A DNA stretch of 61,763 bases, taken from contig CAIVGN010000103.1 in the NCBI GenBank assembly GCA_903905455.1, forward strand, positions 1 to 61,763. The letters run 5' to 3'. The first letter of the stretch is position 1. Every line of letters starts with the position of its first letter. The DNA is from an uncultured Archangium sp. GTDB taxonomy: Bacteria > Myxococcota > Myxococcia > Myxococcales > Myxococcaceae. The notes beneath the pieces are model-generated. The model had not been told where the DNA came from. It ran no database searches and worked only from the letters and a program-made list of their open reading frames with translations. Both the position numbers and the translations under genes were made by a program. This document shows positions 1 to 61,763 of the stretch, piece by piece.

Positions 1-297
1 GCCCGAGGCCACGTCGTCGAAGAGGAACCGGCCGTCATCGAGCGTGAGCGTCACCAGCGGGGAGGTCGCCTTCAACGAGACCCGCGCCCGTGAGACCGGC
101 CGGCCATCGCGCAGCACGAAGCCTGAGACCCGCGCGCCGCGGGCCCGGGTGGCGACCGGAGACGCCGGCGCCTCGGGGTCACCCGTACGAGAGGACTCGG
201 CGACGGAGGACGGAGTCTCGACGTCATCGCCGAGCAAGGACCACACGAGCGCCAGCGCGAGGAGAAGCCCGGCGACGATGAGCAGAGACCGCTTCAC
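1..297 (-). CDS. Membrane-anchored or secreted protein with carboxypeptidase-regulatory-like domain (C-terminal part outside window)
   Basis: Only the first 99 codons lie in the window; the gene runs off the left edge. It starts with GTG at 297. The product opens MKRSLLIVAG, then a hydrophobic run to about residue 22 (a signal anchor or uncleaved signal peptide), then a low-complexity Ser/Glu/Pro linker to about residue 52. From residue 55 the pattern VSGFVLRDGRPVSRARVSL followed by DDGRFLFDDV matches the start of a carboxypeptidase regulatory-like (CarbopepD_reg) beta-sandwich, common in secreted myxobacterial proteins. No good ribosome-binding site precedes the GTG, so the start is chosen from the signal sequence. 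It is 48 bases downstream of the next gene's stop and on the same strand. The function of the missing part is unknown. Confidence 0.6.
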   Translation of the reverse strand, partial: MKRSLLIVAGLLLALALVWSLLGDDVETPSSVAESSRTGDPEAPASPVATRARGARVSGFVLRDGRPVSRARVSLKATSPLVTLTLDDGRFLFDDVASG

Positions 298-345
298 CGC
301 GGGAGGTCTAACACTGCCCCGCGCCGATCGCTGGGGCGCTCACGC

Positions 346-3300
346 CTACGACTTGCGGGGGTCCCGGGCGCCGGGGTCGGTCGCCTCGTCGTCCAGCAGC
401 ACGATCTCCTCGGCCTCGTCGTCATCGGTGTCGACGTCGAGCTCGAAGATCTCCACCGGGTGCTCCACCAGCGGGGCCACGACGGCCGGCGCGGAGGCCT
501 TCGCCTGCTTCTCCATCTCCTCGATCTGCTGGGCGAGGCGCTCCCGCTCCTGCTCGAGGAGCTCGTTCTCGGCGCGGGCCTCGGCGAGATCCTCCAGGTG
601 CCGCGTGGCCTCGTGCTGCAGGTCGCCGTACTTCACGCGCAGCGAGAGGAGCAGCTCCTCGACCTGCTGGCGGGCGCCCTGGGCCGCGTCGACGTCGTTC
701 TTCGCGTTGACGCGCGAGATCTCCAGCTCGGCCTCGAGCTCCGGGAGCCGGCGGCGCAGCAGGGCCACGGCCTCCTCGGACTGGGGGGCGGCGCGGGTCG
801 CCTCGGCCAACTGCGCCTCGAGGAGCGTGGCGCGCCCGCGCAGGGCGACGTTGGCGTCCTCTTCGATGGAGCGCGTGTCACGCAGCCGCGTGGCCTCGGC
901 CTCGGCGAGGTTCACCCGCTCGCGAAGCTCCTTGAGCTCGGCCTCCATCGCGCTGCGGCCGTTGAGCGAATCAGCCTGGGCGTCCTCCAACTCGGCTGCC
1001 TGGGCGCGGGCCTGGGCGAGGGAGACATCGAAGTCGAGCACCTGCCGCTTGAGCTCCCGCTCGGTGGCGGCGAGGGTGGCCACCTGGGCCGTGGCGTTCG
1101 AGAGCTGGCCTTCGAGGGCCGGTACCCGCTCCCGCAGCTGCGCGAGCTCGGGCTGCGTGTCCTTCAGCGCGGCGAGCTCGGCCTCGAGCGGGGGCAGGCG
1201 CTGCCGCAGCCGCTCCATCTCGGCCTCGAGCTGGGCCCGGGCCTCGGTCGCCGCGCGAGACTCGCCGCCGACCTGGGTGAGCGAGGTGCGCAGGGTCGTC
1301 AGCTCGGAGCGCAGGGTGTCGAGCTCCTCCTGCAGCGCGATCTTGCCCGACTGGTGCCCCCGGGCCTCGGAGAGCGCGCGGTCGATGCTGGCCTTCGCCT
1401 CGAGGTACTGTTTCTCGAGTGCGTCGTGGGCCTCCTGGGCGGCGCGACCGTCGACCTCGGCCCTGGTGGCCGCTGCCTCGAGCGAGTCCTGCAACTGGGT
1501 GCGCTGGCGCTCCAGCTCCGTCGACTTCGCCTCGAGCGCGGCCAGCTGGCGGGTGAGCTCCTCTTCGCGGACCTGCAGGGCCTTCTGGGACTCGGCGCGG
1601 TGGCCCTCGAGCGAGTCCTGGTAGGCCTTCGCCTGCTGCTCGAGCGAGCGCTGGTGCTCATCGCGCTGCGCCTGGAGCCGGCCCTCGTCTTCGGCGTGCT
1701 TCTCGTCGAGCGCGCGCCGCGAGGCCTGCCGGGTGGCCTCCAGCTCGGCGCGGGTCGCGGCCAGGGCGTCGTCGGTCTTCGTGCGCTCGGCGCGCGCCTC
1801 GTCGAGGGTGCCCACGAGCTGGGCTCGCTCGGTCCTCAGCGCCTCCGTCTCCTCGGTGAGCGTGCGCAGCCGCGCCTCGAACTCGGCGCCCGCGGCGGCG
1901 GCCACGGAGCCCGACTCGGTCAAACGGCCGATCTCCGCCTCGGTCTTCTCGCGGAGCTCGCGCTCGACGACGCGCGCGTTGAGGGCCTCCTCGAGCTCGA
2001 GCTTGAGGTGCTCGGCCTCGCTCATCGCCGTGGCGAGCGACTGGCTGAGGATGGTCCGTTCGTTCTCCAGCTTGAGGAGGCTGGCGCTGGTGGCGCCGAG
2101 GCCCTCTTCCCGCTCGCGGAGCATCGTCTCGAGGCGTTCGACCTGGGCCTTGCGCTCGTCGCGGGCCGACTCGGCGGCCGTGGCCCGGGACCGGAGTTCC
2201 TCGAGCTGCGGCTCGAGGGTGGCGATGGCCTGCTTCGCGGCGTCGAGGTCTGACGAAGCGGTCGAGAAGCGCTGCTGGGTGCTGAGCAGCTCGGCGGTGG
2301 CGGTCTCGAGCTGCTGGCGGGTCTGCGCGAGCTCGGCGCTGGTGGTCTCGAGGCGCGGTGATTTCTCGGCGAGCTCGGCGTTGGCCTGCGCGAGCTGCTG
2401 CTGCGACTCGGTGAGCGCAGCGCCCGTCGACTGCAGGGCCTGGCGCGCCTCGCCCAGCTCCGCGGTCGCGGTCTCGAGACGCGGCGACTTCTCGGCGAGC
2501 TCGGCGCTGGCCTGCGCGAATTGCTGCTCCGCGAGGGTGAGCGCGGCGCTCGTCGACTGCAGCTCCTGGCGGCTCTGCCCGAGCTCGGCAGTGGCGGTCT
2601 CGAGGCGCGGCGCCTTGTCGGCGAGCTCGGTGCTCGTCGTCTCGAGCTGCGCGCGGGCCTGGGCGAGCTCGGAGCTGGTCCGCTCCAACTCGGCGGTCGC
2701 GGTCTCGAGGCGCGGCGACTTCTCGGCGAGCTCGCGGCTCGTCAGCTCGAGCTGCGCGCGGGCCTGGGCGAGCTCGGAGCTGGTCCGCTCCAACTCCGCG
2801 GTCGCGGTCTCGAGGCGCGGCGACTTCTCGGCGAGCTCGCTGCTGGTCGACTCCAGCTGCGCGCGGGCCTCGGCGAGCTCGGCGATGGCCCGCGCCAGCT
2901 CCGCGGTGGCGCTCTCGAGGCGAGGCGACTTCTCGGAGAGTTCGCCGCTCGCGCGCTCGAGCTGCTGGCGGGCCTCGGCCAGCTCGGTGCTCGTTCGCGC
3001 GAGGTCCTGTCGCGTCTGAGACAGCTCCGCGGTCGCGCCCTCGAGGCGCGGAGCCTTCTCGGCGAGCTCCTGGCGGACCTGGGCCAGCTCGCTGCTCGTC
3101 CGCTCGAGGTCCTGCCGTGTCTGACTGAGCTCCGCGGTCGCACCCTCGAGGCGCGGAGCCTTCTCGGCGAGATCCTGGCGCACCTGGGCCAGCTCGGTGC
3201 TCGTCCGCTCGAGGTCCTGCCGCGTCTGACTGAGCTCAGCGGTCGCACCCTCGAGGCGCGGAGCCTTCTCGGCGAGATCCTGGCGAACCTGCGCCAGCTC

Positions 3301-6300
3301 GCTGCCCGTCCGCTCGAGGTCCTGCCGTGTCTGACTGAGCTCCGCGGTCGCACCCTCGAGGCGCGGAGACTTCTCGGCGAGCTCCTGGCGGGCCTCGGTG
3401 AGGGCGGCGCTGGTGGACTGCAGTTCCTGCCGCGCCTCGCCCAGCTCGGCCGTGGTGCGCTCGAGGCGGGGGGCCTTGTCGGCGAGTTCGGCGCTCACCT
3501 GCCTGAGCTGGTGCTGGGTTCCGCTCAGCTCACCGCGGGTCGCCTCGAGCTGCTCGGTGGCCTGCGCCAGCCCAGCCTTTGCCTCGGCGAGTTCCCGCTG
3601 GGTCTGCTCGAGCGAGGTGCGCAGCTGAACGACGGTGGAGACGTTCTGCTCCAGCTCGGCGGTCAGCGTCGCGAGGCGCGCGTCGCGATCGGCGGTAGCG
3701 GCCTGGGACGAGGCCAGCTGCGAGGTGAGCGCGAGGGTGGCGGCGTCGAGTTCCTGCAGGCGCAGCCGCAGCGACGCCAGCTCTCCCCGCGCCCCGGTGA
3801 GCTGCTCGGTGAGCTCTTCGCGCTCGGTGCTGGCGCGCGCCTCGGCTTCCCGGAGATCGCCCAGGAGCCCGCGCACCTGGTTCTCGAGCTCGGTGCCGCG
3901 ATCGCCGACCAGCTTCGCGTCCGACTCCAGGGTGCGGTAGCGCTTCTCGAGGTCGAGGCGCTCGAGGTCGAGGAGTTCCCGGCCCTGGGTGGTCGAGGCG
4001 AGCGAGCCCTTCGTGGCCTCGAGCTCGGCCTGCAGCGCCGCGACCTGCTGCTCGCGCTCGTGCCGGAGCGCCGCGAGTTCGCCGCGGGCGGCCGCGAGTA
4101 CGGCCTCGACCTGGGCGATGGCCTCGAGCGCGGCGGCGTGGGCGGTCTCGGCGCTGGCGCGGAGCCCACGCTCGGTGTCCAGCGCTTGCTCTCGCTGTTC
4201 GAGGGCCGACCCGAGCGCGCGCGACTGGGCGCTGGCGTCCTGGGTGGTGCGCTCGAGTTGTCCTTCTGCCCGGGCGAGGGCGCCTTCGACTTCCGAGAGC
4301 TTCGTGGCGAGCGACTCGGCGCGCTCGGAGACTTGGGTCAGCCGCGCGCCCTGCTCGGCCCGTACTTTCTCGACGTCGCTGAGCGCCCCCCGCAGATCGT
4401 CGCGCTCCATGAGGAGCAGGTCGCGGTCGTCGGTCAGCTCCTTCACCTTCGACTCGGACAGCGACAGGGCCTGCTCGAGGCCGCGAACGTGGCCCTCGGA
4501 CGTGACGAGGGTCGAGGTGAGCTCACCCGACTGGGCCAGGGTGGCGACGAGCTGCTGCTCGGTGGCCGCGAGGCGGGCCCGCTCGACGTTCAACTCGCGC
4601 TCGAGCTCGGCGCGGCTGCCCGTCACCGCGGCGAGCTGGGCTTCGAGATCGCTGATGCGCGCGCGATCGCCCTCGACCACGGCGCTGAGCCGCTCCGAGT
4701 TCTCGCGGCTGACGCGCAGCAGCGCTTCCAGCTCGCTGACGCGGGCGCGGGTCGCCTCGAGCTCCTCGCGCAACTGCGTCGAAGCAATGGCGCCCTGCCC
4801 CAGCTGCTGCTCGAGATCGGCCAGCTTCGTGCCCAGCTGCTGCAGTTCGGCCGCGGTCTGCGCCGCGCGCTGCTCGTACTCGCCGCTGGAGGTCCGCCAG
4901 CGCTCTTCCGAGGCACGCGCCCCCGCGAGCTCGGCCTCGAGCCGCTCGGAGGAGGCCTTGAGGGCGGAGGCCTCGGTCTCGGCGCCGGCCTTCTCGGTGG
5001 TGCGCTGGGCCAGCTCGCGGTTCAGCTCGGCGAGGCGGGCCTGCTCGCGCTGGAACTCGGCCTCGAGGCCCAGGCGCGCCTGGTGCTCCACGTCGAGCGA
5101 GCGCACGGCAGAGAGGCGATCCGACTCCTTGCGCTCGACGAGATCGCCTGCCTCGGCCAGCTGCCTGCGCACGTCGGCGAAGCCCGCTTCGAGGCCTTCG
5201 ATGGCCTTGAGGGCGTCGGTGCGCGCGTCGGCCAGGCGCAGCTCGCGCTCCCTTGCCTCGCCCAGCTCCCGCTCGCGGCCGCCGAGGGACTCGCGGATGC
5301 GCTCGATGGCGATCTTCGTGCGCTCGTGCTCCACGCGCTCGGAGGCCGCCTCGTCCTGCACGCGGCGGAGCTCTTCGTAGGCCTTGGCCAGGCGCAGCCG
5401 GCTGTCTTCCAGCTGGGTGGCGATCTCCTCGCGACGCGCGCGCTCGAGACGCACCGATTCTTGCGAGGCCAGCGCGTGGATCGCGGAGTCCTTCTGCTGG
5501 CGCGAGAGGGCCTCGAGCTCGGTGCGCGTCGAGGTGACTCGTCCCTCTGCGTCGATGGCGCGCTCGCGGGCGACCTGCAGCTCGGCCTCCATCTGCCGGA
5601 TGCGGGTGGCGAGGTCTTCGCGGTCGCGCACCACGTCGGGCCGATCGCGGATCGACTCGAGCTGGGCGGTGAGCCGGCTGACGGCGTCCTGGGCGCCCTC
5701 GAGCTGCTGCCGGGTCTCGGTGAGATCGGTCTCGCGCACCTGCAGGTCCGCGGTCTTCTTCTGCAGGACCTCCTTGAGGCGCTCGGTGCGATCTTTCCAT
5801 TCGCGCGCGCGGGTGGCGGCGTCTTCCAGCTTGCCCCCGGTGAACGCCAGCGGCTCGGGCGGCAGTTGCACCCAGGTGGGGTCGAAGTTGCGCACCTCTT
5901 CGTGGCCGGCGAGCACCACGTAGTAGGCGGCCTCGCTCAGGCCCGCGAGCGAGCCATCCACCTGCAGGCCCTCGCCGCGCTCGAAGGCGAGCTGGTACCC
6001 GAGCACCGGCGACTGGGTGGCGACGTCGACGGACTTGAAGTGCACCGTGAGCGCGTCGAGCAGCTGCCCGTAGGTGGGCGGCACGTCGGTCTCATCGGCC
6101 TCGAGCATCGTGGCCAGCGAGAGGCCCGCCGGGTTGCGCAGCCCTCCCATGAGGTAGCCGCTCTTGGCGACCAGCCGGGCGATGTCCTTGAGCAGCTCGG
6201 GCGCGCGCACGTACGGCGCGAGATCCGAGACGATGACCAGGTCGAAGCTGCCCGACTCGAAGTCGTCGAAGACGGCCGGACGGAAGCGCAGCGTGGGGCT

Positions 6301-6516
6301 CGCCAGCCGGGCCTGGGCCTCCTGCACGGCGGCGAGATCGTTGTCCGCGGCGACCACGATGCGCGCGCCGCGGGTCGAGAGGAAGCGGGCCGACTGGCCG
6401 AGCGTGGAAGCGACCGCGCCGATCTCCAGCACGCGCCTGCGGGCGACGAGGCTCTCGGCGAAGATGTAGCGCGGGAGCAGCTCACTCTGCCCCAGCCGCT
6501 TGAAGGTCGAAGACAC
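346..6516 (-). CDS. Giant coiled-coil protein with N-terminal methyltransferase-like domain (2056 aa)
   Basis: Residues 1-230 have a class I methyltransferase fold pattern: VLEIGAVASTLGQSA at the motif I position, an acidic strand end VVAADND, and FDLVIVSDLAPY. Motif I lacks the usual GxGxG glycines, so SAM binding is doubtful. Residues about 250-1990 are almost continuous Glu/Arg/Ala/Leu/Gln-rich heptads, a predicted coiled coil of SMC/myosin type but without ATPase heads. Residues about 1016-1420 hold eleven copies of a PRLE-headed repeat spaced 35 or 42 residues. The C-terminus is very acidic (DVDTDDDEAEE) and ends DPRKS. No signal peptide or membrane segment is seen, so it is likely cytoplasmic. 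The ATG at 6516 faces the divergent gene at 6604. I do not recognise an ortholog; a scaffold or cytoskeletal role is inference only. The coding assignment itself is secure because the whole frame is coherent. Confidence 0.9.
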   Translation of the reverse strand: MSSTFKRLGQSELLPRYIFAESLVARRRVLEIGAVASTLGQSARFLSTRGARIVVAADNDLAAVQEAQARLASPTLRFRPAVFDDFESGSFDLVIVSDLAPYVRAPELLKDIARLVAKSGYLMGGLRNPAGLSLATMLEADETDVPPTYGQLLDALTVHFKSVDVATQSPVLGYQLAFERGEGLQVDGSLAGLSEAAYYVVLAGHEEVRNFDPTWVQLPPEPLAFTGGKLEDAATRAREWKDRTERLKEVLQKKTADLQVRETDLTETRQQLEGAQDAVSRLTAQLESIRDRPDVVRDREDLATRIRQMEAELQVARERAIDAEGRVTSTRTELEALSRQQKDSAIHALASQESVRLERARREEIATQLEDSRLRLAKAYEELRRVQDEAASERVEHERTKIAIERIRESLGGRERELGEARERELRLADARTDALKAIEGLEAGFADVRRQLAEAGDLVERKESDRLSAVRSLDVEHQARLGLEAEFQREQARLAELNRELAQRTTEKAGAETEASALKASSERLEAELAGARASEERWRTSSGEYEQRAAQTAAELQQLGTKLADLEQQLGQGAIASTQLREELEATRARVSELEALLRVSRENSERLSAVVEGDRARISDLEAQLAAVTGSRAELERELNVERARLAATEQQLVATLAQSGELTSTLVTSEGHVRGLEQALSLSESKVKELTDDRDLLLMERDDLRGALSDVEKVRAEQGARLTQVSERAESLATKLSEVEGALARAEGQLERTTQDASAQSRALGSALEQREQALDTERGLRASAETAHAAALEAIAQVEAVLAAARGELAALRHEREQQVAALQAELEATKGSLASTTQGRELLDLERLDLEKRYRTLESDAKLVGDRGTELENQVRGLLGDLREAEARASTEREELTEQLTGARGELASLRLRLQELDAATLALTSQLASSQAATADRDARLATLTAELEQNVSTVVQLRTSLEQTQRELAEAKAGLAQATEQLEATRGELSGTQHQLRQVSAELADKAPRLERTTAELGEARQELQSTSAALTEARQELAEKSPRLEGATAELSQTRQDLERTGSELAQVRQDLAEKAPRLEGATAELSQTRQDLERTSTELAQVRQDLAEKAPRLEGATAELSQTRQDLERTSSELAQVRQELAEKAPRLEGATAELSQTRQDLARTSTELAEARQQLERASGELSEKSPRLESATAELARAIAELAEARAQLESTSSELAEKSPRLETATAELERTSSELAQARAQLELTSRELAEKSPRLETATAELERTSSELAQARAQLETTSTELADKAPRLETATAELGQSRQELQSTSAALTLAEQQFAQASAELAEKSPRLETATAELGEARQALQSTGAALTESQQQLAQANAELAEKSPRLETTSAELAQTRQQLETATAELLSTQQRFSTASSDLDAAKQAIATLEPQLEELRSRATAAESARDERKAQVERLETMLREREEGLGATSASLLKLENERTILSQSLATAMSEAEHLKLELEEALNARVVERELREKTEAEIGRLTESGSVAAAAGAEFEARLRTLTEETEALRTERAQLVGTLDEARAERTKTDDALAATRAELEATRQASRRALDEKHAEDEGRLQAQRDEHQRSLEQQAKAYQDSLEGHRAESQKALQVREEELTRQLAALEAKSTELERQRTQLQDSLEAAATRAEVDGRAAQEAHDALEKQYLEAKASIDRALSEARGHQSGKIALQEELDTLRSELTTLRTSLTQVGGESRAATEARAQLEAEMERLRQRLPPLEAELAALKDTQPELAQLRERVPALEGQLSNATAQVATLAATERELKRQVLDFDVSLAQARAQAAELEDAQADSLNGRSAMEAELKELRERVNLAEAEATRLRDTRSIEEDANVALRGRATLLEAQLAEATRAAPQSEEAVALLRRRLPELEAELEISRVNAKNDVDAAQGARQQVEELLLSLRVKYGDLQHEATRHLEDLAEARAENELLEQERERLAQQIEEMEKQAKASAPAVVAPLVEHPVEIFELDVDTDDDEAEEIVLLDDEATDPGARDPRKS
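2347..3471 (-). repeat. PRLE tandem coding repeats, 105 or 126 bp units (11 heads)
   Basis: Inside the giant coiled-coil gene, the tetrapeptide PRLE, preceded by A or S, recurs eleven times. The heads run from bases 3471-3460 to 2358-2347. Spacing is 35 residues (105 bp) in seven intervals and 42 residues (126 bp) in three, always a multiple of the heptad. The four central units (heads near 3351, 3246, 3141 and 3036) are nearly identical at DNA level, which suggests recent tandem duplication; the outer ones are diverged. Each unit carries one proline, so the helix should kink at regular intervals. Confidence 0.9.
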
Positions 6517-6603
6517 GCGCCGCGGACTCTACCCCTGCGCGCAAGCTCGCCAAGTTATGGGTCGCAATGGGGTCTCGAGGCAGGGCGTACTACCGTCCGC
6601 CCC

Positions 6604-7434
6604 ATGGACTCCCAACGCTCTTTCGGTGCCCGGCTGGTCCGCGCCTTTCGCAACCTGGTGCTGCTGACCCTGATCCTCGGGCTGGGCGGCGCCGCGCTCT
6701 ACGCCACGTCGCTGGTCAACGCGCGCACCTACACGCTGGAGGTGCGCGGAGGGCAGTTGGTGGTGCTCAAGGGCAAGCTGATGCCCACCGGCGCCGACCC
6801 GTGGAACCCCTCGGACTCGCTCCTCGCCGATGCCTACGCCCCGGTGGACCTCGAAGGGAACACCGCGCTGACGGTGGTGGGTCAGAAGTTCGAAGATCGG
6901 GACGAGCTCGACCGGGCCCTCTTCCAGGTGCTCGAGCTGCTCGCCCGCCCCCGGCTGGCCTCCGACGTGCCGAAGGATCTCGACCGCGGCCTGACCCTGG
7001 TGCGCCGCGCGGAGAAGCTCAACGGGCTCACCGAGGCCCAGCGCACCTCGCTCAAGAAGATGCAGACCGACGTGGCCTATTTCCTGGCGCGGGTGCGGCT
7101 CGACGACGCGCGCCGGCAGCTCGAAGAGGCGCTCGAGCAGCTCAAGCTCGCGGCCGAGTCGGACTCGAAGACCCGGCCCCAGGCGGCGCTGATGCTGCTG
7201 GCCGTCGAGCCGCAGGTGAAGTTGCTGGCCACCACGCTGCGCGCGACGACCATGACCAACGACGCGGCGGGTGGGCTGGCGAAGGCGCTCGAGCCGCAGC
7301 TCCAGGCGCTCTTCAACTCGCTGGGCAAGCAGGTGCTGGACGCCGTGCCCACCCCTGCCCCGGCTCCGGTTCCCGCCCCGGTCCAAGCGCCCCCTCCGGC
7401 GCCTGAACCCGAGCGGGCTGATGCCGGGAAGTGA
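6604..7434 (+). CDS. Membrane-anchored protein with Pro-rich C-terminus, unknown function
   Basis: A 276-residue product. The ATG at 6604 starts MDSQRSFGARLVRAF, followed by one transmembrane segment at about residues 17-38 (LVLLTLILGLGGAALYATSL), giving a signal-anchor topology with the bulk outside. Residues about 40-90 resemble a small beta domain (YTLEVRGGQLVVLKGKLMP); residues about 95-235 are helical and repeat-like, rich in Leu, Arg and Glu; the tail is an Ala/Pro-rich spacer (APAPVPAPVQAPPPAPEPE). It diverges from the giant coiled-coil gene (87 bases apart) and its TGA abuts the TCA of hpt on the other strand with no spare base. No enzyme motif is visible. It resembles unnamed myxobacterial proteins found beside hpt, but I cannot give a role. 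Confidence 0.75.
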   Translation: MDSQRSFGARLVRAFRNLVLLTLILGLGGAALYATSLVNARTYTLEVRGGQLVVLKGKLMPTGADPWNPSDSLLADAYAPVDLEGNTALTVVGQKFEDRDELDRALFQVLELLARPRLASDVPKDLDRGLTLVRRAEKLNGLTEAQRTSLKKMQTDVAYFLARVRLDDARRQLEEALEQLKLAAESDSKTRPQAALMLLAVEPQVKLLATTLRATTMTNDAAGGLAKALEPQLQALFNSLGKQVLDAVPTPAPAPVPAPVQAPPPAPEPERADAGK

Positions 7435-7968
7435 TCAGTCGGTGCGCATCACGCCGACGAACGGCAGGTTGCGGTACTTCTCTCCGTAGTCGAGCCCGTA
7501 GCCGACGACGAAGCGGTCCTCGATGACGAAGCCCTTGTAGTCGATGGGGATCTTCACCTTCGCGCGCGACGGCTTCTCGAGCAGCGTGGCGACCTTGAGC
7601 GACGCCGGGTGCCGCGCGGCGAGGTTCTCGAGGAGGAACTGCATGGTCAGGCCGGTGTCGATGATGTCCTCGACCACCAGCACGTGGCGGCCGTTCATCG
7701 GCTTGGTGAGATCGCTGGTGATGCGCACCTCGCCGGTGGTCTCGGTGCCGCCCTGGTAGCTGGAGAGCCCCATCAACTCCATGGTCAGCGGCAGGTCGAT
7801 CTGCCGCGCGAGATCGGTGAGGAAGAAGATCGACCCCTTCATGATGCCCACCAGGGTCAGGTCCTTGCCCTGGTAGTCCTTGCTGATCTGCGCGCCGAGT
7901 TCCTTCGTGCGCGCGGCGAGCTGCTCCGCGGTGAGCATCACTTCGACGGTGGTGTCGTGAAAAGCCAT
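7435..7968 (-). CDS. hpt: Hypoxanthine phosphoribosyltransferase
   Basis: A 177-residue type I phosphoribosyltransferase that converts hypoxanthine (and usually guanine) plus PRPP to the nucleotide, in cytoplasmic purine salvage. The PRPP-binding loop VLVVEDIIDTGLTM lies at about residues 96-109. The flexible-loop dipeptide region LSSYQGGTETTGEV (68-81) and the C-terminal base-binding segment DRFVVGYGLDYGEKYRNLPFVG match bacterial Hpt/HprT, and the length is typical. It is the last gene of a long minus-strand run, 30 bases after upp, and converges on the gene ending at 7434. Confidence 0.96.
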   Translation of the reverse strand: MAFHDTTVEVMLTAEQLAARTKELGAQISKDYQGKDLTLVGIMKGSIFFLTDLARQIDLPLTMELMGLSSYQGGTETTGEVRITSDLTKPMNGRHVLVVEDIIDTGLTMQFLLENLAARHPASLKVATLLEKPSRAKVKIPIDYKGFVIEDRFVVGYGLDYGEKYRNLPFVGVMRTD

Positions 7969-7998
7969 GTCGCTACTTCCTTGTGAGGGCGTGAGAGG

Positions 7999-8817
7999 TC
8001 AGACGTATGCGTTGTTCATCACTTCGCCCATGCCGCCGCCGCCGGGCACGATGTACTGGCGATCGTCGAGGCCGCGCTCCTTCTCCCACAGCTCGCCGGG
8101 CGCGGTGCTGAGCACCTCCGGCGGGGAGAGCCCACGGTCGAGCCGCAGCGCGAAGAGGATCGCGTCGGGGTGATCGGTGGTCATGCGCTTGATGAACTCG
8201 GGCGTGACGATGAGGTTCAGGCAGACGATCTTGCGGATCTTCCCCGGGACCTTCTTCTTGTACATGGTGATCGCCGTCGACAACGAGCTGCCGGTGGCGC
8301 CCATGGGGTCGGGGAAGAGGACGATGGCGTTGTCCACGTCACCGCCGATCTTCGAGCCGCCGATGTTGCTGCCCACCACGTGCTCCGCGGCGTCGAGCTC
8401 GCGGCTCATGATGATGTGGTCCTGGCGCACCAGGCGGGGCGTGAGGATGGTGTTGAGCAGATCGTAGGTGACCTGGCTGGGCAGCGTGCCCGCGCGCGCG
8501 ATGTTCACCGAGATGGCGCGCACCTCGGGGTCGAGGATCTCGCCCTGGTAGATGCCCCGCGGCGTGTACTGGATCATGCGCGAGGGGATGGTCACCTGCC
8601 GGCGCGGGAACTCGTGGTTCACCACCATGGTGACCATGTCCGTGTACAGCGTGCGGACCAGGGTGTTCACCTGCGGCTGCTGGGTGTCCTTGGCGCACAG
8701 CGAGGCGAGCAGCGAGAGCAGGTAGGGGTTCCCCACGAGGTGCACGTTGGGGCCGTAGAAGTGCTTCAGCTCCGACAGCGCGTAGGGAACGTTTTCGTAG
8801 AGCGAATCTCTCATCAT
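7999..8817 (-). CDS. upp: Uracil phosphoribosyltransferase, long form
   Basis: Makes UMP from uracil and PRPP for pyrimidine salvage. Signature features are the ARAGTLPS segment (about 107-114), the PRPP loop PDPMGATGSSLS (169-180) and the terminal uracil-binding motif IVPGGGGMGE (256-265, compare IIPGLGDAGD in E. coli). At 272 residues it is about 60 longer than the usual 208-210-residue enzyme; the extra length is at the N-terminus and in an insert near residues 137-163. The start is the first of two ATG codons (8817), two bases after the tdk stop. A protein that aligns with Upp but carries such extensions could have different allostery; uracil specificity itself is inferred from family membership. 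Confidence 0.88.
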   Translation of the reverse strand: MMRDSLYENVPYALSELKHFYGPNVHLVGNPYLLSLLASLCAKDTQQPQVNTLVRTLYTDMVTMVVNHEFPRRQVTIPSRMIQYTPRGIYQGEILDPEVRAISVNIARAGTLPSQVTYDLLNTILTPRLVRQDHIIMSRELDAAEHVVGSNIGGSKIGGDVDNAIVLFPDPMGATGSSLSTAITMYKKKVPGKIRKIVCLNLIVTPEFIKRMTTDHPDAILFALRLDRGLSPPEVLSTAPGELWEKERGLDDRQYIVPGGGGMGEVMNNAYV

Positions 8818-8819
8818 GG

Positions 8820-9422
8820 TCACCGGCTGAAGAGTTCGAGGTTCTGCGGGGGCGTGGCTTCGACGGGGGTAGGCACGTGACACTTGCGACAACGGGCTTC
8901 GTACGCCCCGGCCGCGCCGACCACCACGCGCTCGGCCGAGTCCGACAGGCGCTGGCTGCGGTTGGCGGGGTTGCCGCACACCACGCAGATCGCCAATTCC
9001 TTGGTGATGTACTCGGCCACCGCGAGCAACTGCGGCATCGGCTCGAAGGGCTTGCCCTGGTAGTCCTGGTCGAGGCCGGCGCAGACCACGCGAATGCCCT
9101 TCGCGGTGAGCGCTTCGATCACCGGCAGCACGTCCATGCCCAGGAACTGCACCTCGTCGATGCCCACCACCTCGGTGTCGGGCTTCAAGTGGTGGAGGAT
9201 CTCCTCGGCGCGGGTCACCGGCGTGGCGACGATCTTGATCTGCGAGTGGCTGACCACCGCGAGCTCGTCGTAGCGCGTGTCGATCTGCGGCTTGAAGACC
9301 TGCACCTTCTGCTTGCCGTAGAGCGCCCGCTTGAGGCGGCGGATGAGCTCCTCGGTCTTGCCCGAGAACATCGATCCGCAGATGACTTCGATCCACCCGA
9401 TGTCTTTGGGGAACTGGTGCAT
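8820..9422 (-). CDS. tdk: Thymidine kinase, type II
   Basis: Phosphorylates thymidine (and deoxyuridine) with ATP in pyrimidine deoxynucleoside salvage. From the ATG at 9422 the protein is 200 residues. The P-loop GSMFSGKT is at 16-23 and the Walker B-like IDEVQF at 88-93; the structural zinc is bound by C146/C149 and C178/C181 in the lasso domain, all present. A GTG two codons upstream (9428) overlaps the preceding TGA as GTGA and is an equally possible start. It sits between the NUDIX gene and upp, two bases before upp. Confidence 0.95.
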   Translation of the reverse strand: MHQFPKDIGWIEVICGSMFSGKTEELIRRLKRALYGKQKVQVFKPQIDTRYDELAVVSHSQIKIVATPVTRAEEILHHLKPDTEVVGIDEVQFLGMDVLPVIEALTAKGIRVVCAGLDQDYQGKPFEPMPQLLAVAEYITKELAICVVCGNPANRSQRLSDSAERVVVGAAGAYEARCRKCHVPTPVEATPPQNLELFSR

Positions 9423-9424
9423 GG

Positions 9425-9832
9425 TCACATGTCCAGGTCGAGCAGCTTGGCCAGGGTGCGCGCGTCGGCGTCGGGGAACTTGAACTGACCCATCTCGTCG
9501 AGCCCCACCCAGCGGTGATCGGCGACCACCGCGTGGCTCACCTCTTGATCAGCGCGCGCGGGCCGGCAGTGGAAGACCGTGAAGTCGAGGGTGTAGCTGT
9601 CGTACTCGTGGTGCGTGGTCATCGCCTGCTCGTCGACGTCGACGTCCAGGCCCAGGCGCTCCTTGAGCTCCCGCTGGAGCGCGCCGGCGTCGGTCTCGCC
9701 GTGGTGCACGCGCCCGCCGGGGAACTCCCAGAGCAGGGGCAACGAGGCCGTCTTCGAACGCTGGGTGATCAGGTAGCGGCCGGGCTCTCGCTCGAGCATC
9801 GCGCCGACGACGCGGATATGGCGACGGTTCAC
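9425..9832 (-). CDS. NUDIX hydrolase, MutT-like, with altered Nudix box
   Basis: A 135-residue single-domain NUDIX protein of the (deoxy)nucleoside triphosphate sanitising type. The Nudix box GRVHHGETDAGALQRELKER at about residues 39-58 fits Gx5Ex7REUxEExGU except that the second Glu of the EE pair, a metal ligand in E. coli MutT, is Arg (REL-K-ER). It begins RRHIRVVGAMLEREPGRYLITQRS and has the LLWEFPGG motif typical of MutT/CTP pyrophosphohydrolases. It lies 27 bases after nadD and overlaps or abuts tdk, so it fits a nucleotide-salvage operon. Substrate is unknown, and the R for E change may lower activity or shift metal use. Confidence 0.85.
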   Translation of the reverse strand: MNRRHIRVVGAMLEREPGRYLITQRSKTASLPLLWEFPGGRVHHGETDAGALQRELKERLGLDVDVDEQAMTTHHEYDSYTLDFTVFHCRPARADQEVSHAVVADHRWVGLDEMGQFKFPDADARTLAKLLDLDM

Positions 9833-9859
9833 GCCCGTGCCGATAGCAGAACGAAGGGG

Positions 9860-10414
9860 TCAGCGCATGCCGTAAAGGCCCCGGGCGCGGGCGACGGCCA
9901 GGGCCCGCTTCGGCACCAGCTCCACGGGCACCTCGCCCGCCTCGAAGCGCCTGCGGATCTCGCTCGACGACACCTCGGCCATGGGGGGCCCCAGCGCACC
10001 TTCGGCCGGGTAGCCCGCGCGATGGAGCACGGTGACCTGCACCAGCGACTGGATGCGGTCCCACGCCTTCCACTTCGGCAGGTCGGCGAGGATGTCCGAG
10101 CCGATCACCCAGCGGAAGGTGGTGCCCGGGTGCCGGGGCAGCAGCCACTCCAGCAGCTCGATGGTGCGCCCTTCCCCTCCGACCTCGGCCTCCGCGCGGG
10201 AGACCTCGAGCCAGGGCCCCACGTCGAGGGCCATGGCCTCGCACATCGCCACGCGATCGCCGAAGGGCGCCAGGGGCTTGCCGAAGGGATGGTTGAAGCT
10301 GGGCACCAGCCACACCGCGTCGCAGCCCAGGGTGCTGCGCAGGTAGAGCGCGGCCATGAGGTGCCCCACGTGGGGCGGGTTGAAGGAACCTCCGAGCAGC
10401 GCGATCTCGGCCAT
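9860..10414 (-). CDS. nadD: Nicotinate-nucleotide adenylyltransferase
   Basis: Transfers AMP from ATP to nicotinate mononucleotide to form deamido-NAD, in NAD biosynthesis. The nucleotidyltransferase motif GGSFNPPHVGH is at residues 8-18 and the second signature SSSEIRRR (ISSTxxR type) at 149-156; 184 residues is close to the family norm. The ATG at 10414 is one base after the stop of the upstream gene, so the two are translationally coupled. The start codon choice is fixed by the closeness of the nucleotide-binding motif to the N-terminus. Confidence 0.95.
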   Translation of the reverse strand: MAEIALLGGSFNPPHVGHLMAALYLRSTLGCDAVWLVPSFNHPFGKPLAPFGDRVAMCEAMALDVGPWLEVSRAEAEVGGEGRTIELLEWLLPRHPGTTFRWVIGSDILADLPKWKAWDRIQSLVQVTVLHRAGYPAEGALGPPMAEVSSSEIRRRFEAGEVPVELVPKRALAVARARGLYGMR

Positions 10415-10415
10415 C

Positions 10416-11090
10416 TCACTTCACCGAGAGCTTGGTCTTGCCGCTGCCCAGCGCGATGGGCTGCTTGGTGATCAGCGGCGTGCCGTCGAGGGTGAAGGCC
10501 GAGAAGGTGGCCTGGCGATCTTGCGACTCGATGAGGCCCACGCTGGGCTTGTCCCCGGTCAGGCGCCCCGGGGAGATGAAGGTGCGCGGGCCGATCTGCA
10601 CCACCTTCGGCTCGTCGCCCTTCCCGTGCACCAGCACCACGGCGTTGAGCATGTCTTCCTTGTCGAGGTCGTTCTTGTCGTGCACCAGGCAGCACAGCGC
10701 GTCGCCGAGCATCTCCATCACCTTCCGCGGCACGGCGGTGTCCTGGTAGGCGAGCGAGCCCTTCTCCGGGGCGCGCAAGATGCGATCCTTGAGGCGGGTC
10801 AGCTCTTCGATGGCGCGCACCTGCTCGTGGGCGGTGCCGAAGGCCGCGGGCCGGTCGACCTGCTCGAGGCCGATGAGGTAGCGCTGCACGTCTTCGAGGA
10901 AGTCGCCGCTGCTGTAGTCAGACTGGGCCTTGACCTCTTCGCGCTTCCACTTCACCCAGTCGTCGAGATCCGAGAAGCGGCCGCCGGCGAACAGGAAGCG
11001 CCGCGCCCCCTTCGAGGCGAGGAACTTCAGCGCCGCATCGAACGCGGTGAGGTCGCCATCGCTGTCGGAGAAAACGCCAATTGCGACCAT
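10416..11090 (-). CDS. Phosphoesterase-like protein of unknown function
   Basis: A 224-residue soluble protein. The N-terminus MVAIGVFSDSDGDLTAFDAAL resembles the first motif of calcineurin-like phosphoesterases (G-x-x-S-D-x-H-G-D) with Ser/Asp changes, and FLFAGGRFSDLDD resembles the second motif (GD-xx-D) in degenerate form; later metal-binding His motifs are not evident. The rest (EEVKAQSDYSSGDFLEDVQ, then a C-terminal beta-rich part with HGKGDEPKVVQIGPRTFISPG) is not recognised. An inactive phosphoesterase relative is one reading. ATG 11090 follows the muramidase stop by two bases and its own stop is one base before nadD, so it is an operon member. Confidence 0.65.
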   Translation of the reverse strand: MVAIGVFSDSDGDLTAFDAALKFLASKGARRFLFAGGRFSDLDDWVKWKREEVKAQSDYSSGDFLEDVQRYLIGLEQVDRPAAFGTAHEQVRAIEELTRLKDRILRAPEKGSLAYQDTAVPRKVMEMLGDALCCLVHDKNDLDKEDMLNAVVLVHGKGDEPKVVQIGPRTFISPGRLTGDKPSVGLIESQDRQATFSAFTLDGTPLITKQPIALGSGKTKLSVK

Positions 11091-11092
11091 GC

Positions 11093-12259
11093 TCAGGGGT
11101 ACAGAGCATAGCGTCGTCGGAGCGGCTCGAACGAGCGCAACTGCGCGTCGAAGCCCTCCACCAGCGCCTCGAGGGGCCGCCCCGCCTCGTACCCCCGCCG
11201 CACCTGGTCGGTACCGCACAGCAGATCGAAGGCCGGCACGTCTTCCACGAACTCGTAGGCGTCGGCCCGCCAGGCGAAGTCCTTACCGCCGAGCTGGAAA
11301 CAGGCCTGGAACACCGCGAGGCCCGTCCTCAACGGCAGAAAGGCCTGGGCATCGGTGACGTGGATGAAGGCGCCCTCGCACGACTCGCCCTTCCACTTGT
11401 CGAAGGTGGGGGTGAACGAGCAGGGGCGGAAGGTGACGCCGGGGAGCTGCTGCGCGTTGAGGTGATCGGCCACCTGGTACGACTTGAGGTACGGCGCGCC
11501 GAACTGCTCGAAGGGCCGGCAGGTGCCGCGGCCTTCCGACACGTTGGTGCCCTCCCCCAGGCACATGCCCGGGTACACCAGCGCGGTGTCGAGGGTGGGC
11601 ATGTTGGGCGACGGGGGGATGAAGGCGCGCTCCCAGGCGGAGGTGCGCGTGAGGCCTTCGACGGGCACCACGTGCAGCTCGACGCCGATCTGTTCCTGCT
11701 CGTTGAGCAGCCGGGCCAACTCCCCGGCGGTCATGCCGTGGCGGGTGGGCAGCGCGTAGAGCCCGACGAAGCTGCGGTACTGCTCGCCCACGAGGTTGCC
11801 CTCGGTGAGCGAGAGGCCGATGGGGTTGGGCCGGTCGAGCACGTAGAAGGCGAGCTTCGCCCTGGCCGCGGCCTTCATCGCCAGGGCCATGGTGTAGATG
11901 TACGTGTAGTAACGGCTGCCGACGTCCTGGATGTCGAAGACCAGCGCGTCGAGGCCCACGAGCCACTCGGCGCGGGGGGTGAGCGACTCGAAGGTGTGAC
12001 CGTAGAGGCTGTAGACCGGCACGCCGGTGCGACGGTCGCGCGAGACTTCGTCGACGGCCACCATGTACTGGGCCTCGCCGCGCACGCCGTGCTCCGGGCC
12101 GAAGAGCGCGCCCAGGGTGACGCCGGGCGCCGCGTGGAGGAGATCGATGAGGTGGACGAAGTTCGCGTCGACGCTCGTGGGGTTGACGATCGCGCCGACC
12201 TTCTTGCCCTGGAGCGCCGCGAAGCCCTGCGCGACCTGCACGTCGATACCGAACTGCAT
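11093..12259 (-). CDS. namZ: NamZ/DUF1343-family exo-beta-N-acetylmuramidase
   Basis: A 388-residue member of the DUF1343 family, whose characterised Bacillus member NamZ (YbbC) releases MurNAc from the non-reducing end of peptidoglycan fragments. Visible landmarks are VGAIVNPTSVD (about 21-31), the FGPEHGVRG segment, FDIQDVGSRYYTYIYTM, YVLDRPNPIG, SPNMPTLDTALVYPGMC and the end segment YEAGRPLEAL. Its first residues MQFGIDV match cytoplasmic versions, and no signal peptide is visible, unlike many secreted members. The ATG shares its A with the TGA of the upstream TPR gene. A role in wall recycling or in digesting imported prey wall fragments is inference. Confidence 0.9.
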   Translation of the reverse strand: MQFGIDVQVAQGFAALQGKKVGAIVNPTSVDANFVHLIDLLHAAPGVTLGALFGPEHGVRGEAQYMVAVDEVSRDRRTGVPVYSLYGHTFESLTPRAEWLVGLDALVFDIQDVGSRYYTYIYTMALAMKAAARAKLAFYVLDRPNPIGLSLTEGNLVGEQYRSFVGLYALPTRHGMTAGELARLLNEQEQIGVELHVVPVEGLTRTSAWERAFIPPSPNMPTLDTALVYPGMCLGEGTNVSEGRGTCRPFEQFGAPYLKSYQVADHLNAQQLPGVTFRPCSFTPTFDKWKGESCEGAFIHVTDAQAFLPLRTGLAVFQACFQLGGKDFAWRADAYEFVEDVPAFDLLCGTDQVRRGYEAGRPLEALVEGFDAQLRSFEPLRRRYALYP

Positions 12260-13689
12260 CACTTGCCTTTCTTCTTCGCTCCGAGCTCGAACTCGAAGAC
12301 GGGCTCGACCTTCTCTTTGGGGTACTCCGCGTCGCGCAGCCCGAAGTACGCGTGGCCCAGCAGCGCCTCGTCCTTGAGCGAGTCCTCGAGCACGTCGACC
12401 CCGGCCGCCGTCCCGTCCCTGGTGATGCGCGCGCGCAGCTTGAACTTGCCGGCGAGCCCCGGCGTCTTGCGCGACTCGTAGAACTGGCCCAGCGACCACT
12501 GCACCGCCCAGTAGACGTTGTTCACGTTGCCGTGGGCGTGCTTCTTGGGGAGCTTGAAGGTCTTCTCGAGCTTGTCGACGGCGGCCACGGACTCCTGCGC
12601 CGAGGGGTCGAGGGCCAGGGCCAGCCGGTACTGCTCGAGGGCGGCGAAGGTCAGCCCCTGGTCGAGCTTCATCTTGGCGATCTTCTCGCGGGCGGCGACC
12701 TGGTTCGGCGCGCGCTTGAGGACCTCGAGCCACTGCGCCTCGGCGCCCTCGAAGTCCTTCTTGCCCAGCTTGAGCTCCGCGAGGCGCTCGTTGGCCGCGG
12801 TCGCCTTCTCGTCCATCGCGGAGAGGACCAGCAGGGTGCGCTCTTCGCCTTCGACGTCGGCCAGCTCCCGGTAGATGGCGGCGAGGCGCTCGAAGACCGC
12901 GCGGTCGACGTTGCCCAGGGGAATGAGGCGCTCGTATTCCTTCGCGGCGGTGGCCTTCTCGCCCAGGTCGTAGCGGAGGTCAGCGAGCATCTTGCGCGCC
13001 TCGCGATCCCTGGGGCGCAGGTCGGCGAGGGCCTGGGCGGCGACGATGATCTCCGGGTCCTTCGCTTCGACGGAGAGCTTCACCAGCATGGCGATGGCCG
13101 CCGGCTGCTCGGCCAGCGCGGCGATCGCCTTGCGCAGCTCCACGCGGGCCTCGTCGCTCTTGCCCAGGGCCGCCAGGGTCAGGCCGAGGCCGGCGCGCGC
13201 GAACGGGTCTTCGTGCATCACCAGCGCGGCCCGGTACTTCTCTTCGGCCTGCGGGTACTTCTGCTTCACCCGCGCCACGTCGCCCAGGCCGATGACCGCC
13301 GGGTAGAACGTGGGGTCCCGCTTGAGCACGGCCTCGAACTCGGTCTTCGCGAGGTCGCTCATGCCCTTCCAGTTCGTATAGATGCGGCCCATGCCGTACC
13401 GGGCCCACGGGTGGTCGGGGTAGATGGTCGCCACGGCCTTGAGCTGGTTCCAGGCGTCGTCGCTGGGCAGCGTGCACCACGCGACGAAGATGCGCGGCAT
13501 GACCTCCGCCGGGTGCGCCTTGGCGACATCCTGGTACTTCAACCGAAACGTATCGACCGCGCCGGGCCGGTAGCTGGCGCCTTCGATCTTCTGCAGCTCG
13601 CTCATCGTCTCGGGCGTCGGCGGCAACACCTCGGGCGCCGCGCTCGCCGCGAACGCCCAGACCACGACCCCCATGAGCAACGCTCTCAT
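12259..13689 (-). CDS. Secreted or periplasmic TPR-repeat protein
   Basis: A 476-residue protein. It has a signal peptide (about 18 residues, MRALLMGVVVWAFAASAAP) followed by TPR-like helical hairpins across residues about 60-380, for example DHPWARYGMGRIYTNWKG, FYPAVIGLGDVARVKQKYPQ, PFARAGLGLTLAALGKSDEA and FAALEQYRLALALDPSAQ. The last 90 residues contain KLRARITRDGTAAGVDVLEDSL, like a TonB-C/AgmX-type C-terminal segment. No catalytic motif is seen. It likely acts as a protein-interaction scaffold in the periplasm. It overlaps the muramidase start by one base and lies 27 bases after another TPR gene. Confidence 0.82.
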   Translation of the reverse strand: MRALLMGVVVWAFAASAAPEVLPPTPETMSELQKIEGASYRPGAVDTFRLKYQDVAKAHPAEVMPRIFVAWCTLPSDDAWNQLKAVATIYPDHPWARYGMGRIYTNWKGMSDLAKTEFEAVLKRDPTFYPAVIGLGDVARVKQKYPQAEEKYRAALVMHEDPFARAGLGLTLAALGKSDEARVELRKAIAALAEQPAAIAMLVKLSVEAKDPEIIVAAQALADLRPRDREARKMLADLRYDLGEKATAAKEYERLIPLGNVDRAVFERLAAIYRELADVEGEERTLLVLSAMDEKATAANERLAELKLGKKDFEGAEAQWLEVLKRAPNQVAAREKIAKMKLDQGLTFAALEQYRLALALDPSAQESVAAVDKLEKTFKLPKKHAHGNVNNVYWAVQWSLGQFYESRKTPGLAGKFKLRARITRDGTAAGVDVLEDSLKDEALLGHAYFGLRDAEYPKEKVEPVFEFELGAKKKGK

Positions 13690-13716
13690 CGCTTCAAACC
13701 CTCCCCTTCAAACACC

Positions 13717-14391
13717 CTACCGCCCGCTGGGCTGCAACGCCCTGAGTTGTCTGCGCGGCGGATCGACCTGCTGTCGGACCTTCTCTGCGTCGGCGCTGCG
13801 ATGCGACGCCTCCAGGAGCACGATCAGCCTGCGACCCGCCAGGCTCTTCACCGCTGGGACCTGCAGCAGGCCCCGAAGTTCACGCTCGGCTCCCGGGTGG
13901 TCACCGGAACGCTCGAGCGCGTCGGCCAGCTGCAGCCGGGCGCCGTTGGCCTCGGGGTGGTTGGCGACGTACGGCTTGAGCGACCGGGCCGCGCCGCGGA
14001 AGTCGCCGTCGGCGAAGAGCACGCTCGCCAGCCGGACCTGGGCATCGGCGTAGCCGTCCCGCAGCGCCAACGCGACCTCGAGGGAATGGCGAGACTCGTT
14101 GCGGCGCCCGGCCTCGTCGGCGGCCAGCGCGTACAGGTAGTGCGCCCGCGGATTCTCGGGCGCCAGGGTGCGCGCGATGTCGAGGTGCTGGAGCGCGGCC
14201 TCGGAGGCCCCCTGCTTGAGCTGGAGACGGCCCAGCTCGACCCGGCCGATTGCCCAGGCAGGCGCCTCGGTGACGGCCTTCTGGAGCACCACCAGCGCCG
14301 CGCCATCGTCGCCCCGCTCTTCGAGCGCCTGCGACTGCTCGAGGGGACCGGCGGAGAGCAGCGAGAGCAGCACGACGAGCATCCGATCCAC
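13717..14391 (-). CDS. TPR-repeat protein with signal peptide
   Basis: A 224-residue product with a short signal peptide (MDRMLVVLLSLLSAGPLEQS), then about five TPR-like units: ALEERGDDGAALVVLQKAV, RVELGRLQLKQGASEAALQH, AHYLYALAADEAGRRNESRHS, AQVRLASVLFADGDFRGAAR and ARLQLADALERSGDHPGAER. The final 30 residues are basic (PPRRQLRALQPSGR). Nothing catalytic is visible; a periplasmic adaptor is the likely role. The ATG lies three bases after the aminotransferase stop. Confidence 0.8.
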   Translation of the reverse strand: MDRMLVVLLSLLSAGPLEQSQALEERGDDGAALVVLQKAVTEAPAWAIGRVELGRLQLKQGASEAALQHLDIARTLAPENPRAHYLYALAADEAGRRNESRHSLEVALALRDGYADAQVRLASVLFADGDFRGAARSLKPYVANHPEANGARLQLADALERSGDHPGAERELRGLLQVPAVKSLAGRRLIVLLEASHRSADAEKVRQQVDPPRRQLRALQPSGR

Positions 14392-14394
14392 CTA

Positions 14395-15492
14395 TCAGAA
14401 TCCGAGTCCGGGCAACGGGAACAGCGAGCCCAGGGACGCTCTTCCGAGGCCGACGCGGAAATGGGTGTCGGGGACGTCGAACTGGGCCGAGGGCAGGAAG
14501 AGGATCCCGGTGCGCTCGAGCAGGGACTCCACCCACTGCGTCGCGCCGCCGGGGACAAGTCGCACGAAGGCCGTGGTGCCCGCCACCGGCCGCACCCATG
14601 AGAACAGGTCGGGGCGCGCGTCGATCTGCGCCTGCACCCGCTCGAGGTTCCGGGTGACGATCGCCGTGGTGCGCGCGGCGAGGCGCTCGGCGTGGCGCAG
14701 GCCGATCGCCGCCAAGAACTCGCTGGGGCCCGGGCTGCAGATGGTGAGGTAGTCCTTGAAGGTCGCCACGCGCTCGAGCAACGCGCGGTCGCGACACGCC
14801 AGCCACCCGATGCGCAGGCCGGCGAGCCCGTAGACCTTGGCCGTCGCGCCGAGGGACACGCCGCGCTCGTACAGCTCCGCCACCGACGGGTTGCGAGGGG
14901 CCCCGTACTCGATGCCCCGGTAGACCTCGTCGCCGAAGAGCCACAGGCCGCGACGCCGGCACAGCGCGACGATCTCCTGCAACTGCGCCGTCGTGGTGAG
15001 GGACCCGGTCGGGTTGTGCGGCGCGTTGATCACCACCAGCTTCGTCTCCGGGCGCAGCAGGGCCTCGAGCTCGCCCACGTCGGGCAACCAGCGGTTCTCC
15101 TCGCGCAGCGCCCACTTCGAGACCGTGGCGCCGGCGGCGACCGCGACCTCGTAGAGCGACTGGTAGGCGGGGGTCATCACCACCACGTGATCCCCCGGCT
15201 GCAGGAGCACGTTCATGAAGGCGAAGATCGCCTCCTCGGCGCCGGCGTGGACGAGGGTGTCTTCGGGGGTCAGGCCCTGGAAGAGGCCGGCGATGGCCTC
15301 GCGGAGCTCCGGGCGACCGACCGATTCCCCGTAGCCGAGGCCCAGGTCGAGAAACCGCCCCTCCGCCCCCGGTTCCAGGGCCAGCACGTCGCGCACCGTC
15401 AGCGAATCGGGGTCGCTGGCGCAGGCGAGGTGCTTCACGGAGAACTCGTGCTTCGCGAAGAAGCGCTCCAGCGCAAACGGGCGAATCTGCAT
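14395..15492 (-). CDS. PLP-dependent aminotransferase, class I/II
   Basis: A 365-residue fold-type I PLP enzyme. Key elements: NAPHNPTG (156-163), the Asp that pairs with the PLP ring nitrogen in FGDEVYRG (D188), the Schiff-base lysine in GATAKVYGLAGLRIGW (K219) and an Arg near the C-terminus in FRVGLGR that would hold the substrate carboxylate. The usual SxSK before the lysine is GATAK here. It is somewhat short for AspC and resembles capreomycidine-synthase-like or MalY-like class I/II enzymes; the amino-donor substrate cannot be told. It is the first gene of the ten-gene minus-strand run and diverges from mutS2 across 165 bases. Confidence 0.88.
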   Translation of the reverse strand: MQIRPFALERFFAKHEFSVKHLACASDPDSLTVRDVLALEPGAEGRFLDLGLGYGESVGRPELREAIAGLFQGLTPEDTLVHAGAEEAIFAFMNVLLQPGDHVVVMTPAYQSLYEVAVAAGATVSKWALREENRWLPDVGELEALLRPETKLVVINAPHNPTGSLTTTAQLQEIVALCRRRGLWLFGDEVYRGIEYGAPRNPSVAELYERGVSLGATAKVYGLAGLRIGWLACRDRALLERVATFKDYLTICSPGPSEFLAAIGLRHAERLAARTTAIVTRNLERVQAQIDARPDLFSWVRPVAGTTAFVRLVPGGATQWVESLLERTGILFLPSAQFDVPDTHFRVGLGRASLGSLFPLPGLGF

Positions 15493-15657
15493 GGGTAGGA
15501 AGACACCACGTTCCCGGCGCCGATGCGCTTGCCTTCACCCGGCGTGCGCGACACATAGCGGCGGAATGCCGACGCTCGTCAGGAACCTGGTTGCACCGCG
15601 ACTGCCTTGCGCATGTCGCCTCCCGATTCCCCGTCTTCAGATCTCCGGAGCCCCGCG

Positions 15658-18057
15658 ATGGATGTGACCGATCGCACGATGACCGCGTTGGGGTTCGAGG
15701 AGATCCGCACCGCCCTCGCCAACCGTTGCCGCACCGAGGTCGGCCAGGAGCGCGCCCGCGCCCGTGGCTTCCTCCAGACCCGCGACGAGGTGCAGGCCGC
15801 GCTGACGCTGGCCGGGGAAGCCCGCGAGCTCAAGAGCGAGCCGATCACCCTGCCCATTACCGGCATCGTGGACATCCGCGTGGCCATCGACCGCGCGTCG
15901 AAGGGCGGAATGCTCGAGCCCCGCGACCTGATGAACGTGTGCCAGGCGCTCTTCAGCTTCGAGCGCACGCACGAGCTGCTGGGCGATCGCAAGGAACGCC
16001 TGCCCGGCCTCGCCGCCCTCGGGCACCGGTTGCCGGTGCTCACCAAGATCGCCACCCGCCTCGACCGCAGCTTCGAAGCGAGCGGGGAGATCTCCGATCG
16101 CGCCAGCCCCGAGCTCCGCGACGCCCGCGAGGCCGCCCGCTCGCTGCACCGGCGCATCCGCAACCGCCTCGACGAACTGCTGCACGATCAACAGTTCAGC
16201 GAGACCCTGCGCGAGAGCTACTACTCGGTGCGCAACGACCGCTACGTGGTGCCCGTCAAGTCGAGCCACCAGCGCGACGTGACCGGCATCGTGCACAACG
16301 CCAGCCAGTCGGGGCAGACGCTCTTCGTCGAGCCCACCGAGCTGATCGGCCTGGGCAACGAGCTGGCCATCGCGCAGTCGATGGTGGTCGAAGAAGAGCG
16401 CCGCGTGCTGCTCGAGCTCTCGGGCCTCGTGGGTCGCGAGTCGGGCAAGCTGGTCGACGGGGTCGACGCGCTCTCGCAGCTCGATGAGCTCGAGGCCGTG
16501 GCTTCGCTCTCGAACGATCTCCACGCCGAGGCGCCCACGCTGGAGCCGGCCGACGGCTCGCTGGTGCTCAAGGGCCTGCGCCACCCGCGCCTCGTCCTCA
16601 AGGGCGGGGAGATCATCTCCAACGACGTGGAGCTCGGCGACGCGCGATCCCTCGTGGTGTCCGGCCCCAACGCGGGCGGCAAGACGGTCACCCTCACCGG
16701 CGTGGGGTTGTGCGCGCTGATGACCCGCGCGGGGCTCCCGATCCCCTGCGATCCCGGCTCGAAGATGCCCCTCTTCAACCAGGTGCACTCGGCCATCGGC
16801 GACCAGCAAGACCTGTCTGCCGGCCTCTCGACCTTCTCGGCGCACGTCACCATGCTGCGGGAGATCACCCTCGCCGTGCGTCGCGGATCGTTGGTGATGA
16901 TCGACGAGATCGCCGCCGACACCGACCCGCGCGAGGGCGCCGCCATCGCCACCGCCGTGCTCGAAGAGCTGCTCGACCGGGGCGCCATCGTCCTCGTCAC
17001 CACGCACCTCGAGGAGCTCAAGGCGCTCGCCCACCTCGACCATCGCTTCGTCAACGCCCGCGTGGGCTTCGACGGCAAGCGCATGTCGCCCACCTACCGG
17101 CTGCAGATCGGCTTCGCCGGCGCCTCGTCGGCCATCGACATCGCCCGCCGCGTGGGGCTCAAGGAGTCGATCTGCGTTCGCGCGCACGACCTCGCGACCA
17201 ACGCCGGCGGTGCGCTCTCGAAGGCCCTGACCGCCACCGAGGAAGAGCGCCGCAAGCTCTTCGAGCAGCGTGACGCCGCCGAGCGAGACCTGAAGGAAGC
17301 GAAGGCCGCCCGCGAGCAGGCGGAGATCGAACTCGCCGCGGCCCTCAAGCAGCGCAAGGAAGCCGAGGTGAAGTTCCGCGAGTCGCTCCGCGCCGAGCTC
17401 GAGTACGCCCGCGCCCAGATCCGCGCCCTCGTCGAGAAGCTCGAGACCGAGAAGGGCGACAAGGGGCTCAAGGCCGCGCAGACCGCCGCCGCCGACTTCA
17501 CCCAGCGCATCAACGAGCAGACCGTCGCTGAGCGGAACGCCCGGCAGGAATTGAAGGGCGAGATCCGGGAGCTGGCGCCGCTGGAGCTGAAGATCGGCGG
17601 CCGTGCGCGACACCGCACGATGGACACCGAGGTGGAGATCGTCGACCTCTCGGGCGACAACGCCACGGTCACCATGGGCGCGCTCAAGATGCGCGTACCG
17701 ATCAGCGAGCTGGGGCCCACGACGAAGGCCAAGACGCCCGCGAAGTTCCCCGGCGCGAACAAGGCCGAGGCCCGCATGGAGAAGGTGAAGGAGGTCGCCG
17801 CCGCGCCGCTCACCCTCGCCAGCCCCACCATCGACGTGCGTGGCCAGCGCGCGGAAGAGGCGCTGCGCAACATCGATCTCTTCCTGGATCGCTGCGTGCG
17901 CACCGGAGACGACGCCGCCGTGGTGATCCACGGGCACGGCACCGGGGCCATCAAGCGGGAACTCCGCGACTTCCTCAAGCACTCGCCCTACGCGAAGTCG
18001 TTCCGCGCGGGCGACGTCGGCGAAGGCGGCGACGGCGTGACGGTCATCATCCTCTGA
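15658..18057 (+). CDS. mutS2: Endonuclease MutS2
   Basis: A 799-residue MutS-family ATPase with a C-terminal Smr nuclease domain. MutS2 proteins act in suppression of recombination and in rescue of collided ribosomes, not in mismatch repair. The Walker A GPNAGGKT is at 336-343 and the Walker B/signature MIDEIAADTDPREGAA at about 414; a charged coiled-coil stretch covers about 520-640. The Smr domain runs from TIDVRGQRAEEALRN (about 724) to the end, with HGHGTGAIKRELRDFL. There is no N-terminal mismatch-recognition domain. ATG 15658 is chosen because a CGGAG ribosome-binding site precedes it by eight bases and homologs begin just before LGFEEIR; upstream TTG and ATG codons at 15607 and 15613 lack this. 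Confidence 0.95.
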   Translation: MDVTDRTMTALGFEEIRTALANRCRTEVGQERARARGFLQTRDEVQAALTLAGEARELKSEPITLPITGIVDIRVAIDRASKGGMLEPRDLMNVCQALFSFERTHELLGDRKERLPGLAALGHRLPVLTKIATRLDRSFEASGEISDRASPELRDAREAARSLHRRIRNRLDELLHDQQFSETLRESYYSVRNDRYVVPVKSSHQRDVTGIVHNASQSGQTLFVEPTELIGLGNELAIAQSMVVEEERRVLLELSGLVGRESGKLVDGVDALSQLDELEAVASLSNDLHAEAPTLEPADGSLVLKGLRHPRLVLKGGEIISNDVELGDARSLVVSGPNAGGKTVTLTGVGLCALMTRAGLPIPCDPGSKMPLFNQVHSAIGDQQDLSAGLSTFSAHVTMLREITLAVRRGSLVMIDEIAADTDPREGAAIATAVLEELLDRGAIVLVTTHLEELKALAHLDHRFVNARVGFDGKRMSPTYRLQIGFAGASSAIDIARRVGLKESICVRAHDLATNAGGALSKALTATEEERRKLFEQRDAAERDLKEAKAAREQAEIELAAALKQRKEAEVKFRESLRAELEYARAQIRALVEKLETEKGDKGLKAAQTAAADFTQRINEQTVAERNARQELKGEIRELAPLELKIGGRARHRTMDTEVEIVDLSGDNATVTMGALKMRVPISELGPTTKAKTPAKFPGANKAEARMEKVKEVAAAPLTLASPTIDVRGQRAEEALRNIDLFLDRCVRTGDDAAVVIHGHGTGAIKRELRDFLKHSPYAKSFRAGDVGEGGDGVTVIIL

Positions 18058-18092
18058 TGCGCCCGTAGCGACTGGGCCAGGAAGCTCGCCCT

Positions 18093-18135
18093 GCTGTCAG
18101 GGAACGCCTCGGCGCGAGTCTGGACCCCTGACAGC
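18093..18135. repeat. Inverted repeat, 10-bp perfect arms
   Basis: GCTGTCAGGG at 18093-18102 is exactly complementary to CCCTGACAGC at 18126-18135 with a 23-base loop. It lies 36 bases after the mutS2 stop. There is no T tract, so it is not a classical intrinsic terminator; it may be a rho-assisted end, an RNA-processing hairpin or a copy of a dispersed repeat. Confidence 0.6.
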
Positions 18136-18185
18136 GCCGCCCGGCCGCGAAGACCCTACACGCACTTACGGAATCGGCTCGCGAG

Positions 18186-18217
18186 GGTCGATTCGGGTTC
18201 GAATCCCGGCCAGGGCC
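18186..18217 (+). other. tRNA T-arm-like sequence without a complete tRNA
   Basis: The stretch with TCGGG-TTCGAAT-CCCGG (18193-18209) reproduces a tRNA T stem-loop, and CCAGGGC follows where the 3' acceptor strand would be. No matching D arm, anticodon arm or 5' acceptor strand at tRNA distance is seen; the nearest GCCCTGC is 122 bases upstream. Either a tRNA remnant (possible old attachment site) or chance. Confidence 0.3.
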
Positions 18218-18294
18218 TGCATGGGCTCACCACTCTTGTGGTTTTCGCACTCGGGCGGCGCTGTCACCTCGCACTTTGGCTACAAGGCCGCCGC

Positions 18295-19248
18295 ATGAAG
18301 CTGGGCAGCCTGGAACTCTCGAGTCCGTTCATCCTCGCTCCGATGGAGAGCGTCTCTGACTGTGCCTACCGGCGCGTGTGCTGGGACCGCGGCGCGAGCC
18401 TCACCTGGACCGAGATGATCCGCGCGCGAGGCCTGACGCGGAACAACAAGAGCACCTTCGATCTCATCGACACCTTCGATCCCGAGGTGCTCACCGGCGT
18501 GCAGTTGATGGTCACCAACGAGAAGGAGCTCATCGAGGCGCTCGGCAAGCTCGAGGGCTCCACGCAGGCCCACTTCAAGAACATCCGGGCCATCGATCTC
18601 AACTTCGGTTGTCCCTCGCCGGAGATCATCCGCATCGGCGCCGGCCCCGCGTTGCTCAAGCGCAAGGGCAAGCTGGAGACGATCTTCCGCGCGCTCGGCG
18701 AGTGGAAGAAGTCGACCACGCTCCCCATCGGCGCCGTGGGGGTGAAGATCCGCCTCGGGCTCAACCGCGTGGAGCAGGAGCAGAAGGTCTACCTGCCTCT
18801 CGTCGAGCTCGCGAACGAGCACGTCGACTACCTCGTGATCCACGCACGGCACGCCCGCCAGGGTAGCTCCGAGAAGCCCACCTGGAGCGCCATCGCCGAG
18901 GCGAAGCAGCGCGCGCGCATCCCCCTCATCGGCAACGGCGACATCGTCACCCGCGAAGACTGGGAGCGGCTGTCACGCGAAACCGGCGCTGATGGGGCGT
19001 TGATCGCGCGCGGGGCGATTCGGTCTCCCTGGGTGTTCCGCGGACTCAAGGGGCTGGGCTCCGGCACGCCGACCTCGATGGAGGAGATCGACGCCGCCGA
19101 GACCCAGTACCTCTCGCTTGCCACCCAGTACGCCACGAAGCCGAAGTTCCTCGAGTGGCATCGCGAAGGCTTCAACCGCATGCGCGCGCGGTTCAAGGGT
19201 GAAGCCGAGAAGGATTCCGGCGTGCCCGCGAACGAGCACATGAGCTGA
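18295..19248 (+). CDS. dus: tRNA-dihydrouridine synthase family protein
   Basis: A 317-residue flavin TIM-barrel enzyme that reduces uridine to dihydrouridine in the D-loop of tRNAs. Family features: PFILAPMESVSDCAYRRVC (11-29), the catalytic Cys in LNFGCPSPE, VKIRLGLN as the FMN-binding strand, LVIHARHARQG, and IPLIGNGDI then DGALIARGAI for phosphate binding. The subgroup (DusB- or DusC-like) is unclear. The ATG at 18295 starts MKLGSLELSS; the upstream extension to 18238 lacks homology. It converges on menE with three bases between the stops. Confidence 0.92.
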   Translation: MKLGSLELSSPFILAPMESVSDCAYRRVCWDRGASLTWTEMIRARGLTRNNKSTFDLIDTFDPEVLTGVQLMVTNEKELIEALGKLEGSTQAHFKNIRAIDLNFGCPSPEIIRIGAGPALLKRKGKLETIFRALGEWKKSTTLPIGAVGVKIRLGLNRVEQEQKVYLPLVELANEHVDYLVIHARHARQGSSEKPTWSAIAEAKQRARIPLIGNGDIVTREDWERLSRETGADGALIARGAIRSPWVFRGLKGLGSGTPTSMEEIDAAETQYLSLATQYATKPKFLEWHREGFNRMRARFKGEAEKDSGVPANEHMS

Positions 19249-19251
19249 CGT

Positions 19252-20514
19252 TCAGGACGCGTCGACGATCGCTCGGAGCTGCAGGCGATCGATCTTCCCG
19301 GTCGCGTTCCTCGGAACGCTCTCGACGCGAAGCCACGCGCGCGGAACCTTGAAGGACGCCAGGCGCTCACGGGCCCAGGCCGTCAGGCTCGCGTCATCGA
19401 CGTCGCCTGCGACCACTACCGCGACGGGCACCTGGCCCCACTCGCGATCCGCCCGGGGCGCCACCGCCACGTCGCGAATCGAGGGGTGTTCCTTGAGCGC
19501 GGCCTCGACCTCCGCCGGGTACACGTTCTCGCCACCCGTGAGGATCAGGTCCATGCGCCGCGCGAAGATCGTCAGGCGCCCCTGGTCATCGAGCCGGCCC
19601 AGGTCCTTGGTGCGCAGCCACGGTCCGAGCCCCTTGGCGATGGTCGGGCCGCTCACTTCGATCTCCCCCACCCCGCTCGCGTCGGGCTCGGCGATGCGCA
19701 CCTCGATGCCCGGCATGGCAGGCCCCGCGGTCGTCCCGTCGGCCGCCTCGAGCACCTCGGTCGTCACCTGGGAGCACGCCTCGGTGAGCCCGTAGGTCTG
19801 CACCACCGGCAGCCCCGCCGCGCGCGCCCGCCGCAGCGTCGCCGTGGTCATCGGACCGCCACCGATCAACACCGCGCGCATGCCGCGAAACGGCTTCGCG
19901 CCACGCACCTCGAGCACCCGCTCCAGCATGGTGGGCACGAAGCTCGCGTGGGTGACGCCTTCGTCGAGCGCCTCACACGCCCGGGCCGCATCGAAGCGGG
20001 CCTCCAGGGCGATCGACGCGCCATACACCGCACACCGGTAGAGCGTCGCCAACCCGCCGATGTGGAAGAGCGGCAACGTGCCCAGCCAGCGCTGAGAAGC
20101 CTCGCCCCCGAGCCGCAGCGCGTTCGCCGCCGCCATCGCGTCGAAGTTCGCGTGCGTGAGCTCGATGGACTTGGGGATCCCCGTGGTGCCCGAGGTGAAG
20201 AGCGCCGCGAGCACGTCTTCGTCACCCGACTCCACCACCGGCAGCCGCGCGACCTCGGCGGGCGTGAGCCGCGCGTTGATCGGCATGAACGCCGCGCCCA
20301 ACCGGCCACAGGCGAAGAACGTCCACGCCATCGCGGGATCATTGCCCGACTGCAGCCGCACCCGGGAACCCGCGCGAACACCCCGGTCCCGGAGCGTCTC
20401 GACGACGGCCGCGACCTCGCGATCAGCCTCGGCCCACGTCCACGTGCGCCCCTCGAACAGCAGCGCAGGCGCCGAGCCGTGCTTCGCAGCGGCGGCCTGC
20501 ACCGGGCACGTCAC
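19252..20514 (-). CDS. menE: 2-succinylbenzoate-CoA ligase
   Basis: AMP-forming acyl-CoA synthetase of menaquinone biosynthesis: o-succinylbenzoate + CoA + ATP to OSB-CoA. Visible motifs are the P-loop LFTSGTTGIPK, the aromatic/YGLTE motif QTYGLTEACSQ, the hinge RRMDLILTGGENVYPAEVE and the C-terminal lysine in NATGKIDRLQ. The 420-residue length is a little short for MenE. Start GTG 20514 overlaps the menC stop as GTGA; a GTG four codons upstream (20526) is possible. The final gene of the menF-D-H-A-C-E run supports the MenE assignment over a generic acyl-CoA ligase. Confidence 0.92.
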   Translation of the reverse strand: MTCPVQAAAAKHGSAPALLFEGRTWTWAEADREVAAVVETLRDRGVRAGSRVRLQSGNDPAMAWTFFACGRLGAAFMPINARLTPAEVARLPVVESGDEDVLAALFTSGTTGIPKSIELTHANFDAMAAANALRLGGEASQRWLGTLPLFHIGGLATLYRCAVYGASIALEARFDAARACEALDEGVTHASFVPTMLERVLEVRGAKPFRGMRAVLIGGGPMTTATLRRARAAGLPVVQTYGLTEACSQVTTEVLEAADGTTAGPAMPGIEVRIAEPDASGVGEIEVSGPTIAKGLGPWLRTKDLGRLDDQGRLTIFARRMDLILTGGENVYPAEVEAALKEHPSIRDVAVAPRADREWGQVPVAVVVAGDVDDASLTAWARERLASFKVPRAWLRVESVPRNATGKIDRLQLRAIVDAS

Positions 20515-21557
20515 GGCACGCCCCACCCGGTCGCCTGCGGGAGCGTGATCTCCCCGCCCATCGGCGTGAAGGGGTCGGGGCGAACGCCCTCGAACAGCTC
20601 GACCGTCGACAGCCCGTGCGCCCAGTCAGCGCTCGGCAGCACGGCCGCGAGATGCGCCGCCGCGGCGCGCGCGATGGGGCCGTCCATCAAGGTCGTCACG
20701 TACGCGCCGACGCCCGAGTCATGGGCCTGCTGCGCGAGGGCGAGCGAACGCACCAGCCCACCGAGCGCCGCCGGCTTGAGCACGATGACGTCGGCCGCCG
20801 CGCGCGGGTCCTTCTCCAGCAACCGCGGGAGCACGTTGGACAGCAGCATCGTCTCGTCAGCGGCGATGCGGCACGGCGCGAGGTGCCGCAGGCGACGCAG
20901 CCCCTCGACGTCGTTCGCGCTCACCGGCTGCTCACAGACCTCGAGCCCCAGCGCCTCGAGCCCGCGCAACGCCGAGCGCGCCGTGGCCTCGCTCCAACCA
21001 CCGTTGGCGTCGATGCGAATGCGAACGCTCGGCCCGACCGCGCGCCGCACCGCGAGCAACCGCTGCGCCTCGACCCCCAGCGGCCGCGCGGCCACCTTGG
21101 TCTTCACGACGCCGAAGCCTTCCTTGGCGGCCTTCTCCGCCGACGCCGCGAGGCCCGCCGCGTCATCACCTTCGATCAGCGCGTTCACCGCGAAGTGCGA
21201 GCGGAGCACCGGCCCCAGCAACGTCGCCACCAACACGCCCTTGCGGATCGCCAGGTGCTCCAACAGCGCGCACTCGGCCGCGTGCCGGGCCGCGGGCGTG
21301 ACGCCCATGCCCTCGACGGCGATCGCGATCTCTTCGACCGTCTCCGGCAGCGTCGTGAGGGTGAAGCGCTCGAGCGCGGCCAGCGCCGCGGCCGGGGTCT
21401 CCGTGCCGAAGGACGCCATGGGCATCACGTCGCCGCGCCCGGTCACGCCTTGCGAGACGAGGGATACCCGGTAGCCGACGCGCTCGTCCATCGGGCCACG
21501 GGCGGTCTGGATCGGCTTCTTGAGCCGGAGCGAAAAGGGCGAGATCACCAGCTTCAT
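20511..21557 (-). CDS. menC: o-Succinylbenzoate synthase
   Basis: Enolase-superfamily enzyme that dehydrates SHCHC to o-succinylbenzoate in menaquinone synthesis. In the 348 residues: the catalytic lysine motif VVKTKVA, metal ligands in RIRIDANGGWS (Asp), LEVCEQPV (Glu) and RIAADETM (Asp/Glu), and the second lysine in VIVLKPAALGG. All lie in the order expected for MenC/muconate-cycloisomerase subgroup proteins, so N-succinylamino acid racemase would be the alternative; the men context decides. ATG 21557 overlaps the menA stop (ATGA) and its own TGA overlaps menE. Confidence 0.93.
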   Translation of the reverse strand: MKLVISPFSLRLKKPIQTARGPMDERVGYRVSLVSQGVTGRGDVMPMASFGTETPAAALAALERFTLTTLPETVEEIAIAVEGMGVTPAARHAAECALLEHLAIRKGVLVATLLGPVLRSHFAVNALIEGDDAAGLAASAEKAAKEGFGVVKTKVAARPLGVEAQRLLAVRRAVGPSVRIRIDANGGWSEATARSALRGLEALGLEVCEQPVSANDVEGLRRLRHLAPCRIAADETMLLSNVLPRLLEKDPRAAADVIVLKPAALGGLVRSLALAQQAHDSGVGAYVTTLMDGPIARAAAAHLAAVLPSADWAHGLSTVELFEGVRPDPFTPMGGEITLPQATGWGVP

Positions 21558-22453
21558 TGCGACAGCCCCAGGGCGAAGAGGACTCCGTAGATCATCTGTA
21601 GCTTGGCGGTGCCGGCCAGCGCCTCGTTGAGCGCTGCGCCAGTCTGGGTGAAGAGGATGCGCAGCGGAGGCACCGCGAAGGGCGCCGCCAGCCAGCTCAG
21701 CATCACCCACGGCGTCGTCATCCCGGTGACCGTGAGCACCACCGGCACCAGCGCGCTCACCACGAGGCAGGTCACGTACTCGGCCTTGCCGAAGCGGGCG
21801 CCGAAGCGCACCACCAGCGTCTTCTTGTCCACCAGCGCGTCGGTCTTCTCGTCGCGTGTGTTGTTCACCGCCAGGAGCGCCACGCCCAGCAACCCCACCG
21901 GCACGGCCGCCAGCAGCACCGTCGGGGTGACCGTCAGCGACTGCACGAAGTAGCTGCCGCCCACGGCCACGAAGCCGAAGAACACGAGCACGAACACGTC
22001 ACCCAGGCCGTTGTACGCAAGGGGAAACGGACCACCGGTGTACGAGTAGCCCGCGGCGAGCGAGGTCAGCCCGATCACCACCAGCGGCCAGCCCGCGATG
22101 GAGACCAGGTACATGCCCACCGTGAAGGCGAGCGCGAAGCACACCATGGCGCCGGTGAAGACACTGTCGGGTGTGAGCCACCCCTGCTGCGTGGCGCGCG
22201 CCGGGCCCAGGCGATCGCTCGTGTCCGCCCCGCGCTTGAAGTCGAAGTAGTCGTTCACCAGGTTCGTGCCCACCTGGATGAGGAGCGCGCCAAGCAACGC
22301 CGCCAGCGCCGAGAGCCACGCAAAGTGGTGATCCCGAAAGGCCAGCGCCGAACCGACGGCGACCGGCACCACGCCCGCCACGAGCGTCCTGGGCCGCGTG
22401 GCGAGGAACCACGCAGCGAGGGGTGAAGAAGGACGAGCGATCGCAGCGGTCAC
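21554..22453 (-). CDS. menA: 1,4-Dihydroxy-2-naphthoate polyprenyltransferase
   Basis: UbiA-superfamily membrane enzyme that prenylates DHNA to demethylmenaquinone. The 299-residue product has about eight or nine hydrophobic segments; the first Asp-rich motif is NLVNDYFDFKRGADTSD and the second NNTRDEKTDALVDKKTLVVRFG, with the isoprenyl diphosphate bound via Mg2+. It opens WFLATRPRTLVAGVVPV, typical of MenA. GTG 22453 is preferred over upstream starts because GAGGAG sits six bases before it and the MenA homology begins there. It follows menH by 46 bases, the only sizeable gap in the men run. Confidence 0.95.
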   Translation of the reverse strand: MTAAIARPSSPLAAWFLATRPRTLVAGVVPVAVGSALAFRDHHFAWLSALAALLGALLIQVGTNLVNDYFDFKRGADTSDRLGPARATQQGWLTPDSVFTGAMVCFALAFTVGMYLVSIAGWPLVVIGLTSLAAGYSYTGGPFPLAYNGLGDVFVLVFFGFVAVGGSYFVQSLTVTPTVLLAAVPVGLLGVALLAVNNTRDEKTDALVDKKTLVVRFGARFGKAEYVTCLVVSALVPVVLTVTGMTTPWVMLSWLAAPFAVPPLRILFTQTGAALNEALAGTAKLQMIYGVLFALGLSQ

Positions 22454-22499
22454 GGGGGGCTCCTCTGCGACAGCACGGCCAGTCCCGCAATCGCAAAGT

Positions 22500-23294
22500 T
22501 CACGGGGCGTGTTCCTGCGGCTCAGCGAGCCACCGCGCCGCGAGGAACGATCGGACCTCGGCGGCATACGCCTCGGGACACTCGAGGTGCGGCGCGTGCC
22601 CGATGCCCCGGAACGACACCCGCCAGGCCAACGGGAGGTCGGCGATCATCTGACGTGCGAGCCGCGTGTACTTCTCGTCGGCCGCGCCGGTGATCAAGAG
22701 CGTCGGGACTCGCAACCCCTGCAGCCCGGGCCAGAGATCAGGTTGCGCCCCCTGCCCCATCGTCTGGAGCGCTCCCGCGAGGCCCTCCGCGGTGTGACTG
22801 GCGCGACGTTCACGCAGCGCGCGCTGCTCGACCTCCGGCAACGCCCGCAACCCCGAGAACAACGGGAGCCCTTCCCAGTGCGCCACGAAGGCCTCGACCC
22901 CCCGGGTGACGATCAGCTCGGCCAGCGCGGCATCGGAGCGGCGACGCAGCAGGCGATCGTGCCGGCGCCGCAACCCGGCCGCTCCAGACTCGAGCACCAG
23001 GCGCTCGAGCTTGTGGGGGAAGCGCTGCGCGGCGGCGAGCGCCAGGCGGGCGCCCTGCGAATAGCCGAAGAGCGTGGTGCGGTCGTCGAGCAGGGCCGCG
23101 ATCGACTCCACCGCGTCGTCCCAGGATTGAGCGACCGGCGTACCCGCATGGCCCGGCAGCTCGACGCAGGTCGCCGTGAGCACGTCACCGAGCAGCGGCT
23201 CGAGGTGACTGAACGACTTCGCGGAACCGGCGAACCCGTGGAGGAAGACCGCCCGCGTCTCACCCGTGCCCCAGGTCAGCGTCTCGAGTTTCAC
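22500..23294 (-). CDS. menH: SHCHC synthase (MenH-like alpha/beta hydrolase)
   Basis: A 264-residue alpha/beta hydrolase placed between menD and menA, so most likely 2-succinyl-6-hydroxy-2,4-cyclohexadiene-1-carboxylate synthase (pyruvate elimination from SEPHCHC). Seen: the oxyanion segment VFLHGFAGS (16-24), nucleophile elbow LFGYSQGARLAL with the catalytic Ser, a late Asp in LLITGAADEKY and the catalytic His in GIGHAPHLE. A basic patch LRRRHDRLLRRRSD occurs where MenH has its lid. ATG 23294 overlaps the menD stop as ATGA. The family is certain; the exact reaction rests on context. Confidence 0.88.
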   Translation of the reverse strand: MKLETLTWGTGETRAVFLHGFAGSAKSFSHLEPLLGDVLTATCVELPGHAGTPVAQSWDDAVESIAALLDDRTTLFGYSQGARLALAAAQRFPHKLERLVLESGAAGLRRRHDRLLRRRSDAALAELIVTRGVEAFVAHWEGLPLFSGLRALPEVEQRALRERRASHTAEGLAGALQTMGQGAQPDLWPGLQGLRVPTLLITGAADEKYTRLARQMIADLPLAWRVSFRGIGHAPHLECPEAYAAEVRSFLAARWLAEPQEHAP

Positions 23295-24961
23295 GACAAC
23301 GCCCCCGAGAGCTTCGCGAAGAGCGCGCGGTGAGCGTCGACGTTCGCGTGGCGATCCGTGCGCACCTCGATCAAGTGCAGCCCACCTTCGAGACAGCGGG
23401 TCACCGTACGCCCGAAGTCCGCGAGCTCGGTGGGCCGGTGGAGCTGCGCACCCGCCAGCGCGGCCACGTGAGAGAGGTCGACGCCGTGCGGCGTGCCGAA
23501 GAGTTCTTCGAAGTGCGGCGTCCGGTCGGCGATCGGGAGGAAGTGGAAGATGCCTCCGCCGTCGTTGTTCACCACCACCACCGTGAGTGAGAGGTGGTGA
23601 CGCCGGGCGATGAGCCAGCCCGAGAGATCGTGCAGCAGGGCGACGTCACCGATCAGCAGCGCCGTAGGGCGTTGCGTGCCGGCGGCCACTCCGAGCGCGG
23701 TGGAGGTGATGCCGTCGATGCCGTTGACCCCGCGGTTGGTGAACACGCGCAGGGGCAGCAGGCTCGTGGCGAACGCGTCGACGTCGCGGATCGGCATCGA
23801 GCTGGAGAGGAAGACCGAGGTGTCGGCCGGGAGGGCCGCGATGAAGTGACGCGCGAGGTGCGGGTCGGTGAACGAGGGATGCGTGAGGTTGGCGAGCACT
23901 GCGCGTTGCGCTTCTTGCCAGTGACGGAGGCACTGCCGTTGCCCCTCACCCTGACCCTCTCCCCCCTCGGGGGGAGAGGGGAAGGAGCTCAGGAACTCAG
24001 TGTTGTGGTGGTGCGGATCGAAGTGCTGCCCCTCTTCGTGGAACTCGAAGATCTTCGCGCCGCTCGCATCGAGCCATGCTTGGGGTGCCTTCGCCGTGAG
24101 GCCACCGCCGAAGCGCAACACCACGTCGGGCTTCATCTCTTCGGCGAACTTCGTGTTGCGCAGCAGCGCGTCGGCCACGCAGATCGCGTTCGGGAACCCG
24201 AAGCGCGCGTTCGATGCCGCCTCGGCGATCACCGGGAACGACAGGCGGGCCCCCAGCGCGTGAACCCGCGCACCGAAGTCGTCGTTCCGCTCGCGGGGAC
24301 CGCACACGATGATCCCCCGCTGCGCGCCCGCCATCGACGCGTGGAGCTCGGTCTCGTCGATCACCGCGCGTGCGCTCGTGTACTTCGTCGCCGGGGGGTC
24401 GATCACCGGCCCCTTCGCGCCGTCGATGGGCGCCAACGGCTCGCGGAAGGGCACGTTGAAGTGCACCGCCCCGCGCGGCGCCTGCTGCGAGAAGTGCACC
24501 AGCCGCGCGCTCACCGCCGCGAGGTGCGCCAGGCCCTCCTCGTCCGGCGTGGGGAGCGCCTCGGCCCCCTTCACGTAGCGCCCGAACATCCCCACCTGGG
24601 GGATCGTCTGCGGCGCACCGAAGCCGTGCAGCTCCCACGGGCGATCCGCGGTCAGGAGGATGAGCGGCGTGGCGCCCTCCGAGGCCTCCATCACCGCCGG
24701 AAGAAAATGCCCGCCCGCCGAGCCCGAGGTGCACACCACCACCGCCGGCGTTCCCGTCGACTTCGAGAGCCCGAGGGCAAAGAACGCCGCGCTCCGCTCA
24801 TCGATCACCGACCACAGCTTCACGTCCGGACGATCCGCGAAGGCCAGGGCCAACGGGGTCGAGCGGCTGCCCGGGGCGATCACCGCGTGCCGGACGCCAC
24901 CACCGACGAGCGCGCCTACCAGGGTCGCCGCCCAGCGCTGGTTCAACGTGGGCTCAGGCAT
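23291..24961 (-). CDS. menD: SEPHCHC synthase
   Basis: Thiamine-diphosphate enzyme joining 2-oxoglutarate and isochorismate, the first committed menaquinone step. The 556 residues match E. coli MenD in length. Seen: N-terminal HAVIAPGSRSTPLALAF (isochorismate-binding SRS), the ThDP-activating Glu in SVIDERSAAFFALG, VVCTSGSAGGHFLPAVMEA, and the C-terminal Mg/ThDP motif from LIGDVALLHDLSG to VVVNNDGGGIFHFLP. Residues about 321-345 (EFLSSFPSPPEGGEGQGEG) are unlike MenD and are encoded by a GC-rich palindromic repeat (separate entry). ATG 24961 overlaps the menF stop by eight bases. Confidence 0.95.
   Translation of the reverse strand: MPEPTLNQRWAATLVGALVGGGVRHAVIAPGSRSTPLALAFADRPDVKLWSVIDERSAAFFALGLSKSTGTPAVVVCTSGSAGGHFLPAVMEASEGATPLILLTADRPWELHGFGAPQTIPQVGMFGRYVKGAEALPTPDEEGLAHLAAVSARLVHFSQQAPRGAVHFNVPFREPLAPIDGAKGPVIDPPATKYTSARAVIDETELHASMAGAQRGIIVCGPRERNDDFGARVHALGARLSFPVIAEAASNARFGFPNAICVADALLRNTKFAEEMKPDVVLRFGGGLTAKAPQAWLDASGAKIFEFHEEGQHFDPHHHNTEFLSSFPSPPEGGEGQGEGQRQCLRHWQEAQRAVLANLTHPSFTDPHLARHFIAALPADTSVFLSSSMPIRDVDAFATSLLPLRVFTNRGVNGIDGITSTALGVAAGTQRPTALLIGDVALLHDLSGWLIARRHHLSLTVVVVNNDGGGIFHFLPIADRTPHFEELFGTPHGVDLSHVAALAGAQLHRPTELADFGRTVTRCLEGGLHLIEVRTDRHANVDAHRALFAKLSGALS
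23942..23981. repeat. GC-rich palindromic repeat element inside menD
   Basis: The core is CCCTCTCCCCCC (23955-23966), TC, GGGGGGAGAGGG (23969-23980): a perfect 12-bp inverted repeat with a two-base loop, preceded by CCCTCACCCTGA. This is the type of palindrome found in scattered copies in many proteobacterial and myxobacterial genomes, which reads as LTLSP-GGRGEG or PSPPEGGEGQGEG depending on frame. Here it keeps menD open and encodes a Gly/Glu/Pro-rich linker. Confidence 0.75.
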
Positions 24962-26168
24962 CGTGCACTCCCAGCGCCGGCAACAGCGCGCGCGACTTCC
25001 GCTCCGTCTCGATCCATTCCGACTCCGGGGTGCTGCCCGCCACGATGCCCGCACCGACGAAGACCTGGGCCTTCGCGCCATCGAGCAACGCCGACCGCAA
25101 CGCCACCGCCAACGTCAGCCCACCGGGCCCCATGGTTCCCACCGCGCCCGTGTACCACCCGCGCGAGAAGCCTTCGTGCTCGCGCAGCCACGCCATGGCC
25201 GCCGCCCGAGGCCGCCCGGCCACCGCCGGCGTGGGGTGCAGCGCGCGCGCGACCTCGAGGTGCGTGATCCCCGGCTTCACCGTGGCGCGAATGGGCGTGA
25301 AGAGGTGTTCGACGTTGGCCAGCACCTTCACCGTCGGCGAGGGCGGGTTGGTCACCGTGAGGGAGAAGGGCCCCAGCGACTCGCGGATGCCCTCCACCAC
25401 CGCCCGGTGCTCGCGGCGATCCTTGTCGCTGTTCATCAGGCTGCCGCCCTGCCCGCGCGCCGACGTCCCCGCGAGCGCGTCGGTGCAGAACACGTCTTCA
25501 CACGCCTCGCCCAGCGTCTCCGGCGAAGCGCCCACGAAGGCCCGGCCATCACGCCCGCGCACCAGGAACGACCAGCACTGCTTGTGCCGCGCCTCGAGCG
25601 CCTTGAGCACCGCCCGCTCGGGGAAGTCGCGCTCCGCCTCGACCTCGATCACCCGCGCGCAGACGACCTTGTCGAAGGTGCCCGCGTCGATCTGCTTCAG
25701 CGCCGCCTTGATGGTTCGATCCCAGTGGGCGCGAGAGCCGACCTTCAGCGACGCCGCGATGGAGCCCGTGAAGGGCTCGACCTCTTCCACTGCGGCCAGG
25801 CGCTGCTCCAGCTGGTGCGCCGAGGTGCCCGCGGCACCGAACGCGGCGATCCACGGCGCGCGCCCGTCCCACCAGGCCAGCACTTCGGGCAGCACCCAGC
25901 GCTCGGCGTCGAAGCCCACCCACGGCCGCGCGTCGTCGAAGGCCCACCCACCAAACCAGGGGCCCGGCGGAGGCCGGGTCGGCAACTTCGAGAGCCAGGT
26001 GACGTCGCCGCCGCCCTCGCCCGCCACGCCCAGGCCCGTGACGTGGAGCGCCCGCGAGGGGTTCGACCAGAACACGGACAGCGGGCCGGGGCCGATGCGC
26101 AACAGCGCACCGATCTCCGCCGGTTTCACGAGCCCGACGTACTGCCTTTTGACGAGGTCATTCCCCAC
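24954..26168 (-). CDS. menF: Isochorismate synthase
   Basis: A 404-residue chorismate-utilising enzyme of the MenF/EntC/anthranilate synthase I family that makes isochorismate for menaquinone. The conserved C-terminal catalytic half has FDKVVCARVIEVE, FVGASPETL, ALAGTSARG, a Glu-containing HRAVVEGI segment, LFTPI, HPTPAVAGRPRAAA and GWYTGAVG, ending with FVGAGIVAGSTPESEW. The N-terminal half is poorly conserved, as usual. Start GTG 26168 has only a weak ribosome-binding site. As first gene of the men run it diverges from DAHP synthase across 87 bases holding a likely shared operator. Confidence 0.94.
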   Translation of the reverse strand: MGNDLVKRQYVGLVKPAEIGALLRIGPGPLSVFWSNPSRALHVTGLGVAGEGGGDVTWLSKLPTRPPPGPWFGGWAFDDARPWVGFDAERWVLPEVLAWWDGRAPWIAAFGAAGTSAHQLEQRLAAVEEVEPFTGSIAASLKVGSRAHWDRTIKAALKQIDAGTFDKVVCARVIEVEAERDFPERAVLKALEARHKQCWSFLVRGRDGRAFVGASPETLGEACEDVFCTDALAGTSARGQGGSLMNSDKDRREHRAVVEGIRESLGPFSLTVTNPPSPTVKVLANVEHLFTPIRATVKPGITHLEVARALHPTPAVAGRPRAAAMAWLREHEGFSRGWYTGAVGTMGPGGLTLAVALRSALLDGAKAQVFVGAGIVAGSTPESEWIETERKSRALLPALGVHDA

Positions 26169-26175
26169 AGCGAGG

Positions 26176-26203
26176 TTGTCTTCTAAGGCATCCCCGCTAT
26201 AGA
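26176..26203 (+). promoter_or_regulatory. Candidate sigma-70 promoter for DAHP synthase-menG
   Basis: TTGTCT (26176-26181), 16-base spacer, TATAGA (26198-26203), about 50 bases before the ATG at 26256. It is the only good -10-like hexamer in this GC-rich divergent region. Predicted transcription start is near 26210, just before the operator-like repeat. Confidence 0.45.
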
Positions 26204-26214
26204 TGCATCACCAA

Positions 26215-26241
26215 GTTCAAAACGGCTTGAACTGGTTGAAC
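26215..26241. promoter_or_regulatory. Operator-like repeat GTTCAA-N6-TTGAAC-N3-TTGAAC
   Basis: GTTCAA at 26215-26220 forms an inverted repeat with TTGAAC at 26227-26232, and TTGAAC is repeated directly at 26236-26241. It lies between the divergent menF and DAHP synthase genes, right downstream of the proposed -10 for DAHP synthase and upstream of menF, where a dimeric regulator could control both. The cognate regulator is not known. Confidence 0.5.
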
Positions 26242-26255
26242 ACAGGGAGCACCGC

Positions 26256-27122
26256 ATGTCAGGGCAGCAGGCCAGGAAGGTGATGAGGGGGGCTGGGGAG
26301 CCGACGGTCAAGGTGTCCCTCGGAGGGGGTGTCATCGTGGGCGACGGGGCCTTCACCGTCATCGCGGGTCCTTGCGCGCTCGAGAACGCCGACCAGGTCG
26401 ACAAGTCGGCGGCGGCGGTGAAGAACGCCGGCGCCCACGCGCTGCGCGGCGGCGCCTTCAAGCCCCGCACCTCGCCCTATTCCTTCCAGGGCCTGGGCGA
26501 GATGGGGCTCAAGCTGATGGCCGAGCAGGGCAAGAAGCACCGCCTGCCCATCGTGTCCGAGGTGATGGACGTCGCGCAGCTCGAGCTGATGATGGACTAC
26601 GTCGACGTGCTGCAGATCGGCGCGCGCAACATGCACAACTTCTCGCTGTTGCGCGAAGTGGCGAAGACCCACCGCCCCGTGGTGCTCAAGCGCGGCTTCG
26701 GCGCGACCCTCGAAGAGTGGCTGCTGGCCGCCGAGTACATCCTCGATGGCGGCAACGACCAGGTGATCCTCTGCGAGCGCGGCATCCGCAGCTTCGACAA
26801 CACCCTGCGCAACACCCTCGATCTCGCGGGCATGGCCTGGGTCAAGGAGCGCTCGCGCCTGCCGGTGATCGTCGACCCCTCGCACTCCACGGGCGTGCGC
26901 TCGTTGGTGGTGCCCATGGCGCTCGCCGCCGCGGCCGCTGGCGCCGACGGGATCATGGTCGAGGTGCACCCCACCCCGGAGATCGCGCTGTGCGACGGCC
27001 CCCAGGCGCTGACGCCGGCGATGTTCGGACAGCTGATGAAGACGCTCCCGGCGCTGCTGGCGGCCACGGGACGCGAGCTCGCGCACCCCGAGGCGCTGGC
27101 CGCGGTCGGAGGCGCTCGATGA
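26256..27122 (+). CDS. aroF: 3-Deoxy-7-phosphoheptulonate synthase (DAHP synthase)
   Basis: Condenses PEP and erythrose 4-phosphate, the entry to the shikimate pathway that feeds chorismate to menaquinone. The 288 residues fit the short AroA I-beta type (Bacillus/Thermotoga-like, KDO8P-synthase related): [65 protein letters not shown] and IVDPSHSTG, with metal/substrate ligands Cys, His, Glu and Asp in place. No chorismate mutase or ACT-like regulatory domain is fused. AGGGAG precedes ATG 26256 by about six bases. It overlaps menG (ATGA) and diverges from the menF operon, tying precursor supply to menaquinone synthesis. Confidence 0.94.
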
Positions 27123-27808
27123 GCGAGCAGGTCCACCAGATGTTCACGCAGATCGCGCCCCGCTACGACGCGACCAACGACGTGCTCTCGATGGGCGTGC
27201 ATCGCCTGTGGCGCCGCGTGGCCGTGCGCCTGTCCGGAGCGAAGCCCGGAGACGCGGTCCTCGACTGCGCCACCGGCACCGGGGATCTCGCCCTGGCCTT
27301 CAAGCGCACCGTGGGCCCCGAGGGCGAGGTGCTGGGCACCGACTTCAACGCCGGCATGCTCTCGTTCGCGCCCAAGAAGGCCGAGCAGGCGGGCCTCGCG
27401 GTGAAGTTCGAGGTCGCCGACGCGATGAAGCTGCCCTACGAGTCGTCGCGCTTCACCGTGGCGTCGATCTCCTTCGGCATCCGCAACGTCGACGATCCCA
27501 GGGCCTGCGTGGCCGAGCTGGCCCGCGTGGTGAAGCCCGGCGGCCGGGTGGTGGTGCTCGAGTTCGGCCAGCCCAAGGGTGTCTTCGGGGCGCTCTTCCG
27601 CTTCTACGCGAGGCACGTGATGCCGCTGCTGGGCCAGCTGCTCACCGGCAGCCGCGCCGCCTACGAGTACCTGCCGCGCACCATGGCCGCCTTCCCCGCC
27701 GGCGAGCGCTTCACCGCGATGATGAGCGACACCGGCAAGTACGCGAAGGCCGAGGCGCACCCGCTGCTGTGGGGCCTCGCCTACGTCTACGTCGGCACCG
27801 TGGCCTGA
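27119..27808 (+). CDS. menG: Demethylmenaquinone methyltransferase
   Basis: A 229-residue UbiE/MenG family SAM methyltransferase for the last menaquinone step. Motif I is [15 protein letters not shown], the acidic strand [11 protein letters not shown], and the family signatures [16 protein letters not shown] and [14 protein letters not shown] are present, followed by [17 protein letters not shown] and [16 protein letters not shown]. In an organism with a men locus and no ubiquinone genes in view, the MenG role is preferred. ATG 27119 overlaps the DAHP synthase stop. Its 3' end overlaps the convergent recX gene by 22 bases. Confidence 0.94.
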
Positions 27809-28629
27809 CGCAGCAGCGCGCGCTTCGCGACGTCGAAGCTGAAGCCCGCGCGTACCAGCACCCCCAGGTCCTTCTGCTTGCGGCCAGGGTCCACCCCGAG
27901 CCGCTTCTTCTGGACCAACTTCGCGGCCGCCTCGGGCCCGCGCTCGGGAGCGGTGGCCTTCTTCTTCATCAGCTGCGGTGGAGGCGCCGGCGGGAGCGGC
28001 AGTTGGAGCACCCGGCACGCGTCGCCTGGCAGGGTCTCGGAGCCGCGCGCGGCGAAGGGAAGGTGAAGCACCTGGCCGCCGAGGCCCGCCTCTTCCCGCT
28101 CGAACTCGGCCTCCTCGTCCGCCTCGGCCTGGGCAGCCGCCTGGATTGAAGCGTGCTCCTCGGACGCGGCCTTCAGCGCCCGCCGCGCGAGGTCGGAGTT
28201 GAACCCCGCGCGCAGGAGCACCGCGAGGTCCTTCTGCTTCCGCTCGGGGTCGACGCCCAGGCGCTTGCGCTTGACCAGGGTGCAGGCGGCCTCGAACTCG
28301 CGCTCGGGCGTGGAGGTCGAGAGCTTCTTCGCCAGCTCCGGGTCGATGCCCTTCTCGCGGAGCTTGAGCTGGATCACCCGGCTGCTCTTGCCCTGGCGGT
28401 GCAGGGACGCGGTCTTCGCTTCCCCCATGCGGGCATCGTCGATGTAGCCGGCCTTCACCATGCGCGCGACGACCTCCTCGACGAGCGCCTTGCCCTCGGC
28501 GGGTCCGACGTCTTCCTGGCGCTTCACGCGGCGCTCGAGCAACTGCACCAGCCCCTTGCGGCTCGCCGAGTGGCCGCGCAGGTAATGCAACGCGACGTTG
28601 TTCAGCGACTTGTCCGAGATCTTCCTCAC
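27787..28629 (-). CDS. recX: RecX-family regulator with duplicated C-terminal repeat
   Basis: RecX proteins bind RecA filaments and restrain recombination. Usual members are about 150-200 residues; this one is 280. Residues about 8-110 carry the standard helical repeats (LNNVALHYLRGHSASRKGLV, MVKAGYIDDARMGEAKTASL, RVIQLKLREKGIDPELAKKL). Residues 114-155 are the last RecX repeat (RLGVDPERKQKDLAVLLRAG); after a charged, then Pro-rich linker (156-233) this repeat occurs again at 234-275, 28 of 42 residues identical by my alignment. The start is GTG 28629. The 3' end overlaps menG on the other strand by 22 bases. RecA contact by the extra repeat is unknown. Confidence 0.82.
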   Translation of the reverse strand: MRKISDKSLNNVALHYLRGHSASRKGLVQLLERRVKRQEDVGPAEGKALVEEVVARMVKAGYIDDARMGEAKTASLHRQGKSSRVIQLKLREKGIDPELAKKLSTSTPEREFEAACTLVKRKRLGVDPERKQKDLAVLLRAGFNSDLARRALKAASEEHASIQAAAQAEADEEAEFEREEAGLGGQVLHLPFAARGSETLPGDACRVLQLPLPPAPPPQLMKKKATAPERGPEAAAKLVQKKRLGVDPGRKQKDLGVLVRAGFSFDVAKRALLRQATVPT

Positions 28630-28732
28630 GCCATCCGTCTACTCCCTGGGGCTGACATCCACGACACGTTCGCCCGGACAAGGTGCAGATTCCGCGTGAC
28701 GAATGGGGGGCCAGCGTAGTCAGCAGGCTGCC

Positions 28733-29497
28733 ATGACTGAGCCTGATGCACTGCAGCCCCTGATCGACGAACTGGCGACCCTCCGGAACCGCGTGGCGGA
28801 GCTTGAATCAGCGGAGGCCGGCAGGGCGCGCAGGCGCATGCGGCTGCGTGGGGTGTTGCTGCTCAGCCTGGTGGTGGGCACGACTGCCTTCGCCCAGTTG
28901 GTGAGCTTCCAGCCCAACGCGCCGGCGATCGCCGCGGACGTGAACGGCAATTTCACCCAACTCAAGACCTGGCTGGAGCAGAAGGTCGGAGCTGCTGGCA
29001 GTGCCAACGTCGCCATCACCGCCGCCACTCGCATCCAGACGGGCACCACCTCCAACGCAGCGTTGTCCACCGGGAAGGCGCTGCTGGTGACGGCCAACAC
29101 CGGTGCACCCGCGGTCCCCATCGCCGAGTTCAGGCACGACAACCAAACGCAGGGGGTCGGCATCGGGTACAACACCATCTACGCCACGGGGACCGCGGCC
29201 AACCAGGACCTGAATCTGGCCGCGCGCGGGACCGGGCTCCTCTTCCTCCAGAGCCCCACCACCATCACCGGCGACCTGGTGGTCACCAGCAACACTTCGA
29301 CCGGGAGCTGGCTGGCGTCGACGACCAGGGTGCCCGCGAACGGCGGCACGCTCGCGCCCGGCAGCGCGCCCAACGGCAACTGGACGACGCTCGAATGCAG
29401 TCCTGGCCAGTACGTGTGCGGACTGACGTTCACCCACCCCGCCGGGCAGGACGGGGCGTTCCAGGAGAGCTTCAGCATCCGCTGCTGCACGTTGTGA
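28733..29497 (+). CDS. Coiled-coil/stalk-like surface protein, unknown function
   Basis: A 254-residue product from ATG 28733. Residues 1-30 form a short coiled coil (LIDELATLRNRVAELESAE), then a basic patch RARRRMRLR and a transmembrane or signal-anchor segment (about 38-54, GVLLLSLVVGTTAFAQL). The motif FQPNAPAIAADVNGNFTQLKTWLEQKVG right after it resembles stalk starts seen in many proteobacterial secreted proteins. The rest is Thr/Asn/Gly-rich beta structure like phage-tail or adhesin repeats, and it ends FQESFSIRCCTL with two Cys. Divergent from recX; function not known. Confidence 0.7.
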   Translation: MTEPDALQPLIDELATLRNRVAELESAEAGRARRRMRLRGVLLLSLVVGTTAFAQLVSFQPNAPAIAADVNGNFTQLKTWLEQKVGAAGSANVAITAATRIQTGTTSNAALSTGKALLVTANTGAPAVPIAEFRHDNQTQGVGIGYNTIYATGTAANQDLNLAARGTGLLFLQSPTTITGDLVVTSNTSTGSWLASTTRVPANGGTLAPGSAPNGNWTTLECSPGQYVCGLTFTHPAGQDGAFQESFSIRCCTL

Positions 29498-29601
29498 CGG
29501 GGCCGAGGTCCTCGGAGGCCCACGCAGCGCCGTCGGCGGACACGGACCGGTCACGACGCCGGGCCCGCCCCAGGAGGCACTGAGTCGAGCTCGCTGGGCG
29601 C

Positions 29602-30276
29602 TCAGACGGTCGAACGCGATCGCCCTGCCCGGCGTTGCAGCCAGCGGGTGAAGAGCGACAGGCCGATGATCGCCACGCCCGCGACCAGCACGCGCACCAG
29701 GGCCGTCTGCCGCGCACCCTCGGCGCCGTCGGCGAGGGCCGCCGAGAGCTCCGTGTAGATGAGGCAGTTGGGCAGCAGCCCCAGCGCGTTGCCCACCAGC
29801 CACTTCTTCCACGTCATGGGTGACGCGCCCGCGGCGAGGTTCACCAGCGGGTACGGCAAGGGCAGCTGCCGCACCATGATCGTCGTCAGCACGCCGCCCT
29901 GATCGAGCTCGCGCACCAGCCACCCCGCGCCCCGCGCCTCGAGCCAGCCGCGCAGCGCATCGCCCGCGACCCAGCGCCCGACGACGAAGTGTACATTGGC
30001 CCACACGTTGGCCGCGGCCCAGACGAGGAGCCACCCCGGCCAGAAGCCCCAGGTCACCCCGGCGGTCACCATCATCGCCACGGCGGGGGTGAACAGAGAG
30101 GTCGCGACGCCGAAGAGCAGGAAATAGAGGGGTATGGCCGAAGGGCTGCCGCCCAGCGCGCGCAACTGGGCGATGAGCGTCGCCGCCTGGAAGCGGTCGC
30201 CGAGCACGAGCCGGCCGATCACTGCACCGCCAGTGATGAGCGTGATGAGCAGAACGATCTTCCACCGTCGCGACAC
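29602..30276 (-). CDS. TVP38/TMEM64-family (DedA-like) membrane protein
   Basis: A 224-residue inner-membrane protein with about five hydrophobic segments. The SNARE-assoc/VTT signatures are present: FGVATSLFTPAVAMMVTAGVTWG, VHFVVGRWVAGDALRGWLE, RQLPLPYPLVNLAAGASPMTW, then the segment KKWLVGNALGLLPNCLIY. Family members are linked to lipid scrambling or transport; substrate unknown. Start GTG 30276 gives a basic N-terminus (SRRWK) before the first segment. It is divergent from gltA (60 bases apart) and converges on the stalk-like gene ending at 29497. Confidence 0.85.
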   Translation of the reverse strand: MSRRWKIVLLITLITGGAVIGRLVLGDRFQAATLIAQLRALGGSPSAIPLYFLLFGVATSLFTPAVAMMVTAGVTWGFWPGWLLVWAAANVWANVHFVVGRWVAGDALRGWLEARGAGWLVRELDQGGVLTTIMVRQLPLPYPLVNLAAGASPMTWKKWLVGNALGLLPNCLIYTELSAALADGAEGARQTALVRVLVAGVAIIGLSLFTRWLQRRAGRSRSTV

Positions 30277-30336
30277 GAGCCGGGCTTCTACTCTTTTTCG
30301 TTGAAAGTGCCGGTGCCGCGTGGAAACTCCGCGCCC

Positions 30337-31623
30337 ATGGCCAACACGCTCAGCGTCACCGACAACCGGAACGGCAAGCAGTACGAATTGCCGATTGAGA
30401 ATGGCTGCATCAAGGCCATCGACCTTCGCAAGATCAAGACCGACGAGAAGGACTTCGGCTTGATGTCTTACGATCCCGCGTTCCTCAACACGGCGAACAC
30501 CAAGTCCGCCATCACGTTCATCGATGGTGACGTGGGCATCCTCGAGTACCGCGGGTACCCGATCGATCAGCTGGCCGAGAAGTCGACGCACCTCGAGGTC
30601 TCGTACCTCCTGATGAACGGCGAGCTCCCCAACAAGGTGCAGCTCGAAGAGTTCAGCAGCAAGATCACGCACCACACGTACGTTCACGAGAACATCAAGT
30701 CCTTCATGGACGGGTTCCGCTACGACGCGCACCCGATGTCGATGCTCGCGTCGACCGTCGCCGCGCTCTCGAGCTTCTACCCCGAAGCGAAGAACGTGAA
30801 GAACAAGGAGGTCCGTCGCGCGCAGATGATGCGGCTGATCGCCAAGATGCCCACCCTCGCGGCGTTCTCCTACCGCCACAGCCAAGGGCTGCCGTACGTC
30901 TACCCGAACAACGATCTCGGCTACACCGAGAACTTCCTCACGATGGTCAAGAGCATCGGCAAGCCCAACTGGCGCCCGCACCCGGCGCTGGTGAAGGCGC
31001 TGGACCTGCTCTTCATCCTCCACGCGGACCACGAGCAGAACTGCTCCACCACCGCGACCCGCGTCGTCGGCTCGTCGGAAGTCGACCCGTACTCGGCCGT
31101 CGCGGCCGGCATCACCGCGCTCTACGGCCCGCTCCACGGCGGCGCCAACGAGGCCGTGCTGCGCATGCTGCGTGAGATCGGCGACGTGAAGAACGTCCCC
31201 GAGTTCATCGCCCGCGTGAAGGGCGGCGACGGCACCAAGCTCATGGGCTTCGGTCACCGCGTCTACAAGAACTACGACCCCCGCGCGAAGGTCATCAAGA
31301 AGGCCTGCGACGAGGTGTTCTCGGTCACCGGCAAGAACCCGGCCCTGGAGATCGCCGTCGAGCTCGAGCGCATCGCGCTGCAGGACGACTACTTCGTCAA
31401 GCGCAAGCTGTACCCCAACGTCGACTTCTACTCGGGCCTCATCTACGAGGCGATGGGCTTCCCGGCCGACTTCTTCACCAACCTCTTCGCCATCCCCCGC
31501 ACCGTGGGTTGGGTGAGCCAGTGGGAAGAGATGATCACCGACGACGAGCAGAAGATCGCCCGTCCTCGCCAGATCTTCACCGGCAAGCGCCAGCTCAACT
31601 ACGTGGCCATCGACAAGCGCTGA
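30337..31623 (+). CDS. gltA: Citrate synthase
   Basis: Condenses oxaloacetate and acetyl-CoA in the TCA cycle. The 428-residue product has the catalytic triad in context: H267 in GPLHGGANE, H307 in GFGHRVYKNYDPRA and D363 in PNVDFYSG, with LHADHEQNCST (from 228). The N-terminal extension (ENGCIKAIDLRKI, AFLNTANTKSAITFIDGD) is that of type II, allosteric-type bacterial synthases. The ATG at 30337 has no strong ribosome-binding site; the GGAAA about 12 bases upstream is weak. A strong intrinsic terminator follows the stop. Confidence 0.97.
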   Translation: MANTLSVTDNRNGKQYELPIENGCIKAIDLRKIKTDEKDFGLMSYDPAFLNTANTKSAITFIDGDVGILEYRGYPIDQLAEKSTHLEVSYLLMNGELPNKVQLEEFSSKITHHTYVHENIKSFMDGFRYDAHPMSMLASTVAALSSFYPEAKNVKNKEVRRAQMMRLIAKMPTLAAFSYRHSQGLPYVYPNNDLGYTENFLTMVKSIGKPNWRPHPALVKALDLLFILHADHEQNCSTTATRVVGSSEVDPYSAVAAGITALYGPLHGGANEAVLRMLREIGDVKNVPEFIARVKGGDGTKLMGFGHRVYKNYDPRAKVIKKACDEVFSVTGKNPALEIAVELERIALQDDYFVKRKLYPNVDFYSGLIYEAMGFPADFFTNLFAIPRTVGWVSQWEEMITDDEQKIARPRQIFTGKRQLNYVAIDKR

Positions 31624-31652
31624 AGTTCGCCCTTCGAAGGCTGAACACCAGG

Positions 31653-31688
31653 CGGCCGCTTCCCTTGGAGGGAGGCGGCCGTTTTGTT
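31653..31688 (+). terminator. Intrinsic terminator of gltA
   Basis: CGGCCGCTTCCCT (31653-31665), loop TGG, AGGGAGGCGGCCG (31669-31681): a 13-bp stem with one G-T pair, followed by TTTTGTTT. It starts 29 bases after the gltA stop and lies before the convergent acyl-CoA ligase gene. Confidence 0.92.
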
Positions 31689-31693
31689 TGGCG

Positions 31694-33487
31694 TCAGGCC
31701 GAGTACAGCTTCTCGATCTGCGCGGCGTACTTCTGCTCCACCACCTTGCGTCGCACCTTGAGGGTGGAGGTCAGCTCGCCGCCGCCGATGGTGAAGTCGT
31801 GGGGCAGCACCTCGAAGCTCTTGATGGTCTCGAAGCGGGCCACGCGCGGGTTCACGTCGCGCTCGATGGCCTCCTGGAGGTACCGGCGGAAGCCCTCGTG
31901 GACCGCCAGCTTCCCGGGCTCGGGGGGAAAGGCGTGCTTCGCGGCGAAGGCGGCGATGCGCTCGGGATCGAGGGCCAGCAGCGCCACCAGGTAGTTGCGG
32001 CGATCGCCCACCACCAGCGCGTTGCCGATGGGCTCGATGCCCTTGAGCAGGCCCTCGAGGTTCGCAGGCGCGGTCTTCTTGCCGCCGGAGGTGACGATGA
32101 TCTCCTTCTTGCGCCCGGTGATCTGCAGGAAGCCGTCCTCGTCCAGCTCGCCCACGTCGCCGGAGTGCAGCCAGCCGTCGTGCAGCAGCTCGGCGGTGGC
32201 CTCGGGGTCCTTGAAGTAGCCCACGCAGACGTTGCCGCCCCGGACGAGGATCTCCCCGTCGTCGGCGATGCGCACCTCGACCCCGGGCATGGGCCGCCCC
32301 AGCTTGCCGAGCTTCATCGCGGTGGGGGTGCTGACCGAGGTGGGGCCGGTGACCTCCGACTGGCCGTAGATCTCGGCGATGGGCAGGTCGAGGGAGGCGA
32401 AGAACTCGAGCACCTCGCGGGAGATGGGCGCGGCGCTGGTGGCCAGCACGTGGGTGCGCTCGAGGCCGATGCGCGCCTTGAGGGGCCCGAAGACCAGCCG
32501 CTTCGCCAGCGCGTACTGGGCCTGGAGGGTGATGGAGGACTGCCGGTGCGACATCACGTCGTCGTGGAACCGCGAGGCCACGCTGCGCGCCCAGGCCACC
32601 ACCTTCTGCCGGGCCCTGGGCTGGGTGGCCATGCCCGCCTCGGCCCGGGCCTTGAACTTCTCCCACACCCGAGGCACCCCGAAGAAGATGGTCGGGCGCA
32701 CCTCGCGCAGGTTCTCGCCCAGCTTCTCGAAGCTCTCGGCGAACGAGACCTGCAGCCCGTTGATCAGCGGCCCGTAGATGGTGCAGACCTGCTCGGCGAT
32801 GTGCGAGAGCGGCAGGTACGAGAGCAGCATGTCGCCCTCGCCCAGCGCGTGGCACTGCGAGAGGTGCACCGTGGTCCAGCACAGGTTGTGGTGCGAGAGC
32901 ATCACGCCCTTGGGGTGGCCGGTGGTGCCCGAGGTGTAGATCATCTGCGCCACGTCCTCGGGCTGCAGGGCCTCGACCCGCGCGTAGTAGTCCGACTCGT
33001 TGGCCCGGGCGCCGCGCTCGAGCACCTCGGCGAAGGTGAGCACCCCTTCGCGGGGCTGGGCCGGGGCGTCCATCACGATCACGTGCTTGAGCGCCGGCAG
33101 CCCGGGGCGCAAGGAGAGCAGCGTGTCGAGGTAGCCCTCGTTCTCCACCAGGGCGATGGGGGCGTCGCAGTGGCCGGTGACGTAGGCGACCTGCTCGGGC
33201 GAGGCCGTGGTGTACACCCCCACCGCCGTGCCGCCGGCCGCCATGGCCCCCAGCGCCGCCACCACCCACTCTTCGCGGTTGAAGCCCATCACCGTCATGG
33301 CCTGCTTCGGCGCGAAGCCCAGGGTCTGCAGCCCCAGCGAGAAGTCACGCACCCGTTGCGCGTACTGCCGCCAGGAGGTGGGCACCCACTGGGTCTCCCG
33401 CTTGGTCCACAGGGCGGGTTCGTCCTTCAGCCGCTCCGCCATCTCGTGGAGCTGGTGCACCATGGTCTTCGGGATCTTGAGCGACAT
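31694..33487 (-). CDS. Long-chain acyl-CoA synthetase (AMP-forming)
   Basis: A 597-residue ANL-family ligase of the FadD15/long-chain type activating fatty acids to acyl-CoA. P-loop MIYTSGTTGHPKGVML, LPLSHIAEQV and the linker region with PTIFFGVPRVWEKFKA (typical of the long-chain branch), YGQSEVTGPTS as the adenylate motif, DGWLHSGDVGELDEDGFLQI, GRKKEIIVTSGGKK and a late lysine region LTSTLKVRRKVVEQKY. ATG 33487 (MSLKIPK) is the likely start; an upstream alternative at 33523 lies within the operator region. It faces the zinc-ribbon gene divergently across 62 bases holding a long palindrome. Could serve fatty-acid degradation or lipid remodelling. Confidence 0.92.
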   Translation of the reverse strand: MSLKIPKTMVHQLHEMAERLKDEPALWTKRETQWVPTSWRQYAQRVRDFSLGLQTLGFAPKQAMTVMGFNREEWVVAALGAMAAGGTAVGVYTTASPEQVAYVTGHCDAPIALVENEGYLDTLLSLRPGLPALKHVIVMDAPAQPREGVLTFAEVLERGARANESDYYARVEALQPEDVAQMIYTSGTTGHPKGVMLSHHNLCWTTVHLSQCHALGEGDMLLSYLPLSHIAEQVCTIYGPLINGLQVSFAESFEKLGENLREVRPTIFFGVPRVWEKFKARAEAGMATQPRARQKVVAWARSVASRFHDDVMSHRQSSITLQAQYALAKRLVFGPLKARIGLERTHVLATSAAPISREVLEFFASLDLPIAEIYGQSEVTGPTSVSTPTAMKLGKLGRPMPGVEVRIADDGEILVRGGNVCVGYFKDPEATAELLHDGWLHSGDVGELDEDGFLQITGRKKEIIVTSGGKKTAPANLEGLLKGIEPIGNALVVGDRRNYLVALLALDPERIAAFAAKHAFPPEPGKLAVHEGFRRYLQEAIERDVNPRVARFETIKSFEVLPHDFTIGGGELTSTLKVRRKVVEQKYAAQIEKLYSA

Positions 33488-33507
33488 GGGCCACAGCGTT
33501 CTTGAAC

Positions 33508-33527
33508 GTCGTTGACAGGTCAATGAC
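33508..33527. promoter_or_regulatory. Operator-like palindrome GTCGTTGAC-AG-GTCAATGAC
   Basis: Arms 33508-33516 and 33519-33527 pair at eight of nine positions around a two-base centre. It lies between the divergent acyl-CoA synthetase (start 33487) and zinc-ribbon (start 33550) genes. It includes TTGACA (33512-33517), a perfect -35 hexamer for the plus-strand gene, so a bound repressor would block that promoter. Confidence 0.55.
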
Positions 33528-33549
33528 GACGCCGCTATCTCGGCGCGCC

Positions 33550-33891
33550 ATGGCGAACATCGATTTCACCTGTCAGAAGTGCGAGGGGGTCTTCGAGCTC
33601 GACCCTCAGGACCTCATTGACGGCACCGAGAAGCTCGAGTGCCCCCACTGCGATAACAAGCTCACCAAGACCGCCAACGAGGACTTCACGGCGGCGCTGG
33701 GCGAGCTCCAGGCCCAGTTGGCCAAGATCGCCAAGAAGTTCCACGCCTCGATGGAGGTCGACTCCGTCGACGTCAGCGCGGCCATCGACGACGACGCCGA
33801 CGACGAGGAAGAAGACGACCTCGACGACGACGATGAGGACGATGACGACGACGACGATGACGAGGTCGAAGACGACGTCGACGAGAGCTGA
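33550..33891 (+). CDS. Zinc-ribbon protein with poly-acidic C-terminal tail
   Basis: A 113-residue protein. Residues 1-45 form a zinc ribbon with C8/C11 and C31/C34 (FTCQKCEGVF and LECPHCDNKL), similar to MJ0042/FYDLN-type fingers. Residues about 46-72 are helical (ALGELQAQLAKIAKKFHAS). Residues 80-113 are almost entirely Asp/Glu, which is extreme. The tail could mimic nucleic acid, bind cations or chaperone a basic protein; no function is known to me. The ATG is only about nine bases past the nearest -10-like sequence (TATCTC, 33536), so the transcript may be leaderless. Two hairpins follow. Confidence 0.8.
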   Translation: MANIDFTCQKCEGVFELDPQDLIDGTEKLECPHCDNKLTKTANEDFTAALGELQAQLAKIAKKFHASMEVDSVDVSAAIDDDADDEEEDDLDDDDEDDDDDDDDEVEDDVDES

Positions 33892-33917
33892 GCTCCCGGC
33901 GTCCTGACCACCTCCAG

Positions 33918-33949
33918 GGCCCCGGCGCCGACGGTTCGGCTCCGGGGCC
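33918..33949 (+). terminator. Possible terminator hairpin after zinc-ribbon gene
   Basis: GGCCCCGG (33918-33925) pairs with CCGGGGCC (33942-33949) over a 16-base loop, followed by TCTTCAT, a weak T-rich end. It starts 26 bases after the stop at 33891. Confidence 0.55.
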
Positions 33950-33967
33950 TCTTCATGCCCGCAAGAG

Positions 33968-34006
33968 GAAGAGCCCGGCCCCCCTCCCAGGGACGCCGGG
34001 CTCTTC
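33968..34006. terminator. Hairpin between convergent genes, likely bidirectional terminator
   Basis: GAAGAGCCCGGC (33968-33979) and GCCGGGCTCTTC (33995-34006) form a perfect 12-bp stem with a 15-base loop, midway between the zinc-ribbon gene and the DUF4870 gene which converge here. There is no T tract longer than two, so the efficiency is uncertain. Confidence 0.6.
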
Positions 34007-34020
34007 GGTACGGCGGGCCT

Positions 34021-34371
34021 TCAGAACTTCGCGGCGAGGTCCGAGATCACGGGGATGTTCCAGCGCTCGCCCTTGAGCGCCTTCATGATGCCCATGATCG
34101 AGACCACGAGATACGCCACCCAGCCCACGCAATAGATGATCGTGCCCAGGATGGGGATCACGTTGAGCACGGCGAGAACCACCACGCCCAGGAAGAGCAC
34201 GAGGCCCTGCTTCGAGTGGTACTTCACGAAGTCGCTGTCCTTCACCGTCAGGAAGGGAATCAGCGAGAGCAGTCCGAAATAGGACAGCACCAGCATGATC
34301 TTGTCCTGCTCGCGCACCGTGTCACCACCGACCGACTGAATGTTCTGCTGCTGCTGATCTTGCGGCGTCAT
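34021..34371 (-). CDS. DUF4870 (Tic20-like) small membrane protein
   Basis: A 116-residue protein: a Gln-rich cytoplasmic N-terminus (TPQDQQQQNIQS), then three hydrophobic segments around IMLVLSYFGLLSLIPFL, LVLFLGVVVLAVLNVIPIL and IIYCVGWVAYLVVSIMGIM, with the DUF4870 signature DFVKYHSKQGLVLF between the first two. The family resembles Tic20/HOATZ-type four-helix membrane proteins of unknown function. It is separated from its upstream neighbour (stop 34448) by 76 bases and so may have its own promoter. Confidence 0.85.
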   Translation of the reverse strand: MTPQDQQQQNIQSVGGDTVREQDKIMLVLSYFGLLSLIPFLTVKDSDFVKYHSKQGLVLFLGVVVLAVLNVIPILGTIIYCVGWVAYLVVSIMGIMKALKGERWNIPVISDLAAKF

Positions 34372-34447
34372 GCACGCTCCGATTGAGGGGAAGTGTTGCG
34401 AGTGACTGCGACTGGCCGGCGAATCCTGCGAGAGAGGATCCGCAGCG

Positions 34448-35539
34448 TCAAGGCAAGACGGTCTCGCCCTGCACCGTGAAGCGTTCGAGCGAACCCGAGC
34501 GTCTCGCGGCGGCGACCAGCGTGCTGCGCTCTCGCGCCCGCAGCCGGGCTCCCTTCGCCAGCTTTACTTCGACAGACGTCAGCCGGGCGGGCCCCAGCAG
34601 CACCAGCACGCTGGCCGCGGTGGCGATGCGCACCTCGGTGCTGGTGCGGCCCGCCGCGGGCGCGAGCTGCTTCTCCCCCTGCCCCTCGGGCCGCGAGAGA
34701 TCGATGACCAGGTGACCGAAGGCGCCGTCGTCGCCGCGGGTGCGGGTCAACGCCACCTCACCCGACTCGACGCCCCAGGCCTCGACCTCCGGTACCGCGC
34801 GGCCCAGGCGATCCGCGGCCAGCAGCCAGGCCGCCGAGCCCTCGAGCACGCCGTAGCGGGCCATCAACTGCACCTCGTCGAAGCCCTGGAGCACGGAGCC
34901 CTGGGCGATCAGCGCCTCGAAGAGGTCCTGCACCACCAGGGCGTTGATGAACTCCGTCGTCGACAGCCCCAGGGTTCGCGCCCCGCGCACCAGCGCCACG
35001 TCGGCCAGCGGCGCCAGCTCGCGCTCGAAGACGCCCCAGCTCGACACCGCGACGCGCGGAGGCCGCATGGGCAACCGCGCGTGCCGCAGCTGCCGCCAGT
35101 CGCTCGCGCCCAGCTCCAGGTTGGTGAGCCCCGCGAGCACCGGGTGGCCCAGGAACGCGCCGAGCTCCGAGGGCTGCTGGCTGGGCGGCACCACGAGGCT
35201 GCTCACCGTCGCCAGCCGCGGCTCCCCCACCAGCGCGGCGAAGTGGGCCGGCGAGCGCGACGCGCACACCAGCTCCGCGAGGAAGCCGTCGACGAAGCGG
35301 GTGCGGGGGAGTTCGGCCACCGCGGCCAGGGGCCCCAGCCACGACGGGCCGTGCTGCGTGGTGAGCCGCGCGACCTTGCGCGCTTCGGTCAACGAGAGCT
35401 CGCCCCGGGCGCACAGGGCGATCACCTCGCCCCGGGGATCGCCCCGCTCGAGCAGCCCGTCGGCAAAAACAAGGCGGAGCGCCCGGTCCTCCGGTCGCTC
35501 CGCCAGTTGCACCAGGAGGGCGGTCTCGCGATCGATCAT
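34448..35539 (-). CDS. TIGR02996-domain protein
   Basis: A 363-residue protein whose N-terminus (ETALLVQLAERPEDRALRLVFADGLLERGDPRGEVIAL) is the TIGR02996 domain, a short repeat-companion module enriched in myxobacteria and planctomycetes. The rest contains leucine-rich, repeat-like strands (ATVSSLVVPPSQQ, LTNLELGASDWRQLRHARL, LTSVEVKLAKGARL), like degenerate LRRs. The molecular role is unknown. ATG 35539 is chosen over the upstream GTG because AAAGGAGG, the best ribosome-binding site in this window, ends seven bases before it (35546-35553). It lies 28 bases after the mdh stop, so it probably shares the icd-mdh transcript. Confidence 0.82.
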   Translation of the reverse strand: MIDRETALLVQLAERPEDRALRLVFADGLLERGDPRGEVIALCARGELSLTEARKVARLTTQHGPSWLGPLAAVAELPRTRFVDGFLAELVCASRSPAHFAALVGEPRLATVSSLVVPPSQQPSELGAFLGHPVLAGLTNLELGASDWRQLRHARLPMRPPRVAVSSWGVFERELAPLADVALVRGARTLGLSTTEFINALVVQDLFEALIAQGSVLQGFDEVQLMARYGVLEGSAAWLLAADRLGRAVPEVEAWGVESGEVALTRTRGDDGAFGHLVIDLSRPEGQGEKQLAPAAGRTSTEVRIATAASVLVLLGPARLTSVEVKLAKGARLRARERSTLVAAARRSGSLERFTVQGETVLP

Positions 35540-35567
35540 CGCGTCCCTCCTTTCACTCACGAGTCGA

Positions 35568-36584
35568 TCAGCCGAGCATCGACATCACGGCGTCGCGCTC
35601 TTCCTCGAGCTCCTTGAGCGTCGCGGCCATCTTGGCCTTCGTCGCCTCGTCGATCTCCAGGCCCTTGACGATCTCGTAGCGGCCGTTGCCCGAGCAGATC
35701 GTCGGGAAGCCGTAGATCACGTCCTGGGGAATGCCGTACTCGCCGTTCGAGGGCACGCCCATGGTGGTCCACTTGGCGCCGGTGCCCATCCACCAGTCAC
35801 GCATGTGATCCAGGGCCGCGTTGGCCGCCGAAGGCACCGACGAGATGCCCGAGGCGTCGATGATCGCCTTGCCGCGCTGCCCGACGGTGGGCACGAAGGT
35901 GTCCTTGAGCCACGCCTCGTCGTTGACGAGCGTCTTGAGCGCCGCGCCGCCGGAGGTGGCGAAGCGGATGTCGGGGTACATGGTGGGCGAGTGGTTGCCC
36001 CAGACGATCAGCTTCTCGATCGACTCGACGGCCTTGCCGGTCTTCTTCGAGAGCTGGTTGAGCGCGCGGTTGTGATCGAGGCGCAGCATGGCGGTGAAGT
36101 TCTCGCGCTTGAGGTCGGGCGCGGCCTTCATGGCGATGTACGCGTTGGTGTTGGCCGGGTTGCCGACCACGAGCACCTTCACGTCACGCTTGGCGACTTC
36201 GTTCAGGGCGCGGCCCTGGGCGATGAACACCGCGGCGTTCTTGGTGAGGAGGTCGCGGCGCTCCATGCCCGGGCCACGCGGCGTGGCGCCGACCAGCAGC
36301 GCGACGTCGATGTCCTTGAAGGCGACCTTCGCGTCGTCCGAGGCGGTGACGCCCTGGAGCAACGGGAACGCGCAGTCGTCGAGCTCCATCAGCGCGCCCT
36401 TGAGGCCCTTCATGGCGCTGAAGGTGACGTTGCCGGCGGCGTCCTTGACGTCCGGCACTTCGAGCAGGCTCAGGATGACCGGCTGGTCCTTGCCGAGCAT
36501 CTCGCCAGCGGCGATGCGATAGAGGAGCTGCGTGCCAATGCGGCCAGCGGCGCCGGTGACTGCGACTTTGACGGGGGCTTTCAT
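35568..36584 (-). CDS. mdh: Malate dehydrogenase
   Basis: NAD-dependent malate/oxaloacetate interconversion in the TCA cycle. The 338 residues are of the MDH type 2 group (328-335-residue, actinobacterial/eukaryotic cytosolic-like): [19 protein letters not shown] as the NAD site, [13 protein letters not shown] with the substrate-binding Arg loop, [23 protein letters not shown] and [13 protein letters not shown] with the catalytic His. ATG 36584 has GAAAGGA about nine bases upstream; the upstream extension lacks homology. It is 26 bases after icd, so the two TCA genes form an operon. Confidence 0.96.
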
Positions 36585-36610
36585 GGTGTTGGTTCCTTTC
36601 GAGACGTGAG

Positions 36611-37897
36611 TCACATGTTCTTGATGATGGCCTGGCCGAACTCGCTGCACTTCACCTCAGTCGGGTTCATGCCTTCCTGCTTCATGAGGCGCGCGAAGTC
36701 GTAGGTGACGGTGCGCTTCTCAATGGAGAGGTCCATGCCCTTGAGGATCAGCTCCGCCGCCTCGTGCCAGCCGAGGTGACGCAGCATCATCTCGGCCGAG
36801 AGGATGACCGAGCCGGGGTTGACCTTGTCGAGGTTGGCGTACTTGGGCGCCGTGCCGTGCGTGGCCTCGAAGATGGCGTGGCCGCTGAGGTAGTTGATGT
36901 TGCCGCCCGGGGCGATGCCGATGCCGCCGATCTGGGCCGCGAGCGCGTCCGAGAGGTAGTCGCCGTTGAGGTTCAGCGTGGCGATCACGTCGAACTCTTC
37001 GGGGCGCGTCAGCACCTGCTGCAGGGTGATGTCGGCGATCGAGTCCTTGATCAGGATCTTGCCGTTCTTGAGCTGTTCCTTCTGCTCGGCGTTCGCGGCG
37101 TCTTCGCCCTTGGCGGCCTTGGTCTTCTCCCACTGCTGCCAGGTGTAGACCTTGTCTCCGAACTCCTTCTCGGCGACCTCGTAGCCCCACTTCATGAAGG
37201 CACCTTCGGTGAACTTCATGATGTTGCCCTTGTGCACGATGGTGACCGACTTCCGCTTCAGGTCGATCGCGTACTTGATGGCAGCGCGCACGAGGCGCTC
37301 GGTGCCTTCCTTCGAGACGGGCTTGATGCCGATGCCGATGTTCTCCTGGAAGCGGATCTTCGAGAAGTCCTTGGGGAACTCGGTCTTGATGAAGTTGAGG
37401 ACCTTCTTCGAAGCCTCGGAGCCGGCCTCGAACTCGATGCCCGCGTAGATGTCTTCGGTGTTCTCACGGAAGATCACCATGTCGACCTTCTCCGGCGCCT
37501 TCACCGGCGAGGGCACGCCCTTGAAGTAGCGAACGGGGCGCAGGCACACGTACAGGTCGAGCATCTGGCGCAGCGCGACGTTCAGCGAGCGGATGCCGCC
37601 GCCGATGGGCGTGGTCAGCGGGCCCTTGATGCCCACCAGGTACTCGCGGAACGCGGTGACCGTCTCGTCGGGCAGCCAGTTGTTCTTGAGCTTGAAGGCC
37701 TTCTCGCCGGCCAGCACCTCGAGCCACTCGATCTTCTTCTTGCCGCCGTAGGCCTTCTCGACCGCCGCGTCGATCACCGCCACCGAGGCGCGCCAGATGT
37801 CGGGGCCAGTCCCGTCACCCTCGATGAAGGGGATGATGGGGTTGTTCGGCACGTGCAGCTTGCCGTCCTTGAGCGTGATCTTTTCGCCGTTCGCCAT
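36611..37897 (-). CDS. icd: Isocitrate dehydrogenase (NADP)
   Basis: Oxidative decarboxylation of isocitrate. At 428 residues it is close to E. coli Icd (416). [15 protein letters not shown] (20-34), [14 protein letters not shown] with S104 matching the E. coli phosphorylation-site Ser113, [33 protein letters not shown] with the catalytic Lys, and [20 protein letters not shown]. The Lys-Tyr after HGTAP is the NADP-specificity signature. First gene of icd-mdh with a candidate promoter 42 bases upstream. Whether an AceK kinase acts here is not visible. Confidence 0.97.
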
Positions 37898-37938
37898 GGG
37901 TGACTCCGTAGGGTTTGGGGAGGTGAAAAACGCGGCGG

Positions 37939-37967
37939 AATGTGGGCTCGCGCAAGGCCCTCGTCAA
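37939..37967 (-). promoter_or_regulatory. Candidate promoter of icd-mdh
   Basis: On the minus strand TTGACG (37967-37962), 17-base spacer, CACATT (37944-37939). The -35 is one base off consensus; the -10 keeps the A2 and final T. A start near 37932 would give a leader of about 35 bases before the icd ATG. Confidence 0.4.
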
Positions 37968-38044
37968 CCCTCAAGATGCGTGTCCCGGCCCGTGGTCGAG
38001 CCTCGCCCATCGGTGATGTCACGGCAGCTGATGCACGCCGCTGA

Positions 38045-38878
38045 TCAGCCCGCGTCACCTGCGTCGGCTGGGCCGGCATCGGGGTCGCCGGCATCGGTCC
38101 CCGCGTCGGGCGTGCCTGCGTCCGGGGGGCCCGCATCGGGAGTGCCCGCATCGGGAGTGCCCGCATCGGGAGTGCCCGCATCGGGAGTGCCCGCGTCGGG
38201 AGTGCCCGCGTCGGGAGCGCCCGCGTCAGGAGCGCCCGCGTCAGGGGTACCCGCGTCAGGCACGCCGGCATCAGGAGCGCCCGCGTCAGGGCGACCGGCA
38301 TCAGGCCGGCCCGCATCAAACGGGGGAATGACGATGACCGAGGCGTCGATCGCGCCGGCGTCGATCTCCACCGGGAAGCCACCGTCGGGCAAGCGGTCGG
38401 CGCGCAGCACCACGAAGGGCGAGAGGTGCTTCGTCTCGCCGGTCACCACGTTGAGCACGCGGTCGACGGAGGATTTCTCGAGCGGCTGCCAGTCGGCCCC
38501 GGTCTCCTTCGTGTACACGCGCAGGATGTTGAGGTTGTCGATGGCCCCGCTGTCGACGGCGTCGAGGGCGATGCGCACCGTCGCGGCCTTGAGGAAGGTC
38601 ACGGCCCGACCGCTGACCGCGCTGATCTCATAGCCCTCGCTGAGCGCGCCCCCGGGCACCTCCGCCCCGGGCGTGATGCGCAACACCTCCTGGATCTCCA
38701 GGGCACCGGAAGGCACGGTGATGCACACCTTCTTGTCCGGCAGGCACAGCTCGCCGCCCGTCGGCCCGATGGTGCCGTCGACGGACGCACCTCCGCAGCC
38801 CGACCACGAGAGCGAGAAGGCCACGGCGACGACGGGGATCCAGCCGATTCTCCGGGTCAGGGTCACGCGCGGCACCAT
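38045..38878 (-). CDS. Lipoprotein with ZU5-like domain and XPDAG-repeat tail
   Basis: A 277-residue secreted protein. The signal sequence ends in a lipobox SLSWSGC (Cys about 28). Residues about 34-150 read TIGPTGGELCLPDKKVCIT then VPSGALEIQEVLRITPG, a ZU5-like beta domain often seen in myxobacterial cell-surface proteins, and further strands to HLSPFVVLR. Residues 188-277 are fifteen XPDAG pentapeptides plus remnants, an acidic Pro-rich tail, perhaps a flexible spacer. GTG four codons downstream of the ATG is an alternative start. It diverges from the lipoprotein gene at 38962 by 83 bases. Confidence 0.82.
   Translation of the reverse strand: MVPRVTLTRRIGWIPVVAVAFSLSWSGCGGASVDGTIGPTGGELCLPDKKVCITVPSGALEIQEVLRITPGAEVPGGALSEGYEISAVSGRAVTFLKAATVRIALDAVDSGAIDNLNILRVYTKETGADWQPLEKSSVDRVLNVVTGETKHLSPFVVLRADRLPDGGFPVEIDAGAIDASVIVIPPFDAGRPDAGRPDAGAPDAGVPDAGTPDAGAPDAGAPDAGTPDAGTPDAGTPDAGTPDAGTPDAGPPDAGTPDAGTDAGDPDAGPADAGDAG
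38048..38317 (-). repeat. 15-bp tandem coding repeat (XPDAG)
   Basis: Pentapeptide XPDAG (X = T, A, R, V, P or D) is encoded by 15-bp units. Units with X = T in 38125-38200 are almost identical at DNA level (GGAGTGCCCGCATCG type), suggesting slippage or recombination; copy number is likely to vary between strains. Confidence 0.9.
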
Positions 38879-38961
38879 AGCGCCACCTCCGGTCGAATCG
38901 CTTGACCTCTGCGGCCCACACGCGAAAGTGCGCGCCGTTTCAACCCCACAGGAGATCTGTC

Positions 38962-40587
38962 ATGTCCCGAATTCTGTTTGCTTGCGTGGCCCTCACGCTG
39001 GCCGCGTGCGCCGACCCGAAGGATCTCAACGGAGATGGCATCGTCGACGCCACGGAGAGCGGCCGCTCCCCCGACACCGTCTCCCTCATCGCCCCCTCGA
39101 CGCCCATCGGCACGGTCTCCGGCGTGGTCGTCGACAGCCTCCAGGCCCCCATCCCGGGCGTGAACGTCACCCTCGTGATCGGCGAAGGCACCGACGCCAG
39201 CAACACCCGCAAGCTCTCCACCAGCGCTGACGGCGCCTACCTCTTCAAGGATCTCCCCGCCGGCGGCACGGCGCAGCTCATCTTCTCGAAGACGGGCTAC
39301 TCGAACGCGCGCATCAGCGTGGGCATCCCCGGCTCCTCGGGCAACTTCCCCATCAACAACGGCAACGGCAACGGCGGCGTGTTGACCCTCACGCAGACCG
39401 CGGCCACGGTGAAGCTCCACGTCTTCACCGCGCAGGGCAAGCCGGCGAAGGGCGCCAAGGCGTACCTCGACGTGGCCACCACGGCCTTCGTCAGCGAGAC
39501 CGGCACCTTCGGCACCCCGGCCGGCAACTTCACCGGCACCGGCGACATCGACGAAAACGGCGTGCTCACCTTCCTCAACGCGCCCGACCCGGCCGAGCTG
39601 GCCCGCGTGCGCAACACGAACTTCGTGATCACCATCGGCGCCTTCGATGAAGACGGCGACCTGCGCATCGACGCGCTGGGCAGCGTGACTTCGTACTCGG
39701 CGCAGGAGCTCTTCATCCAGCCCGACCGCACCATCCTCCTCCCCGACGCGCGCGTGAGCGGCCCGCTGGCGATCATCGCCACCAACCTCGACTCGTTCCT
39801 CAGCACCACGCCCACCCAGCCGTACCGCAACGCGGTCAAGGCGAGCGACCCCATCACCATCGTCTTCAACCAGCCGATCACCCAGACCGACACCACGCGC
39901 ACCGTGAAGGTGGTGCTGGAAGACTGCGCCACGAACTTCAACGTGGCCGTCACCCAGCGAGCGCCGAACGTCCTCTCCATTGCCCCGCTCACTCCGTGGA
40001 CCATGGGCAGCCGCTACAACATCGTGGTTCGCGCCACGGGCCTGGGCAGCGGCACCACCGTCGACTTCATCGGCTACTTCTTCGTCATCGACCCCACCCT
40101 GCCGCGCCCCCTGGGCACCACCGCGCCGTTCCAGGTGCGCAAGGCGGTCAACATGGCCGCGGTGCCCAACACGCTCCAGCCGGGCGACACGCTCCACGTG
40201 CTCTTCGACACCCCCATCGCGTACCAGGCCGGCGGTCTCATCGCCCGCGCCCTGGTCGACGCCGACCTGAACAACGACGGCTCGGTCGGCGGCGCCATGG
40301 GCCCCAACGAGTTCGGCGGCCCCGCCGGCAGCGGCTTCCAGCTCGAACCCGCGGAACAGACCGTGGCCACCGACTCCACGGCCGGTACCTTCACCTGCAA
40401 GGTGTCGGGCTACTCGAGCCGCTGGCAGATCCGCGTCACCTCGTACCCCATGGGCGGCACCATCAGCACGGGCACGCGAATGAAGGTCGTCTTCCCCAAG
40501 GACCAGACCAGCTCTGACTCCTACCAGACGGCCTGGGGCTCGCCGGTCGTCGCCGACGTCGGCGGCACCATCAGCATTGCCCCGTGA
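38962..40587 (+). CDS. Lipoprotein with carboxypeptidase-regulatory-like and Ig-like domains
   Basis: A 541-residue secreted protein. Lipobox LTLAAC (Cys about 15) is followed by a single EF-hand/dockerin-like loop DLNGDGIVDATES. Residues about 47-115 form a CarbopepD_reg domain (GTVSGVVVDSLQAPIPGVNV, DGAYLFKDLPAGG). The rest has Ig-like/big-domain strands, including KASDPITIVFNQPITQ, typical of Big_5 (SbsA Ig-like) domains, and a second at VPNTLQPGDTLHVLFDTPI. No enzyme motif. AGGAG lies seven bases before ATG 38962. It ends with TGATG shared with the peptidase gene, so the two are co-translated and may act together at the cell surface. Confidence 0.84.
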   Translation: MSRILFACVALTLAACADPKDLNGDGIVDATESGRSPDTVSLIAPSTPIGTVSGVVVDSLQAPIPGVNVTLVIGEGTDASNTRKLSTSADGAYLFKDLPAGGTAQLIFSKTGYSNARISVGIPGSSGNFPINNGNGNGGVLTLTQTAATVKLHVFTAQGKPAKGAKAYLDVATTAFVSETGTFGTPAGNFTGTGDIDENGVLTFLNAPDPAELARVRNTNFVITIGAFDEDGDLRIDALGSVTSYSAQELFIQPDRTILLPDARVSGPLAIIATNLDSFLSTTPTQPYRNAVKASDPITIVFNQPITQTDTTRTVKVVLEDCATNFNVAVTQRAPNVLSIAPLTPWTMGSRYNIVVRATGLGSGTTVDFIGYFFVIDPTLPRPLGTTAPFQVRKAVNMAAVPNTLQPGDTLHVLFDTPIAYQAGGLIARALVDADLNNDGSVGGAMGPNEFGGPAGSGFQLEPAEQTVATDSTAGTFTCKVSGYSSRWQIRVTSYPMGGTISTGTRMKVVFPKDQTSSDSYQTAWGSPVVADVGGTISIAP

Positions 40588-41450
40588 TGCTCACCGGGGC
40601 GCTCCTCACGCTGGTGCTCGCCGCTGACGTGCGGCTCCAGCCCGGCGTGGCGCGCCCCGGAGATGCCGTGCTCGTCGAAGTGACGGGCACCACCGAAGCT
40701 CCGTCAGGCCAACTCGGCTCGACGGAGCTCGTTTTTTTGCCCCTCGGCGCCGCCTGGGTGGCGATCACCGGGCTCTCGGTCGACCAGAAGCCAGGCCCCC
40801 TGCCGCTCGAGGTCGTCGCGAAGACCGGGGCCGGCAAGGAACGGCTCGAGGGCGAGCTGACGGTGCGCAAGCCCGACTTCCGCCGCCGCCAGCTCACGGT
40901 GAGCAAGCGCTTCACCAACCCCTCGAAGAAGGAGCGCCAGTGGTCGGCTGACGACCAGGTCGCCTTCAACCAGGTGCTCGACCGCGACTTCGAGCCGTGG
41001 ACCTTCACCGCGCCCTTCGCCTGGCCGCGCAACGCGGAGGTCACCGCGCCCTTCGGCGACCTGCGGCTGCTCAACGGCAAGAAGCAGAGCCAGCACTTCG
41101 GCACCGATCTCGACGGGAACACCGGAGACCCGGTCTACGCGCCCAACGACGGCGAGGTGGTGCTGGTGCGCGAGTGCTTCGCCTCGGGAGGCACGGTGCT
41201 GGTGCACCACGGCGGGCGGCTCTTCACCGCCTACTTCCACTTCTCCGCGTTCAGCGTGAAGCAGGGAGACCACGTCACCCGTGGCCAACTGCTGGGCAAG
41301 GTCGGCAAGTCAGGCCGCGTGACCGGCCCGCACCTGCACTTCGGGGTGAAGCTCGACGGTCACTGGGTCGACCCCGAGAGCGTGCTGCGGCTCGAGGTGA
41401 GCCTCAGCGATCGACCCACTTCGCCGGGCGCTTCTCCAAAAACGCCGTGA
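40587..41450 (+). CDS. M23-family metallopeptidase (LytM-like endopeptidase)
   Basis: A 287-residue exported peptidase. A short signal peptide (MLTGALLTLVLAA) precedes a beta-rich domain (20-100) and the M23 domain (about 155-275). Zinc ligands H170 and D174 in SQHFGTDLDGN and H251 in GPHLHFGV, with H218 (YFHFS) and H249 as catalytic helpers, all present; it should cleave peptidoglycan cross-links. The ATG overlaps the preceding stop by one base (TGATG); a GTG one codon earlier is also possible. Its last 47 bases overlap the enoyl-CoA hydratase gene on the other strand, and its tail (DRPTSPGASPKTP) is not conserved M23 sequence. Confidence 0.92.
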   Translation: MLTGALLTLVLAADVRLQPGVARPGDAVLVEVTGTTEAPSGQLGSTELVFLPLGAAWVAITGLSVDQKPGPLPLEVVAKTGAGKERLEGELTVRKPDFRRRQLTVSKRFTNPSKKERQWSADDQVAFNQVLDRDFEPWTFTAPFAWPRNAEVTAPFGDLRLLNGKKQSQHFGTDLDGNTGDPVYAPNDGEVVLVRECFASGGTVLVHHGGRLFTAYFHFSAFSVKQGDHVTRGQLLGKVGKSGRVTGPHLHFGVKLDGHWVDPESVLRLEVSLSDRPTSPGASPKTP

Positions 41451-42180
41451 CCCCCTCGGCCGTGTCTTCGCTCAGCACGTTGAGCGAGAGCTGCGCGGCG
41501 AGGAACTCCAGCGACTGACCCAGCGGCAGGTCTTCGGCGGTGAAGAAGCTGCGCCGGCCCAGCGCGAGGATCGAAAGGCTCTTGCCGGCGATCTTCGTGG
41601 CCAGGGCCTTCGTGGCGGCGTCGAGCTCGGCGGCGGGCACCACCTTGTTGACGAGGCCCCACTCGAGGGCCTGCTGCGCCGTGAGCCGGTCTCCGGTGAG
41701 CAGCAGCTCCAGGGCGCGCTTGCGGCCCACGTGCCGCTGGAGGAACGCGAGCACCATCATGGGGAACAGGCCGCGGTCGATCTCCGGGGTGCCGAAGCCG
41801 GCGGCGTCGGAGGCCACCGCGAGATCGCACGCCAGCACCAGCCCCAGCCCGCCAGCGAGCGCGTGGCCGTTGATGCGCGCCACGGTGGGCTTCTTCACCG
41901 TCTGGAACGCGAGCAGCAGCTGCCCGTAGGCCCGCCGCCCGTCGTGCCCCGCGAGGAACCCGTCGCCCGACAGGCCGCCGAGATCACCGCCGGCGCAGAA
42001 CACCCGCGAACCTGCGCCAGTGAGCACGATGCAACGCACCGCCTCGTCGGCTTCGGCGCGCCGGAGCCCGTCCTGGAGCCCCTGCACCACTGCCGCAGAC
42101 AGCGCGTTGCGCGCAGGCTCCCGGTCGATGGTGAGCTGCGCGATGCCGCCGTCGACCTCGTACCGGACCTCTGCGTCCAT
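41404..42180 (-). CDS. Enoyl-CoA hydratase/isomerase family protein
   Basis: A 258-residue crotonase-fold enzyme acting on acyl-CoA. The oxyanion hole loops are FCAGGDLGGL (61-70) and GHALAGGLGLVLACDLA (105-121). Of the two catalytic Glu of rat enoyl-CoA hydratase, the second is kept (E133 in FGTPEIDRGLFP) but the first position is Gly (G113), so simple syn-hydration may be impaired; this FGTPEI..GLFPMM subgroup is widespread and of mixed function. It follows its TetR regulator by 15 bases. Its 3' end overlaps the M23 gene by 47 bases. It is not MenB by sequence. Confidence 0.9.
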   Translation of the reverse strand: MDAEVRYEVDGGIAQLTIDREPARNALSAAVVQGLQDGLRRAEADEAVRCIVLTGAGSRVFCAGGDLGGLSGDGFLAGHDGRRAYGQLLLAFQTVKKPTVARINGHALAGGLGLVLACDLAVASDAAGFGTPEIDRGLFPMMVLAFLQRHVGRKRALELLLTGDRLTAQQALEWGLVNKVVPAAELDAATKALATKIAGKSLSILALGRRSFFTAEDLPLGQSLEFLAAQLSLNVLSEDTAEGVTAFLEKRPAKWVDR

Positions 42181-42195
42181 GGTGTGGCTCCTCTT

Positions 42196-42915
42196 TCAGT
42201 GGCCCGTGCGGGGCAGGCGCGGCTTGCTGGGGGGCTCCACGGCGCGCGGCGCGGAGGCAGGGGCTGCCGCGGCCGGCTGGGCCCCGGTGATGCCGTGCAG
42301 GAAGGTCTCGGTCACCTGGTCGCGGGCCCGGTCGATGGCCGCGTCGTCGCGCTTGTCGACGATGCCCATCACGAAGCTGGTCAGGCCCATCTCGATGCAG
42401 CCAAAGAGCATGGTCGCGCACAGCGTGGGGTCGAGGTGCGCCGGCAGCTCGCCGCGGCGCTGGGCCTCCTCGAACATCTGCGCGGCCGCGACGATCACCT
42501 CGGAGAACGCGCTGCCCCGGTTGACCGCCCCACCCGCCGGGCTGCGCCCCACCTCGAGGATCAACACCTTCACCGCCCGCGGGTCGCGCCGGTACGCCTC
42601 GAAGGCGACGTGCACGATGGCCCGGGTGCGCGCGGCGATGTGCTGGTCGCGCAAGATCTCCGCCTGCACCCGCCCCAGGAACCCGTGCCAGCCGCTCGCG
42701 AAGACCGACTCGAGCAGCTCATCCTTGTTCTTGAAGTAGTGGTACACGAGGCCGTAGGCGACCCCGGCTTCCTTCGCGACGTCCTGGATGCGGCAGCCGT
42801 GGTAGCCCTTGCGCGAAAACACTTCGACCGCCGCCCGGAGAATCACCCGGCGACGGTCGGCTTCACGATCGGCCCGCGACTGGGGCTTCTTTGCTGGCTG
42901 CGCCTTCTCGGCCAC
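42196..42915 (-). CDS. TetR-family transcriptional regulator
   Basis: A 239-residue regulator. The N-terminal HTH (about residues 23-65) reads VILRAAVEVFSRKGYHGCRIQDV, then AKEAGVAYGLVYHYFKNKDELL; the ligand-binding domain follows to about 205, and there is an Ala/Pro-rich basic tail (KPRLPRTGH). It is encoded just upstream of an enoyl-CoA hydratase family gene, so an acyl-CoA-type effector is plausible, like FadR/LiuR-type TetR proteins. A palindrome pair lies 21 bases before its start, suggesting autoregulation. Confidence 0.92.
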   Translation of the reverse strand: MAEKAQPAKKPQSRADREADRRRVILRAAVEVFSRKGYHGCRIQDVAKEAGVAYGLVYHYFKNKDELLESVFASGWHGFLGRVQAEILRDQHIAARTRAIVHVAFEAYRRDPRAVKVLILEVGRSPAGGAVNRGSAFSEVIVAAAQMFEEAQRRGELPAHLDPTLCATMLFGCIEMGLTSFVMGIVDKRDDAAIDRARDQVTETFLHGITGAQPAAAAPASAPRAVEPPSKPRLPRTGH

Positions 42916-42935
42916 GACGGTCTCCCTCGCCGAGG

Positions 42936-42957
42936 CTGGAAATTGATTCCAGAATCA
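42936..42957. promoter_or_regulatory. Overlapping palindromes upstream of the TetR gene (likely operator)
   Basis: CTGGAA-ATTGA-TTCCAG (42936-42952) and TGATTC-CA-GAATCA (42944-42957) are both perfect and share bases. They lie 21 bases upstream of the TetR ATG, in the promoter region of the tetR-hydratase operon. TetR dimers usually bind palindromes of this size next to their own gene. Confidence 0.6.
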
Positions 42958-43006
42958 GCGCGGAGACCCTAGCCGAAACAGGCCCTCGGGCAAGCCCGGC
43001 AAGCGC

Positions 43007-44614
43007 TCACTCGATGGTGCCGGTGATGCTGCCCGCGCTGACCTTGAGGATGTAGTTGTCCGACGGCGCCGAGGTGTAGGTGCACACGATGTTGGCGGAG
43101 AAGGAGATCGCCGGCGTGCGCCGAGGGGCCTGGTCGGCCGGGGGCGCGAGGGGGTCGCGGGCGTCCTTCACCACGAAGCCCAGCAGGTGACCCGCGGGGT
43201 AGGTGAACGCCAGGCCCGAGCCGGTGGTGGCGGCGGCCTTGATGGGCGACTTGTCACCCACTTCGATCTCGCAGTTGTCCGAGTCGCCGTTCTGCGCGAT
43301 CGAGTTGAACCAGGGGTCGGCGATGAACGCGGTGACCGTGGTCGGAGGACCGGCCGCGGCGCAGAACGAGCCGCTGCCCGGGCACACCAGGTTGACGGTC
43401 GCGGGGTCGGCCTTGCTGTAGGTGGGCCGGTGACCGACGACGCCGGGCACGTTGGGCAGCGTGTCCTCGAGGGCCGGAGCGCCCGTCCACAGCAGGCGCT
43501 CCTGGCGCCAGATGAGCGTGTTCGCGTCCCACTTGCCGTTCGCGCCGTTCCACTTGCGATCGCCGTTGATGTCGATGAAGCGCTCGTTCGAGTCCCAGGT
43601 GCCGTTGTCGTTGTTGTCCACGAAGGGCTCGGTCAAGTCGTCGTAGTCTTCACCCTCGTCGTACTGGGCATTGTTGTTGGTGTCGGTGAAGCCCTCTTCG
43701 CCGGACGTCACGGCAATCATGCTCACCAGGTTGTCGCGCGGGTTGTTCTCGAACGGGCCCAACCCGTCAGGCTTGCGGCGGATCGGGTCGGGGCGGCGCG
43801 GCTCCTTCAGGTTGTAGGCGGTCGGGTTGCCGCTGCGCGCCAGCAAGAGGGGGTCTTCGATCCAGTTGAAGGGGTGCATCCACAGGGGGGCGAGGAACTC
43901 CCCCGTCTGGATCGGGTCGTTGTGCAGGATGCCCTTGGGCACCCAGGTGAACTGGTCCGGAGTCACGTCCTGCGGCAGGGGCAGCGAGGTCTTGTAGAGC
44001 ACCGTCGCGTCACCCACGAGGTTCGACTTCGAGATCTCGGAGGGGCCGATGGCGCCGGCCTCGGTGAGGAACGACACGAGGGCCTCGGTGACGCCGTCGC
44101 CGTTGCGGTCGGCGACGTGGGCCGTGCAGTCGATGGCCGAGCCGGCGATCAGGTGCCGGGTGGGATCGTAGGCGCCGATGGCGTGACGACCGCCGGAGCC
44201 CTTGCCCGCGAGGGGGCCACACTGGAAGGTCAACTGGCGGCCGTTGGGCACCGTGCCGGCGAAGGTGATCGGCGGAGTGACGACCTGCTTGTCACCCGAA
44301 GTGGCGACGACGATCACCGAGTTGACCCGGTTGGTGGCGACGATCTGCGTCTCGGCATAGCCGCTGCCGCGAATCGACACCGCCGTCGTGGGGCTGATGG
44401 TCACCCCGTTGGACTCGGACTGGAACTTGAACGTGACATTCGAGCCGGCGAGCGGAATGCCGCGCGAATCGAGGAGGCGAAAACGCACCGTCGCCACGTC
44501 GCCGATCTTCGGCTGCGCCGGGAGCACCTCGACGAACTCCATGACCGCGGGGCCGGTAGACCCGCACGCCGACAACACACCCACAGCCAGCACCACCAAC
44601 AGGCGCATGCGCAT
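43007..44614 (-). CDS. Large lipoprotein with Ig-like domain and Asp/Asn-rich calcium-loop repeats
   Basis: A 535-residue secreted protein. Lipobox VGVLSAC follows a basic start (MRMRLLVV); ATG 44614 is preferred because AGGGAG precedes it by about nine bases, although upstream starts exist to 44686. Residues about 25-115 form an invasin/Big_1-like Ig domain (KIGDVATVRFRLLDSRGIPL, then GSNVTFKF). Residues about 330-400 hold thrombospondin-3/EF-hand-like loops (FTDTNNNAQYDEGEDY, FVDNNDNGTWDSNERF, FIDINGDRKWN) that should bind calcium. The rest is Cys-poor beta structure. Likely on the outer membrane surface; partner unknown. Confidence 0.82.
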   Translation of the reverse strand: MRMRLLVVLAVGVLSACGSTGPAVMEFVEVLPAQPKIGDVATVRFRLLDSRGIPLAGSNVTFKFQSESNGVTISPTTAVSIRGSGYAETQIVATNRVNSVIVVATSGDKQVVTPPITFAGTVPNGRQLTFQCGPLAGKGSGGRHAIGAYDPTRHLIAGSAIDCTAHVADRNGDGVTEALVSFLTEAGAIGPSEISKSNLVGDATVLYKTSLPLPQDVTPDQFTWVPKGILHNDPIQTGEFLAPLWMHPFNWIEDPLLLARSGNPTAYNLKEPRRPDPIRRKPDGLGPFENNPRDNLVSMIAVTSGEEGFTDTNNNAQYDEGEDYDDLTEPFVDNNDNGTWDSNERFIDINGDRKWNGANGKWDANTLIWRQERLLWTGAPALEDTLPNVPGVVGHRPTYSKADPATVNLVCPGSGSFCAAAGPPTTVTAFIADPWFNSIAQNGDSDNCEIEVGDKSPIKAAATTGSGLAFTYPAGHLLGFVVKDARDPLAPPADQAPRRTPAISFSANIVCTYTSAPSDNYILKVSAGSITGTIE

Positions 44615-44700
44615 TCGCTTCGACTCCCTGGTCATTCGAGGGAAAACCTGAGGGCGCATTGTCGAAGCCCGGTGTCGGCGGGTCAAGGGAACTCGGTGGG

Positions 44701-47223
44701 TTACCGCGTGCCGATCGACCCAAAACGCGACACCGAGACGCTGAAGCCGACGTTGGGAAACGCGACCCGGGGGAACAACGACTGGTTGGCGTAGATGTCG
44801 ACCCGCCAGCAGTCACAGGCGGGGGTCAACCCGACGCTCACCGTGTGCTGGGTGAAGGTCAGCTCCGGCTTGCCGGTGTAGCCAAACAGGGGCCCCAGGG
44901 GCCGCTGCTCGGCGACCAGTGCGTCGTAGCGCAAGCCGATGGGCCCGAAGTCCCAGCGGGCGCCGAAGGTGAGCTGCTGCACCCGGGTCGACGAGGTGAA
45001 GCCGCGGTCGATGAGGAACAACAGGTCGAGCGGCTGCCGCGAGCGGGCCGTGCCTTCCATCAACAGGTTCTCGTAGGCCACGTAGGCGCCGTGGCCCCGG
45101 TAGTCGTCGAGATCGACGCGCCCGCCCACGCGGGTGATGCCGGTCAGGATGGGCGTGCCGTTGGACGCCAACCGCGTCGCCAGGGGGTCGAGGCGCATCT
45201 GCCCCGAGGCCGAGAACCAGGCGACGCGCGCGGTGAAGCGCCCGTAGGACTCGCCGATCGTCGGCGTGAGGTGCGCGTAGTCCGCGCCGGAGAGCTCGAA
45301 ACCCTGCCCCAGGTCGAGCCGCAGGTGCTCGGTGCCGTCGCGGCCCATCAACCGCTGGCGCAGCTCGAGCACGCCCTGGAACCGAGGCGTGATGTCGGGC
45401 ACCGCGGCGTCGATCTGATCGTAGGCCACGGGGGCGGCCGTCTTCGGCGCCAGGCTCGAACCCGTCGAGCCCTCGAAGCCCACGGGCAACGCCCTCAGCT
45501 CGGCGCGGGGCTGCACCACGTGCCGCAGCGCCCCCGCGGAGAATCCCCGGGAGACTTCCGTCTCGAGCAGGCCGCCGAGCAACAGGTAGCCGCGGCTCCA
45601 GGTGCGCCCGCTCGCCTCGCCGGCCCACGCGAGCTGACGCCAGGCCGCGGTGAGCCGGCCGGTGAAGGCGCCCAGCGGCTGCGCCGAAAGGGACAGCGTG
45701 GGCAGCACCATCAGGCGATCCCGCGCCTCGCGTTCGCCGAGGTTCCACAGGCGGTTGCCCACGCCGTTGCGCGCCGCGCCGGCCGAGGGCGAGAAGAGCC
45801 GGTCCACGGACTCCTTGAAGGTGATGGGCGAGATCGCCCCTTCGTTCGCCGCGCTGCCCTCGTCGCCGGTGAGCGAGAAGAGCGGCGCGAGGCGCGAGGC
45901 CTCGCCTTCGAGCGAGAAGCGCAGGGGCCCGAGGAGCCCGGTGGGGGTCCACCCGAAGGTGATCACCGGCAACCGCTGCAGCGTGCCCGGGCCGAAGGGG
46001 CCCAGGGTGCGCCGCGCGTTGGGCGTCTGCTGGTCGAGCAGCGTGCCGTTGCCCAGCCAGTCGTAGCCCCACTGGATGTCCTGGCGCAGCCCGACGTCGA
46101 GGCCGACGTAGTGATCCTCGCCCCGGTGGAACACGGTCGCCGAGCTGCGCAGGTAGGTCGCGCTGCTGGCGATCACGTCGACGGTGAGGTCGCGGTTGTA
46201 GTCGCCGTCGGAGTGGCCGTTGAAGTCGACCCGCGTGCCGAAGCCGTGGTCGAAGTCCTGGGTGTGCTGCCAGGCGAGCTCACCGCGCCAGCCACGCACC
46301 GAGCCGAGCTCGCGCAGGGCGGCGTTCTCCACGTCGCGCCGGGTGCGGAAGTCGTAGAGCAACCCCAGCACCACCCTGCCCGCCGACCGCGACGACGCCG
46401 CGTACCGGAACTCGGTGCCCAGCTTCGGGCCCGCCACGCCGGTGGCGCCGGTGCCGCCGGTGAAGAAGCCCGGGGTGAGCGTGACGTCGGCGCTGCGGCC
46501 CAGGGTGACGAAGACCGGCTGCTCGAGCGAGAAGCCGTTGAGCGGCGCGTAGTTGGGCCGGGTGAAGAGCAGCCCGCTCATGCGATCGGTCAAGGGCAGC
46601 GAGATCCACGGCAGCCACAGCACCGGCACATGCTTGACGCGCACCACCGCGCCCGTGAGGGCCACGCGCTCGGCCTGGGTGTCGATGGTGGCCACCGACG
46701 AGCTGATGGACCACGAGGGGTTCTTGAAGTCGCACTCGCAGGGCACGAGATCGAGCTCCTCCACCGTCCACCGCGTGCCCTCGCGGGTGAGGTGGTTGCC
46801 CTGCAGCAGCGCCTGGGTGGTGCCCGCGTGCTCGACCTTCTCGGCGGTGTCGGCGGCGAGGAAGGCCTCGCGCGAGACGTCCTTCTTCGAGAACGCCTGG
46901 CCGTCGTAGAGGAAGACCTCGCGCACCTCCTGGGCCTCGTCCATGCGCAGGGTCATCAGGTCGGCCACCACGGCGATCTTCCCGCCCTGGGTCAGCCGCG
47001 CGACGACGTGCCCGGTGGCCGTGGCCACGCTGCGCAGCTTGTCGTAGACGATGCGATCGGCGTCGATGGCCGAGCTCTCGGTCACCAGCTTGGCGCGGCC
47101 CTCGGCAGTGGTGATCTCGCGCTGGCCGTCGTGGAGCATGCGCTCCGCGGTGATCTCGATCTCCGACGTCGTGGCCGGTTCCGGCGAGGCCGCGATCGTC
47201 AGTGCCAACCACAGCCCGAGCAT
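44701..47223 (-). CDS. lptD: LPS-assembly protein LptD
   Basis: Outer-membrane beta-barrel that inserts LPS delivered by the Lpt bridge. The 840 residues include a signal peptide (MLGLWLALTIAASP), an OstA/LptA-like jellyroll at about 22-190 (EITAERMLHDGQREITTAEG, ADRIVYDKLRSVATATGHVV), then the C-terminal barrel with LWLPWISLPLTDRMSGLLFTRP typical of LptD. Cysteine pairs C162/C164 (PCECDF) and C803/C805 (ACDCW) match the positions where E. coli LptD forms its inter-domain disulfides. It is 16 bases downstream of the AMIN-domain gene, so co-transcribed. Confirms a Gram-negative LPS-bearing envelope. Confidence 0.93.
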   Translation of the reverse strand: MLGLWLALTIAASPEPATTSEIEITAERMLHDGQREITTAEGRAKLVTESSAIDADRIVYDKLRSVATATGHVVARLTQGGKIAVVADLMTLRMDEAQEVREVFLYDGQAFSKKDVSREAFLAADTAEKVEHAGTTQALLQGNHLTREGTRWTVEELDLVPCECDFKNPSWSISSSVATIDTQAERVALTGAVVRVKHVPVLWLPWISLPLTDRMSGLLFTRPNYAPLNGFSLEQPVFVTLGRSADVTLTPGFFTGGTGATGVAGPKLGTEFRYAASSRSAGRVVLGLLYDFRTRRDVENAALRELGSVRGWRGELAWQHTQDFDHGFGTRVDFNGHSDGDYNRDLTVDVIASSATYLRSSATVFHRGEDHYVGLDVGLRQDIQWGYDWLGNGTLLDQQTPNARRTLGPFGPGTLQRLPVITFGWTPTGLLGPLRFSLEGEASRLAPLFSLTGDEGSAANEGAISPITFKESVDRLFSPSAGAARNGVGNRLWNLGEREARDRLMVLPTLSLSAQPLGAFTGRLTAAWRQLAWAGEASGRTWSRGYLLLGGLLETEVSRGFSAGALRHVVQPRAELRALPVGFEGSTGSSLAPKTAAPVAYDQIDAAVPDITPRFQGVLELRQRLMGRDGTEHLRLDLGQGFELSGADYAHLTPTIGESYGRFTARVAWFSASGQMRLDPLATRLASNGTPILTGITRVGGRVDLDDYRGHGAYVAYENLLMEGTARSRQPLDLLFLIDRGFTSSTRVQQLTFGARWDFGPIGLRYDALVAEQRPLGPLFGYTGKPELTFTQHTVSVGLTPACDCWRVDIYANQSLFPRVAFPNVGFSVSVSRFGSIGTR

Positions 47224-47239
47224 GAGGGCCCGGCTTGTC

Positions 47240-49063
47240 TCACTCGGGGCGTTCGAATTCCAGCGTCAGCTCATTGCCCGACTGGCTGGCCCGGTAGGCC
47301 ACGGCCTTCTTGAGGGTGATGGTCACCTTCACGCCGTTGGCCTGCTCCTCGGGCCGCACCAGCGAGACGGCCGTGTCGAAGAACGAGGCGTCGATGATGC
47401 GCTGGTTGTTGGGGAGGCTGATCACCGTGTTCTCGAGGGTGATCACCACCTGGCGCTCGCTGTCCTCGCCCACGCGGTAGTGCACTGGCGACGAGGTGCG
47501 GAAGAAGATGCGCCCCACTCCCTCGTCCTGCTTGAAGCCCACGAAGGTCATGCGGGCCTGCTTGCCGGCGGCGGCGAGCTCCGAGGGCGACGGGGTGTTG
47601 GCGGCGGCGGTCTCGAGATCCTTCTGGCGGCGGGCGCGGTCCTGCTCCTTGCTGGCCACCCGCTGCGCCTCGGCGAGCTTCCTGGCGTCGGCCTCCGCGG
47701 CGGCCTTCTGTTCCCGCTCGGCCTTGCGCTCGGCCTCGGCGCGCTGGCGCTGGGCGACCTCGGCCTGTTCGCGCAGGCGCTTCTCTTCGGCAGCCCGCTT
47801 CTTCGAGCTCATCGAGGCCAGGCGCCTGGCCTCCTTCGCCGCGGCCTCGGCCTCGAGCTGCGCGACCCGCTCGGCCTCCTCGCGCTCTTCCTTCTCGCGA
47901 GCCGCGCGGGCCCGGTCGGCCTTCTGCTGCTGCTTGCGCTCGAGCTCGGCCCGGGCGCGATCGGCCTTCTCCTGCTTCTTGCGCTCCAGCTCCGCGAGGG
48001 CCTGCGCTTCGTGCTCCTGCTTCTGACGCTCCAGCTCCGCGCGGGCCTGCGCCTCCTGCTCCTGCTTCTGCTTCTGGCGCTCGAGGTCGGCGCGGGCCTG
48101 CGCCTCCTTCTCACGGCGCTCCTGCTCGGCGGCTTCGGCGCGGGCCTGGGCCTCGGCCTTCTTGCGCTCGGCGTCTTCCCGCGCGGCCTGGCGCTCGGCG
48201 GCAATGCGGGCCTCCGACTCCTTGCGCTTGAGCTCGGCGAGCTCCTTCGCCTTGCGCTCCGCGTCCTCCTTCGCGATGCGCTCCGCTTCGGCCTTCTCGC
48301 GGGCCACGCGGTCCTTCTCTTCCTTCTCCGCCGCCAGCTTCGCCAGGCGCTCGTCCTCGGCCTTCTTCTTCGCCTCCTCGGCCGCGAGCTTCTTGCGCTC
48401 GGACTCTTCCTTCGCGAGGCGCTCCTGGGTGGCCTTCTCCCGGGCGACGCGCTCCTTGTCCTGCTGCTCGGCGGTCAGCCTGGCGACGCGCGCGGCCTCG
48501 GCTTCCTGCTTGAGGCGCTCGGCCTCGGCGCGGGCAGCCCGGTCCTTCTCCTCGCGCTCGGCGCGATCCTTCTCGGCGCGGGCGCGCTCTTCAGCGTCCT
48601 TCGCGGCGCGGGCGGCCTTCTCGGCCTCCTGGCGCTCGGCGATGAGCTTCTGCTGCTGCTTGGGATCTGCCGGGAGCTTCACCACCAGCGAGGTCCCGGT
48701 GCTGACGATGTCGGTCTCCAGCTCGCGCTCGAAGCCGATGAGGATGCGCGCGATGGCCGCCGACTCGGAGCCGTAGCTCGCGGTCTTGATGGCGGTGATC
48801 GTGCCGTCGCCCACCTTCAACTCCTTGGGCACGTCCACGAAGACGGCCTCGGACACGTCGATGACCAGCCGCGGCGGGTCCGAGAGCGTGAAGGTGGTGA
48901 AGTTGGGGCGGCGGCTCCCGGTGATCTCCACCGCGGTACCCTTCACCTCGATCTTCGTGATCGAGTTGAGCTGCACCCGGTCCTGCCCCGAGGCTGCGAG
49001 CGGCTGGAAGACCATCGCCAGGGTCAGCCACCCCGAAAGCACGTGCCGGAGCTGTCTCATCAT
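47240..49063 (-). CDS. AMIN-domain protein with long charged helical middle
   Basis: A 607-residue periplasmic protein. The signal peptide ends near FQPLAASGQ; residues about 30-130 are an AMIN domain (ITKIEVKGTAVEITGSRRPN, PPRLVIDVSEAVF, ARILIGFERELE), which binds peptidoglycan and targets secretins or amidases. Residues about 135-500 are Glu/Ala/Lys/Arg-rich (ERQEAEKAARAAKDAEERAR type), a very long charged helix. The last 100 residues form a second AMIN-like domain (YRVGEDSERQVVITLENTVI, VTITLKKAVAYRASQ). So two wall-binding ends joined by a rod; a spacer or tether role is inference. Starts at one of two ATGs (49063, 49060). Confidence 0.85.
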   Translation of the reverse strand: MMRQLRHVLSGWLTLAMVFQPLAASGQDRVQLNSITKIEVKGTAVEITGSRRPNFTTFTLSDPPRLVIDVSEAVFVDVPKELKVGDGTITAIKTASYGSESAAIARILIGFERELETDIVSTGTSLVVKLPADPKQQQKLIAERQEAEKAARAAKDAEERARAEKDRAEREEKDRAARAEAERLKQEAEAARVARLTAEQQDKERVAREKATQERLAKEESERKKLAAEEAKKKAEDERLAKLAAEKEEKDRVAREKAEAERIAKEDAERKAKELAELKRKESEARIAAERQAAREDAERKKAEAQARAEAAEQERREKEAQARADLERQKQKQEQEAQARAELERQKQEHEAQALAELERKKQEKADRARAELERKQQQKADRARAAREKEEREEAERVAQLEAEAAAKEARRLASMSSKKRAAEEKRLREQAEVAQRQRAEAERKAEREQKAAAEADARKLAEAQRVASKEQDRARRQKDLETAAANTPSPSELAAAGKQARMTFVGFKQDEGVGRIFFRTSSPVHYRVGEDSERQVVITLENTVISLPNNQRIIDASFFDTAVSLVRPEEQANGVKVTITLKKAVAYRASQSGNELTLEFERPE

Positions 49064-49107
49064 GTAGCACCGTACCAACCACGCACGGCTGCTCCACTTT
49101 TCGACCG

Positions 49108-50355
49108 TCAGTCTTGGACGCGGGGCAACGACGGCGAGCGCGCCCGGTGGGTCTTTGCGTACTCGATGAGGTTCTTGATGTCGTAGCAGATCTGCCGAAT
49201 GTCATGCCCCATGGTCAGCTCGATGTGGCTGTTGCCCTTCACCGGGCGCCACAGGAGGTACTCGCTCTTCGCCGCGCGGTAGACCGAGCGGGTCGAGGCG
49301 AGCGAGGCCAGGGGGTCCATGTCGCCGAAGATGATCGCCATGGGCACGCGGATCTTCGAGAACCCGCGCTGGAAGTCGTAGGCCGTGCGGTAGCAGACGA
49401 CCTCCTGCCCGCGGATCCACCGGAAGAACTGGTCGACGACCTTGCGCGGCTCCTTCTCGCCGCCTTCCTTGAGCAGCCAGCGCACGTCGGCCATCGACAT
49501 CTTGTCCCAGCGGGTCAGCCAGGTGGCGCGGTTGGCGATCAACCCCAGCATCGGGCTCTGCTCCGCGTAACCCAGCGCGTCGGACGCCGCCTTGAGCCAG
49601 GTGTCCAGCGGGAGGTACCGGTACTTGAGCCGCTCGGGCGCGGACTTCGTGTCCCAGCGGGTGACCTTCGCCACCAACTGGGTGATGGCGTGTCCCATGC
49701 CGCGCTGGAGGTTCATGCCGCCCAGGGTCGCGTCGATGGCGCCGGTGATGCCGGGGCCGGCCAGGGCCAACAGCTGGAGGGCGAGGCTGCCCTTTCCGAT
49801 CTCCGCGGGGGCGCCGATGGTGATGATGCCCTCGAAGTGCTCCTGGTGAATGCCCGCGTAGCCGTAACCGAGCATGCCGCCCATGGAGTGGCCGCAATAG
49901 AAGATGCGCTCGCGCCGGGTGATGCGCCGCACGCCCGCCACCGCTGCCGGCAGGTCGTAGAGGAAGTAGCTGTCGATGTCCCAGTCCCACTCGAGATCGG
50001 CGGGGGGCTTGCGACCGAAGCGCGCCGCGCGTTCGTGCTGCAGCGCGATGGAGCTCTTCCCGTGGCCGCGCAGCTCGAGGATGTGGATGTCGATGCCGAA
50101 GAAGAGGAGGTTCTTGACGAACTCGCCGCTCGTCCACGCGTGGCGGTTTTGACAGAAGCCGTGCACCAGCAGCATCGGCTCGCCGAAGAGGGGCTGGGGG
50201 AACGACTGCGGCACCGGCCGGTAGCGGGTGATCACCAGCGACCAGCCGTCGGCGGTCTCTACGACGTACTTCGTCTTCTTGTAGAGGGCGCGGAACTCGA
50301 CGTCGTCCACCGTCGGGGTGCGCGCCGGGGCTTCTCTGGCGGCTGCTGCTGGCAT
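49108..50355 (-). CDS. Alpha/beta hydrolase (lipase/PhaC-like)
   Basis: A 415-residue protein. The oxyanion/HG motif MLLVHGFCQNRHAW is at about residues 61-74, then LELRGHGKSS, the nucleophile elbow FYCGHSMGGMLGYGY (Ser in GHSMG), a late acid in IIFGDMDPLAS and His in KGNSHIEL. Resembles gastric-lipase or PHA-synthase-like hydrolases; PhaC has Cys as nucleophile, so this is more likely a lipase or esterase. No signal peptide is visible in the Ala-rich N-terminus. It lies 44 bases upstream of the AMIN gene and is separated from the HmuY gene (stop 50369) by 13 bases, so part of a same-strand run. Confidence 0.85.
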   Translation of the reverse strand: MPAAAAREAPARTPTVDDVEFRALYKKTKYVVETADGWSLVITRYRPVPQSFPQPLFGEPMLLVHGFCQNRHAWTSGEFVKNLLFFGIDIHILELRGHGKSSIALQHERAARFGRKPPADLEWDWDIDSYFLYDLPAAVAGVRRITRRERIFYCGHSMGGMLGYGYAGIHQEHFEGIITIGAPAEIGKGSLALQLLALAGPGITGAIDATLGGMNLQRGMGHAITQLVAKVTRWDTKSAPERLKYRYLPLDTWLKAASDALGYAEQSPMLGLIANRATWLTRWDKMSMADVRWLLKEGGEKEPRKVVDQFFRWIRGQEVVCYRTAYDFQRGFSKIRVPMAIIFGDMDPLASLASTRSVYRAAKSEYLLWRPVKGNSHIELTMGHDIRQICYDIKNLIEYAKTHRARSPSLPRVQD

Positions 50356-50368
50356 CGTGACGAGTCTG

Positions 50369-50950
50369 TCACGGCGCAGCGATGGGCGCGTACTCCAGCG
50401 TGATCGAAGCCGGGGTACCGGCCGCGTCGTAGTAGTCGAGCATGCGCAGCTTCAGGTAGGCCCCGGCGGACGTCTTCACCAGGTACATCAGGTCCGCGCG
50501 CACCACGAGCCGGTGCACCGACAGATCGTAGACGTACCACCCACCCTCGGGCTCGTTGAACAGGCGGTTGGGGGTGTCGACCGCGAAGCCGGTGGCCGGC
50601 GCCTGGGTCAGGCTGGCGTAGTCGCCGTCCTTGATCACCGCGACCTCGACCACGCCGTCCGGCGAGCTGGCGCCGCTGTTGGCGAACACGTCGAAGCGCT
50701 TGAAGGCGAGATCCCACCCGCTGGTGGAGAACGCCTCTTCGGGCTTCATCTCGCGGCCCTCGTCGAGGTCCACGTATACCTGCGACATCTTGTTGGTGGC
50801 GTCGATGAAGAGCTTCTTGCCGCCGCCCTCGACCGGCTCCGACGTCACCAGGGGCCCGGTGGTCGTCTGGCCGTCGAAGGGGTGGTCCTTCCGCAGGTCC
50901 GGGGCACAGGCGACCAGCACCACACAGCTGAAAAGGAAGATCGCGCGCAC
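50369..50950 (-). CDS. HmuY-family lipoprotein
   Basis: A 193-residue secreted lipoprotein with lipobox VVLVAC (Cys 15). The HmuY fold is recognisable: KLFIDATNKMSQVYVDLDEG, SGWDLAFKRFDVFANSG, WYVYDLSVHRLV and VKTSAGAYLKLRMLDYY. Porphyromonas HmuY binds haem and passes it to a TonB receptor; members in other groups may take other ligands. Start GTG 50950 is one base after the TonB receptor stop, so the two are a receptor/lipoprotein pair. Confidence 0.88.
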   Translation of the reverse strand: MRAIFLFSCVVLVACAPDLRKDHPFDGQTTTGPLVTSEPVEGGGKKLFIDATNKMSQVYVDLDEGREMKPEEAFSTSGWDLAFKRFDVFANSGASSPDGVVEVAVIKDGDYASLTQAPATGFAVDTPNRLFNEPEGGWYVYDLSVHRLVVRADLMYLVKTSAGAYLKLRMLDYYDAAGTPASITLEYAPIAAP

Positions 50951-50951
50951 G

Positions 50952-52913
50952 TCACAGCTCCAGTTGGACGCCACCGATGATCCCCCGGGGCGGTCTCGGG
51001 TTGAAGTCCTGGTCACCCGAATTGAGGAGGTTGTAGGCATTGACGAACACCCGGCCCCACTTCGCGAAGACGTAGGTCACCGTCACTTCGAGATCGAAGT
51101 AGCCCGGCGCCCAGATGGTGCGCTCGGCGCCCAGGCCCAGCACGTTGGCGAAGCCCAGCCCCGAGCCCGAATAGAAGGGGCGCTCCGAGTGGTAGGTGGC
51201 GCGCACCACGCCCTCGAGGCCCAGGGGGCGGTACTTCGTCGAGAGCGAGGCGTTGACCCGGTGGTTCGAGCGGCCTTCGAGCGCGCGGTTGCGGGTCACG
51301 TCGCGGGCGTCGAGGCCCATGTACCCGATGTCGAGGTAGGTGCCGCGCGAGAGCCGCGTACGCGCGCTGACTTCCACGCCCTGGGTGTAGGCGTTGGTCA
51401 CGTTGGCGTAGCCGAAGGTCACCGGGTTGTCCGGGTTGGGTACGCCGTTGGCGCTGACGTTGATGAGGTTGGTGAGGCTGGTGTGCCAGGCGCTCGCCGA
51501 GAACACCCACCCTTCGATCGGCGGCCGGTAGTCGAGCGACACGTTCACCGAGCCGCTGTGCTCGGCCTCGAGCTTGGGGTTGCCCTGCACGATGTAGCCG
51601 ATGCCCGCGTTCGAGAACTGGAGGTACAGCTCGGAGAACGTCGGCGGCCGGAAGCCCAGGCCCCAGGCCGCGCGGAAGGTCACCTCGGGAATGGGGTCGA
51701 TCTTCATCGCCACGCGGGGCGACGGCGCCCAGCCGAACTGGGTGTCGATGTCGGCGCGCAGGCCCGCCGAGAGCGCGAACTTCTTCTCGGTGTTCAGGAG
51801 CCACTCGTCCTGGGCGAAGATCCCGAAGCGGCCGCGCTGCACCCGCGTGGGGTTGATGCGCGTCGAGTCGAGCAGCTCGGAGAAGCCCTCGACGCCGCCG
51901 GTGATCGTGTGGTTACCCAGGTGGTGATCGACCTGGCCGAAGGCTTCCCATAGGCGCGTCCGGTTGACCGAGTACTCGTCGAGCGCCCGGCTGCCGCGCT
52001 GGTCGACGAGGAACTGGTCCTTGAAGAGCCCGAAGTGCCCGCGCACCGTGGCCGCGGTGTTCGAGGTGAACGCCTTGCGCACGCCGACCCAGGTGTCGAA
52101 CTGCTCGGTGCGCTGGAAGCGGTCGAAGACCGCCTTGGTGTCGTTGATGTCCACCGCGTCGTAGTCGGTCAAGACGTAGGCGGCGCGCGCCCAGGCCCGC
52201 AGCGTCGGGTCGGGCACGAAGGCCACCTCGAGATCACCGTCGATGCGGCGCACGCCGGCGCCACTGGTCTCGGCGTCGGAGGGAATCCAGTCGTAGGGCT
52301 TGCGGGTGCGGTACCCCGCCCCGGCGCGCAGCTCCACCGGCCCCAGCTTCGAGCCCAAGTACCCGCGCACGTCGCCCTCGAGGCCCTTGGCCGGGTCCGT
52401 GCCCGGGGGGAGGAAGAAGGTGCCGCCGAGCGCGCGGATCGAGCCCTCGAGCTTCTTCTGCGGGTTGCGGGTGATGAGGTTGACCACGCCTCCCATGGCG
52501 TCGGCGCCGTAGAGCGCGGCCGCGGGGCCCTTGACGATCTCCACGCGCTCGATGTCGCGCAGGCTGAAGCGCGAGATGTCGGTGAACGACCCCGACCGGC
52601 CCGAGATGCGCTGCCCGTCGACGAGGATCAGCACGTATTCCGGGTCGAGGCCCTGGAGCCGGATGCCGGTGCCGCGGTTCGTGTAGACCATCTCCACGCC
52701 CGGGTGCTGCTGCAGCAACTGGGGCAGGTCGCGCACGGCCAGTTGCTCGATCTGCGAGCGGGTGATCACCTCGGTGGGGACCACGGTGTCGGCGGCGCGG
52801 CGCTCGGTGCGGGTGCCGGTGACGACGGTGAGGCGCTGACGATCCAACTCATCGTCGGGCCCAGCATCGGGGGCACCCTGGGCGACGACGACCGCGAGGA
52901 CGAAGGAGAGCAT
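50952..52913 (-). CDS. TonB-dependent outer-membrane receptor
   Basis: A 653-residue receptor. After a short signal (MLSFVLAVVVAQGAP) comes LTVVTGTRTERRAADTVV and the plug domain (about 45-155: VITRSQIEQLAVRDLPQLLQ, GIRLQGLDPEYVLILVDGQR, IERVEIVKGPAAALYGADAMG, GGVVNLITR). The 22-stranded barrel follows, with RAAWGLGFRPPTFSELY as the conserved strand, and it ends GGVQLEL with a terminal hydrophobic residue. With the HmuY gene one base downstream, haem uptake is the favoured substrate, though BtuB/FepA-like siderophore or cobalamin uptake cannot be excluded. Confidence 0.93.
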   Translation of the reverse strand: MLSFVLAVVVAQGAPDAGPDDELDRQRLTVVTGTRTERRAADTVVPTEVITRSQIEQLAVRDLPQLLQQHPGVEMVYTNRGTGIRLQGLDPEYVLILVDGQRISGRSGSFTDISRFSLRDIERVEIVKGPAAALYGADAMGGVVNLITRNPQKKLEGSIRALGGTFFLPPGTDPAKGLEGDVRGYLGSKLGPVELRAGAGYRTRKPYDWIPSDAETSGAGVRRIDGDLEVAFVPDPTLRAWARAAYVLTDYDAVDINDTKAVFDRFQRTEQFDTWVGVRKAFTSNTAATVRGHFGLFKDQFLVDQRGSRALDEYSVNRTRLWEAFGQVDHHLGNHTITGGVEGFSELLDSTRINPTRVQRGRFGIFAQDEWLLNTEKKFALSAGLRADIDTQFGWAPSPRVAMKIDPIPEVTFRAAWGLGFRPPTFSELYLQFSNAGIGYIVQGNPKLEAEHSGSVNVSLDYRPPIEGWVFSASAWHTSLTNLINVSANGVPNPDNPVTFGYANVTNAYTQGVEVSARTRLSRGTYLDIGYMGLDARDVTRNRALEGRSNHRVNASLSTKYRPLGLEGVVRATYHSERPFYSGSGLGFANVLGLGAERTIWAPGYFDLEVTVTYVFAKWGRVFVNAYNLLNSGDQDFNPRPPRGIIGGVQLEL

Positions 52914-52950
52914 CGAGGGCGCCCATAGGTCGCCTTCGATCGAGGGTCAA

Positions 52951-53856
52951 TCAGTCCCGCCGGGGACGGCGTCGAAGGCACCACAGCCCCACCCAGCCCA
53001 GCCACGGCGCGGCGTCCACCACGGTGGTCGACACGCAGCTGATCCCGAAGGTCCCGGTGTTGCGCGCGATGATGCGGCTGCGCTGCACCGCCAGCTCGTC
53101 GCAGGGCACCGGGGGCTGGCCCCGCGGGTAGGTCTGGCAGAAGCCGGCGGCCGTCCCCGGGTCGATCACCCGCTTGGAGGTCTCCCCGATGGGCGCCGTG
53201 GGGGCCATGGTCGAACCGGGTTGGTCGACGTGATCCAGGCCCACCACGTGGCCGATCTCGTGGGTCGCCGTGTTCTGGATGTCGTAGGCCACGCAGTCGG
53301 TCGCCTCGGCGTTGAGCGCGCAGGCCGGCGACGACACCGTGGTCATCAGGAAGCCGCCGGAGTTGAACTCGATGTCCGCGTCCACCGCGACGCCGGTGCG
53401 CGTGCTGTAGGTCACCGTGGTCAGGCCGATGGTGCCGGCGCTGTGGTCCCAGCAGCCATGGGCGTTGGTGCACGAGCCGTCGGCCAGGCAGGGGTCCGTC
53501 GGCGGGACCACCGTGCGGCAGTCGGTGTCGCGGAACACCATCAGGTTCTCGGACTCCGTGCCCTTGCCGATGCGCCCCGAGTCGATGCGCTGCCCGCGCA
53601 CGAACTTGAAGTCGGAGCACCCGTCGGACACCGCTTGCCAACTGGCAAACGCCGCGTCGAGGGCGGTGAACTCGGTCTCTCCCGGCGTGCGCGCGCTGCC
53701 CGCCTGGGACACCCGGTAGTCGAAGGTGCGATCGGCCCAGGTCACGCACAGCGTGGTGCCGTTGGAGACGCCGGCCAGGGTGCGCTGGAACACCTGGGCC
53801 CGCGCTTCGAGCGCAAGTCCCGCGATCAGCAGCACCGCCAGCCGGGCCCAGGTCAC
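52951..53856 (-). CDS. Secreted zinc metalloprotease, MXAN_2677/2678-like, with MYXO-CTERM-like tail (second of pair)
   Basis: A 301-residue exported metzincin. The signal peptide (to about 20, LALEARA) precedes a Cys-rich N-domain and the catalytic helix HEIGHVVGLDH (199-209) with Met-turn STMAPTA (M217). The C-terminus has C274 (GISC), hydrophobic PWLGWVGLWCL and RRRPRR, a weak MYXO-CTERM pattern. It resembles the adjacent paralog across DADIEFN and DIQNTATHE. GTG 53856 overlaps the upstream stop (GTGA), so the two are translated together. Confidence 0.86.
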   Translation of the reverse strand: MTWARLAVLLIAGLALEARAQVFQRTLAGVSNGTTLCVTWADRTFDYRVSQAGSARTPGETEFTALDAAFASWQAVSDGCSDFKFVRGQRIDSGRIGKGTESENLMVFRDTDCRTVVPPTDPCLADGSCTNAHGCWDHSAGTIGLTTVTYSTRTGVAVDADIEFNSGGFLMTTVSSPACALNAEATDCVAYDIQNTATHEIGHVVGLDHVDQPGSTMAPTAPIGETSKRVIDPGTAAGFCQTYPRGQPPVPCDELAVQRSRIIARNTGTFGISCVSTTVVDAAPWLGWVGLWCLRRRPRRD

Positions 53857-54713
53857 GCGCGCCGCCGCTTCCACAGCAACGCCGCGGCCGCCAACGCCGG
53901 CCACCACTGCCCGGGCGTCGTGGAGCAACCGGTGGTCGCCTTGCCCAGGGTGGTGGAGGCCACGCCCAGGGAGCAGGTCTTCGAGGGCTTGCCCACGGGG
54001 TACACGCTGCACACGAAGGCCTTGGTGCCCTCGTCGAGCACCCGCTTGGCCGTCTCGCCGGGCACGGCGCTGGGGTTCATGGTGCTCACCTGCGAGCTGA
54101 TGTGCCCCAGGCCCATCAGGTGACCCAGCTCGTGGGTCGCCGTGTTCTGGATGTCGGTGGTCACGCAGTCGAGGCTGTAGTGACCCGCGAGGCACGGCGG
54201 CGCGTCGACGGTGGTGAAGAGAAACGACGGCGTATTGAACTCGATGTCCGCGTCGAGGATGCGCCCTGTCGACGGCTCGTAGGACGTGGTGGTGATGGCG
54301 ATGGCGCCTTCCTGGTGGTCCCAACAATCGAACTCGTTGGCGCACCCGTCCAGCGAGCTCAGGCACGCCTTCCCGGCGGGCACCACGGCGCTGCACTTGC
54401 GGGCACGGAACAGCGCGAGGTTCTCGTTCCTGAAGGCCCCGAAGAAGCCGACGAAGCGCGAGGTGCTGCGCGCCCCATCGGTGAGGCTGAGGCTCGAGCA
54501 GCTCTGCAGCTGGGACTGCCAGGTGGCGACGGCCTTCCCCACCGCGTCGAACTCCGTGTCGCCGGGGCTGTCGGTGTTTCCGCTGACCTGCTGATGCAGC
54601 ACGATCGCCGTGTTCTCCGGCCACCACAGGCACTGCGAGCTGGGGTCCTTGTCGTTCATGCGGGTGCGCACGAACTGCGAGAGCACGACGGTCAACGCGA
54701 CCTGCACGATCAT
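53853..54713 (-). CDS. Secreted zinc metalloprotease, MXAN_2677/2678-like, with MYXO-CTERM tail (first of pair)
   Basis: A 286-residue exported metzincin. Signal MIVQVALTVVLSQ; conserved Cys at 28, 72, 107, 117, 124, 130; catalytic HELGHLMGLGH (194-204) and Met-turn STMNPSA (M212). The tail TTGCSTTPGQWWPALAAAAL and then WKRRR is a good MYXO-CTERM: Cys 263, hydrophobic stretch, Arg cluster; such tails are processed by CPBP-family myxosortase and lead to surface anchoring. It overlaps the upstream gene (ATGA) and the downstream paralog (GTGA). Confidence 0.89.
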   Translation of the reverse strand: MIVQVALTVVLSQFVRTRMNDKDPSSQCLWWPENTAIVLHQQVSGNTDSPGDTEFDAVGKAVATWQSQLQSCSSLSLTDGARSTSRFVGFFGAFRNENLALFRARKCSAVVPAGKACLSSLDGCANEFDCWDHQEGAIAITTTSYEPSTGRILDADIEFNTPSFLFTTVDAPPCLAGHYSLDCVTTDIQNTATHELGHLMGLGHISSQVSTMNPSAVPGETAKRVLDEGTKAFVCSVYPVGKPSKTCSLGVASTTLGKATTGCSTTPGQWWPALAAAALLWKRRRA

Positions 54714-55303
54714 GGAGTGACCTTCACCGGGCTGGGCCGCGTGGGCTCCAGCGGGACGGTGATGGCCGCGGCCGCGAGCACCTGGGCCCGGAGGGTGTCG
54801 ATGGGCAACACCACGCCCCCGGGGGAGACCGGCCGGCGCGTCGAAGGGTCGAGGAAGAGCGCCTCGCCCTCGAGTTCCTGGCGGGCGTAGGTCGAGCGGC
54901 CGTCGGACGAGGTCTCGACCTTGAAGCGCCCCTGCACCATGCCGGTCAGCAGGTAGCGATCGCCGCGGGGCTCGAGGAACACCACCACGTCCTCGCCGGG
55001 GGTGAAGCGCACCGTGCCGTGCACGATCTGCCCCACGTCGCCCACCTCGCCACCGGGCTGGATGACGACCAGCTCGCGGGTGGGCGTGCCCTTCCACGTC
55101 TCGGTCACGTCCATCACCGCGTCGGTCATGATGCGGCCACCGTCCTTCGTCCACCGCGCGGCGACCGTGCGCACCTTCGCGCGCACCACCAGCGTCGACG
55201 ACCGCGTCAGGCCCGCAACGTCGAGGAAAACCAACGTGGTGGCCTGGGCGACGCCCACGGCGAGCAGCGCCAGCAGCAGCAGTCTTCGGGCTTTGACGAC
55301 CAT
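54710..55303 (-). CDS. Exported protein of unknown function, metalloprotease operon
   Basis: A 197-residue exported protein. Signal peptide MVVKARRLLLLALLAVGVAQ; mature part begins LDVAGLTRSSTLVVRAKV, a beta-rich segment common to deltaproteobacterial secreted proteins, then TETWKGTPTRELVVIQPGGE, HGTVRFTPGEDVVVFLEP and YLLTGMVQGRFKVE. No catalytic motif. It is the first gene of the three-gene run, with ATGA overlap to the first metalloprotease; it may be an inhibitor, chaperone or assembly partner of the proteases (inference). ATG 55303 is chosen; an upstream start is possible but lies before the signal sequence. Confidence 0.78.
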   Translation of the reverse strand: MVVKARRLLLLALLAVGVAQATTLVFLDVAGLTRSSTLVVRAKVRTVAARWTKDGGRIMTDAVMDVTETWKGTPTRELVVIQPGGEVGDVGQIVHGTVRFTPGEDVVVFLEPRGDRYLLTGMVQGRFKVETSSDGRSTYARQELEGEALFLDPSTRRPVSPGGVVLPIDTLRAQVLAAAAITVPLEPTRPSPVKVTP

Positions 55304-55340
55304 TGAATGGACCCTACTCCATGCTACAGGCGCGGGCCCC

Positions 55341-56789
55341 ATGAAGCCCCGCGTTCGATTCGCACCTTCGCCGACCGGTTACCTCCACATTGGAGGCGCC
55401 CGTACGGCGCTCTGGAACTGGCTCTACGCCCGCCGCCTCGGGGGCACCTTCGTGCTGCGCATCGAAGACACTGACCAGGAGCGCAGCACGCCCGAGTCGG
55501 TCCAGGCGATCCTCGACGGGCTCACCTGGCTGGGCATCGACTGGGACGAGGGCCCCGGCAAGGGTGGCCCCTTCCCTCCGTATTTCCAGATGGAGAAGAT
55601 CAAGCGGTACCACGAGATCGCCGACCAGCTGATCGCCGCCGGCAAGGCCTACCGCGACTACACCACCGAGGAAGAGACCGCGAAGATGCGCCTCGACTTC
55701 GCCGCGTCCAAGGGCCTCACCGAGAAGGACGACCTGCGCAAGGCCGGGTTCAAGTACTCGAGCCCCTGGCGCGAGAACACCGACAAGCTCGACCGCCCCT
55801 TCGTCATCCGATTCAAGCTGCAGCCCAAGGGCGAGAAGATCGGCTTCGAGGACCTGGTGCACGGCCGCCTCGAGAAGCCCGACGAGGATCTCGACGACTT
55901 CGTGCTGCTGCGCACCGACGGCATCCCGCTCTACAACTTCGGCTGCGTGATCGACGATCACGACATGGAGATCAGCCACGTCGGTCGCGGCCAGGAGCAC
56001 ATCAACTCGACCTACTCGCAGATCGCCGTGTACCAGGCGCTCGGGTGGACCCCGCCGGTCTTCACCCACTTCCCGCTGATCATGGGACAGAACGGCGAGA
56101 AGCTCAGCAAGCGCAAGCACCCCGAGGCCGACGTCATGGCCCACAAGCGCGCCGGCATTCTCCCCCACGCGCTGCTCAACTTCGTGGCGCGCCTCGGCTG
56201 GAGCCACGGCAACGACGAGCTCTTCACCCGCGAGCAGATGGTCGCGTTCTTCGACCTGAAGGACGTGGGCAAGACCAACGGCGTGTGGAACCCCGAGAAG
56301 CTGCTCTCGATCAACGCGCACTGGCTCAAGACCCTGCCCCCCGCCGAGGTCGCCGCCGCCGTGCTGCCCTACCTCGAGCACGTCGGCGTCACCGACGCGA
56401 AGGTCGACGCCCGGCTGGAGCTGGCGGTCAAGGCCTTCGGCCCGCGCGCCAAGACGCTCGTGGACATGGCCGCGTCGATCAAGCCCTACTACGCGAACGC
56501 CGTGACCATGGACCCGGCCGCCGCGGCCAAGCACCTCGACGCCCCCGGCAAGGAGATGCTCAAGCTGGCAAAGGCCAAGCTGCTGGCCATGCCCGAGTGG
56601 ACCTCGGCGGCCCTCGAGCCCATCGTCGACCAGCTCGCCCTCGAGACCGGCGCCAAGAAGGGCGCCATCGCGCAGCCCATTCGGGTCGCGGCCACCGGCG
56701 GCACCACCAGCCCCGGCATCGGCGACACGCTCGCCATGCTCGGCCGTGACGAGACGATGCGCCGCATCGACGCCGCGCTTGGAACCTGA
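55341..56789 (+). CDS. gltX: Glutamate-tRNA ligase
   Basis: A 482-residue class I aminoacyl-tRNA synthetase attaching Glu to tRNA-Glu. HIGG at 16-19 (APSPTGYLHIGGARTALW), RIEDTDQERSTPES, the GQEHINSTYSQIA segment and KLSKR (about 254) replacing KMSKS. A tRNA-Gln lies 1.2 kb downstream; whether this GluRS also mischarges tRNA-Gln (with GatCAB) cannot be read here. ATG 55341 precedes MKPRVRFAPSPTG. It diverges from the minus-strand metalloprotease operon by 37 bases and overlaps the CPBP gene by 11 bases. Confidence 0.96.
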   Translation: MKPRVRFAPSPTGYLHIGGARTALWNWLYARRLGGTFVLRIEDTDQERSTPESVQAILDGLTWLGIDWDEGPGKGGPFPPYFQMEKIKRYHEIADQLIAAGKAYRDYTTEEETAKMRLDFAASKGLTEKDDLRKAGFKYSSPWRENTDKLDRPFVIRFKLQPKGEKIGFEDLVHGRLEKPDEDLDDFVLLRTDGIPLYNFGCVIDDHDMEISHVGRGQEHINSTYSQIAVYQALGWTPPVFTHFPLIMGQNGEKLSKRKHPEADVMAHKRAGILPHALLNFVARLGWSHGNDELFTREQMVAFFDLKDVGKTNGVWNPEKLLSINAHWLKTLPPAEVAAAVLPYLEHVGVTDAKVDARLELAVKAFGPRAKTLVDMAASIKPYYANAVTMDPAAAAKHLDAPGKEMLKLAKAKLLAMPEWTSAALEPIVDQLALETGAKKGAIAQPIRVAATGGTTSPGIGDTLAMLGRDETMRRIDAALGT

Positions 56790-57582
56790 GCTCCCGGCAC
56801 CAGCGGAACCCGCGGCTCCCCCCACGTGGAAGAGCCGCGTGGCGCCCCTCTTCGAGGGCCTGGGCGGCGAGCCCACGGTGATCCTCTGCGGGGCGAGCGT
56901 GTTCTTGATCGTCTCGCACTACCAGGGCGCCGCGGGCTTCTACCGCTCGATCTTCGGCACCGCCTTCGACAGCCACCCCTGGAGCGCGGTCTTCGGCCAC
57001 CTGTGGTGGTTCGCCTCGAGCATCGCCCTGTACCTGGTGATGCCGCTGCTGCTGGCCCTGGCGACGAAGGGCAGCTTCAACCAGCGCTACGGCTTTCAGC
57101 TGGGTGACTGGCGCGCCGGCCTGGGGATCACCGCGGTGTTCCTGTGCGTGATGCTCCCGGCGACCTTCGTGGCCTCGAAGCTCGACGCGTTCAAGGGCAT
57201 GTACCCGCTGGCTGGCAACTCGACCTACCTCGAGAACATCGGCGGGGGGAAAACCCAGGTCTCCTGGTCGCTCTTCCTCACCTACGAGGCCGGCTACTTC
57301 GCCTACTTCATCGCCTGGGAGTTCCTCTTCCGCGGGTGGATGGTGCACGGCCTGACCCCCACCTGGGGCCGGGGCGCCGCCATTCTCGCCCAGACCGTGC
57401 CCTTCGCCGTGATGCACCTGGGCAAGGCCGAGCTGGAGGCCCTGGGCAGCATCATCGCCGGCGTCGCGCTGGGGATCCTGAGCGTCCGGACCCGAAGTTT
57501 CTATTACGGCGCCCTGCTCCACGGCCTCGTGGCGCTGTGGATGGACTGGTTGTCGGTGAGGGGACCGCTGCTCGGCACTTGA
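56779..57582 (+). CDS. CPBP-family intramembrane protease (candidate myxosortase)
   Basis: About 267 residues with roughly six transmembrane segments. The CPBP (PF02517) motifs are E181-FLF-R185 in AWEFLFRGW (one Glu rather than the usual EExxxR pair), H213 in FAVMHLGKAELEALG and H248 in ALLHGLVALW. CPBP proteases include Rce1/CAAX-like enzymes and the myxosortases that process MYXO-CTERM tails; the nearby metalloproteases have such tails, so this is a candidate. Start uncertain: TTG 56779 (used), GTG 56746 (overlaps gltX by 44 bases) or GTG 56839, which has GGAAGAG just upstream. Confidence 0.82.
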   Translation: MEPELPAPAEPAAPPTWKSRVAPLFEGLGGEPTVILCGASVFLIVSHYQGAAGFYRSIFGTAFDSHPWSAVFGHLWWFASSIALYLVMPLLLALATKGSFNQRYGFQLGDWRAGLGITAVFLCVMLPATFVASKLDAFKGMYPLAGNSTYLENIGGGKTQVSWSLFLTYEAGYFAYFIAWEFLFRGWMVHGLTPTWGRGAAILAQTVPFAVMHLGKAELEALGSIIAGVALGILSVRTRSFYYGALLHGLVALWMDWLSVRGPLLGT

Positions 57583-57615
57583 CACCTCGCCAGCGCATCG
57601 GTACTTGCCGCGCCC

Positions 57616-57960
57616 GTGAGGCGATCGCTCTCAGTCCTGGTGGTGCTGTTGGGACTGGGTGCGTGGGGTGAGTCGGAGCTGGGGGCGTCCCTCCCAGAGA
57701 GTGCACGGAAGGTAGCGGAGCATCGCTACAAGTCGGGCACCGACTTCGAAGGCACGCTGAAGTACTACAAGAGCGTGTACCCGGCTTCGTCGTACCCACG
57801 GAAGCTCGTGGTGAATCAGCCGGGCGTGAAGGCGGTGCACATCCCCAACACGTCAGGAAAGGGCGGTTGGGAAGGTCTCAACATCTACGAAGCGAACGAT
57901 GAAGTTCGCATCTATGTGGTGCCTGCTGGTGGAAGTGGTGGTAGTAAGAAAAAGAAGTAA
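57616..57960 (+). CDS. Small secreted protein, unknown function
   Basis: A 114-residue product from GTG 57616. A signal peptide (MRRSLSVLVVLLGLGAWGES) is followed by a mature part of about 95 residues: ASLPESARKVAEHRYKSG, GTLKYYKSVYPASSYPRKL, HIPNTSGKGGWEGLNIYE and a lysine tail GGSGGSKKKK. I do not recognise the family. It is 33 bases after the CPBP gene and seven bases before tRNA-Gln. Confidence 0.7.
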   Translation: MRRSLSVLVVLLGLGAWGESELGASLPESARKVAEHRYKSGTDFEGTLKYYKSVYPASSYPRKLVVNQPGVKAVHIPNTSGKGGWEGLNIYEANDEVRIYVVPAGGSGGSKKKK

Positions 57961-57967
57961 GCGTTTT

Positions 57968-58038
57968 TGGGGAATCGTCCAACGGTAGGACTCCAGACTC
58001 TGACTCTGGCTATCTAGGTTCGAATCCTAGTTCCCCAG
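57968..58038 (+). tRNA. tRNA-Gln (CTG)
   Basis: Acceptor TGGGGAA/TTCCCCA, D stem GTCC/GGAC, anticodon stem CCAGA/TCTGG with loop CTCTGAC, so anticodon CTG (Gln), T stem CTAGG/CCTAG with loop TTCGAAT, discriminator G at 58038. The CCA end is not encoded. All stems pair. A terminator follows 9 bases downstream. Confidence 0.96.
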
Positions 58039-58047
58039 CTTTCTCGA

Positions 58048-58085
58048 AGCCGCTGACCCGCAAGGGTTGGCGGCTTTGGTGTTTC
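58048..58085 (+). terminator. Intrinsic terminator after tRNA-Gln
   Basis: AGCCGCTGACCC (58048-58059), tetraloop GCAA, GGGTTGGCGGCT (58064-58075): 12 bp with two G-T pairs and a GNRA-type loop, followed by TTGGTGTTT. Confidence 0.82.
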
Positions 58086-58133
58086 TGACGCCGAATTCTT
58101 GCGAGCTGTCGCAGGTGCTTCAGGCTTGTCGTC

Positions 58134-58469
58134 ATGCGCAAGCCTGAACGCCGCACCCACCGCAGTGAGAAGACGCACGTGGCCTTGAACCTCTTCCTCG
58201 AGTCGTTGCGCGAGCGCGAGGGCTTCGACGCGGTCGCCGTCACCACCGAGGAGGGGCTGCTCGTCGCCGGCGTGGGCGAGGCCGACATCGAGTGGATGGG
58301 CGCCATCGGCGCGTCTTCCAAGCGCAGCCAGCTGCAGTGGGACGACAAGACGCTCCACGTCCAGCGCGTCGAGGTGAACGAGATCCCCATGTACCTGACC
58401 TCGGCCGGCCGGAAGGCGAACGCCTCGACGGTGCAGCTGGGGTTCCAGCGCATCCTCGGCTGGACCTGA
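58134..58469 (+). CDS. Roadblock/LC7-like small protein
   Basis: A 111-residue soluble protein. The length and pattern (NLFLESLREREGFDAVAVTT, EEGLLVAGVGEADIEWMGAI, LHVQRVEVNEIPMYLTSAG) resemble Roadblock/LC7 or MglB-type folds, which in myxobacteria act as GTPase partners in polarity and motility. There is no GTPase gene beside it. The assignment is by pattern only and moderately uncertain. ATG 58134 lies 96 bases after tRNA-Gln; the radical SAM gene follows 28 bases downstream. Confidence 0.6.
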   Translation: MRKPERRTHRSEKTHVALNLFLESLREREGFDAVAVTTEEGLLVAGVGEADIEWMGAIGASSKRSQLQWDDKTLHVQRVEVNEIPMYLTSAGRKANASTVQLGFQRILGWT

Positions 58470-58497
58470 ACGGACTTTCAGTGCAGGCTTGTGGGGC

Positions 58498-59523
58498 ATG
58501 AGACCGCAAGCCATCGCCAATCCGCCCAACCCGTGGGCGAGCTCCGAAGTCGAGTACCTCGACGAGATCCCCCTGGCGAAGGTCGAGCTGTACGACGACG
58601 CCAGCCAGACCATCGTCTCGAAGAACGACAGCCCGGACATCGGCTTCAACTACTCGGTCAACCCCTACCGCGGCTGCAACCACGCCTGCGCCTACTGCTA
58701 CGCGCGCCCCTCCCACGAGTACCTGTCGTGGGGCGCCGGCACCGACTTCGACACCAAGATCGTGGTCAAGCGCGAGGCCGCCCGGCTCTTGCGCGCCCAG
58801 TTCGATCGCCCCTCGTGGAAGGGCGAGCTGATCATGTTCTCGGGGGTGACGGATTGTTACCAGCCGACCGAGGCCTCGCTGCGGCTGACGCGCGGGTGCC
58901 TGGAGGTCTGCGCCGCCTACCGAAACCCCGTCGCCATCGTCACCAAGGCCCCGCTCATCGAGCGCGATCTCGACGTACTGTGGCAGCTGCACCGCGACGC
59001 CTCGGTGCACGTGGCGATCAGCATCCCCATCTGGGACCCCGACCTGTCGCGGGCCATCGAGCCGGGCGTGGCCACCCCGCAGCGCCGCATCAAGACCATC
59101 GAGCGCCTGGCGAAGGCCGGCATCCCCGTGGGGGTGATGGTGGCGCCGATCATCCCCGGGGTCTCTGACGAGGGCATGGCCCACGTGCTCGAGGCGGCCC
59201 GCGACGCCGGCGCCACCAGCGCGGGCTACGTGTTGCTGCGCCTGCCGGGCAGCGTGAAGGACGTCTTCGAGACGCGCATCCGGGCGGCCCTGCCCCTGCG
59301 GGCCGAGAAGATCCTCCACCGGGTGCGCGAGACGCGCGGCGGCAAGCTCTACGACGCCACCTTTGGCACCCGCGGCCGCGGCGAAGGCCAGTACGCGGAC
59401 GCCATCGAGCAGGTCTTCGACAGCTGCGTGAAGCGCCTGGGCTTCGGCAAGGAACGCTGGGCCGAGCGCCCCGCGAGCTTCCGCCGCCCTCCCCGGCTGG
59501 AACCCCAGCTCGCACTCTTCTGA
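58498..59523 (+). CDS. Radical SAM protein, PA0069-like (spore photoproduct lyase-like)
   Basis: A 341-residue radical SAM enzyme. The cluster motif CNHACAYCYAR (C60, C64, C67) follows NYSVNPYRG, the signature of the PA0069/Rv2578c family related to spore photoproduct lyase. Later: ELIMFSGVTDCYQPTEASL, PVAIVTKAPLIERDLDVL, IPVGVMVAPIIPGVSD. The reaction is not established for this family; DNA repair or a modification is a guess. ATG 58498 begins MRPQAIANPPNPW, with GTGGGG just upstream. Confidence 0.92.
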   Translation: MRPQAIANPPNPWASSEVEYLDEIPLAKVELYDDASQTIVSKNDSPDIGFNYSVNPYRGCNHACAYCYARPSHEYLSWGAGTDFDTKIVVKREAARLLRAQFDRPSWKGELIMFSGVTDCYQPTEASLRLTRGCLEVCAAYRNPVAIVTKAPLIERDLDVLWQLHRDASVHVAISIPIWDPDLSRAIEPGVATPQRRIKTIERLAKAGIPVGVMVAPIIPGVSDEGMAHVLEAARDAGATSAGYVLLRLPGSVKDVFETRIRAALPLRAEKILHRVRETRGGKLYDATFGTRGRGEGQYADAIEQVFDSCVKRLGFGKERWAERPASFRRPPRLEPQLALF

Positions 59524-59572
59524 AATGGCCCGGCGGCTTCAGGCGTAGGTTCGGCCACGGAGGATTCGAACC

Positions 59573-59827
59573 ATGGGACTGTGCAGCTGGATCATCTTTG
59601 GCGGTTTGGCGGGCTGGGTGGCGAGCATCATCGCGGGCAACAACGCGCGCCAGGGCCTCATCGGCAACATCGTGGTGGGCATCGTCGGCGCGTCGCTGGG
59701 CGGCTTCGTGTTCAGCTTCTTCGGCGGCAGCGGCGTCAGCGGCTTCAACCTCTACAGCTTCGGAGTCGCCGTCGTCGGCGCGCTCCTCACGCTGGCCATC
59801 AAGCGCTTCTTCTTCGGCCGCGGTTAG
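59573..59827 (+). CDS. GlsB/YeaQ/YmgE-family membrane protein
   Basis: An 84-residue inner-membrane protein with three hydrophobic segments: WIIFGGLAGWVASIIAG, IGNIVVGIVGASLGGFVF and FGVAVVGALLTLAIK. It matches the transglycosylase-associated (GlsB) family, linked to envelope and acid/salt stress. A TAG stop overlaps the ruvA stop on the other strand by four bases. Confidence 0.9.
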   Translation: MGLCSWIIFGGLAGWVASIIAGNNARQGLIGNIVVGIVGASLGGFVFSFFGGSGVSGFNLYSFGVAVVGALLTLAIKRFFFGRG

Positions 59828-60432
59828 CCGCGCAGGGACTTGAGCGACTCGCGGAACAGCAGCTCGAACGGCGCGTCGGCCCCGGCGCGCTCTTCGGCCA
59901 GCTGGGCGGCCTGCTCGGCCTGCGCTTCCTTGTAGCCGAGGTTCACCAGCGCGCTGACCAGGTCGGAGGTGGCGGTCGAGGCCTGTGCCGGCTTCTTGCT
60001 CCCCGACGTCGGGCCCCCCTCGAGGGCCAGCAGCTTCACCTTCTCCTTGAGCTCCAGCACCAGTCGCTCGGCGGTCTTCTTACCCACGCCGTGGATCTTG
60101 GTGAGCCGCGGCACGTCACCCCGGGCGATGGCGGCGATGAGCTCGTCGACCTCGAGGCCCGAGAGCACGTTGATCGCCAGCTTCGGCCCCACGTGGCTGA
60201 CCGAGGTCAGCATCAGGAAGAGCTCCTCTTCCGACCGGGTCATGAAGCCGTAGAGATCGAGCGCGTCTTCGCGGACCACGGTGCGAATGCGCAACGCCAC
60301 CGGCTGGCCGGTCTCGGGCAGCCGCGACAGGGTGATGAGCGAGAGCCCCACGCGGTAGCCGACGCCGTTCACGTCGATGACCACGTCGGTCAGGTTCTTC
60401 TCGCCGACGAGGCCCTTGAGCGCGGCGATCAC
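59824..60432 (-). CDS. ruvA: Holliday junction branch migration protein RuvA
   Basis: A 202-residue RuvA that tetramerises on Holliday junctions and loads RuvB. Domain I (1-64) VIAALKGLVGEKNLTDVVID, VGYRVGLSLITLSRLP; domain II helix-hairpin-helix motifs (SVSHVGPKLAINVLSG and LTKIHGVGKKTAERLVLELK); domain III (155-202) DLVSALVNLGYKEAQAEQAA, which contacts RuvB. Start GTG 60432 overlaps the ruvC stop as GTGA. ruvB is not seen in the window. Confidence 0.95.
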   Translation of the reverse strand: MIAALKGLVGEKNLTDVVIDVNGVGYRVGLSLITLSRLPETGQPVALRIRTVVREDALDLYGFMTRSEEELFLMLTSVSHVGPKLAINVLSGLEVDELIAAIARGDVPRLTKIHGVGKKTAERLVLELKEKVKLLALEGGPTSGSKKPAQASTATSDLVSALVNLGYKEAQAEQAAQLAEERAGADAPFELLFRESLKSLRG

Positions 60433-61019
60433 GGCGCGACCCTCACGACCGCGGGCTTGAGGCGCGCGAGGAAGCTCTCGGCCGACGAGCGCCGCTGGGC
60501 CGCGGTGAACCGCAGCGCGGGGCTCTTCTTGCTCCCCATGCCCTGCGGCACGCGGAGCTGGTGCACGTGGCACAGCGCGACGGCCAGCGCGTCGTAGGCG
60601 TCGGACCGCTCCAGCGGCTCCTTGAGCTCGAGCAACCGCTCCACCATGCGCTGCACCGCGTCCTTCGAGTCGTTGCCACCCGCGCCGACCGACTTCTTCA
60701 CCCGCGCCGGGGCGTACTCGTGCACGCCGAGGCCGGCCTGGGCGGCGAGCAGCAGGGCCACCCCGCGCGCGTGGCCGAGGATCAACGCGCTGCGGGCATT
60801 CTTGTGGCTGAACACGCCTTCGACCGCGACGGCCTGGGGCTTGTGGACGTCGATGACCACCTGGAGCGCCGTGTAGATGGTGCTCAGGCGCTCATGCAGC
60901 GGTGAATCGCCGTCGGCGCGGATCACCCCGCTCGCGACGTGCACGCTGCGGTTGTGTCGCAGCTCCACCAGGCCGTAGCCCATGAAACGACTGCCAGGAT
61001 CGATGCCGAGGACGCGCAT
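60429..61019 (-). CDS. ruvC: Crossover junction endodeoxyribonuclease RuvC
   Basis: A 196-residue RNase H-fold resolvase that cuts Holliday junctions. The four acidic residues are in place: D7 (LGIDPGSRFMGYG), E67 (VAVEGVF), D140 and D143 (RSDAYDALAVALCH). The C-terminal 35 residues are basic and longer than in E. coli (173 residues). First gene of ruvC-ruvA; upstream 60 bases to the TPR gene. Confidence 0.95.
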   Translation of the reverse strand: MRVLGIDPGSRFMGYGLVELRHNRSVHVASGVIRADGDSPLHERLSTIYTALQVVIDVHKPQAVAVEGVFSHKNARSALILGHARGVALLLAAQAGLGVHEYAPARVKKSVGAGGNDSKDAVQRMVERLLELKEPLERSDAYDALAVALCHVHQLRVPQGMGSKKSPALRFTAAQRRSSAESFLARLKPAVVRVAP

Positions 61020-61079
61020 GGGGTAGGGAACAGATGTTTAGCCCACCCCACCCTCCGGCGCGAGAACTCGCCGTGAATG

Positions 61080-61763
61080 TCAGCGCTTGAGCAGCGCTTT
61101 GGCTTCCTGCACGTGGGCGCCGTTGGGCTCGAGCTCGAGGTACTTCTCGAGGGCCGCCCGGCCCAGGTCCTTCTCGTTGGCGTCGAAGTGCATGGTGGCG
61201 AGGAGGATCTGCACGCGGCCATTGGTCGGCTCGAGCTCCAGCACCTTCGCGGCGGCGAGCTTGGCGCCGGCGGTGTCACGGGCGTCGTACTTCGCGAGCC
61301 CCAGCAGGTTCCAGGCGGCGACCGAGGTCGCGTCATCGGAGACGACCTGCTCGAGCACGCTGATGGCCTTCTTGTACTGACCGGCCTCGTAGAGCTTGCG
61401 GGCCTCGGTGAGGTTCTCGCTCACGTCGATGGCCGGCGCCGCGACCACCTCTTCGGCGACGACGGGCTCGGGCTCGACGAACGCGGGCGGCTCGATGTCG
61501 GGAAGCACCGGGGCCACGAGCACCACCGGAGCCGGCGCGGGCCTGGGCGCCTCGACCACCACGGCCTCGGGTCGCTCGGCAACGAACGAGTCGATGACCA
61601 GCGCGAAGCCTGCGATCACCAGGCCACCGACCACGAACGGCCAGAGCCGACGCGACGACTGGGACTTGACGGGCACCGGCAGCGAGGCGACGGGCGCCTC
61701 GTCCTGGAAGAAGGCGGCCTCGACGTCCTGCTGCGGCGCGGGTTCGGCGACGACGGCCACGGA
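61080..61763 (-). CDS. TPR-repeat membrane protein (N-terminal part outside window)
   Basis: A C-terminal fragment of about 227 residues. A transmembrane segment (about 43-60, WPFVVGGLVIAGFALVID) is followed by a Pro/Val/Glu-rich linker (APVVLVAPVLPDIEPPAF) and three TPR units (LTEARKLYEAGQYKKAISVL, VAAWNLLGLAKYDARDTAGA, NGRVQILLATMHFDANEKDL), ending LEPNGAHVQEAKALLKR. A Pro-rich region and TPRs outside the membrane are typical of gliding or pilus assembly proteins, but no family is named. The gene runs past the right edge; a GTG at 61760 is probably internal. Confidence 0.72.
   Translation of the reverse strand, partial: SVAVVAEPAPQQDVEAAFFQDEAPVASLPVPVKSQSSRRLWPFVVGGLVIAGFALVIDSFVAERPEAVVVEAPRPAPAPVVLVAPVLPDIEPPAFVEPEPVVAEEVVAAPAIDVSENLTEARKLYEAGQYKKAISVLEQVVSDDATSVAAWNLLGLAKYDARDTAGAKLAAAKVLELEPTNGRVQILLATMHFDANEKDLGRAALEKYLELEPNGAHVQEAKALLKR

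Follow-up and report, generated by a model that had tools for sequence, protein, structure and literature searches.

The window, which is the whole stretch of 61,763 nucleotides that was analysed from an uncultured Archangium sp., carries on its minus strand a gene for a protein of 2,056 residues in which a methyltransferase-type head is followed by a neck, a coiled-coil rod of very great length and, at the end, an acidic tail. Our preferred reading, to which we give about even chances, is that this protein is a cytoplasmic scaffold in which a pseudo-methyltransferase serves as docking head on the rod. It belongs to a protein family that extends through the phylum and is apparently unstudied. 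The open reading frame (346..6516) is complete, as the giant protein proposed in an earlier note on this DNA had implied, and occurs only once in its genome. The gene is real, because similar heads were found in 119 of the 145 genomes of the order (the weakest of these matches being intact methyltransferases and not family members) and because synonymous change in the head far exceeds amino-acid change. The features of the locus are as follows.

346..6516, minus strand: whole gene for the putative pseudo-methyltransferase-headed coiled-coil protein, 2,056 aa, GTG start (open reading frame and relatives)
5842..6516, minus strand: methyltransferase-type head, residues 1-225 (Pfam Methyltransf_11, profile match, PDB class I methyltransferases)
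6379..6429, minus strand: rebuilt motif I, residues 30-46, LEIGAVASTLGQSARFL (alignment and tree)
6400..6408, minus strand: three-residue insertion S37-T38-L39 in the motif I loop, common to the class (alignment gap and tree)
5317..5841, minus strand: neck, residues 226 to ~400, the first part of the coiled coil, containing LAxQExxRLERARREE (kept between genera)
517..5316, minus strand: variable rod, residues ~401-2000, with heptad periodicity and a weak patch near 1520-1660
2236..3474, minus strand: eleven 35- or 42-residue repeats starting [AS]PRLE, residues 1015-1427 (this species only, among those sampled)
349..516, minus strand: acidic tail, residues 2001-2056, EIFELDVDTDDDEAEEIVLLDDEA
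6604..7434, plus strand: divergent, conserved neighbour of 276 aa with one hydrophobic segment near its N-terminus, probably membrane-spanning, without a Pfam family
7435..7968, minus strand: hypoxanthine phosphoribosyltransferase (HPRT)-type gene, named from its sequence, a conserved neighbour

A plus-strand open reading frame of 1,637 aa at 2521-7434 is mostly antisense to the rod gene, and only its part at 6604-7434 was taken as a gene. At the contig end, positions 1-297 (minus strand) hold the start of a gene that is cut off there; the related gene in L032 encodes 722 aa.

When the head was compared with known proteins it was found to match Pfam Methyltransf_11 at 31-33 bits against a cut-off of 21.2, the family profile matched class I methyltransferases in the PDB with a best E of 8.6e-8, and the head profile matched intact methyltransferases outside the family with a probability of 99.6. 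The profile similarity to class I SAM-dependent methyltransferases covers the Rossmann-like core, and judging from these matches, which agree with one another and with the methyltransferase-like head described earlier, the head most likely keeps the class I fold. AlphaFold2 was run twice on the head and gave pLDDT values of 37.5 and 32.9 from an input of 14 sequences that were too alike. WD40-repeat proteins that came up as PDB relatives in a single-sequence search were dismissed since their scores were sums of tiny repeat matches, and a scan of viral contigs found no relatives. Although the head scores above the family cut-off, it differs from the class I enzymes of Methyltransf_11 in that its motif I is a longer loop without GxGxG. 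The nearest head relatives with an intact motif I found outside the family, L073 and L074, are methyltransferase-glycosyltransferase fusions of the same phylum whose heads resemble that of the rod protein but have GxGxG intact. In L073, L074 and L076 such intact heads begin proteins of ~1,100 aa, and the glycosyltransferase domains that follow were confirmed for L073.

In the window head motif I is LEIGAVASTLGQSARF, numbered E31-I-G33-A-V35-A-S-T-L-G40-Q-S42, whereas in intact relatives it is D-x-G-x-G-x-G-Y-G or near. Glycine at position 35 was found in 0 of 39 class members, the class sample being the heads of the Myxococcia set, compared to 6 of 6 intact relatives, and neither the window head nor the 39 class heads have the glycine-rich E/D-x-G-x-G-x-G of active class I enzymes. 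The EIGAVAS pointed out in the earlier note is therefore confirmed, and the loss of GxGxG is common to all sampled class heads, nearly all of which also have three residues inserted at 37-39. Of the 39 heads of the Myxococcia set, 33 have S or T at position 42 and all retain E31; D58 is D or E in 31, and G33 and G40 are mostly retained. The first motif I glycine is also missing in Myxococcus-like genera (LEVDAVAS); this genus label and Anaeromyxobacter-like are inferred, and loci L032-L044 are named. Four heads of family f11, elsewhere in the phylum, have LEIGCGDGxG or near. The Pfam model is matched from its first position by L093 and from position 4-5 by the window head. When a tree was made with the motif columns left out, the class formed a supported clade (SH-aLRT 99), with the long-branch row L107 inside it, and the change from intact to lost motif I was one step on this tree, which came from a quick search and has several open forks. 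Because the loop is still nearly intact in a related family, the change is derived and not random decay. The conserved abnormality of motif I therefore favours a pseudoenzyme or an altered ligand site, which is in line with the pseudoenzyme or ligand sensor suggested earlier, but the key acidic residues are mostly retained. With E31, G33, G40 and D58 preserved in most heads, the head might still bind SAM or a different nucleotide, and it might have a SAM pocket of unusual form. An intact SAM pocket was what the earlier note had set against its own reading; by sequence, motif I is not intact.

In the remainder of the protein, from residue ~197 to ~2000, the power at the heptad period (3.5) stood to that of shuffled sequence in a ratio of 3.6-17, with one weak patch at ~1520-1660 where the ratio was 2.9, 0.2 and 1.7, so the earlier estimate of about 1,750 heptad residues was nearly right. 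The rod has very few F, W, Y and I residues and, judged from composition alone, no membrane segment is evident, which agrees with the claim that the protein has no membrane anchor. Residues 226 to ~400 are conserved between genera, and beyond them the identity to distant relatives is that of coiled-coil background. The [AS]PRLE...AEK repeat, present eleven times and missed in the earlier note, is missing from all other sampled orthologues. The acidic end that was claimed is real in the window protein but it is confined to close relatives and a few others, the C-terminal ends in other genera being Pro-rich or basic. In comparisons with nine relatives, head identity was 80-95% and head dN/dS 0.05-0.25. 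For the rod, dN/dS was 0.44-0.82 in full-length comparisons, values that are inflated by uncertain alignment, and 0.17 against L035 in a comparison limited to the first 288 residues of the rod. These ratios indicate that the head is under strong purifying selection and the rod under much less.

A search of the phylum reached a large number of other families that have long open frames, the weaker matches including some methyltransferase-glycosyltransferase fusions. Methyltransferase-type heads on coiled coils are found across Myxococcota and are near-universal in the window's family. For the architecture that was unrecognised in the earlier note there is indeed no named family beyond the head, and the protein falls in no known coiled-coil family that has a name. 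The architecture is not unique to this genome, however, but that of a family spread through the phylum. Complete members have 329 to 2,326 residues, and three reduced genomes (2.1-2.7 Mb) have versions of 714-757 residues with the same architecture. The rod gene is absent in family f2, and in genus g34 (L114 and L115) only a decayed head of ~200 aa, with no rod, lies beside the membrane-protein gene; the rod gene is therefore dispensable in some lineages.

When the neighbouring genes were examined it was found that the HPRT, single-pass membrane protein and rod genes are clustered in most of the order as well as in families f27 and f31, and that the membrane gene adjoins the rod gene in nearly all Myxococcaceae and in f3, f6, f8, f9, f27 and f31. 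The membrane gene is inverted in Myxococcaceae and co-directional in the probable ancestral order. Downstream of the rod gene several genera have dapF, RR-GAF-GGDEF-type and RR-DUF4388 genes, and Anaeromyxobacter-like genomes have a PilZ gene. In two distant genomes T2SSE/PilT-type ATPase genes lie directly beside the rod gene (L060:9083-10639 and L107:9193-10395). The window has at 7435-9428 a nucleotide-salvage cluster of the HPRT-type gene, a UPRTase-like gene (7999-8880) and a thymidine kinase gene (8820-9428), and HPRT and UPRTase-like genes recur beside the rod locus in other families of the phylum. The RR-GAF-GGDEF neighbour, of 616 residues, corresponds in length and type of domains to MXAN_5053 of M. 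xanthus, a response regulator (PMC4671073) of 617 codons (PMC4877007). From gene order and position the M. xanthus rod orthologue is probably MXAN_5055, and in the literature searched no mention of MXAN 5051, 5052, 5054, or 5055 was found.

In the scaffold reading, the SAM-binding glycine loop would have been swapped for a conserved, longer loop while the class I fold was kept. Since this glycine loop is replaced, the head most likely does not methylate, and it may have become a docking module or one gated by a small ligand. The neck and rod would form a long coiled coil, at most ~270 nm if it is parallel and fully extended, that could space or gather partners, and the rod length, which is not fixed, would alter through internal heptad duplication. 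What the analysis shows is the gene, the homology of the head, the rebuilt loop with its conservation, the heptad rod, the family across the phylum and the conserved gene neighbourhood. Loss of catalysis, oligomerisation, the docking partner and the cellular role, including the cytoskeletal role suggested earlier, are what we infer. A wider form of this proposal, that such proteins are cytoskeletal or organising rods throughout the phylum, with the retired methyltransferase head as a docking or nucleotide-sensing module and a rod length that evolves by repeat duplication, is put forward only tentatively.

The same evidence bears on other explanations. If the head, despite its unusual loop, were still a methyltransferase that is active or binds SAM, and the rod kept it at a distance as a WbdD-like molecular ruler, the mostly retained acidic E31 in motif I and D58 after beta 2 and the near-intact motif in the related f11 would be accounted for, and WbdD, with a methyltransferase and a kinase on a coiled-coil ruler, is a precedent (PMC5082667). 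This is unlikely, however, because motif I is lost, with no glycine at position 35 in any of the 39 heads, a loop that is three residues longer and the first glycine gone as well in Myxococcus-like genera, and because the length varies freely, from ~330 to ~2,330 aa in total, unlike that of a fixed ruler; moreover, the Pfam scan found no kinase domain. The adjacency of the membrane gene, and its co-direction with the rod gene in the probable ancestral order, would fit a rod that is anchored to the single-pass membrane protein and acts at the cell envelope. Adjacency is no proof of partnership since each of the two proteins also occurs without the other, the membrane protein in f2 and the rod in g36 and f7, which rules out an obligate link, and in f11 the two genes lie apart; we hold this role to be improbable.

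That the protein regulates type IV pili or polarity in the manner of FrzS is suggested by the RR-GAF-GGDEF-type, RR-DUF4388 and PilZ genes near the rod in some families and by the adjoining ATPase genes in L060 and L107, but G127 and G142 keep the family without a PilT above the cut-off, f2 has PilT and MglA without the rod, and the c-di-GMP genes reported as important for pilus motility or development do not include MXAN_5053 (PMC4877007). A comparison of 21 genomes, in which the MglA query sequence was judged by its strong matches, did not support a link of the rod to pili or MglA, and we have little expectation that the protein is such a regulator. That it is an SMC/Rad50-like chromosome protein is very improbable indeed: NCBIfam SMC_prok_B scored 174 bits over the rod, but the cut-off is 567 bits, scores of that size are typical for any long coiled coil, and the Pfam scan found no ATPase domain. 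The NCBIfam matches of the rod (SMC, Rad50, HmpF and others) were all far under their cut-offs and were taken as coiled-coil composition.

Myxobacteria are models of cell polarity, movement and development, and the rod protein, one of the very large proteins that they most widely retain, appears to have neither a name nor a study in the literature searched. If the scaffold reading is true, methyltransferase-type heads join the retired enzyme and signalling domains that head coiled-coil organisers, and the change from an enzyme to a structural part could be followed by means of the near-intact branch that survives. Among known systems, WbdD of E. coli O9a likewise has an N-terminal methyltransferase with a long coiled coil behind it, but WbdD is a working enzyme that also carries a kinase domain and binds the membrane with one end, and the length of the O antigen is set by that of its coil (PMC5082667), whereas in the rod protein motif I is lost, the length varies freely and a kinase between the methyltransferase and the coiled coil was not found in the Pfam scan. 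FrzS and AglZ of M. xanthus begin with a domain that has a known signalling fold but lacks the key residues, with a coiled coil after it, and FrzS is a precedent for an inactive receiver-type head on such a coil (PMC1974792, PMC11580455). The rod protein has a long coiled coil after its head too, many times longer than the 258 residues of the FrzS coil, but its head is of methyltransferase type and not a receiver, and no Response_reg domain was found in the Pfam scan. Because the head differs it is not a member of the FrzS/AglZ family, and by analogy it is in its working principle that the rod protein would resemble FrzS and AglZ.
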